Source: a virus. Taken from it: a stretch of DNA of 27,978 bases. Where the stretch lies: IMG/VR virus record IMGVR_UViG_3300009365_003819, positions 1 to 27,978 of that record. One strand, 5' to 3'. The notes under the pieces were generated by a model, which did no database searches, was not told the origin of the DNA, and worked only from the letters and a program-made list of their open reading frames with translations. Positions 1 through 27,978 of this stretch are shown in pieces. The translations under genes were made by a program, and so were the position numbers. How positions within the stretch are numbered: position 1 is the stretch's first letter; each line of letters begins with the position of its first letter.

Positions 1-315
1 TTAAAACAAGCAATCGTGGAATATCTTGAAAAGGAACACGAAGAACTCGCACAACATCTCTATGATAACGAGTGTGAGATGGTTTGGGGACAAGACGGTA
101 AAGAGTTTCTTGTTAGCATTGATGGCGAGATTGATGATGGCGGCAACACACCAGAAAGAGTTGAAGAACAGATAGAATGGTTAAAGAAAGTCGCAGAACA
201 GAAAGAAATAAACAAGATGGTCGATCAAGTTGAATCTGCCGCTGTTAAAGCAGCACATAAAGTGATGGAACAACACAGCAAAACACTTGAGAAACTTGCG
301 GAGAGCGAAGAATGA
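1..315 (+). CDS. Hypothetical acidic protein, probably 5'-partial
   Basis: The frame is open from the first base of the window (L-K-Q-A-I before a GTG at 16), so the gene may start upstream; if it starts at that GTG it is 99 aa. The product is acidic and helical, with a Glu/Lys-rich C-terminal half that looks like a coiled coil and ends in E-S-E-E. There is no signal peptide or membrane segment. Its stop overlaps the next start (ATGA at 312-315), so the two are translationally coupled. I do not recognise a family. The stop-proximal stretch GGAGAGCGAAGAA also acts as the ribosome binding site of the next gene. Confidence 0.6.
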   Translation, partial: LKQAIVEYLEKEHEELAQHLYDNECEMVWGQDGKEFLVSIDGEIDDGGNTPERVEEQIEWLKKVAEQKEINKMVDQVESAAVKAAHKVMEQHSKTLEKLAESEE

Positions 316-602
316 GTGCTCCTAGATATTATCTTGAAGTTGGCTTGACGGGAACCGATTTCAAGTATAGAATGAAATTGAAGACCAGAGTGGGAGACCA
401 CAAAGGCTTACAAGAAGAGCTAGACAGATTTTCCGAAGTTGAGACTTGGAAGAAGTATTCAGAAAACTTTGTGAAGAACTCAGGAGGTCTAGCAAAGATG
501 GAAAGAGAATGGAATAGAAACTATGCTAAACTTGTTGGTCATGACCACCACAACGTTAGAGCAGAAGGCTATTGGGAACTAGTGGAGAGCGAAGAACAAT
601 AG
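312..602 (+). CDS. Hypothetical protein, 96 aa
   Basis: Starts with ATG overlapping the previous stop as ATGA, with the purine-rich GGAGAGCGAAGA just upstream. The product is charged, rich in Lys, Arg, Glu, Trp and Tyr, with no export signal and no motif I recognise. Its C-terminus (L-V-E-S-E-E-Q) resembles that of the preceding protein (L-A-E-S-E-E), and the underlying DNA repeats GGAGAGCGAAGAA, probably because that string doubles as the binding site for the following gene. It belongs to a tightly coupled run of small genes. Confidence 0.6.
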   Translation: MSAPRYYLEVGLTGTDFKYRMKLKTRVGDHKGLQEELDRFSEVETWKKYSENFVKNSGGLAKMEREWNRNYAKLVGHDHHNVRAEGYWELVESEEQ

Positions 603-922
603 AAAATATTAGCAACAACGTTGAAAAAAGAATACAGCGCGCTTTCCCGGAACAAAAGTTCGTTTTGCGAGAAGATAAGAACCGTTTTATAATTGAGTCA
701 CCTGCTAATGTGGGAAATCCCTCCGGACGTTTTTTGGCAAGAATGAATAAGCAGTTGATATTAGACTTACTAACATATCATTTTAGTGAAGAACAGTGTG
801 TTAGTGAGTTATCTACAATTTTGTGCGAACAAATATATTGTGAACTACACAGTTGTAATCTGGATGATGACGCTAGAAAATCTGTTTCAGAGAAACTAAG
901 CGAGAACAGAAAAAACAAATGA
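572..922 (+). CDS. Hypothetical protein, start uncertain
   Basis: The open frame from 572 gives 116 aa with a TTG start, overlapping the previous gene by 31 bases. TTG has no good upstream site. The best purine-rich site (GGAGAGCGAAGAA, from 584) instead precedes an in-frame ATA at 599, which overlaps the previous TAG as ATAG, just where ATGA overlaps occur elsewhere. The real start may therefore be non-canonical, or the gene may have lost its ATG. The C-terminal half contains scattered Cys (Q-C-V, L-C-E, Y-C-E, S-C-N) and a Lys/Glu-rich end. No family recognised. Confidence 0.5.
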   Translation: MGTSGERRTIENISNNVEKRIQRAFPEQKFVLREDKNRFIIESPANVGNPSGRFLARMNKQLILDLLTYHFSEEQCVSELSTILCEQIYCELHSCNLDDDARKSVSEKLSENRKNK

Positions 923-1110
923 GTAAATCACAAGACAAGCGCATCGCCATTCAAAAGAGAACAAAAATCTTTTATGCTGATGGTGTTGATTGGCAGCACC
1001 ACGGCTCTTTTACACTTTATGCCTCGCCAGAAGCGATTAAACAGGATTGGAAGATTAGATCTGTGTGGTGGTTAAACCCTAATGCACCGGGACGAAGGAA
1101 GAGAGAATGA
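919..1110 (+). CDS. Hypothetical basic protein, 63 aa
   Basis: ATG overlaps the upstream TGA (ATGA at 919-922), and its own stop overlaps the next ATG in the same way (1107-1110). The product is small and basic, with an aromatic-rich centre (V-D-W-Q-H-H-G-S-F, W-K-I-R-S-V-W-W) and an Arg/Lys-rich tail. It could bind nucleic acid, but nothing in it is diagnostic. No family recognised. Confidence 0.55.
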   Translation: MSKSQDKRIAIQKRTKIFYADGVDWQHHGSFTLYASPEAIKQDWKIRSVWWLNPNAPGRRKRE

Positions 1111-1160
1111 AAGTTGGTGACCTGACTACAAAAGATACAGTAGGACAATATGAGTTTTAA
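1107..1160 (+). CDS. 17-aa mini-ORF beginning M-K-V-G-D-L
   Basis: ATG overlaps the preceding stop as ATGA, after the purine-rich GGAAGAGAG. The peptide is only 17 residues long, but its first six match the N-terminal signature shared by the small Gly-Asp-Leu-Val proteins elsewhere in this window. It may be a decayed family member, or a real micro-peptide coupling translation to the gene at 1150. I cannot tell which. Confidence 0.35.
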   Translation: MKVGDLTTKDTVGQYEF

Positions 1161-1317
1161 TGAAGATAAATTACTGATTGATTATTACCATGCATGTGAG
1201 ACTCTAGTGAGATTGCGCACCAGAGTTGATATGCTTCGTAGCATGATTGAATTGTGTGAGAATAGGTTGTCACAACTTGAGAATCACGCTGAAGAATATG
1301 ACAATAATGAAAATTGA
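1150..1317 (+). CDS. Small coiled-coil protein, 55 aa
   Basis: ATG at 1150 has GTAGGACA immediately upstream (AGGA, five-base spacing). The product is predicted almost entirely helical with a heptad-like spacing of Leu, Val, Ile and Met (E-T-L-V-R-L-R, D-M-L-R-S-M-I-E-L, R-L-S-Q-L-E-N) and an acidic Asn-rich tail. The preceding mini-ORF overlaps its start, and it overlaps the helicase start by 20 bases, so all three are probably co-translated. Function unknown. Confidence 0.5.
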   Translation: MSFNEDKLLIDYYHACETLVRLRTRVDMLRSMIELCENRLSQLENHAEEYDNNEN

Positions 1318-2908
1318 AGATTTCTTTCCATACCCAGAAATTAGAGACGCACAGCAGACAGCGATAGACTTTTGTATTCAAAGTCTTTCTAATAAGAGGT
1401 TTGTGATAATTGAAGCCGGCACAGGAGTTGGAAAATCAGCTATTGGGCTAACAGCTTCTAGAATGCTCTATAATAATGCTGAGCAATACACAGATTTTGG
1501 CAAGGGCGCGTACTTTGTAACAACACAGAAGATCTTACAAGATCAGTATGTCAGTGATTTTGGCAAAAAGCACATGCGATCTATTAAGTCCTCGTCAAAT
1601 TATAAGTGCGGGTATCATAAGAGAAATACATGCCAAGAGTCACAAAGACTACTACGAAGTGAGGAAACAGGTACGCGCTTTTTTAAAGCGTGCACATTTA
1701 ATTGCAAGTACAAGAATGAGAAGCAGGAGTTTCTTGAATCCCCTGAATCCGTTACAAATTTTCCATACTTCCTGACTGAAGCAACATTTTCTGGGAAGAT
1801 CACGCCGAGAGATGTGCTTGTTGTTGATGAGGCTCATAATATTGAGTCTGAATTGAGCAACTTTATTGAAATTACAATTTCTGAAAGATTTGTCAAATAT
1901 GCGCTAAAGATGAAGTGGCCTGATAAGTCAACACAGTTTCAGGTTGTTAGGTGGATTAGAGAGGTTTACTTCAACAAGATTAAATCTCAATTATCACACA
2001 TGGAGGCTACCCTTAAGAATACGGGCTTAAAGGACAGACTATCTGACTTTAAGGCACTTGCAAAGCAGTACGATATGCTTAAGTCTCATGTTGGAAAGAT
2101 CGAGACATTTCTCAATGTTTACAATAAGGAAAACTGGGTTATGGATCTTGTTCCTGCGCGGGACCGGGCTATGAGAAAGTTCACCTTTAAGCCGATTGAT
2201 GTGTCACCATTTGCACAAGATTATCTGTTTCGATTGGGAAGAAAGGTGATCATGATGTCAGCCACAATTCTTGATCATGAAACTTTCTGCCGGTCCCTGG
2301 GAATCAATAGAGCTGATGTGGCATTTATCTCTATTCCATCACCTTTTCCCATTAAGAATAGGCCCATCTTTATCTGTCCGGTTGGCAGCATGAATGCAAG
2401 TAACATAGATCAGTCACTGCCCAAGATGGTTAGTGCTGTTAAGGAAATTCTTAAGGAACACAAAGGGCAGAAGGGAATAATCCACTGTCACACCTATAAG
2501 ATTGCAAATTATCTTGCAAAGAACATAAGATCAAAACGCCTTCTAATTCATGACGGATCTAGCAGAGATGAGATTCTTCGCAAGCACATTTCTTCAAAGA
2601 GTGACACAGTTTTATTATCGCCCTCTATGTCTGAGGGAGTGGACCTTAGAAATGATTTATCGAGATTTCAAATTGTGATGAAGATTCCCTATCCCTACCT
2701 GGGCGATCCGCTAACGAAAAAGAGAATGAATAAGTGGGACGGGTGGTATTCGATGCAGACTGCAAAGAGAATTGTTCAGTCTGTTGGAAGAAGTGTTCGA
2801 TCAATGGACGATCAGGCTGTGACGTATATTCTTGATGCTGATTGGAGTAAGTTCTTTTATAGGAATAGAAAGATGTTTCCTGAAGATTTCAAGAGCTGTT
2901 TAGCTTGA
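1298..2908 (+). CDS. XPD/Rad3/DinG-family superfamily 2 DNA helicase with Fe-S cysteines
   Basis: A 5'-3' DNA helicase of the XPD/DinG type, about 536 aa. Landmarks counted from the ATG at 1298: N-terminal F-F-P-Y-P-E-I-R-x-x-Q; Walker A A-G-T-G-V-G-K-S near residues 40-47; DEAH box V-V-D-E-A-H ending near 180; motif VI Q-S-V-G-R-S-V-R-S near the C-terminus. Four cysteines near 104, 112, 132 and 136 lie between Walker A and the DEAH box, where XPD and DinG bind a 4Fe-4S cluster. ATG 1307 is an alternative start. The gene runs into tilS, so they probably share an mRNA. Likely role in replication, recombination or repair of phage DNA; XPD-like versus DinG is not resolved. Confidence 0.88.
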   Translation: MTIMKIEDFFPYPEIRDAQQTAIDFCIQSLSNKRFVIIEAGTGVGKSAIGLTASRMLYNNAEQYTDFGKGAYFVTTQKILQDQYVSDFGKKHMRSIKSSSNYKCGYHKRNTCQESQRLLRSEETGTRFFKACTFNCKYKNEKQEFLESPESVTNFPYFLTEATFSGKITPRDVLVVDEAHNIESELSNFIEITISERFVKYALKMKWPDKSTQFQVVRWIREVYFNKIKSQLSHMEATLKNTGLKDRLSDFKALAKQYDMLKSHVGKIETFLNVYNKENWVMDLVPARDRAMRKFTFKPIDVSPFAQDYLFRLGRKVIMMSATILDHETFCRSLGINRADVAFISIPSPFPIKNRPIFICPVGSMNASNIDQSLPKMVSAVKEILKEHKGQKGIIHCHTYKIANYLAKNIRSKRLLIHDGSSRDEILRKHISSKSDTVLLSPSMSEGVDLRNDLSRFQIVMKIPYPYLGDPLTKKRMNKWDGWYSMQTAKRIVQSVGRSVRSMDDQAVTYILDADWSKFFYRNRKMFPEDFKSCLA

Positions 2909-2913
2909 CAATT

Positions 2914-3552
2914 ATGAAAAATAAAAAGTTCAAAAAGATTAATCAACTTTTTCGTACACCCATTGAGGTCACATTAGCCTGTAGTGGCGGTCCAGACTCC
3001 ATGGCAATACTTGACTTTCTTCGACAAGGTAGAAAGAAAATTCAGGTCGCACACTTTAATCACGGCACCGATCAGTCTGATGAGGCTGAGGATGTTGTTA
3101 AGTTTTATTGTAAGCAATATGATATCCCAGTTGTAAGAGATGTGATTAAGAGAGATAAGCTTACTGGTGAGTCATATGAGCAATACTGGAGAGAAGAGAG
3201 GCTCCGATTTTTGCACAGCTTTGAGTGTATTGTTTTAACAGCACACAATTTAGATGACGTTGCAGAATGGTGGCTTTTTACATCTATGAGAGGTAATCCA
3301 AAAATTATGCCCTACAAAAATAAGAATATCTGTCGACCCTTTTTGCTAACAGAAAAAGAGGCGCTGTGTGATTGGGCGAACAATAGGGACATTCCGTATG
3401 TGCGTGATCCGTCAAATCAAGACTTTCGATTTGCAAGAAGTAGAATTAGACACAGCATCATGCGAGATGTCCTGGAAATCAACCCAGGATTTAAAAAGGT
3501 TATCAGCAAGAAAATTAAGCAGTCTTATAGCGGGAGAGAAAATGCTAATTAG
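2914..3552 (+). CDS. tilS: Minimal tRNA(Ile)-lysidine synthase (TilS-like)
   Basis: TilS activates C34 of tRNA-Ile(CAU) with ATP and adds lysine, so the tRNA reads AUA. The PP-loop S-G-G-P-D-S lies near residue 25, followed by H-F-N-H-G-T-D, A-H-N-L-D-D-V-A-E (family A-H-x-x-D-D-x-x-E-T) and D-P-S-N-x-D-x-x-F-x-R-x-R-I-R. At about 212 aa it is far shorter than bacterial TilS (roughly 320-430 aa) and is essentially the ATPase domain alone, lacking the C-terminal tRNA-binding domains. TTG at 2905 is an alternative start. A tRNA with anticodon CAT lies about 1.1 kb downstream, which supports a genuine tRNA-modifying role. The C-terminus overlaps the IMPDH/GMPR start by 11 bases. Confidence 0.85.
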   Translation: MKNKKFKKINQLFRTPIEVTLACSGGPDSMAILDFLRQGRKKIQVAHFNHGTDQSDEAEDVVKFYCKQYDIPVVRDVIKRDKLTGESYEQYWREERLRFLHSFECIVLTAHNLDDVAEWWLFTSMRGNPKIMPYKNKNICRPFLLTEKEALCDWANNRDIPYVRDPSNQDFRFARSRIRHSIMRDVLEINPGFKKVISKKIKQSYSGRENAN

Positions 3553-4594
3553 TCCAGCTCGAAGCGCAGATAAAATGACATCAGCCCTTTGCTTTGATGA
3601 TGTACTTCTAGTTCCAAGATACTCTGAGGTTGAAAGTCGAAAGGATGTTAGCCTGGAAGTTGATCTGGGTCCGGGCGGTTCACTATCACTGCCCATAGTG
3701 TCGTCTCCCATGGATACAGTAACTGAGTCAGCTATGACGATCGCGATGCATGCATCCGGCGGACTGGGAATAATTCACAGGTATAACACTGTTGAAGAGC
3801 AGGCCAGCCTCGTGCAAGAAGCATGTGCAAGTGGGATGTGTAATGTTGGTGCAGCAGTCGGTGTCTCGGGAGATTTTATTAACCGTGCCCGTTCTCTTTA
3901 TGATGCCGGTGCCAGAGTAATCTGTGTAGACATCGCTCACGGACATCACTCAATGATGAGACATGCTCTCCAAGTTCTTCGAAATACTTTTGGCACAGAG
4001 ATCCACATCATGGCAGGCAATGTCGCTACACGTGAGGCATTTGACTCTTTGTCGGATTGGGGTGCAGATTCAGTTAGAGTTGGCATCGGTGGCGGATCGA
4101 TCTGCTCAACTCGCATCCAGACTGGCCACGGTGTTCCGACATTGCAGTCGATTCTAGATGTCGCTGAGTCTAAGCATGCGGGCCAGGTCAAGATTATTGC
4201 TGACGGTGGGATTCGAAATAGTGGAGATATTGTTAAAGCCCTTGCAGCGGGTGCAGACATGGTGATGCTTGGATCGCTTTTAGCTGGGACAGATGAGACA
4301 CCAGGAGAGGAGATCTTTCTTCGTGGAGGAAAGTTTAAGGAATATCGAGGAATGGCATCAGTTGAGGCGCAGATTCAGTGGCGAGGTCATGTCTCTTCAA
4401 GAGAGGGTGTGTCCACAACTATCGCATGTAAGGGATCCGCAACTGATGTTGTTGCAAACCTCGAGCAAGGAATTCGATCAGGCTTGTCATATTCAGGAGC
4501 GACTAGCGTGAGTGAGCTGCAACGTTGCGCATCTTTTATCAAGCAGACATCATCAGGTGCTGTTGAAAGCTCTACACATATTAAGAGGTTATAA
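3542..4594 (+). CDS. IMP dehydrogenase / GMP reductase family protein without CBS domains
   Basis: About 350 aa, a single (beta/alpha)8 barrel. Diagnostic segments: C-F-D-D-V-L-L-V-P-R-Y-S-E-V near the N-terminus; the catalytic loop G-I-G-G-G-S-I-C-S-T-R with the nucleophilic Cys, followed by T-G-H-G-V-P; D-G-G-I-R-N-S-G-D-I-V-K; Y-R-G-M-A-S; and a C-terminal G-I-R-S-G-L-S-Y-S-G-A. The CBS pair typical of cellular IMPDH is absent, and the segment after Y-R-G-M is short, as in GMP reductase, so either IMP oxidation or GMP reduction is possible. ATG 3542 is favoured by GGGAGAGAAA upstream. Expected role: shifting the host purine pool for phage DNA synthesis. Confidence 0.85.
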   Translation: MLISPARSADKMTSALCFDDVLLVPRYSEVESRKDVSLEVDLGPGGSLSLPIVSSPMDTVTESAMTIAMHASGGLGIIHRYNTVEEQASLVQEACASGMCNVGAAVGVSGDFINRARSLYDAGARVICVDIAHGHHSMMRHALQVLRNTFGTEIHIMAGNVATREAFDSLSDWGADSVRVGIGGGSICSTRIQTGHGVPTLQSILDVAESKHAGQVKIIADGGIRNSGDIVKALAAGADMVMLGSLLAGTDETPGEEIFLRGGKFKEYRGMASVEAQIQWRGHVSSREGVSTTIACKGSATDVVANLEQGIRSGLSYSGATSVSELQRCASFIKQTSSGAVESSTHIKRL

Positions 4595-4616
4595 GTGCAT
4601 TTAGCAATATAGTCCA

Positions 4617-4645
4617 GTGTAAATTTTCAGATGATGATTTAATAT
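4617..4645 (+). promoter_or_regulatory. Promoter GTGTAA-N17-TAATAT for tRNA(CAT)
   Basis: GTGTAA (4617-4622) and TAATAT (4640-4645) are separated by exactly 17 bases. The predicted start falls about two bases before the tRNA 5' end. It matches the RTGYAA-N17-TAnnnT pattern seen before other genes in this window. Confidence 0.6.
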
Positions 4646-4653
4646 AAACCTAC

Positions 4654-4730
4654 GGGGAGTTAGCTCAATCGGTTAGAGCAAGGGTCTCATAAACCCTGGG
4701 TTCTGGGTTCAAGTCCCAGGCTCCCTACCA
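4654..4730 (+). tRNA. tRNA with anticodon CAT, probably tRNA-Ile2 (lysidine-modified), otherwise tRNA-Met
   Basis: A full 77-base cloverleaf with encoded CCA. The acceptor stem GGGGAGT pairs with GCTCCCT (first pair G-T); D stem GCTC/GAGC; anticodon stem AGGGT/ACCCT around loop CTCATAA (anticodon 4688-4690); T stem CTGGG/CCCAG. The anticodon stem lacks the GGG/CCC run of initiator tRNA and the 1-72 pair is formed, so it is an elongator-type molecule: Met or Ile(CAU). The nearby tilS, whose only known substrate is tRNA-Ile(CAU), favours Ile2 for AUA decoding. Confidence 0.93.
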
Positions 4731-4748
4731 CACACATAGAGAGAATAT

Positions 4749-5912
4749 ATGATTATACCATTAGCTTTATGCTTAAGCGCACACGCCGAAGGCCTTAGTG
4801 CCAGTGAAACATCTTACACTGGTGCTTCAATCCTGACAGGAGATTGGGAGGCAACATTTACAGACTACTCTGATATTAATGAAAGGGATGATACATCGCC
4901 ATACGCATTCTTCGAAGGCAACACACTTTACGTTGGTAACTCCGATACTCATGACAATACCATTGACGCCATCGTGGAATTCTTTTGGTTCCAGTCGTCG
5001 ATCGATCGAGGTACAGATTTTTATGTAGCTGTTATTAAGACAAGAGCCACACCAGGCCACGATTGCTACTATGCACCCTGGGACTGGGCGCGTGGAGCTC
5101 AATGCAAACTTTGGGCTGACGAGTGGACAGACTGGGGTGAACATCCGGTTTTGACAGTTGAAGCGATGACTGACGTCGAGCGCGAACAAGGAGCATTTAG
5201 ATGGGACTGGTCAATTCCATTTGAAAGCTATGGCATCGATGCCTACGGGCAAGTAACATTCCAGAACATGTACGGAATTGGTTCAACATCGGAAGGTGCA
5301 GCCATGGCTCACGGTGAGTACCAACTAAACGAGGATGGTGATGTGAAGGCCGAAGGAAACGTACAGGTGAAAGGATACCATTCTGCAGAGTATAGTGTCC
5401 AGACCCAGTATGAGGTCACACTTTACGAATGGGATGTATTTGTCGATGGCCGGGCTGACCTTATGGCTTGGGACATGTATTTGAATCTCGGTGCTAGAGA
5501 AACACAATCAGCATACCACGAATACTTTTTGAGTGTCCAGGTAGAAGAAGGCATGCCTTTTATGATTGACAATCTAAATTTTGTTAGCAATTTTGATATA
5601 GGATGGTATGATCCAACTCACTATGAGCTAGGGATAGGATTACAAAATATTGAGATTCTACGACCTGCGTGGGAGACAGCATCTGAAGATGAGCCTGAAG
5701 ATACAGGGCAGTTAGTGTGGGACACGGGAGATTCGGATCAGGTTGAACCAGACAGTCCAGAGGAAGATGAGAAGTGGCCCGAGTCTGATTTTCAATCGAG
5801 CTCCCAGGATAAGGTCACACGGTGTAGTCATATTCCTATGAGTAGCACTTGGCTATTTATTATTGGAATTTCTGCTGTGTTGACACGTAGGAGAAGTCAT
5901 AGTGGGGTGTAG
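4749..5912 (+). CDS. Exported protein with Cys-TM-Arg (MYXO-CTERM-like) C-terminal tail
   Basis: A 387-aa protein. A short N-terminal signal (M-I-I-P-L-A-L-C-L-S-A-H-A) is followed by a large domain rich in Trp, Tyr, Asp and Glu, probably beta-rich. Then comes an acidic low-complexity spacer (D-T-G-Q-L-V-W-D-T-G-D-S-D) and a tail of one Cys (T-R-C-S-H), a hydrophobic segment (S-S-T-W-L-F-I-I-G-I-S-A-V-L) and T-R-R-R-S. That Cys, membrane span, Arg-cluster order resembles MYXO-CTERM-type sorting tails, so I infer anchoring at the host surface. The stop codon lies inside tRNA-Asn: its TAG is bases 8-10 of the tRNA. Function of the main domain unknown. Confidence 0.75.
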   Translation: MIIPLALCLSAHAEGLSASETSYTGASILTGDWEATFTDYSDINERDDTSPYAFFEGNTLYVGNSDTHDNTIDAIVEFFWFQSSIDRGTDFYVAVIKTRATPGHDCYYAPWDWARGAQCKLWADEWTDWGEHPVLTVEAMTDVEREQGAFRWDWSIPFESYGIDAYGQVTFQNMYGIGSTSEGAAMAHGEYQLNEDGDVKAEGNVQVKGYHSAEYSVQTQYEVTLYEWDVFVDGRADLMAWDMYLNLGARETQSAYHEYFLSVQVEEGMPFMIDNLNFVSNFDIGWYDPTHYELGIGLQNIEILRPAWETASEDEPEDTGQLVWDTGDSDQVEPDSPEEDEKWPESDFQSSSQDKVTRCSHIPMSSTWLFIIGISAVLTRRRSHSGV

Positions 5913-5978
5913 TTCAATTGGCAGAATGCCTGGCTGTTAACCAGGAGGTTGGTGGTTCGAGCCCACCTGCCCCAGCCA
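5903..5978 (+). tRNA. tRNA-Asn (anticodon GTT)
   Basis: A 76-base cloverleaf: acceptor TGGGGTG/TGCCCCA with discriminator G and encoded CCA; D stem GTTC/GAAT; anticodon stem CCTGG/CCAGG around CTGTTAA (anticodon 5936-5938); T stem GGTGG/CCACC. U1 and discriminator G match bacterial tRNA-Asn. The 5' ten bases overlap the end of the upstream coding gene, whose TAG stop is the conserved T8-A9-G10. Maturation by RNase P would therefore cut within the tail of that mRNA. Confidence 0.93.
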
Positions 5979-6027
5979 TTTGATAAAATTGCTGAGTTAA
6001 ATTTAATTTAAAGAGTTAAGTAATTAC

Positions 6028-6252
6028 ATGAGCGAACGAATTGGTGTCAAAAAGGCAATCAAGCTTTTTAAAAAAGAAGTACTTGAAGGGTTAGAATTTA
6101 AATGTCTTGTAAAGGAAGCGTTCAGCGATGGCGGGCCCTTGATTGAAGTGCATACAACCCATTTAAAATCTTATAGTGTAAGAAAGGCTTTACCTCTAAT
6201 CTTCCAAGGATATCAAGTTATCGTGATAAGACCCAATGAAAAGCAAGTATAA
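6028..6252 (+). CDS. Hypothetical protein, 74 aa
   Basis: Starts with ATG at 6028 after AAAGAGTTAAGTAATTAC, with only a weak binding site. The N-terminus is basic and helical (V-K-K-A-I-K-L-F-K-K-E-V-L-E), followed by a mixed alpha/beta segment with the pattern I-E-V-H-T and Q-V-I-V-I-R-P. No signal peptide. It overlaps the next gene by 17 bases, so the two are coupled. No family recognised. Confidence 0.55.
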   Translation: MSERIGVKKAIKLFKKEVLEGLEFKCLVKEAFSDGGPLIEVHTTHLKSYSVRKALPLIFQGYQVIVIRPNEKQV

Positions 6253-6535
6253 CATTGGTGACCTGGTATTCATTTACGAAAACATACAATTTCTTCATGG
6301 ATTTGATCCGATCAAGCAGGAGGGATGTGATTCATTCAGGCGTTCAGTGGGCATTATCGTAAGCTCTCATCCGATGTCTATGTATGACTCAATGTCAAAC
6401 GGAAAGTCTACAACAACTTTTCAACATGGTGTTATGATCAATGATAAGAGGCACAGTTTTTTTGAAGAAGAGTTAGATATGATGCAACAATTGAATAAAA
6501 ATGAACTTGATGCTTATAATACATGTAAGGGATAA
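6236..6535 (+). CDS. Gly-Asp-Leu-Val family small protein
   Basis: A 99-aa protein with an N-terminal M-K-S-K-Y-N-I-G-D-L-V-F-I-Y signature, then V-G-I-I-V-S-S and a beta-rich middle (H-G-V-M-I-N-D-K-R-H-S-F-F) that ends in a helical Gln/Asn-rich tail. The order GDLV, then G-I-I-V, then a short basic strand segment fits a small SH3-like barrel and recurs in about ten proteins in this window. Function unknown; nucleic-acid or protein binding are both possible. Overlaps the preceding gene by 17 bases. Confidence 0.65.
   Translation: MKSKYNIGDLVFIYENIQFLHGFDPIKQEGCDSFRRSVGIIVSSHPMSMYDSMSNGKSTTTFQHGVMINDKRHSFFEEELDMMQQLNKNELDAYNTCKG
6491..6520 (+). promoter_or_regulatory. Sigma70-like promoter TTGAAT-N18-TATAAT
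   Basis: TTGAAT (6491-6496) and a perfect TATAAT (6515-6520) with 18-base spacing. It lies at the 3' end of the preceding gene, with a predicted start about 12 bases before the ATG of the His-rich secreted protein. Confidence 0.5.
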
Positions 6536-6538
6536 ATT

Positions 6539-6904
6539 ATGTTACGTGTATTAATAGCTTGCTCTTTGCTTTGTGTTTCAAACAATGCAATGGCCCATGC
6601 TCCTAAGAGTGGTGGGTCTCATTCTGCAAAATCCACTCATCATCATGCTGCATGCAATAAGGCAAGAACAGGATGGGTCTGGCATGCAGGTCACTGGAAA
6701 TATCTTAAGGTTAAAAAAGGAAACCATGTTGTCACTAGAAAGTGGAAGTGGACTCCTGGTCACTGGCAGCATCATGTTCATGGACGATCTTATAGATCCT
6801 ATGGTGAGGGTCCACCGAGAATTCATCACAGCTCTCATTGGATTCCAGGAAGATGGGTAGGACATGGCCCACACCGTCGCTGGATTCCTGGTCGTTGGAG
6901 CTGA
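6539..6904 (+). CDS. Secreted His/Trp-rich protein with W-x3-G-x-W repeats
   Basis: A 121-aa protein with a clean signal peptide (hydrophobic L-R-V-L-I-A-C-S-L-L-C-V, cleavage after A-M-A). The mature part is rich in His, Trp, Arg and Gly and has four short repeats: W-V-W-H-A-G-H-W, W-K-W-T-P-G-H-W, H-W-I-P-G-R-W and R-W-I-P-G-R-W. They resemble YXWXGXW-type repeats of exported bacterial proteins. The His-run S-T-H-H-H-A-A-C might bind metal. AAGGG lies nine bases before the ATG and a sigma70-like promoter sits just upstream. This is an exported product of unknown role, probably acting in the host envelope. Confidence 0.75.
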   Translation: MLRVLIACSLLCVSNNAMAHAPKSGGSHSAKSTHHHAACNKARTGWVWHAGHWKYLKVKKGNHVVTRKWKWTPGHWQHHVHGRSYRSYGEGPPRIHHSSHWIPGRWVGHGPHRRWIPGRWS

Positions 6905-6945
6905 TAATATACAAGCTTTAATAAAGTTCATATATTTACTGACAT

Positions 6946-7143
6946 ATGATAAAGCTAGGCGATAGAGTTGCTCCAATTAATAACATGTCTCTTTCAGGTG
7001 TTGTTGTTGACATGTACCAGCAGCAAAGCGAACAATGGATGGTTGGCGGTGCAATGGAAGGTCTTTTCATTATTAAGGTAAGACTTGATAAAGATGGGTC
7101 TGAGCCTGAATTTAGAGCAGATGATCTTATGAGGCTTGATTAA
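6946..7143 (+). CDS. Gly-Asp-Arg-Val variant of the GDLV small-protein family
   Basis: A 65-aa protein beginning M-I-K-L-G-D-R-V-A-P-I, followed by L-S-G-V-V-V-D-M, I-I-K-V-R-L-D-K-D-G and an acidic end A-D-D-L-M-R-L. The layout is that of the other small barrel-like proteins in the window. Its TAA overlaps the next ATG (TAATG, 7141-7145), so the pair is coupled. Function unknown. Confidence 0.6.
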   Translation: MIKLGDRVAPINNMSLSGVVVDMYQQQSEQWMVGGAMEGLFIIKVRLDKDGSEPEFRADDLMRLD

Positions 7144-7409
7144 TGGGAACGAAACAGATTCGGCACAGCATGCCAGATCTAGTTAATGAGAATATTGTGT
7201 TCTTTCGAAAGCATGAGGATGGCTACTTTGAAAGAGTTGAGCAAGTAATGATTCGAGATACAAGAACCAACAAGTTAGAATCGAATATCGAAACAGTCTC
7301 AGATGAAAAATATGAGATAACAAGTGACGATGATTACGATCATGAAGTTGCGTATCAAGATATAGACGGCAAAGAGAAATCGATTAGATATAAAAAAATT
7401 AGAGAATGA
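7143..7409 (+). CDS. Hypothetical acidic protein, 88 aa
   Basis: Begins at the ATG of a TAATG overlap and ends in an ATGA overlap with the GIY-YIG gene, so it is the middle of a three-gene coupled set. The product is acidic with many Asp, Glu, Tyr and Lys (T-S-D-D-D-Y-D-H-E-V) and a basic end K-S-I-R-Y-K-K-I-R-E. No signal peptide, membrane span or recognisable family. Confidence 0.55.
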   Translation: MGTKQIRHSMPDLVNENIVFFRKHEDGYFERVEQVMIRDTRTNKLESNIETVSDEKYEITSDDDYDHEVAYQDIDGKEKSIRYKKIRE

Positions 7410-7690
7410 AGGCGTGGTTTCTCTACATGGTTGAATGTGTAGATGGCACTCTCTATACTGGAATTACAACAGATATCACCCGCCGGCTACATGAGCACAA
7501 CAATACACGAAAGGGTGCAAGGTATACAAGGTCCCGCCGACCTGTTAGTCTTGTATATTGGAGAGAGTTTAGCAATCGATCAGAGGCTACAAGTGCCGAG
7601 ATAGCAGCCAAGCGTCTCAGTAAGGTGCAAAAGCTTGAGATGGTTGCTAGATGTGATCATGAAACACTCGACAAAAAGAATTGTAATTGA
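7406..7690 (+). CDS. GIY-YIG nuclease superfamily protein (YhbQ/UPF0213-like)
   Basis: A 94-aa single-domain protein. Motifs run as in the family: W-F-L-Y-M-V-E-C at residues 4-11, L-Y-T-G-I-T near 16-21, T-R-R-L-H-E-H-N-N with the catalytic-type Arg, G-A-R-Y-T-R-S-R-R-P-V, then a helix containing the acidic residue (E-A-T-S-A-E-I-A-A-K-R). The length is typical of the stand-alone YhbQ/SLX1-like group, not a homing endonuclease with a DNA-binding extension. ATG overlaps the previous stop as ATGA. A repair or recombination nuclease role is likely but unproven. Confidence 0.88.
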   Translation: MKAWFLYMVECVDGTLYTGITTDITRRLHEHNNTRKGARYTRSRRPVSLVYWREFSNRSEATSAEIAAKRLSKVQKLEMVARCDHETLDKKNCN

Positions 7691-8066
7691 AACTGATGTA
7701 GATTCCGATGGAGTCGTGCATGCTGAAAAGTTCTTTCGTTGGCTGTATGCCGAGGTAATGAAGTATAGCTCTAATTTATTAAATAAACCATGTCTGATAA
7801 GACATGTTTATGAGGTAGATATAAAAAGTCCTGTAAAAGCAGGTAGCATTTTAGAAATATCCTTGAATCCAAAAGGCTTTGGTGATACATCTGTTAGTAT
7901 TGATGCACGTGTAACAGATAGAGTGTCAGATAAATCTTATCTTACAATTAAAAAGCTCATACTAGTGGCTGTTGATGAGAATTTAAAACCAGCTGAACAC
8001 GGTGTTGTTAGTGAAGATGATTGCTTTTTACCGTATGGCTGGCTAGATAATACATCAGGTACTTAG
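7659..8066 (+). CDS. Hotdog-fold (YbgC/4HBT-like) thioesterase
   Basis: About 135 aa. The N-terminal pattern E-T-D-V-D-S-D-G-V-V-H-A-E-K-F-F-R-W-L resembles the D-T-D-x-x-G-V-V-x-x-x-x-F catalytic segment of acyl-CoA thioesterases. It is followed by the expected long helix and the beta strands V-Y-E-V-D-I-K-S-P-V, I-L-E-I-S-L-N and S-V-S-I-D-A-R-V-T. The start is uncertain: ATG 7659 overlaps the GIY-YIG gene by 32 bases and has no clear binding site, and TTG 7635 is also in frame. The substrate cannot be read from the sequence; acyl-CoA or acyl-ACP hydrolysis would be a metabolic accessory function for a phage. Confidence 0.65.
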   Translation: MKHSTKRIVIETDVDSDGVVHAEKFFRWLYAEVMKYSSNLLNKPCLIRHVYEVDIKSPVKAGSILEISLNPKGFGDTSVSIDARVTDRVSDKSYLTIKKLILVAVDENLKPAEHGVVSEDDCFLPYGWLDNTSGT

Positions 8067-8071
8067 TGTGT

Positions 8072-8100
8072 TTGATAAACACTACATCATTTGATAATAA
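8072..8100 (+). promoter_or_regulatory. Sigma70-like promoter TTGATA-N17-TAATAA
   Basis: TTGATA (8072-8077) and TAATAA (8095-8100) are spaced 17 bases apart in the gap after the hotdog gene. GCGGGGAGATAAA and ATG 8120 follow. Confidence 0.45.
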
Positions 8101-8119
8101 GATTAAGCGGGGAGATAAA

Positions 8120-8332
8120 ATGTCAGAACCTATCGAAATATACACACCGACTGATGAGGAAATTGATGATGCCATGTCTTTCATGCTACAGTGTTCACCA
8201 TCTGATCTTGCCGATGCGTGGAATAAAACGACAAATGAGTGGCCCATCGATTCTGTGATTAGATTACACAGAGAATTGTGCAAGACAGGCAGGATTAATC
8301 TGCTAATAAGCAAGATGTCTGAGAAGAGCTAA
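8120..8332 (+). CDS. Hypothetical acidic protein, 70 aa
   Basis: Start chosen at ATG 8120 because GGGGAG lies seven bases upstream. An upstream in-frame extension to 8066 has no binding site and would contain the promoter. The product begins M-S-E-P-I-E-I-Y-T-P-T-D-E-E-I-D-D-A, is mostly helical, and ends in a basic I-S-K-M-S-E-K-S. No export signal and no family recognised. Confidence 0.65.
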   Translation: MSEPIEIYTPTDEEIDDAMSFMLQCSPSDLADAWNKTTNEWPIDSVIRLHRELCKTGRINLLISKMSEKS

Positions 8333-8349
8333 CAACCTATTGTTTGGCT

Positions 8350-8982
8350 ATGACTATGCTATTATTTTTCTCTTTTCTTTTTCTTGGCTGCACTAATCAA
8401 GATGAAGCTACTGTTGATGTTAGAGAGAGTGATTTTACTCATCTTCTTAAAAAGACACCAAAAAAATTTGGCAATTGGAATCTGCTACCAGATGTAGTGA
8501 TCTGTCAGAATGCGCCTGTTTCAAAGAAGGCTGTGATGAATGCCATCGACTTTTGGAGATCACTAGGCTATAGATTTGGAAGGGTTCTAACAGAGCATTC
8601 TGCTTCCTGCTTTGATGATAGTCGTCCTCACTATCAGATAACAATAGAGATGAATGATCGCTCTGTGAGAGAGACATCTTGCGGCGAGACAGCGTTGTAC
8701 CTCCAAAGTGATTCTCACGAAATACTTGGTGCTAGAATCTATATAAGAAAAGGCGATGGAAATAGTCCTAGTGTACTAGAGCATGAGTTCGGTCATGCAC
8801 TTGGGTGGAGACATTTCAGGAAGGTTGGTCATTTAATGAATCCACTTTTGTCAAATGGAGGATTTGACACCTATGGGCTAGAAAGTAATTTTGTGCCGAT
8901 TAGCGGCTATGGAATCGCAAATACTGTAAGAGAATCTGATGTGATTCAAGTGTGTAGTGATTATCGAAAAAGTGACAGATAA
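8350..8982 (+). CDS. Metzincin-type zinc metalloprotease lipoprotein
   Basis: About 210 aa. The N-terminus is a short hydrophobic signal ending in a lipobox-like F-L-G-C (Cys14), so it is probably exported and lipid-anchored. The active site is H-E-F-G-H-A-L-G-W-R-H (residues 145-155), a metzincin HExxHxxGxxH zinc site, followed by the Met-turn-like H-L-M-N-P at 161-165. The extra cysteines in the mature part suit an oxidising compartment. ATG 8350 is preferred; TTG 8344 and ATG 8356 are alternatives and binding sites are weak. The target is unknown. A host surface or a competing phage receptor is a reasonable guess. Confidence 0.8.
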   Translation: MTMLLFFSFLFLGCTNQDEATVDVRESDFTHLLKKTPKKFGNWNLLPDVVICQNAPVSKKAVMNAIDFWRSLGYRFGRVLTEHSASCFDDSRPHYQITIEMNDRSVRETSCGETALYLQSDSHEILGARIYIRKGDGNSPSVLEHEFGHALGWRHFRKVGHLMNPLLSNGGFDTYGLESNFVPISGYGIANTVRESDVIQVCSDYRKSDR

Positions 8983-9220
8983 TATTGAAGATACTGTTGA
9001 GTGGTGGAAGCACAAGACATTCTTACTTGAAAAAAGAATTGAGCAACTAGAGCTTGAAAATTTCGAGTTGCGAAAAACAATATGTGACACTGTTGATAAG
9101 CTTAAGACACATAATCTAGACATGAAGGTGGCTGTTGAATCTAATACAAGTGTTTTAAATACAGCTGATAATAATGTTTTGAGGCCAAAATTTAAAAAAG
9201 CCAAGTGGCGTAAAGATTAG
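8957..9220 (+). CDS. Coiled-coil protein, 87 aa
   Basis: Starts at GTG 8957, overlapping the metalloprotease by 26 bases; GTG 8972 is an alternative. The central region (K-T-F-L-L-E-K-R-I-E-Q-L-E-L-E-N-F-E-L-R-K, broken by nothing helix-disrupting) has clear heptads, and the C-terminal end is basic (F-K-K-A-K-W-R-K). No export signal. It could be a scaffold or DNA-associated small protein. No family recognised. Confidence 0.6.
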   Translation: MIIEKVTDNIEDTVEWWKHKTFLLEKRIEQLELENFELRKTICDTVDKLKTHNLDMKVAVESNTSVLNTADNNVLRPKFKKAKWRKD

Positions 9221-9254
9221 TCGATAATAAATCATATATCTATTTTAGGGCTAT

Positions 9255-10007
9255 ATGAAACCTTTATTCCTTTTTCTTCTGTCCGCATTAGCAGTTTCTG
9301 ATACATCAGTTACTCATAGTACTATTAATGATAACGTCGATATCACGTCTTCGTTGTTTATATCTCGTGTATCAAATGAAGCTTTATCAGAATTTGAAAA
9401 GAAAGCTCGTGAGGCTGCTGTTAAAGTCGTTGCAAGAAACGGTCATGGATCAGGGTCCTATGTGAAATTTCGAGGATTCCATCTTATTTTTACAGCTGCA
9501 CATGTTGTAGATAGTGGAAGTAAACAGTTTGTAGTGATGGGTGACGGTGAGAAGGTAATAGGACATCTTGTCTATGCAGATAAAAAGCTTGACGTCGCTG
9601 TCTTGCTTATTCCTGAAATGAAAACCCGTCAAGCAGTGAAATATAGGCCATTGAAAGATCCTGCAGATGTAGGAACGCAAATCATATATGCAGGATTCCC
9701 AGCATCTCACAGCCTGCTATCAATAAGAGGAATGGTGGCTGGTCACGAATTTGATCGATACGGAAATAAAGTTCTTCTTTTGCATTCATATGCGTGGTTT
9801 GGATGCTCCGGTTCAGGTGTATACGACGAGCATGGAAATTTTGTAGGTGTCCTGTGGGGAGTTGATGCACCACGAAAGGGGCTTATACCCCAAATAGTCG
9901 AGGATATTGTTTGGGTAACACCGTCAAGCAGCATCAGCGAAGATAAGATTATAGCTGGGATTTGTAAGAGCTTATTGACAGAATCACGCTCTTGTGCTGC
10001 CTATTAG
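9255..10007 (+). CDS. Secreted trypsin-like (S1, chymotrypsin-fold) serine protease
   Basis: A 250-aa protein with an N-terminal signal (M-K-P-L-F-L-F-L-L-S-A-L-A). The catalytic triad can be read: His83 in F-T-A-A-H-V-V, Asp113 in K-L-D-V-A-V-L and Ser185 in G-C-S-G-S-G-V. A preceding G-H-G-S-G-S fits the trypsin_2/HtrA-type fold. No PDZ domain follows, so it is a bare protease domain. AGGG sits five bases before the ATG. Its stop overlaps the convergent thioredoxin-like gene by four bases. It is inferred to act in the periplasm or outside the cell. The metzincin gene nearby makes this a locus with two exported proteases. Confidence 0.87.
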   Translation: MKPLFLFLLSALAVSDTSVTHSTINDNVDITSSLFISRVSNEALSEFEKKAREAAVKVVARNGHGSGSYVKFRGFHLIFTAAHVVDSGSKQFVVMGDGEKVIGHLVYADKKLDVAVLLIPEMKTRQAVKYRPLKDPADVGTQIIYAGFPASHSLLSIRGMVAGHEFDRYGNKVLLLHSYAWFGCSGSGVYDEHGNFVGVLWGVDAPRKGLIPQIVEDIVWVTPSSSISEDKIIAGICKSLLTESRSCAAY

Positions 10008-10564
10008 GGAGAAACTATTGTAGCGATTCCAGCCTCTAGGTTTGATTGACTATATCCTCTTAGCACCTGTTCAATGACCATGCCCTCTGAGATGAAGAAA
10101 AATGTGGGCCAGCCCGTGATATTCCATCCACTCACAGAAGAATAGTCTATCATGCTTCTGCTCCCAGCTAGAACATGTGAGCTCTCTATTCCGAAAGTGT
10201 TTGTCCAAGATAGACAATCATCAGATGTCGCGGGCTCACCCAGTGCTGTTTCAATAAGGACAGTAAGGTATTCAAGATTTGCTGAAGCGTATTTTTCTAC
10301 AACCTGATCAATTTCAGAGGCAGCATTCATGCAAGGTCCACACCACATTACACTAAAGTCTAGAACAATTGGCTGCTCATAGAAGTCATAAAGAGAGACA
10401 TCATTTCCTTCTTGATCAACTAGTGTAAAGTTGCAAGGGTGATCGCCAGCATTTTGTGAGCATTCTTCCCATGGGTATGGGTTGGTTTGAATATTACTAT
10501 CAACATCTTTGAGACGAGGTGTGCATGCAGATGTAAGTAAGAGAAAAAATAAAGACTTATACAT
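10004..10564 (-). CDS. Thioredoxin-fold (TlpA/redoxin-like) lipoprotein with WCGPC
   Basis: A 186-aa protein: signal and lipobox L-T-S-A-C (Cys14), linker, then E-E-C-S-Q-N-A-G-D-H-P-C-N-F and a thioredoxin domain with the redox motif W-C-G-P-C and the cis-Pro segment G-W-P-T. The extra Cys pair before the domain (C-x7-H-P-C region) is shared with the paralogue at 22717. The ATG overlaps the stop of the upstream VWA gene (TAATG on the minus strand), forming a two-gene operon. Likely a membrane-anchored disulfide reductase or isomerase outside the cytoplasm, perhaps serving Cys-containing exported products of this region. Confidence 0.87.
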   Translation of the reverse strand: MYKSLFFLLLTSACTPRLKDVDSNIQTNPYPWEECSQNAGDHPCNFTLVDQEGNDVSLYDFYEQPIVLDFSVMWCGPCMNAASEIDQVVEKYASANLEYLTVLIETALGEPATSDDCLSWTNTFGIESSHVLAGSRSMIDYSSVSGWNITGWPTFFFISEGMVIEQVLRGYSQSNLEAGIATIVSP

Positions 10565-12153
10565 TATTCACAGTTTCCTAATATTGCGTATTCGACGTCT
10601 ACTGTGCTGCTCATCGCTGGAGGAGAGTCAAATATAATTGAATTAGACCCTAGATCATAGCTCCAGTTAACTACAGAGTAGCCGTTAACTGTTACAGCGA
10701 TCGTACTTTCGATGGGAAATTCTGTTAGCTGAAATGAGCTTTTTGCCATTGACTCTCTGGCAAGCGTATCCATTTGTGTGCCCCAGTCAACTGCGCAAAT
10801 AGACATAAATGTTCCGTTCAGGGCTTGCACAACTTCGTAATAGCCTCCACCAAATTGAGCATACATTCCATTTAGATTGCACCCTGATGGAAAATCACCC
10901 GCCACAGCGTGGGCAACAATTTGCTCAGTTGTAGTTTTCAGTCCCAGGAGATGGTTTGCGTAGTCTTGTGGAAGCATGGTAGAGTATCTGCTAGAACCAT
11001 CAGTTTCATCTGAAACGTAGATAATCACTAGCTTTGCATCAGATCGTAGAAAGGCACCACCAGGCCCAGCATCAGCACCTGACTGTGTTGCCTCATAGGA
11101 TTCAAACAAGCCTCTCTCTAAACCGCTCCCACTGATGCCAATACCAGTAATAATGCTCGCAACTGTTCCGACAGGATCGGGATGATTGCTATCAATAATA
11201 CCTCCGACAAAGTTTTCATTATCAGTTGTAATAAATGCGAGCTGATAGTCCACATTGGATGTAGAGAAGACATTGATAAAAGAGCTAAAATTGTTTGCCA
11301 GATTTGATTGGTGTCTGTACATGGAGCATGAATTATCAATGACAAATAGAATATCAGATTTTGATTCGCCTGTTTGTTCGAATGACTCACTTACGATGGC
11401 AGCATACTTTCCCATCGCTACCTGATCAGCACTGGCAACAGGTGTAACAGGATCACTTGATACGACCTCTATGTACGAAGAATCATCAATTAAATCGCTT
11501 GGAGCATATTCAATGACTACGTCTATGCTGCTGCTTGGGGGAATAGTCCAGGGAAGACGACCGTGCATGCTCTGGTTATCATCAAAATTAAAATCTACAG
11601 GAAGTGTTGTGAAAAATTCTACGTCATCTACTTGTAGATTTGCATTCCCAACATTTGCGATATTAATGCTGATATCATCATCACAGCCAACATCCACTTC
11701 ACCAAAATCATAATAGTCAGGTGTCACTTCTATCACGGGTGCATTTCCTGCACCATTTAGTGTTACAACTACTAATGGTTCATCGGGATCATCTGATTCA
11801 ATAAAGATTCTATCCCTGTCTGTTGAATATGTGGAAGGTGCATAGATCACTTCTATGCTGGTGGAATGTCCCGCCTCTAGCGAGTCTTCATCAGGGGGAA
11901 TGATTGTAAAGATTGAGTGATTCGATCTTAGGTAGATATCGTTCAGTTTCAGTGTGTCAGTGCCCACATTGGAGACTGTGATTTCATTAATACCAGTTTC
12001 AAGTCCAGAATGTAGAGATCCGAAATCAATTGATCCTGGATCAACATGAATATCAGGGATCATATCAATCTTCTGATGCAAATCATAGTCTGAACACCCA
12101 GCTAGTGTTCCTAACATTACTAAAAGCGCGCAAGCTCGTGAGAGATATATCAT
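10564..12153 (-). CDS. Lipoprotein with ASPM/SPD-2/Hydin-like repeats and a von Willebrand factor A domain
   Basis: About 529 aa. The signal ends in lipobox L-A-G-C (Cys20). Two immunoglobulin-like repeats follow, each starting with the choice-of-anchor-D pattern (V-D-P-G-S-I-D-F-G-S-L and V-T-P-D-Y-Y-D-F-G-E-V-D-V-G). Then comes a VWA domain whose MIDAS begins D-I-L-F-V-I-D-N-S-C-S-M (D-x-S-x-S) and includes Y-V-S-D-E-T-D-G-S. ATG 12153 follows AGGT on the minus strand; TTG 12156 is an alternative. This combination is typical of surface lipoproteins in Myxococcota-like bacteria, so a host-derived adhesin or surface-modifying protein is inferred. Confidence 0.85.
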   Translation of the reverse strand: MIYLSRACALLVMLGTLAGCSDYDLHQKIDMIPDIHVDPGSIDFGSLHSGLETGINEITVSNVGTDTLKLNDIYLRSNHSIFTIIPPDEDSLEAGHSTSIEVIYAPSTYSTDRDRIFIESDDPDEPLVVVTLNGAGNAPVIEVTPDYYDFGEVDVGCDDDISINIANVGNANLQVDDVEFFTTLPVDFNFDDNQSMHGRLPWTIPPSSSIDVVIEYAPSDLIDDSSYIEVVSSDPVTPVASADQVAMGKYAAIVSESFEQTGESKSDILFVIDNSCSMYRHQSNLANNFSSFINVFSTSNVDYQLAFITTDNENFVGGIIDSNHPDPVGTVASIITGIGISGSGLERGLFESYEATQSGADAGPGGAFLRSDAKLVIIYVSDETDGSSRYSTMLPQDYANHLLGLKTTTEQIVAHAVAGDFPSGCNLNGMYAQFGGGYYEVVQALNGTFMSICAVDWGTQMDTLARESMAKSSFQLTEFPIESTIAVTVNGYSVVNWSYDLGSNSIIFDSPPAMSSTVDVEYAILGNCE

Positions 12154-12203
12154 CAATAATACCTATTCTTCACGACACATCAAGCAGCTAAATACTTAAA
12201 AAT

Positions 12204-12467
12204 ATGCGCTTTAAAAAAGGCGATCTTGTCAGGTATGTGTCCAATCCTCTTTCAACAGCGCCCAGAATTATTCCCAACGGAGTGGGACCGCTTGGGATCG
12301 TTATTGGCACTAGAGAGTTTTATGTGGGTGATAAAGATGACATAGCCACACAGGCAGTGGTCAAAGTAGTATCAGTGCATTGGTCAGATGCAGCGTGGAA
12401 CGAGAGCAATGGTCTCTCAGAGGAATATGAGCCGGATCTTAAAGTTATTCAATCATCTCAAAAGTAA
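12204..12467 (+). CDS. Gly-Asp-Leu-Val family small protein
   Basis: An 87-aa protein beginning M-R-F-K-K-G-D-L-V-R-Y-V, then G-P-L-G-I-V-I-G-T-R and V-V-K-V-V-S-V-H-W-S, with an acidic tail. It is divergent from the VWA lipoprotein operon. No Shine-Dalgarno sequence is visible before the ATG; the upstream TAAATACTTAAAAAT is AT-rich and may hold the promoter. The next gene overlaps its 3' end and is also a family member, so this is a tandem pair. Confidence 0.65.
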   Translation: MRFKKGDLVRYVSNPLSTAPRIIPNGVGPLGIVIGTREFYVGDKDDIATQAVVKVVSVHWSDAAWNESNGLSEEYEPDLKVIQSSQK

Positions 12468-12807
12468 GATATCTTTGATAAAAACTGCTAGATATCGTGC
12501 CGGTGATATTGTCAGCATCTTGCCTGGACCCCAGCCAGAGGGTCTTTCTTGTGGATCATTGTCAAATGATTCTATTTTGATATTCAAAAAAATAGATCTG
12601 GAATCCTATCCGTCATACAATGATTTTTTAGGTCCGTACACAGAGGCAAACCAAGGTGATATCGCAACTGTTATTCGATTTGTAGGCCGACCCATAAAGG
12701 TTCGAGATGGAAACAAGTGGTCTCATTATGATGTGTATGAGATAATGATTCATGGTGCACTCTATCAGGCCTTTGCACAAACATTGATTCGAAGAGAAGA
12801 TATGTAG
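12430..12807 (+). CDS. Gly-Asp-Ile-Val family protein
   Basis: About 125 aa from ATG 12430, which has AGAGGA just upstream and overlaps the preceding gene by 38 bases; TTG 12475 is an alternative and would remove a basic N-terminal extension. The family signature is A-R-Y-R-A-G-D-I-V-S-I-L, followed by Q-G-D-I-A-T-V-I-R-F-V-G and Y-D-V-Y-E-I-M-I-H-G. It is larger than most members, with an insertion before the second strand pair. Its 3' end holds a promoter-like TTGATT-N18-TATAAT for the next gene. Function unknown. Confidence 0.6.
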   Translation, partial: SRILKLFNHLKSKISLIKTARYRAGDIVSILPGPQPEGLSCGSLSNDSILIFKKIDLESYPSYNDFLGPYTEANQGDIATVIRFVGRPIKVRDGNKWSHYDVYEIMIHGALYQAFAQTLIRREDM

Positions 12808-12813
12808 TATAAT
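12784..12813 (+). promoter_or_regulatory. Sigma70-like promoter TTGATT-N18-TATAAT
   Basis: TTGATT (12784-12789) and a perfect TATAAT (12808-12813). The predicted start is near 12820, just before the lipoprotein gene. Confidence 0.6.
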
Positions 12814-12840
12814 AAGGATGTGAAAATAGCGGCTATTATT

Positions 12841-13203
12841 ATGAGTAAGAATTTTTTAATAATGATTTATGTGATGCTTTCTTTTACGCTGTCGGGCTGT
12901 GCATCACAGCTTCGCTATGTAGGGAAAAATTTTGTGCCAAGCCAGAGTCTTTGTGCAGATGCGCTTGTTGTTAACTTAGATGCAGCTGGTTGCAATGAGG
13001 TCTATTACGGGCATTCACCAACGTATAATGCTTTCAAGGTTCGATGCGTTAGTGCTGACTGGAATAACAACAGCAATGAGTGGCTTTCATATTCTTTCTT
13101 TCTTAAGTCTGGATTTGATGATTTTGAAGTTCACAATGATTTGTTTTTGATTTGTTCAGACGCTTCAACAAACTTGTACTTTCTTAATGAGAATAGCAAA
13201 TAG
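12841..13203 (+). CDS. Small lipoprotein with conserved cysteines
   Basis: About 120 aa. The signal peptide ends in lipobox L-S-G-C followed by A-S-Q, marking a lipoprotein. The mature part has Cys residues (S-L-C-A, A-G-C-N, V-R-C-V, L-I-C-S) that could form two disulfides. ATG 12841 is chosen because the promoter start is near 12820. A GTG at 12820 is in frame and would make a leaderless start with a longer signal. No family recognised. It joins the other exported proteins of this region and overlaps the next start by one base. Confidence 0.7.
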   Translation: MSKNFLIMIYVMLSFTLSGCASQLRYVGKNFVPSQSLCADALVVNLDAAGCNEVYYGHSPTYNAFKVRCVSADWNNNSNEWLSYSFFLKSGFDDFEVHNDLFLICSDASTNLYFLNENSK

Positions 13204-13406
13204 TGATAGTTGACATATACTTTACAGGTCGTAATGATTCACTAACTAAAGTGATTAAGCAATCTGAGTATCATAAGCTTCTTGCTGTGATGAAGCAAAA
13301 TGCCAAACAGGCAGATCCTGACTTATTTAAATTCGCTGATGGTTCTGTGATTAGAGTAAGCAAGATCGAATATCTTGACATAAAACCAGATGTTTCTTTT
13401 CACTGA
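13203..13406 (+). CDS. Hypothetical protein, 67 aa
   Basis: GTG start at 13203 shares its G with the TAG of the lipoprotein gene, so it is coupled to it. The product has a beta strand, then helix (V-D-I-Y-F-T-G-R, V-I-K-Q-S-E-Y-H-K-L-L-A-V-M-K) and a C-terminal strand pair (F-K-F-A-D-G-S-V-I-R-V, I-E-Y-L-D-I-K). No export signal. No family recognised. Confidence 0.5.
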   Translation: MIVDIYFTGRNDSLTKVIKQSEYHKLLAVMKQNAKQADPDLFKFADGSVIRVSKIEYLDIKPDVSFH

Positions 13407-13438
13407 TTCACAGTTATAGGAAACAACTCGCTCTAAGG

Positions 13439-13467
13439 GTGTAAAATTAGAGCTTAGGTAATATCTT
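13439..13467 (+). promoter_or_regulatory. Promoter GTGTAA-N17-TATCTT for the tRNA cluster
   Basis: GTGTAA (13439-13444), 17 bases, TATCTT (13462-13467). The predicted start is a few bases before tRNA-Leu at 13479. It uses the same spacing and -35 element as the promoter of tRNA(CAT). Confidence 0.5.
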
Positions 13468-13478
13468 TTTGTATGACT

Positions 13479-13564
13479 GCGCGAGTGGTGGAATTGGTAG
13501 ACACGCAGGTCTTAGGAACCTGTGCTCATGTAGTGTGGGGGTTCGAGTCCCCCCTTGCGCACCA
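13479..13564 (+). tRNA. tRNA-Leu (anticodon TAG)
   Basis: An 86-base tRNA with a long variable arm: acceptor GCGCGAG/CTTGCGC, discriminator A and encoded CCA. Anticodon loop CTTAGGA with TAG at 13513-13515; T arm GGGGG/CCCCC. First of four tandem tRNAs. Confidence 0.95.
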
Positions 13565-13567
13565 AAC

Positions 13568-13653
13568 GGAAGGCATCCGAACTGGTGAGGACGCAGACTT
13601 GAAATCTGTTGCAGCGAAAGCTGTTGGGGGTTCGAGTCCCCCGCCTTCCGCCA
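13568..13653 (+). tRNA. tRNA-Ser (anticodon TGA)
   Basis: An 86-base class II tRNA: acceptor GGAAGGC/GCCTTCC, discriminator G, encoded CCA, long variable arm (GCAGCGAAAGCTGT) and anticodon loop CTTGAAA (TGA at 13600-13602). Three bases separate it from tRNA-Leu. Confidence 0.95.
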
Positions 13654-13656
13654 TTT

Positions 13657-13731
13657 GCCACCGTAGCTCAATGGCAGAGCACCGCTCTTGTAAAGCGGGG
13701 GTTAAGGGTTCAAATCCCTTCGGTGGCTCCA
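13657..13731 (+). tRNA. tRNA-Thr (anticodon TGT)
   Basis: A 75-base cloverleaf: acceptor GCCACCG/CGGTGGC, discriminator T, encoded CCA; anticodon stem CCGCT/AGCGG around CTTGTAA (TGT at 13689-13691); T stem AAGGG/CCCTT. Confidence 0.95.
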
Positions 13732-13734
13732 CCC

Positions 13735-13807
13735 GGGGATGTAGCTCAATTGGGAGAGCATCTGCTTTGCACGCAGAAGGTTGCTGGTTCGAGTCCAGTC
13801 GTCTCCA
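13735..13807 (+). tRNA. tRNA-Ala (anticodon TGC), CCA not encoded
   Basis: A cloverleaf with acceptor GGGGATG/CGTCTCC, D stem GCTC/GAGC, anticodon stem TCTGC/GCAGA around TTTGCAC (TGC at 13768-13770) and T stem GCTGG/CCAGT. After discriminator A the genome reads CCC, not CCA, unlike the other six tRNAs here, so the 3' end must be completed by host CCA-adding enzyme. Confidence 0.92.
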
Positions 13808-13885
13808 CCCAATGCTTAAACAAATTAGAGACATAGCCGATGACAGACCGGTACAAAGTCTGTTATGCTTTATTATGGAGAAAAA

Positions 13886-14317
13886 ATGAGCAAAGTAAAA
13901 ACCGGACAGACAGTGAGCGTTCACTACGTTGGAACCTTTGATGATGGGACAGCGTTTGATAGTTCACGAGATCGTGGAGAGGCTCTATCGTTTGAGGTAG
14001 GGGCTGGACAATTAATTGCAGGGTTTGATTCAGCACTGACTGGAATGGTTGTGGGTGAAACAAAGACAATCAGTCTATCACCTGATGATGCTTATGGTGA
14101 ATCAGATCCGGAGCTTTTTCAGGATGTTCCGACGTCAATCTTTCCACAGGATTTTGAAATTGAGGTAGGAGCCACAGTGCATGGGCAAAATGGTATGGGG
14201 CATCCGATGACTGGTGTGGTGAGCTCTTTGAAAGAGGATGTTGTGACGCTTGATCTAAATCATCCCATGGCAGGAAAGAATTTAAACTTTGAGATTGAGC
14301 TTCTCAAAATAGATTAA
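13886..14317 (+). CDS. FKBP-type peptidyl-prolyl isomerase, SlyD-like
   Basis: A 143-aa cytoplasmic peptidyl-prolyl isomerase/chaperone. FKBP landmarks: V-S-V-H-Y-V-G-T-F-D-D-G-T-x-F-D-S-S, F-E-V-G-A-G-Q-L-I-A-G-F-D and A-Y-G-E-S-D-P. The insert-in-flap segment and the C-terminal N-H-P-M-A-G-K-N-L-N-F-E match the SlyD class, but the His/Cys metal-binding tail of SlyD is missing. ATG 13886 is favoured by TGGAGAAAAA. It sits between tRNA-Ala and tRNA-Pro, so it may share their transcript. It could aid folding of abundant phage proteins. Confidence 0.9.
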   Translation: MSKVKTGQTVSVHYVGTFDDGTAFDSSRDRGEALSFEVGAGQLIAGFDSALTGMVVGETKTISLSPDDAYGESDPELFQDVPTSIFPQDFEIEVGATVHGQNGMGHPMTGVVSSLKEDVVTLDLNHPMAGKNLNFEIELLKID

Positions 14318-14322
14318 GCATT

Positions 14323-14399
<77 letters not shown>

Positions 14400-14411
14400 T
14401 TTCTGATTTCT

Positions 14412-14621
14412 ATGAATGTAAAGAGCACTACTAGACTAACTGTTGAACTAACTTCTGATGAGGCAATAATGGCAATAATTTACTGGCTTAGTCAAGGAAT
14501 TGGGAATACTATGTCATGCAATCTTGCAGCAAGAATTCAAAATGGTGAAAAGCGAAAGGTCGTAATTAGAGATAAAAAACTTGTTATTGAATTTTATGAA
14601 AAAGAAAGTGAAGAAACGTAA
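14412..14621 (+). CDS. Hypothetical protein, 69 aa
   Basis: ATG 14412 follows tRNA-Pro by 12 bases with no clear binding site, so it may depend on the tRNA transcript. The product has a helical centre (S-D-E-A-I-M-A-I-I-Y-W-L-S-Q-G-I-G) and a basic then acidic strand-rich end (K-R-K-V-V-I-R-D-K-K-L-V-I-E-F). No export signal and no family recognised. Confidence 0.5.
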   Translation: MNVKSTTRLTVELTSDEAIMAIIYWLSQGIGNTMSCNLAARIQNGEKRKVVIRDKKLVIEFYEKESEET

Positions 14622-14686
14622 AGATTTACCAAATACACTGACTTTCTTTTCTGTACAATCAATTAATGGTTGACTTAGGAGAAAAC

Positions 14687-14926
14687 ATGAGTCATTGCAA
14701 TGTTGGACGCGTTAGAGTCGTTTCAAGAAGTAAGCGGGATGATGCAGGATTTTGCTATAATCGTCTTGTCTATGTGAATGTGCAAGGTGAGATAGAGCAA
14801 CTCCTTCTCACAGATCGTGAGATCGAGGCAGCAAAGGGTCGCTCTGAGAAGAATGTAGAGCTGCTAGCACACCCCACATTTCTTGATCGCTTTGTTCGAT
14901 GGTGTTTGTGCTTATTGGGCGCATAG
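14687..14926 (+). CDS. Hypothetical protein, 79 aa
   Basis: ATG 14687 is preferred because TAGGAGAAAAC lies directly upstream; an in-frame ATG at 14666 has no site. The product begins M-S-H-C-N-V-G-R-V-R-V-V, a strand-rich basic region, then an acidic helix (L-T-D-R-E-I-E-A-A-K) and ends in a hydrophobic Cys-containing stretch (R-W-C-L-C-L-L-G-A). A TACAAT box at 14654-14659 may be its -10, but no matching -35 is seen. No family recognised. Confidence 0.6.
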   Translation: MSHCNVGRVRVVSRSKRDDAGFCYNRLVYVNVQGEIEQLLLTDREIEAAKGRSEKNVELLAHPTFLDRFVRWCLCLLGA

Positions 14927-14951
14927 TTATAAATCGGAGCATCGAGGTTGT

Positions 14952-15431
14952 GTGAAGCTTGAGGATGACCATTGGTTTTCAGGGGGCGGACAAAAATATA
15001 GCCACTCTGATATTTTATCCTTTATAGAATTGCACACTAGTAAGCAGGGAGAGATCTTTATAGGCACTGATAGTATGCTGGATAAAAGATCTTGCACATT
15101 TGTTACTGCTATCTGTCTCCACGGTGCCGATGATCAGATAGGTGGTCGGTACTTTTTTACGCGAACAAAGGGAAAGAGCGAGCCCTATAGAAATTTAAAA
15201 GTTCGAATACTGCAAGAAGTTTTTAGTTCAATTACGATTGGTCAACAGGTCAAGGAAATTTTTCCTGGTGCGAATATTGAGATTCATATAGATGTTGGAA
15301 CAACAGTTCGTTCTCAAACACGTCATCTGGCAGATATTGTGACCGGATGGACAAAGGCAGCAGGATTCATATGCAGAATAAAACCATATTCTTGGGCTTC
15401 AACTGCAGTTGCTGACAAGCATACAAAGTGA
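14952..15431 (+). CDS. YkuK/DUF458-like predicted RNase H-fold protein
   Basis: About 159 aa from GTG 14952 (GAGG four bases upstream); an upstream TTG at 14883 would overlap the previous gene. Segments I-F-I-G-T-D-S-M, K-V-R-I-L-Q-E-V, I-E-I-H-I-D-V-G, I-V-T-G-W-T-K-A-A-G-F and S-T-A-V-A-D-K-H-T-K follow the order of the YkuK family, in which the acidic residues (D of G-T-D-S, D of H-I-D-V-G) suggest an RNase H-like nuclease fold. Activity is unproven in the family. The length agrees with YkuK, so the domain appears complete. Confidence 0.8.
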   Translation: MKLEDDHWFSGGGQKYSHSDILSFIELHTSKQGEIFIGTDSMLDKRSCTFVTAICLHGADDQIGGRYFFTRTKGKSEPYRNLKVRILQEVFSSITIGQQVKEIFPGANIEIHIDVGTTVRSQTRHLADIVTGWTKAAGFICRIKPYSWASTAVADKHTK

Positions 15432-15434
15432 TCT

Positions 15435-15644
15435 TCAGTAAATGCCCAACATCGCCAGGATAAATAACCCTGTTGCCATACCGAAGAAAAAAACAAGAAG
15501 CATTGTCAAGACATCAGTTCTTTTTCTTCTATACTTGCGCATCTCACGATCTAGTAAGATCATCTGGTAATCAGTGAGCAGAGGCATGTCGACATTACTA
15601 CCCTGCTCTTTAGATCCTGTCGGGAATTTAATCAGGTTGGACAT
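15435..15644 (-). CDS. Small single-span membrane protein, 69 aa
   Basis: The minus-strand product has a soluble polar N-terminal part (M-S-N-L-I-K-F-P-T-G-S), a basic patch (R-E-M-R-K-Y-R-R-K-R) and one C-terminal membrane helix (L-T-M-L-L-V-F-F-F-G-M-A-T-G-L-F-I-L-A-M). The positive patch predicts an N-in topology. It converges on the YkuK-like gene and diverges from the HAD gene, sharing an AT-rich 32-base promoter region. Small membrane proteins of this type can be holin- or antiholin-like, but nothing here shows that. Confidence 0.6.
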   Translation of the reverse strand: MSNLIKFPTGSKEQGSNVDMPLLTDYQMILLDREMRKYRRKRTDVLTMLLVFFFGMATGLFILAMLGIY

Positions 15645-15665
15645 TTCGTATATTTAAATTATAAC
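15637..15665 (+). promoter_or_regulatory. Divergent promoter region; rightward TTGGAC-N17-TATAAC
   Basis: Rightward TTGGAC (15637-15642) and TATAAC (15660-15665), 17-base spacing, precede the HAD gene. On the other strand the same AT-rich core reads TATAAT with a TTGATA 18 bases upstream, so it may also serve the leftward membrane-protein gene. Confidence 0.5.
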
Positions 15666-15676
15666 GGAGAGATACA

Positions 15677-16474
15677 ATGCGTATCAATGAATATAACACT
15701 GATCTGCTATTTGAGAACGATGATGACCCAACGAAGCTTCGTGTTCTTGATTTTGATGACACGATTGCAGATACAGTAGAGAAGGTAGTCATCACCCAAA
15801 CAGCAAAAGATGGAACAGTGTCGTATAAAGCTATTAGCTCTAAGGAGTTTGCAATCTATGAATTGCAGCCTGGTGAATCAATTGATCCTGACATAGCATT
15901 TCAAGAATTTGCTAGAGTTGATATCGAGAAAGCCACACCAGTTCCTCTTATTACAGACCTGCTACGAAAGTTTGCATCAACAGAGGGTAGAAGAAAGCTA
16001 TTAATACTTACAGCGCGTGGGCAGGAGGTTGCTGATGATGTGATGTCCTTTCTTGAGAGAAAGGTGGGAATATCTGATCCAGCAGGAAAGATAGACTTCA
16101 GGGGTGTTAATAGCAAAGATCCTGCAGCAAAAGTTAAAGTAATAGAAGAGTATCTTGAAGATTACCCCAATATTCAATTTGTCTCTTTCTATGACGACTC
16201 AGGAAAGAATGTCAAGGCAGTAGCTAACTTTCTAGATGATCGTGGAATAAAGAAGGATGTGAGGCAGGTCGTAACAGACGAAGAGGGAAATGTGCGACTT
16301 GTCAGACCAAAAATTGATGAGACAGTATCGATGTCAGATTTTTCTACATTGGTTCGTAGCTTTCTTCGAGGAACATCACAGGATGATAGAAATAACATTG
16401 TTGCTGAATCACCTGAGTCTTTTGATGAAAGAAGCCTCGCGCGTGATTTTTTTAGAAGAATGCTTAGTGAGTAA
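15677..16474 (+). CDS. HAD-superfamily phosphatase-like protein
   Basis: A 265-aa protein. HAD motif I is V-L-D-F-D-D-T-I-A-D (nucleophile Asp25, acid/base Asp27), motif II L-L-I-L-T-A-R-G with its Thr, and motif IV V-S-F-Y-D-D-S-G-K-N with paired Asp. A Lys-containing segment lies between. The fold suits a phosphatase such as the phosphatase half of polynucleotide kinase/phosphatase, but no kinase P-loop is present and the substrate is unknown. The N-terminus (N-T-D-L-L-F-E) and C-terminus (R-M-L-S-E) carry (L)-x-E motifs discussed under findings. GGAG lies nine bases before the ATG. Confidence 0.8.
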   Translation: MRINEYNTDLLFENDDDPTKLRVLDFDDTIADTVEKVVITQTAKDGTVSYKAISSKEFAIYELQPGESIDPDIAFQEFARVDIEKATPVPLITDLLRKFASTEGRRKLLILTARGQEVADDVMSFLERKVGISDPAGKIDFRGVNSKDPAAKVKVIEEYLEDYPNIQFVSFYDDSGKNVKAVANFLDDRGIKKDVRQVVTDEEGNVRLVRPKIDETVSMSDFSTLVRSFLRGTSQDDRNNIVAESPESFDERSLARDFFRRMLSE

Positions 16475-16661
16475 GCAATTTATTTAATTTACTAATAGCA
16501 TGTGATGCAGTGTTAGTAAATATTCCAGGATGAATCGCATGTAAGCAGCATGCGATTCCCACAGAAATCAGTCGAAGAGATACATACTGTGCGAAAATAA
16601 AATGTTGACAGTAATTCATGTCAACGTCTTCAAGGTGGTCTTTAGCTGTTTTCAATAGCAT
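16464..16661 (-). CDS. DUF6356-like small membrane-associated protein
   Basis: A 65-aa minus-strand product fills the gap after the HAD gene and overlaps its end by 11 bases. AGGA lies about eight bases before the ATG. The layout H-L-E-D-V-D-M-N-Y-C-Q-H, F-A-Q-Y-V-S-L-R-L-I-S-V-G, H-A-I-H-P-G-I-F-T-N-T-A-S-H-A-I resembles DUF6356 (H-x3-V-x4-x-x-H ... hydrophobic helix ... H-A-x-x-P-x-x-F-x-x-T-A-S). The central helix is hydrophobic and may lie in a membrane. Function unknown. Confidence 0.65.
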   Translation of the reverse strand: MLLKTAKDHLEDVDMNYCQHFIFAQYVSLRLISVGIACCLHAIHPGIFTNTASHAISKLNKLLTH

Positions 16662-16705
16662 ACATTTATCCTACTTTGAAATAGTTATTTCGCAAGGCTT
16701 CGAAT

Positions 16706-17524
16706 ATGAACATGAGAGAAAAATTGCTGTCACAGGTGAGACACTTACTGAGTGAGACTGCAACGCAGGCATTTCCCGGTGCGCTACCTGTTGACATCGC
16801 AGATATACAAAAGGTCATCACACAGCTCGGTCAGGAGCAACTGGCTAAGGAAGAAGAGATTAAAGCAGCGCAGAAAGAGCCCGACCCTAGTGTTCGCTCA
16901 ACTAAGGTGGCACAGCTACAAGGAGAGTTAAGTGATATCATAGCTCAAAAGAGTCAGCTTGCGCAGATGCAGAATAAGCCCACGACATCAGAGGGATTCA
17001 GTCAGTTAAATTCTAAGCTTAAGCTTTCAAGAGCAGATCTTGCGGAGATTGTTAGAGAGCAGCTTGATGCGGGACAAGATAGAGCTGGTTGCCCACTAGC
17101 AGCACAGGACGTGGCACTAAATACAGAGAACAGAAATGCGACCAGAGAGAATCATGCTTATGGACCGCTCAATCCTTCGAAGCCTAGTGAGGGGTTTTGG
17201 GAGAAGATAGCTGATAAGTGGGATGCTACTATTGAGGAAGCGTTGAGCACTCGTTGTGCAAATTGTGTCGCATTCGATATCAGCCCAAGGATGAAGGACT
17301 GTATGCCATTGGCTGATGCTAATGTTAAGGATGTGCTTGGAGATGATCTACCTGGGTTTGATGTTGAGGAGTATGATGTGCAGTTTGGATACTGCTGGAT
17401 GCATCACTTTAAGTGCCTAAGTGCCAGGGTGTGTGATACCTGGGCAAGCGGTGGTCCCATTGACGAGAATGAGGTGTCCTATGAGTGGGGAAGAAAATCT
17501 GGAACTGAACAGGAAGAAGAATGA
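16706..17524 (+). CDS. Cys-rich protein with (I/L)-S-E leader, possible metal binder
   Basis: A 272-aa protein. The N-terminus M-N-M-R-E-K-L-L-S-Q-V-R-H-L-L-S-E matches the leader type seen in neighbouring proteins, and a second such helix (L-S-R-A-D-L-A-E-I-V-R-E) occurs near residue 110. A Gln/Lys/Glu-rich coiled-coil part precedes a C-terminal Cys domain: T-R-C-A-N-C-V-A-F, D-C-M-P, F-G-Y-C-W-M-H-H-F-K-C, A-R-V-C-D-T-W-A-S-G-G-P-I. The Cys and His spacing suggests Zn or Fe-S binding. Its stop overlaps the next start as ATGA. I do not recognise a named family; a virion-associated role is inferred only. Confidence 0.65.
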   Translation: MNMREKLLSQVRHLLSETATQAFPGALPVDIADIQKVITQLGQEQLAKEEEIKAAQKEPDPSVRSTKVAQLQGELSDIIAQKSQLAQMQNKPTTSEGFSQLNSKLKLSRADLAEIVREQLDAGQDRAGCPLAAQDVALNTENRNATRENHAYGPLNPSKPSEGFWEKIADKWDATIEEALSTRCANCVAFDISPRMKDCMPLADANVKDVLGDDLPGFDVEEYDVQFGYCWMHHFKCLSARVCDTWASGGPIDENEVSYEWGRKSGTEQEEE

Positions 17525-17751
17525 AAATCACTAAGACTCGTCTAAGACAGATTATCAGTGAGGAGATCAGTCGAATTCTTGATGATGACATTGATGAAGT
17601 ACCGCAAGGACTTGGTGCAAAGCTTAGCGGTGATGATCCTCGGTCTGTGGCTGGAGGGGATGTTGAAGATGATCCACCTGTGGAAGAAGAACTTACACTC
17701 CCAATAGATACTCGTGGTGGTTGGGAATACATGACAGGCGGCAAATACTAG
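17521..17751 (+). CDS. Small acidic protein with basic (I)-S-E leader
   Basis: A 76-aa protein starting at the ATGA overlap. It begins M-K-I-T-K-T-R-L-R-Q-I-I-S-E-E-I-S-R-I-L, a basic amphipathic helix ending at I-S-E, followed by an acidic, Gly/Pro-rich disordered tail ending W-E-Y-M-T-G-G-K-Y. The leader recurs with variations in other proteins of this window. The TAG stop is followed in the same frame by a 31-codon open stretch containing the AGC-GCC-CAG tandem repeat. No enzymatic domain is visible. Confidence 0.7.
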   Translation: MKITKTRLRQIISEEISRILDDDIDEVPQGLGAKLSGDDPRSVAGGDVEDDPPVEEELTLPIDTRGGWEYMTGGKY

Positions 17752-17761
17752 ATCTCATCTA

Positions 17762-17833
17762 GCGCCCAGCTTTCATCGAGCGCCCAGCTTTCATCGAGTG
17801 CCCAACTTTCATCGAGCGCCCAGCATTTATCCC
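17762..17833. repeat. Tandem repeat, four 18-base units
   Basis: Units at 17762-17779, 17780-17797, 17798-17815 and 17816-17833, the first two identical (GCGCCCAGCTTTCATCGA). The third differs at two bases and the fourth diverges at its end. A partial unit precedes them. In the frame of the upstream gene they encode S-A-Q-L-S-S repeats, and both changes in unit three are synonymous. Confidence 0.85.
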
Positions 17834-17877
17834 TCGTAGAGCAGTGAATCTATCTAGAGTCGAATATCTATTAGTAG

Positions 17878-18351
17878 ATGGATATCAAACCGTTAATGGA
17901 CTTATTGCTAAAGATTGAGGCTCTTGTCAAGGGTTTGCATAGTCCTGCAGATGATAAAAGTCAAGAAATAGATAGTATCAAGGAATCAGCAGGCCATCGC
18001 CATGATGAGCTTGATGCTAAGTTAATTAGCATTGCGCAGAACCAGCAAAAAATATACAACACACTCAACACTCGTGTAAAAGTTCTCGAAGATAACTTTT
18101 CACAATTAAAGCTGTTTGTAGAGCAAAATACAGATGATTTGAGGCTAGAGTCATTGAGTTCAATCCGGGCACTGGAAAGACTCGACGTACTAGAGTATAA
18201 ACAAAATCGTTTCAGGATTCCCAGGTGGATCAAGTCCGTTGTTGGGAAAATCAGAAATAGACTTCCTGAAATATACATGTTTGGTATAGGTTGCATTCTT
18301 TCAGGTACGGTTGCCGCAGCAGTTTTCTGGTTAGTTACCAACACGAATTAG
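17878..18351 (+). CDS. Coiled-coil protein with C-terminal membrane anchor
   Basis: A 157-aa protein. Most of it is helical with heptads (L-D-A-K-L-I-S-I-A-Q-N-Q-Q-K-I-Y-N-T-L and K-V-L-E-D-N-F-S-Q-L-K-L-F-V-E). A basic stretch (R-I-P-R-W-I-K-S-V-V-G-K-I-R-N-R) precedes a single hydrophobic segment near the C-terminus (F-G-I-G-C-I-L-S-G-T-V-A-A-A-V-F-W-L-V). This resembles spanin- or tail-anchored layouts, but no lysis genes are adjacent. ATG 17878 has no strong binding site. Function unknown. Confidence 0.65.
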   Translation: MDIKPLMDLLLKIEALVKGLHSPADDKSQEIDSIKESAGHRHDELDAKLISIAQNQQKIYNTLNTRVKVLEDNFSQLKLFVEQNTDDLRLESLSSIRALERLDVLEYKQNRFRIPRWIKSVVGKIRNRLPEIYMFGIGCILSGTVAAAVFWLVTNTN

Positions 18352-18353
18352 GC

Positions 18354-18382
18354 GTGCAAATGTGTGCTACCTTGTGTATAAT
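18354..18382 (+). promoter_or_regulatory. Promoter GTGCAA-N17-TATAAT
   Basis: GTGCAA (18354-18359), 17 bases, TATAAT (18377-18382), just upstream of the GDLV gene at 18400. Confidence 0.7.
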
Positions 18383-18399
18383 AGAGACAGGAGGCATGC

Positions 18400-18666
18400 T
18401 TGGCAGCAAGAATCCCCAAGAAGCTTAAAAAACAAGCTAAGCAAGGAATGCGTCGTGCTGTCCAGACCGGCAAAGCGAAGCAGCTAAGGAAGACCTGGTC
18501 TTTTCGTTTGGGTGATCTAGTTCAGTACAGAGATCTCTGGGGATTGATTATTGCTCAGCCTACACCCGATAGCTACACTGTTTTAACACCCAGTGGAACC
18601 TATCAGATCAGGGCAGCAAACCTAAACAGGGTGCAGCAACAGGCGCGTGCAAACACAGGTACTTAG
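18400..18666 (+). CDS. Gly-Asp-Leu-Val family protein with basic N-terminal extension
   Basis: An 88-aa protein from TTG 18400, supported by AGGAGG six bases upstream and by the promoter. The first 35 residues are strongly basic (K-K-L-K-K-Q-A-K-Q-G-M-R-R), then F-R-L-G-D-L-V-Q-Y-R, W-G-L-I-I-A-Q, Y-T-V-L-T-P-S-G-T-Y and I-R-A-A-N-L-N-R-V complete the barrel pattern. The basic arm suggests nucleic-acid binding. Its 3' end carries the next promoter. Confidence 0.7.
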   Translation: MAARIPKKLKKQAKQGMRRAVQTGKAKQLRKTWSFRLGDLVQYRDLWGLIIAQPTPDSYTVLTPSGTYQIRAANLNRVQQQARANTGT

Positions 18667-18675
18667 ATTTATAAT
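18647..18675 (+). promoter_or_regulatory. Promoter GTGCAA-N17-TATAAT for the MoxR gene
   Basis: GTGCAA (18647-18652), 17 bases, perfect TATAAT (18670-18675). It overlaps the end of the preceding gene and gives a leader of about 27 bases. Confidence 0.72.
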
Positions 18676-18708
18676 AGACTGTAAACACACAACACAGGAA
18701 ACAAAATC

Positions 18709-19779
18709 GTGGATATCAAAACTTTTACATCAGTCGTACCGAGGCTGCCAGCAGGTCAAGCAATTCTGGTTCGTGGACCTCACGGTATCGGTAAGTCACA
18801 ACTCTTCCGTCAAATTTCTGAAAATGTGGTTCTTTCTGATGGTTCTGTTGGAGTTCCGCTTATTGACCGACGGCTTGCTCAAATGACTGAGGGAGATATC
18901 ATTGGACTGCCTGAATTGGTAGATGGTGTGACTCGATTTGCTCCTGTTGAATGGTTGCTGCGAGCTTGTCGTGAGCCGGTAGCATTGATGCTTGATGAAA
19001 TCAATCGAGCAACACCTGAGGTGATGCAGTGTGCTTTCCAGCTTGTTTTGGATCGGGAGCTGAATGGACATGTTTTGCATCCTGAGACTCGAATCTATTG
19101 TGCTGTGAATGCTTCCTCTGACTATCAAGTTAATGAGATGGATCCCGCGCTTCTTGATCGATTCTGGGTTGTTGATCTTGATGTCAATGAGAAGGATTGG
19201 ATTGATTGGGCAAAGAGTAGTGACATTGATCCCATTATCGTTGAGTTCATTCGAGACAATCCTTGTCACCTGCGTCACAAGGGTGCAGTTGAGCCGGGCA
19301 AGGTGTACCCATCACCTCGTTCTTATGAGAAGCTTGATGTAGCACTCAAGTCAGCTTCTTGGAATCCGATTGATCTGGCTGGCCGTGATATTCCGGACGG
19401 TTTCTATGCTGTGTCTCTGGGATTTCTTGGAACAGAGGCAGCAATCACATTTCGTGACTTCGTAAAGAATTATGAGCTGCAGATCTCTGCTGAGGATATC
19501 TTGGACCGATGGAGCAAGAACTCTGAGATGGTGTTGAAAATGGGAGTTGATAGGCACAATGGGCTGATTGAGAAGCTCGTCGATCACAGCCGAGACAATG
19601 AGTGGAGTGTGACACAAACCAAGAACGCTTGTGACTTCATTCGAGAACTGTCTGATGAGCTTCTTGTTAGTTTCTTCAACTCCATCATGGACACAAACAA
19701 CGTACCAAACATTCGGTCAGTTCACAAGTTCATTGGAATGGCTGTGGTTGAAGCAGTAACAGCAGCTCAAAAGGCGTGA
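18709..19779 (+). CDS. MoxR-family AAA+ ATPase
   Basis: A 356-aa AAA+ ATPase, start GTG 18709. Walker A is G-P-H-G-I-G-K-S (residues 23-30), Walker B A-L-M-L-D-E-I-N-R near 92-100, sensor 1 region N-A-S-S-D-Y and arginine-finger region D-P-A-L-L-D-R-F. E-I-N-R-A is a MoxR hallmark. MoxR ATPases act as chaperones for VWA proteins, and a DUF2201 metallopeptidase/VWA protein follows two genes downstream, so these form a functional pair. The stop overlaps the next GTG. Confidence 0.88.
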   Translation: MDIKTFTSVVPRLPAGQAILVRGPHGIGKSQLFRQISENVVLSDGSVGVPLIDRRLAQMTEGDIIGLPELVDGVTRFAPVEWLLRACREPVALMLDEINRATPEVMQCAFQLVLDRELNGHVLHPETRIYCAVNASSDYQVNEMDPALLDRFWVVDLDVNEKDWIDWAKSSDIDPIIVEFIRDNPCHLRHKGAVEPGKVYPSPRSYEKLDVALKSASWNPIDLAGRDIPDGFYAVSLGFLGTEAAITFRDFVKNYELQISAEDILDRWSKNSEMVLKMGVDRHNGLIEKLVDHSRDNEWSVTQTKNACDFIRELSDELLVSFFNSIMDTNNVPNIRSVHKFIGMAVVEAVTAAQKA

Positions 19780-19991
19780 ATCGATACAGGGGAAGCAGGA
19801 GGTCACCTCAAAAGGGTGACCTCGCAGTTATTGCCCTGGAGGGAAATCGATACGATGGCAGGCTTGGGTTGATTATCATCTCAGGGCCAGGTGAAAAAGT
19901 AGATCTGATAGTATCTTCGCCGCCCATGAAAAGCTCTAGAAGCTTAGTGGTATCATCGCAGCATTTGAAATACGTGCAATCAGCGCAGTAA
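19776..19991 (+). CDS. Gly-Asp-Leu-Ala variant of the GDLV small-protein family
   Basis: A 71-aa protein. GTG 19776 overlaps the MoxR stop (GTGA), so it is translationally coupled. Sequence marks: basic arm (R-Y-R-G-S-R-R-S-P-Q), K-G-D-L-A-V-I-A, L-G-L-I-I-I-S-G and V-D-L-I-V-S-S-P. It lies between the MoxR ATPase and its VWA partner. The 3' end includes the -35 of the next promoter. Confidence 0.6.
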   Translation: MNRYRGSRRSPQKGDLAVIALEGNRYDGRLGLIIISGPGEKVDLIVSSPPMKSSRSLVVSSQHLKYVQSAQ

Positions 19992-20002
19992 TGTAGTAAA
20001 AT
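19974..20002 (+). promoter_or_regulatory. Promoter GTGCAA-N17-TAAAAT for the DUF2201 gene
   Basis: GTGCAA (19974-19979), 17 bases, TAAAAT (19997-20002). The predicted start is about 16 bases before ATG 20025. Confidence 0.68.
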
Positions 20003-20024
20003 ATGCCTATAAAGGTGGAATCAT

Positions 20025-21335
20025 ATGTCACAGGATAAGGGAACATCAGTTGATCTTCCAGTTGGTCAGCTTGCTTCTGAAGAGGATGCAGCTAGGTTCA
20101 ACATTGAACCACAGCTCGTTAATCTAATGCTTCACGAACCGTTTTACAGCCACATTCTCAGAAGGGTTGAAAAGGTTCGTAGTTCAGCATTGCCTACAGC
20201 GGGTGTGACAGTTAGGGATGGTGAGTTCACAATGCTTTACAATCCCCGATTTCTTGCTGCACTGGTTTCTCTTCAGGTTAGAGGACTGCTTAAGCATGAG
20301 TGTCTGCATCTCGTTTTCAAGCATTGCACAGGCAGAAAGCAGGACCCGCACATTCTTTGGAATTGGGCAACCGACCTTGCAATTAATTCGCTGATTCCAG
20401 AACAAGAACTGCCTGAAGGTGGTCTTCGTCCGGGCCAGGCACTTGACCTTAGTAAGATTGAAGATCCAGCACAACTTGAGAAGTGGAAGAAGGTATCTGA
20501 TCTCATTGAATCTTTTCCGATTGGACTGGCAGCTGAGAAGTACATGGCGCTGCTTCGACAAGATCCTGATGTGAGACGGACAATTGAAGAGCAGGGTGAT
20601 CCTTCGGGAGAGGGCGGCCAGGGCGGAAGCCCAGGTCCCACTGATGATCATGGTGGCTGGGGTGAGCTTAGCGATGAAGAGCAACAGATTGCTGAGGGTA
20701 AGATTCGACAGGCAGTAAATGAGGCTGTTAAGAAGTGTGATCGAACGGGTCAGTGGGGATCTATATCAGGAGCGGCTCGAGAGTCGTTGCGTGCTTTGTG
20801 CAATAACTCTGTTAACTGGAAGAAGGTGCTCCATAACTTCTGTGGACGAAGCCAGCGTGCTAACCGTTCTAGAACGTTGAAGAAGATTAATCGCAAGTAT
20901 CCGTACATTCACGCCGGAACCCGTCGCGGCCACAGTGCTTCAGTGGTCGTCTATATTGATCAGTCAGGATCTGTTGGAAGCGATGAGATCAGCATGTTTT
21001 TTGGTGCGCTGAATCAGCTCGGACGAATCACATCATTCAGCGTTTTCTTCTTTGATACTGCCGTTGATACGAAGAATAAGATTAAGTGGCGCCGCGGTCA
21101 AAAGGTAGATGCCCGTAGGACGCGGTCAGGAGGAACTTGTTTCTCAGCAGTTGAGAAGCACTTGAAGAAGGATGGAGCAGAGTTTGATGGTCATATCATT
21201 CTGACTGATGGTCAGGCTAGTGACCCTGGACCCTCACGTAAGCGTCGGTGCTGGGTGCTACTTCCCGGCTGTGAGCTGTACTTCAAGCCTCATCCGAATG
21301 ACGTTGTTGTGAAGATGGATAACTTGCCAAGGTAG
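20025..21335 (+). CDS. DUF2201-type protein: HExxH metallopeptidase-like domain plus VWA-like domain
   Basis: A 436-aa protein. H-E-C-L-H at residues 91-95 with a later His (L-V-F-K-H) is a zinc-peptidase-like motif in the DUF2201 N-terminal domain, followed by W-N-W-A-T-D-L-A-I-N. A Gly/Pro-rich linker near residue 190-210 leads to the VWA-like domain, whose MIDAS begins V-Y-I-D-Q-S-G-S-V near residue 312 and continues with L-T-D-G-Q-A. The pairing with MoxR is a recurrent bacterial arrangement. AAAGGTGG lies seven bases before the ATG. Biochemical function is not established; a chaperone-protease or assembly role is inferred. Confidence 0.85.
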   Translation: MSQDKGTSVDLPVGQLASEEDAARFNIEPQLVNLMLHEPFYSHILRRVEKVRSSALPTAGVTVRDGEFTMLYNPRFLAALVSLQVRGLLKHECLHLVFKHCTGRKQDPHILWNWATDLAINSLIPEQELPEGGLRPGQALDLSKIEDPAQLEKWKKVSDLIESFPIGLAAEKYMALLRQDPDVRRTIEEQGDPSGEGGQGGSPGPTDDHGGWGELSDEEQQIAEGKIRQAVNEAVKKCDRTGQWGSISGAARESLRALCNNSVNWKKVLHNFCGRSQRANRSRTLKKINRKYPYIHAGTRRGHSASVVVYIDQSGSVGSDEISMFFGALNQLGRITSFSVFFFDTAVDTKNKIKWRRGQKVDARRTRSGGTCFSAVEKHLKKDGAEFDGHIILTDGQASDPGPSRKRRCWVLLPGCELYFKPHPNDVVVKMDNLPR

Positions 21336-21345
21336 GCCCTCTCTT

Positions 21346-21381
21346 ACAAGAAAGCAACGCTTTTCTTTTTGCATTTCTTGT
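21346..21381 (+). terminator. Terminator-like hairpin with a competing alternative hairpin
   Basis: AAGAAAGC (21348-21355) pairs with GCTTTTCTT (21359-21367, one bulge) before a T run: a Rho-independent terminator shape ending the DUF2201 transcript. The same 5' arm (21346-21357) can pair instead with 21369-21381 (TTGCATTTCTTGT). Confidence 0.55.
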
Positions 21382-21406
21382 CATACTTAAGAGCGAGGTG
21401 GCAAGA

Positions 21407-21739
21407 ATGTATGAGTACCAGGCTGAGCTTATGCGTGTCGTGGATGGCGACACTATTGATGCTCGTATTGATCTAGGTTTTAACGTCTGGGTTAAGAAGA
21501 GAATCCGTATGTCTGGCATCAATGCGCCTGAGTCGAGAACAAGAGATCTCGAGGAAAAGCAGCTAGGCATCGCTGCAAAGGAGAGATTACAAAAGATCCT
21601 CAGTGAGACTGATGGAGCTTTCACACTCATTTCACATGGCATTGGAAAATATGGTAGATGCTTAGGTGAGATATTTATTGATGATAAAAGTGTCAATGAG
21701 CAATTAATTATTGAGGGAGTTGTTAGGAGGTATGAATGA
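21407..21739 (+). CDS. Staphylococcal nuclease (SNase/thermonuclease) family protein
   Basis: About 110 aa. SNase marks: V-V-D-G-D-T-I-D-A (Asp and Thr of the Ca site), K-K-R-I-R-M-S-G-I-N-A-P-E (catalytic-type Arg and Glu) and G-K-Y-G-R-C-L-G-E-I (second Arg), ending with V-N-E-Q-L-I-I-E-G. ATG 21407 is preferred because GAGGTGG lies five bases upstream; GTG 21398 is in frame. No signal peptide, so it probably cuts DNA or RNA inside the cell, perhaps host DNA. Its stop overlaps the next start as ATGA. Confidence 0.87.
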   Translation: MYEYQAELMRVVDGDTIDARIDLGFNVWVKKRIRMSGINAPESRTRDLEEKQLGIAAKERLQKILSETDGAFTLISHGIGKYGRCLGEIFIDDKSVNEQLIIEGVVRRYE

Positions 21740-21834
21740 AACATCTGGATAGAGCGTTGGCGAAGCTTAGCGAACAAGCCCGCAGAGAGTATGAAGAAGT
21801 AATAGAACTTTGGATAACATACGGCGGAGACTAA
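21736..21834 (+). CDS. 32-aa mini-gene
   Basis: Strong AGGAGG five bases before an ATG that overlaps the nuclease stop as ATGA. The product is one charged helix (H-L-D-R-A-L-A-K-L-S-E-Q-A-R-R-E-Y-E-E-V-I-E-L-W). Its TAA abuts the next TTG start. Good translation signals argue it is real despite its size. Function unknown. Confidence 0.55.
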   Translation: MKHLDRALAKLSEQARREYEEVIELWITYGGD

Positions 21835-22101
21835 TTGAATAAAGTGAAGATCACAAGAAGCCAGCTTCGAAGAGCTATTAGTGAGTCTTTATCAGAGGGT
21901 CGCGACAAGCACGCCGACTTTACACTTAGCGAGGCAGAGCTAGATGAGATTATACGAAAGGTCGGTGCTAAAAAGTATCGGGTATATTCAAAGAAGAAAA
22001 ACCCAAAAACAGGCAAGAGAAGAAATCTCGGCACCTTCAGCTCAAAGAAGGCAGCTAGAAAGCGTGAGAGGGATATTGAGTTCTTCAAGAGACAAGGCTA
22101 G
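21835..22101 (+). CDS. Basic small protein with (I)-S-E leader
   Basis: An 88-aa protein from TTG 21835, placed directly after the preceding TAA with GGCGGAG six bases upstream; GTG 21844 is an alternative. It begins M-N-K-V-K-I-T-R-S-Q-L-R-R-A-I-S-E-S, closely like the leader at 17521. An acidic helix (L-S-E-A-E-L-D-E-I-I-R-K) follows, then a Lys/Arg-rich domain (K-N-P-K-T-G-K-R-R-N-L-G-T-F-S-S-K-K-A-A) suited to nucleic-acid binding. No named family recognised. Confidence 0.65.
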   Translation: MNKVKITRSQLRRAISESLSEGRDKHADFTLSEAELDEIIRKVGAKKYRVYSKKKNPKTGKRRNLGTFSSKKAARKRERDIEFFKRQG

Positions 22102-22150
22102 CGATAATCTTGAACAACACAAAATAGTGCGTTAAAGTAGGAGAACCAGG

Positions 22151-22372
22151 GTGAGAATTGGTGATCTGGTTTTCTATAAGGGATTCGTTCACGATGACAC
22201 CGATCCACCTTCGTTGGAATATTTCAGCAATTTAAAGCTGGGCTTAATCATATCTGTGAGTGGTAGCATATTTCAGATTTCCACAGGTGGGCACTTATGG
22301 TGGACATGCACCAATGGCGGAGAGATATTCAAAGACTGGGAAATGCTAATTGTTAGTAAGCTTGACAGATAG
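22151..22372 (+). CDS. Gly-Asp-Leu-Val family small protein
   Basis: A 73-aa protein from GTG 22151, with TAGGAGAA upstream. It begins M-R-I-G-D-L-V-F-Y-K-G, then L-K-L-G-L-I-I-S-V-S-G-S, I-F-Q-I-S-T-G-G-H-L-W-W and D-W-E-M-L-I-V, a complete barrel-type pattern near the minimal size for the family. Followed after five bases by another relative. Confidence 0.65.
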   Translation: MRIGDLVFYKGFVHDDTDPPSLEYFSNLKLGLIISVSGSIFQISTGGHLWWTCTNGGEIFKDWEMLIVSKLDR

Positions 22373-22377
22373 ATAGT

Positions 22378-22668
22378 GTGGCAAGAAAAAAAGTAAAAGT
22401 AGGAGATCTCTATGAGGTTAATACCTTTGCCGGTGTTGTAGTGCACGTCAGGATCACACAGGTATTAGATGATGTGTCATATAGCTGTGTTCTAGTTCGA
22501 GAGTCAGACTTAAAAGCTTTGCGAGAAGCTAATGTCTATGTTAAGAAAGGTGAAAAACCTGAAGATGTCGAGGGCTATCTTTATGCCTGGCACATCAAAA
22601 AAAGCTTAAGCCGCTCGGGAAAGAGAAGAAGGATCGTTCGAAAGACAGGAAAAAAAGAAGTGAAATAA
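22378..22668 (+). CDS. Gly-Asp-Leu family small basic protein
   Basis: A 96-aa protein from GTG 22378. The signature is K-V-K-V-G-D-L-Y-E-V with V-V-V-H-V-R-I-T-Q-V-L and Y-S-C-V-L-V-R, then a long basic C-terminal tail (R-S-G-K-R-R-R-I-V-R-K-T-G-K-K). It forms a tandem pair with the family member at 22151. The basic tail suggests RNA or DNA contact. No strong binding site, so it may be coupled to the gene before it. Confidence 0.6.
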   Translation: MARKKVKVGDLYEVNTFAGVVVHVRITQVLDDVSYSCVLVRESDLKALREANVYVKKGEKPEDVEGYLYAWHIKKSLSRSGKRRRIVRKTGKKEVK

Positions 22669-22716
22669 CATTTATCTTTCTAGACTTTGACGGTAATTTT
22701 GATATCTGGAGTCTCA

Positions 22717-23409
22717 ATGTTAGGTAGCTTATTTTTTACAGCAATTTTCGCATGCAACAGCGGTGCAGATATCAATCCTAAAACTGCAGATGACGCTGAG
22801 TCATCTGAGTCATCTGAATCATCGTATAATGACTTTACATCACCAGAAATAAATGTATCACCCGATCTATTAGGCGCAGATACTTCGGCTTCTTCTAGTG
22901 CTGATAGTGACGAAGAAGAGGAGTCACCCATTACATGGACTGAGTGTGATCAGTGGCCAGGCAACCATCCATGTGATTTTAAATTGTATGACTCAAGCGG
23001 TGATGTCTGGACTCTATACAGCAACTATGGCACTGTGATGGTAATCGAATTTGTGACAATGTGGTGTGCTGTCTGCAATAGCATCGCGCCACATGTTCAG
23101 ACGATGCAGGATGCCTACACTTCTCGTGGATACGACTTCTTATGGGTAACTGTTATCGTCGAGGATTATAATCGTGAGAGTGTAGAGTTTTCAGAAGCTC
23201 AGGACTGGATTGATAGAAATGGAATGACAACATCACCTGTATTAGTAGGGTCGCGTGACATGATAGACATGAGTGGCCAACAGGGTTATCCTATCAGCTC
23301 CTGGCCTACCCTTGTTGTGATAGATGATGAGATGGTCCTAACACACGGAATCAATGGCTGGAATGAGAGTGTCATACTAGGGTGGGTTGAAGACGCTTTG
23401 AATCCGTAG
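22717..23409 (+). CDS. Thioredoxin-fold lipoprotein with WCAVC
   Basis: About 230 aa from ATG 22717 (GGAG eight bases upstream); TTG 22687 is in frame and would give a longer signal. Cys13 in A-I-F-A-C is a probable lipid-attachment site. A Ser/Glu/Asp-rich spacer follows, then T-E-C-D-Q-W-P-G-N-H-P-C-D-F and a thioredoxin domain with W-C-A-V-C, V-G-S-R-D-M-I-D and the cis-Pro segment S-W-P-T. It is a paralogue of the protein at 10004 but has a different redox pair, which should alter its potential. Likely anchored outside the cytoplasmic membrane. Confidence 0.83.
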   Translation: MLGSLFFTAIFACNSGADINPKTADDAESSESSESSYNDFTSPEINVSPDLLGADTSASSSADSDEEEESPITWTECDQWPGNHPCDFKLYDSSGDVWTLYSNYGTVMVIEFVTMWCAVCNSIAPHVQTMQDAYTSRGYDFLWVTVIVEDYNRESVEFSEAQDWIDRNGMTTSPVLVGSRDMIDMSGQQGYPISSWPTLVVIDDEMVLTHGINGWNESVILGWVEDALNP

Positions 23410-23410
23410 A

Positions 23411-24670
23411 TTACTTGCTTTTGCGCTTCTTGCGGTGTTTCTTTACCTTTTCCCACTGCGCCTTATCAACTCGTCTTGCCGGTCCACCCTTTAGAAAGCT
23501 ATTCACACGGGCCATCGCCCATTGGGCAGAAGTCATTCCAGGTCGAGACCCTGAGGATGTGTATGCACCAAGCCCTTTGCGGTAGACTGTTGCAAGAGCA
23601 CCGTACGGTGCATTATGCTTTTTTGCTTTATTCTTGAGAGACTTTTTTGTTTTTGCTGAGAATCCTTCTAGAATGTTATCACCATGGATTTCATCGAGTG
23701 TTTCTTCAAGTAAGTTTTGTAGCTCATTCATCTCAGTGATTTGTAATACTTCATTTGTGTATTTACTTTTTCTTGTTTTGTAGCCCGGCTTTGACCTAGC
23801 CATTTTTTCCATTCTATCTCTAAGCTTTTGTGCTTCTTTTTTCTTGCCCTGCTTATAGAGCTCTTTTGCTCTGTCTAGTAGCTTGTCTCTCTCGCTACCT
23901 TCCGGGGCTTTATAGCCAGCTCTGTGTGCTGAATCTTTTTTGTTTTGCTTCTCTTGAATGATTTTAATTGCTTCACTTACAATCTGCAATCTATACAGTT
24001 CAGGCTCTGTGATAGGATCATACATGTTTTCTAGATCTATTCCAAACTTTTGTGGATCTTGATACAAGTCATTGAGTGATTGCTCTTGTTTTGTGTCATG
24101 CTTTTTAGCTTTTTTGATAGCCTTGGCTTTTGTCATACCTGAGGCAACCATCCTTGCAATCATGATATCAGCGAAATCTTTGTCGCCGTCTCCATCCTGA
24201 TCCTTTTTCTTTGTTTTCTTTTTACTCTTTTCTTCTAGGAGCGGCTTAAAGGTTTTCTCTAAAAGCTCTGCTCTGACTAAATTGATTGATTCTTTTTTTG
24301 GTTTTTTATCGGCTGCATCCATCTGTCTCACGATTTTTCTCGCCCAGCTATAACCCGGATCACCACCCCAGAGCATCCAGGCGATGTAACCACTATCTGT
24401 TGCATGAGTCTTTCCTGGATCTATTTTTTTATTTTTTTTGTGACGATCAAAAAATGATTTCATTCTTCTGACAGTTTTCGGAGAGAGATTTGATCTACTC
24501 TTAAGGTTTGATGCGCGCTGCACACCAGATCCTATTCCTTGCTTCGATGCCTGTTTAGCACTCAGCCCTCCCTTGCCTTTGTTTTTTCTTCGAAGCTCGA
24601 GCCCTCGCTTAGCAGCTTTGGCAACAGACGCTGGAGGCTTAAAGTTTATGTGATCGTATTTGCCAGCCAT
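23411..24670 (-). CDS. Multi-module basic phage protein with DUF5824-like C-terminus
   Basis: About 419 aa from the ATG at 24670; the frame stays open upstream but the conserved module begins there. Modules in order: M-A-G-K-Y-D-H-I-N-F-K-P-P with L-S-P-K-T-V-R-R-M and W-M-L-W-G-G-D-P-G-Y-S-W-A; an acidic D-G-D-G-D-K-D-F-A-D segment; a Lys/Glu helix (D-R-A-K-E-L-Y-K-Q-G-K-K-K-E-A); and a C-terminal N-A-P-Y-G-A-L-A-T-V-Y-R-K-G and W-A-M-A-R-V-N-S-F-L-K-G-G-P-A, which resembles DUF5824. Modules are joined by L-x-x-L-L-E-E-type helices. Probably a DNA-associated or virion protein; function is inferred only. It is the only large leftward gene in this half of the window. Confidence 0.7.
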   Translation of the reverse strand: MAGKYDHINFKPPASVAKAAKRGLELRRKNKGKGGLSAKQASKQGIGSGVQRASNLKSRSNLSPKTVRRMKSFFDRHKKNKKIDPGKTHATDSGYIAWMLWGGDPGYSWARKIVRQMDAADKKPKKESINLVRAELLEKTFKPLLEEKSKKKTKKKDQDGDGDKDFADIMIARMVASGMTKAKAIKKAKKHDTKQEQSLNDLYQDPQKFGIDLENMYDPITEPELYRLQIVSEAIKIIQEKQNKKDSAHRAGYKAPEGSERDKLLDRAKELYKQGKKKEAQKLRDRMEKMARSKPGYKTRKSKYTNEVLQITEMNELQNLLEETLDEIHGDNILEGFSAKTKKSLKNKAKKHNAPYGALATVYRKGLGAYTSSGSRPGMTSAQWAMARVNSFLKGGPARRVDKAQWEKVKKHRKKRKSK

Positions 24671-24675
24671 TATGC

Positions 24676-24704
24676 ATGTAAATATTCTAAAGGTGATATA
24701 AAGT
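24676..24704 (+). promoter_or_regulatory. Promoter ATGTAA-N17-TAAAGT
   Basis: ATGTAA (24676-24681), 17 bases, TAAAGT (24699-24704), in the divergent gap next to the leftward multi-module gene. The predicted start is near 24711. Confidence 0.5.
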
Positions 24705-24749
24705 ATTATAGAAGATGCATTAGGGATGTTCTTCTTCTCAGTATTTTTC

Positions 24750-24944
24750 ATGGAGAAACAAGTGGACAAGCAGCAGTGTGAAAAGGTAGAGGAAATCAGG
24801 AAGAACCTCGAGGAGCTTAGAACAGTGAGCTGGTCTTCATATAAGTTAATTGGGTATCCACTAACCAGAAATCTGGCGAATAAAATTGATCGTGCAGCTA
24901 CTGACATCTCGTACCTTTTGAAGCTGATTGATTCTGACATGTAA
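24750..24944 (+). CDS. Hypothetical helical protein, about 64 aa
   Basis: ATG 24750 gives a soluble helical product (K-V-E-E-I-R-K-N-L-E-E-L, A-T-D-I-S-Y-L-L-K-L-I-D-S-D). An upstream ATG at 24726 adds eight mostly Phe residues and has no better binding site, so the start is unsure. The 3' end supplies the -35 element of the next gene. No family recognised. Confidence 0.5.
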   Translation: MEKQVDKQQCEKVEEIRKNLEELRTVSWSSYKLIGYPLTRNLANKIDRAATDISYLLKLIDSDM

Positions 24945-24967
24945 ATCATTAGATTTGTTGTTAAAAT
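24939..24967 (+). promoter_or_regulatory. Promoter ATGTAA-N17-TAAAAT, leaderless start predicted
   Basis: ATGTAA (24939-24944), 17 bases, TAAAAT (24962-24967). The ordinary start distance of about seven bases lands on ATG 24974. Confidence 0.62.
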
Positions 24968-24973
24968 AGTTTC

Positions 24974-25231
24974 ATGCAAAAATGGAATGCCTGGGACAAA
25001 AGATGCATGTGTATCGCACTTTTAAACCGCGAGCTTTTGAGCCAGGGCAGGACCCTCACCGAGATAGAAGTTGAATACAACAAGGGATGGTTTTGCCATG
25101 ATAAAGCCATCGCGTATAGACGACCTGCTCTCACGAAACAAGCAGAGAAGCTGCTTAGAAAGGGACACCGAGCAGTGTTTGACTTGACCCTTAAGAGCTA
25201 TGCAATACATGCAAAAAGCAAACGTTTGTAG
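24974..25231 (+). CDS. Hypothetical protein, 85 aa, probably from a leaderless mRNA
   Basis: ATG 24974 has no Shine-Dalgarno sequence (TAGTTTC precedes it) and coincides with the predicted transcription start. The product has Cys and Trp near the N-terminus (K-W-N-A-W-D-K-R-C-M-C-I-A-L), a helical middle (L-L-N-R-E-L-L-S-Q-G-R-T-L-T-E-I-E-V-E) and a basic C-terminal half. No signal peptide. No family recognised. The -35 of the RadA-like gene lies in its last codons. Confidence 0.6.
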   Translation: MQKWNAWDKRCMCIALLNRELLSQGRTLTEIEVEYNKGWFCHDKAIAYRRPALTKQAEKLLRKGHRAVFDLTLKSYAIHAKSKRL

Positions 25232-25237
25232 TAAAAT
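25209..25237 (+). promoter_or_regulatory. Promoter ATGCAA-N17-TAAAAT for the RadA-like gene
   Basis: ATGCAA (25209-25214), 17 bases, TAAAAT (25232-25237). The predicted leader is about 38 bases, with AAGGGATATAAA before ATG 25282. Confidence 0.65.
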
Positions 25238-25281
25238 AAGCAGGTAAGCAACAACAACAATCCACACGCAAGGGATATAAA

Positions 25282-26031
25282 ATGCGACTTAATACAAACA
25301 TTGGCACTGTTCCTCTTGGAACAAACATTCTTGATGTCGAGGTGCCCGAGGCTCTACGAAAGAGGATTTCTTCTGGACTCGAATACTTTGACGATGCTAT
25401 GGGTGGTAAGGGTTTCACTCCTTCTGCGGTGACACTGTTTACTGGCACACCTGGTGCTGGAAAGACAACCATGATGCTAGAGCTTGCAAATTCTCTTACT
25501 TTTCGTGGTGGAAACGTTCTGTTTAATACTGCTGAGGAATCGCTTTATCAGCTCAAGATGACTGTTGAAAGGCTGCGTCTTCGTTCTGGTTTTAATGCAG
25601 GCCAAGAAACAATGGTACCTGACCTGCTCAAGAACTGTGATGAGTTGCGTGCTCGGCATCCAAACCGTCCGTTCTTCCTTATTGTTGACTCTCTCCAGAC
25701 ACTCAATGATGGCAAGTACGGTGAGCATCAAACTAACTCAAAGACAACACAGCGGTCTCTTGCAATGATTACTGATTATTGTAAGGAGAATTTCTGCAAT
25801 GCTCTTGTAATCGGTCAGGTTACCAAGGACGGAAAGATGGCCGGTGCAAATGTCTTGAAGCACATGGTTGACTCAATGGTGACGCTGGATATTGAACGTC
25901 GTGATGAGGATCTCATGGGTTGCCGAGTTCTCCAGGTTGAGAAGAATCGATTTGGTGGCGCTGGTCACATCTTCTTTCTGGCTCTTCGAGAGAGTGGTTT
26001 TATGGAGGTTAGCCGAGTTAGCTTGGCGTAG
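25282..26031 (+). CDS. RadA/Sms-like RecA-fold ATPase, core domain only
   Basis: A 249-aa protein. Walker A G-T-P-G-A-G-K-T-T near residues 55-62; Walker B F-F-L-I-V-D-S-L-Q-T near 130; V-I-G-Q-V-T-K-D-G-K-M-A-G; and near 225 the RadA hallmark E-K-N-R-F-G. The N-terminal zinc finger and C-terminal Lon-like domain of bacterial RadA (about 450 aa) are absent. RadA promotes branch migration in homologous recombination; here it sits next to a DNA ligase, pointing to phage recombination-dependent replication or repair. Confidence 0.87.
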   Translation: MRLNTNIGTVPLGTNILDVEVPEALRKRISSGLEYFDDAMGGKGFTPSAVTLFTGTPGAGKTTMMLELANSLTFRGGNVLFNTAEESLYQLKMTVERLRLRSGFNAGQETMVPDLLKNCDELRARHPNRPFFLIVDSLQTLNDGKYGEHQTNSKTTQRSLAMITDYCKENFCNALVIGQVTKDGKMAGANVLKHMVDSMVTLDIERRDEDLMGCRVLQVEKNRFGGAGHIFFLALRESGFMEVSRVSLA

Positions 26032-26058
26032 GGGGCAATGCCCCCTCCTCCGGGAGGA
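26031..26058 (+). promoter_or_regulatory. Two hairpins before the ligase start; the second covers the ribosome binding site
   Basis: GGGGGC-AAT-GCCCCC (26031-26045) is a GC-rich hairpin just after the RadA-like stop. TCCTC-CGG-GAGGA (26046-26058) then pairs with the GGGAGGA that should bind ribosomes for ATG 26063. Both may limit ligase expression relative to the upstream gene. Confidence 0.55.
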
Positions 26059-26062
26059 TACT

Positions 26063-27286
26063 ATGGTAGCAGAAATTTTCAAACAAATCAAAGATACACA
26101 AGGGTCAAATGCAAAGAAAGCTCTGCTTGAGAGTCACAGCGATAATGAGCTGTTGAAAAAAGCTCTCAAGTATGGGCTCGATCCATTTACTCCTTTTAAC
26201 GTCGTGAAAGTTCCAAAGGTGAAATTTCGCCTTGAGCTTCCGCTTTCCGAAGAAGAATCGTGGAATGAGTTTTTTACTGTGGCAGACGAGTGTGCGACCA
26301 GGCAGGTAACAGGAAATGCAGCAATTGATAGAGTTCAAGCATGCTTTTCCAGTGTGAGTGAAGAAAACGAGAAGTGGATGCGCAAGATTCTCAAGAAGCA
26401 TCTTGCTATTGGTGCATCTACAAAGACTGTCAACAAAGTTTTCCCTGGACTCGTTCCTACATTTGATGTTTCTCTTGCACAAAAGTTTGATGAGAAGCGC
26501 CTGACTGGAAAGAAAACTGTAGCAGTTGAACCAAAGCTTGATGGAATAAGATGCTTTGCTGTGGTTCGAAATGGCAGTGCACAACTTTTCGCAAGATCTG
26601 GAAAGCTAATAACAAACTTTGACTTGACAATCGGAAAGGAGCTGTCTAAACTGGGTGATGGCTGCTATGATGGTGAGTTGATGGGAGAGGATTTCACATC
26701 TCTAATGAGGCAGGCATACAGAAAGGATGGTGTAGATACATCACAAACCTATCTGTCACTATTTGACTTTCTTCCAATTGATGAATGGCTGGCCGGTGAG
26801 ACAGTTATGACTTGCAGAGATCGCGGAGTAGAGCTTCAAGGCAGGCTGAAAAACGTTAATCACAAGCATATCAGGATGATAACGCGATGGGAGATTGAGG
26901 CTGACACGGATAAGATCGAGACGCTTCACAGGGTGTTCATAGACTCTGGATATGAAGGAGCAATGGTAAAAGATCTAGACGCACCTTACAGATTCGGTCG
27001 CGGTTATGAGGTCATGAAGCTAAAACAGTTTCAAGATGTCGACCTTGAGATAGAATCTCTTCAGGAGGGCACAGGTAAGCATGTTGGTAAGCTAGGATCA
27101 GTTGAGGTCACATTCAATGGTGTAAAAGTAAGGGTGGGCTCAGGCTTCTCAGATGAATTGCGAGATGAGATCTGGGCAGATCCCAATGCATTCATTGGTC
27201 GTATTGTTGAGATAAGATACCAGGAGGTAACACCTGACGGGTCACTTCGCTTTCCGACGTTTGTGTGCTTTAGGAATGATCGATGA
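26063..27286 (+). CDS. ATP-dependent DNA ligase
   Basis: About 407 aa from ATG 26063, with GGGAGGA four bases upstream. Nucleotidyltransferase motif I V-E-P-K-L-D-G-I-R places the AMP-accepting Lys near residue 158. Further motifs: Y-D-G-E-L-M (motif III region), S-G-Y-E-G-A-M-V-K-D (motif IV) and V-M-K-L-K-Q-F (motif V), then an OB-fold part with R-V-G-S-G-F-S. An extra N-terminal helical region of about 140 residues precedes the catalytic core. It seals nicks in phage DNA. The stop overlaps the next start as ATGA. Confidence 0.93.
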   Translation: MVAEIFKQIKDTQGSNAKKALLESHSDNELLKKALKYGLDPFTPFNVVKVPKVKFRLELPLSEEESWNEFFTVADECATRQVTGNAAIDRVQACFSSVSEENEKWMRKILKKHLAIGASTKTVNKVFPGLVPTFDVSLAQKFDEKRLTGKKTVAVEPKLDGIRCFAVVRNGSAQLFARSGKLITNFDLTIGKELSKLGDGCYDGELMGEDFTSLMRQAYRKDGVDTSQTYLSLFDFLPIDEWLAGETVMTCRDRGVELQGRLKNVNHKHIRMITRWEIEADTDKIETLHRVFIDSGYEGAMVKDLDAPYRFGRGYEVMKLKQFQDVDLEIESLQEGTGKHVGKLGSVEVTFNGVKVRVGSGFSDELRDEIWADPNAFIGRIVEIRYQEVTPDGSLRFPTFVCFRNDR

Positions 27287-27450
27287 AGCTTAGCAGTGAT
27301 GCTATCAACCAGCTACTTCGTATCATTAGTGAAGTTGATGCGCCCTGGTGGCCACAAGGGCCAAGCGAGAAGCTAAAGAAAAGGCTTGAAAGCCAGGACT
27401 TTGTGATACAAAAGAAAAGGCTTCATATCAAGACTGAGAAGGAAAAGTAA
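27283..27450 (+). CDS. Small basic protein with (I)-S-E leader, 55 aa
   Basis: ATG overlaps the ligase TGA (ATGA), so it is coupled to ligase translation. It begins M-K-L-S-S-D-A-I-N-Q-L-L-R-I-I-S-E, the same kind of leader as at 17521 and 21835, followed by V-D-A-P-W-W-P-Q-G-P and a Lys-rich tail (L-K-K-R-L, Q-K-K-R-L-H-I-K-T-E-K-E-K). No known domain. Confidence 0.6.
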   Translation: MKLSSDAINQLLRIISEVDAPWWPQGPSEKLKKRLESQDFVIQKKRLHIKTEKEK

Positions 27451-27490
27451 ACGTTCTCTCCCTTCACATTATAATTTTTGTGAGGTGCAT

Positions 27491-27766
27491 ATGCGTTTAG
27501 CAATTGAGATCTTTGCGATGCTTTTCATACTGTCATTTTCTGAGGTAGCTGCACAGGACGTGCCTGAGCCTGATGCGCAGGACAGGACGATCGTATATAA
27601 GCAGAGAACAGAAATTGACTTTGAGGGAATTGAGATTGAAGGGCAGCTTGTAAAACCGCAAGGCTCGTTGATACTGGATCGTAGGGTGGGAACCTTTAAT
27701 CCTCTTATTAGACTACGAACAGACTTTGAAGAGGAAATAAAATCATCCGTCAATAACATAAAGTGA
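27491..27766 (+). CDS. Exported small protein, 91 aa
   Basis: ATG 27491 is preferred because GAGG lies six bases upstream; GTG 27485 is in frame. The N-terminal signal peptide (A-I-E-I-F-A-M-L-F-I-L-S-F-S) ends near V-A-A. The mature part is acidic at first, then has a conserved-looking I-D-F-E-G-I-E-I-E-G-Q-L-V-K-P and F-N-P-L-I-R-L-R-T-D-F segment. I have a weak, unverified impression that this resembles small envelope proteins linked to gliding machinery in Myxococcota. A TATAAT at 27471-27476 may be its -10. Confidence 0.6.
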   Translation: MRLAIEIFAMLFILSFSEVAAQDVPEPDAQDRTIVYKQRTEIDFEGIEIEGQLVKPQGSLILDRRVGTFNPLIRLRTDFEEEIKSSVNNIK

Positions 27767-27978
27767 AGATGGGTGACCTTGTCATACTCCATCGACCTTC
27801 GTACAAATATGATAATAAAAGTTTGACTGGGATCATAGTAGAAGTATTTGGTGCATTTAATGTAGCATCAACATCGATTGGAGATAAAACACGCAGCCCT
27901 GTTTATAAAATTATGACGTCTGAGGGTAATGTAGAAATATTCCTAAGTGAATGGGTCACACCGTTTCGAAAGAATTGA
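27763..27978 (+). CDS. Gly-Asp-Leu-Val family small protein
   Basis: A 71-aa protein whose GTG overlaps the previous TGA (GTGA). It begins M-K-M-G-D-L-V-I-L-H-R, then L-T-G-I-I-V-E-V-F-G, V-Y-K-I-M-T-S-E-G-N-V-E-I-F and E-W-V-T-P-F, a near-complete copy of the family pattern. Its TGA is the last codon of the window, so the gene is complete here. Confidence 0.65.
   Translation: MKMGDLVILHRPSYKYDNKSLTGIIVEVFGAFNVASTSIGDKTRSPVYKIMTSEGNVEIFLSEWVTPFRKN

Follow-up and report, generated by a model that had tools for sequence, protein, structure and literature searches.

Several proteins encoded in one fragment of viral DNA begin with a short basic stretch ending in (I/L)-S-E, and the question is whether these N-termini are capsid-targeting leaders of the T4 type. 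The internal proteins of T4 (IPI, IPII, IPIII, and Alt) have a short N-terminal propeptide that is common to unrelated proteins and is cut by gp21 (PMC9026906, PMC12373910), the cut falling after (L/I)xE (PMC9026906). The window, that is, the whole stretch of DNA analyzed, is the entire 27,978-base IMG/VR record IMGVR_UViG_3300009365_003819, and its gene content includes a helicase, an ATPase, a DNA ligase, and a RecA-like protein. On the sequence evidence described below, it is quite probable that the N-terminal leader is a T4-type capsid-targeting sequence, cut by a gp21-type protease, and that its cargo is kept in the head. A short amphipathic basic helix would attach the protein to the core or scaffold of the prohead, a gp21-type (S77) prohead protease would remove the leader after (L/I)xE at about residue 22 or else at residue 14, and the trimmed cargo would be retained in the head alongside the DNA, possibly to be injected.

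Leader candidates in the window

The original prediction named five proteins of the window, four of them as beginning alike. The quoted peptides are all present in the sequence with small shifts of the start, and the proteins diverge after their N-termini. The N-termini were scored using a smoothed PSSM, for which 352 leaders of other contigs served as the training set, with 99,900 shuffled N-termini as the null. The likeness was borne out for the proteins at 17521 and 21844 (p<=1e-5 for each), was marginal for those at 27283 (p=0.019) and 16706 (p=0.089), which share only the common (I/L)xE ending, and was lost for the HAD protein at 15677 (p=0.75).

The protein at 17521..17751 (+) has 76 aa, with a true leader, MKITKTRLRQIISEE, and a remainder that is acidic and predicted to be disordered; AlphaFold2 gave a helix at residues 5-25 (pLDDT about 81) and low values for the rest. 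Its ortholog in the sister contig G040 reads MKITKAHLRQIINEE. The leader, residues 1-14 (17521..17562, +), ends in IISE and may be cut after E14; the residue after this first site is E, and the second site is ILD, with no E. The 85-aa basic protein at 21844..22101 (+) bears the true leader (V)KITRSQLRRAISE-SLSE with G next, which starts at GTG 21844 within an ORF listed from TTG 21835 (ortholog in G040, MFITDKKLRMLIRESLLE). This leader (21844..21897, +) has two candidate cut sites, ISE/S and LSE/G, of which LSE followed by G fits the rule of (L/I)xE plus a small residue. It is very likely that the capsid-targeting reading applies to these two proteins.

The 55-aa protein at 27283..27450 (+) begins with MKLSSDAINQLLRIISE followed by V, a candidate variant leader. 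The 272-aa protein at 16706..17524 (+) consists of the N-terminal MNMREKLLSQVRHLLSE (also a variant leader candidate), a spacer, an internal leader-like segment, and a HiPIP-like cargo domain; the quoted peptide MREKLLSQVRHLLSE starts with the third residue of this ORF (16712). In G040, the leader of 27283 (KLSSDAINQLLRIISE) is identical, and MREKLLSQVR-LLSE of 16706 has one change. Since their N-termini are nearly unchanged in this sister, 27283 and 16706 may bear variant leaders, and the chances slightly favor a capsid-targeting role for them. For the HAD/polynucleotide-kinase-like protein (15677..16474, +; PHROG 415), such a role is doubtful. Its LLFE and C-terminal RMLSE, which had been likened to the leaders, are not leader-like by score and lie within chance. 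RMLSE is conserved in G040 and is a coded C-terminus, not a cleavage product.

The nearest relative of the window is G040, a contig of 75,869 bases with 80-88% DNA identity over most of the shared stretch. Neither gp23 nor S77 was found in the 28-kb window record or the 76-kb G040, and both are fragments without a head module. We infer that the window phage has an S77 protease of its own; window-lineage relatives that contain the head module also encode the prohead protease. Relatives of the same lineage were found through the ATPase and RecA-like proteins of the window: G059 (134.7 kb) has 17 leader genes, and G061, G063, G065, G069, G075, and G076 (200-267 kb) each have leaders, S77, and gp23. 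In G040, G034, and G059, residues 5-24 contain the pattern hydrophobic-hydrophobic-x-E about two times as often as shuffled N-termini do. A second leader type also occurs in G034 and G040, for example ISESLLRQYIRELFLE and SSEKILREYVREILIE (loci include L285 5731-6630 and L286 6204-7679), at 4 per genome compared with 0.2-0.4 in shuffled N-termini.

Among sequenced phages, the window had no close DNA relatives except over a tRNA. It contains a four-tRNA cluster (Leu, Ser, Thr, and Ala; 13479-13809) and a nearby tRNA-Pro (14323-14399), and the close DNA matches to cultured phages, among those listed, all lay on tRNA-Pro.

The leader family and its candidate cleavage sites

The leaders of 17521 and 21844 belong to a family with the consensus MKIT[KR]xQLxxII[KR]E. 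A search for the N-terminal motif beyond the window, suggested in the original prediction, was run with a degenerate DNA pattern for MKIT[KR]x[QE]L[KR]xII[KR]E, which matched at least 120 stretches in IMG/VR; 373 distinct leader proteins were obtained from IMG/VR contigs. The motif directly follows the start Met (residue 2) in 346/392 protein matches, and its information drops beyond residue 16. In whole-record scans, a record had 0-27 leader genes, compared with at most one match in any record for the reversed-pattern control. The bodies of 365 leader proteins fall into 284 unrelated families, so the leader is short, N-terminal, and common to unrelated proteins.

Within a locus, the synonymous codon identity of leaders was 0.61 compared with 0.415 expected, which points to leader copying. 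An mRNA-level cause of leader conservation was ruled out because synonymous codons vary widely, and late-promoter k-mers were not enriched upstream of leader genes. The carriers are large T4-like phages that are uncultured and, in many cases, probably marine. With a slightly stricter pattern, the leader was found in 2/84,980 cellular genomes, on two contigs; both assemblies have S77, one of them on the same contig. The pattern had no match in T4, immuto, Mel-JY01, RM378, XacN1, or P-HM1, so none of these six isolates could supply virion proteomics for the leader. The tblastn search of cultured phages with consensus leaders gave no match, possibly as these were filtered for low complexity. No report of the motif or of such a leader expansion was found in the literature searched.

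Candidate cleavage sites were counted with one protein per cargo family (284 families). The leader is predicted to be a single helix, and after its conservation stops near residue 16, a sharp second [LIVMF]xE peak ends at residues 21-22, with 40 and 94 sites at residues 21 and 22 compared with a mean of 5.7 at residues 30-49. The second site is followed by A, G, or S in 41%, compared with 22% after LxE in the protein bodies (p=1.7e-6), so the end of the leader fits (L/I)xE plus a small residue. Leaders that lack the second site have A, G, or S at residue 15 in 30% of cases rather than 10% (p=5e-5), and E there in 50% rather than 84% (p=1e-8). Residue 15, which follows the first IIxE, is most often E, unlike the aligned gp23 sites of T4 and of these phages: the T4 site FLTE/A aligns with VLRE/A and LLRE/S in the phages' own gp23. 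The site pattern is as gp21-type cleavage predicts, and the leaders are presumably cleaved.

Head genes, leader exchange, and competing explanations

Among the records tested for both genes, the T4-type S77 protease was found in 38/38 with gp23, and 33 of these bear leaders, so a gp21-type S77 is present in every leader-bearing record (33/33) that has gp23. Leader-bearing records without S77 were, in this tested set, also without gp23 and therefore look like fragments missing the head module. The HK97-type (S78) protease was found in 0/25 records, which gives no place to the leader in an S78 system. The co-occurrence is one-way and therefore weak, since S77 and gp23 also occur in the leader-less records G027, G030, G033, G070, and G072, and the leader is missing from gp23-bearing isolates, T4 among them. 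Beside S77, at loci outside the PSSM training, 42 leader-like N-termini were found compared with 0.7 expected, and they occurred in the fetched neighborhood of 26/43 protease loci. The conserved gene just downstream of the protease often bears such an N-terminus (MAKVSRSMLKSIVKECLVEILAEG and similar). In G070 and G072, this downstream gene is present and strict leaders are absent, which suggests that a core protein may have been the source from which the leader reached cargo.

Leader-like N-termini on conserved head-operon genes adjoining S77 are also what would be seen if the leaders target the prohead but mark core or scaffold parts that are degraded during maturation, rather than cargo that is retained or injected. 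The protein at 16706 and its sister are in keeping with such degradation. The internal segment KLSRADLAEIVREQL of 16706 (residues 106-120; 17021..17065, +), just before the cargo domain, had a single-position p=3e-4, uncorrected for scanning. In G040, 16706 and 17521 correspond to a single 217-aa ORF without the iron-sulfur-like domain (L242 1972-2625; G040 59480-60133), which has three leader-like segments in one polypeptide. Several such segments per polypeptide are reminiscent of T4 gp22 and gp67, both of which are cleaved into pieces (PMC9026906). Most carriers, however, are variable and located outside the head operon; they come from the 284 unrelated families, which include kinase-like, HD, HNH, and YkuD domains, and thus look like cargo rather than scaffold. 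We regard degradation as the general fate of leader proteins as unlikely.

Homologous cargo was found to bear different leaders, each with LxE at the junction. A kinase-like cargo starting with GPRD follows either LLRE or LILE, the same cargo VTQGEMEF is preceded by IIQE or LINE, and another kinase-like protein is preceded by VLRE or YLNE. These junctions bear on whether the leader is instead a cytoplasmic interaction helix, binding, for example, a phage polymerase, a membrane, or an assembly site, that is neither cleaved nor packaged and whose final E reflects helix chemistry. The single predicted helix, the usual E at residue 15, and the clustering of most carriers far from head genes would suit such a helix. 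It fails, however, to predict the LxE peak at residues 21-22 with A, G, or S after it and the shift to E14 when that site is absent, the LxE junctions of unrelated leaders on the same cargo, or the leader-like N-termini beside S77, and is therefore improbable. Convergence or chance among short basic N-termini, which is the probable explanation of the HAD protein and a possible one of 16706 and 27283, is refuted for the entire leader family by the reversed-pattern control, the PSSM scores of the two window proteins, and the codon identity, and has very little probability left.

Cargo domains and comparison with known systems

The C-terminal cargo domain of 16706 (17075..17521, +; CPLAAQDVALNTENRN...RCANC...YCWMHHFKC) was examined through IMG/VR relatives, their annotation, and the G040 comparison. 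It has several cysteines in the arrangement RCANC...DC...YCWMHHFKC and at least 585 relatives in IMG/VR, and relatives carry the annotation 'high potential iron-sulfur protein'. Many different leaders head these relatives, some near the T4 form, such as MKSFTEYLTE and MKTLRQYINIVE followed by A; [LIVMF]xE occurs in 27/30 of their short N-termini compared with 16 expected, and the domain directly follows a leader in L004 and L075. In the Actinomycetia phage DSL-LC01, the domain gene adjoins two genes annotated as capsid maturation protease. Among the carriers, about a dozen of 150 scanned representatives had a Pfam match, and a scan of carriers for defence proteins found nothing.

The T4 internal-protein system resembles that described here in its unrelated carriers, in (L/I)xE followed by a small residue, and in the presence of S77 and gp23 in the same phages. 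It differs in its propeptides of 10-19 residues, compared with MKIT[KR]xQLxxII[KR]EEL of about 14-22 here, and in its handful of carriers, compared with up to about 27 per record. Given the absence of pattern matches in T4 itself and the T4-like leaders on homologous cargo elsewhere, the leader appears to work like a T4 leader and cannot be called homologous to it. In phiKZ and SPN3US, a prohead protease likewise removes N-terminal propeptides from packaged proteins, a process predicted here from sequence; those of the ejection proteins are mostly over 100 residues (PMC5694885), compared with about 14-22 here, and the capsids here are of the gp23 type. Capsid targeting sequences have reportedly also been discussed in connection with head proteins of phage P1. 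P1 takes the concept outside T4 and is likened here by concept only.

The T4 analogy drawn in the original prediction thus holds for the leader family, through site statistics, head-operon location, S77/gp23 co-occurrence, and leader exchange; it is weak for 16706 and 27283 and unsupported for the HAD protein. The best reading is that the leader is a greatly expanded variant of the T4-type capsid-targeting leader, with up to about 27 putative carriers per record. We give roughly even chances that a large group of uncultivated T4-type jumbo phages load each virion with some 10-30 or more small, mutually unrelated proteins using one copied leader cassette and interchangeable variants. If so, they would inject a far larger arsenal than T4 does, and its cargo would include kinase-like, nuclease, and phosphohydrolase proteins and possibly iron-sulfur ones. 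Head-carried, injected proteins are usually learned virion by virion, and a sequence tag would let candidates be read from metagenomes; the leader catalogue would offer 284 cargo families of candidate injected proteins. The leader could also be tested as a means of bringing cargo into T4-type heads, and these phages would be a natural setting in which to study the gain, loss, and exchange of leaders by cargo genes.

Long proteins with many LxE sites were also observed. Those of L030, L007, L076, and similar loci join a nucleotidyltransferase-like segment (VVFTFGRFNPPTTGHEKL) to the iron-sulfur-like domain and are headed by T4-like leaders such as MRKFKDLIE followed by A. The window itself encodes a basic DUF5824-containing protein (23411-24664, -) with several segments ending in LxE, and modules like those of this protein occur within long polyproteins of L058, L059, L030, and others.
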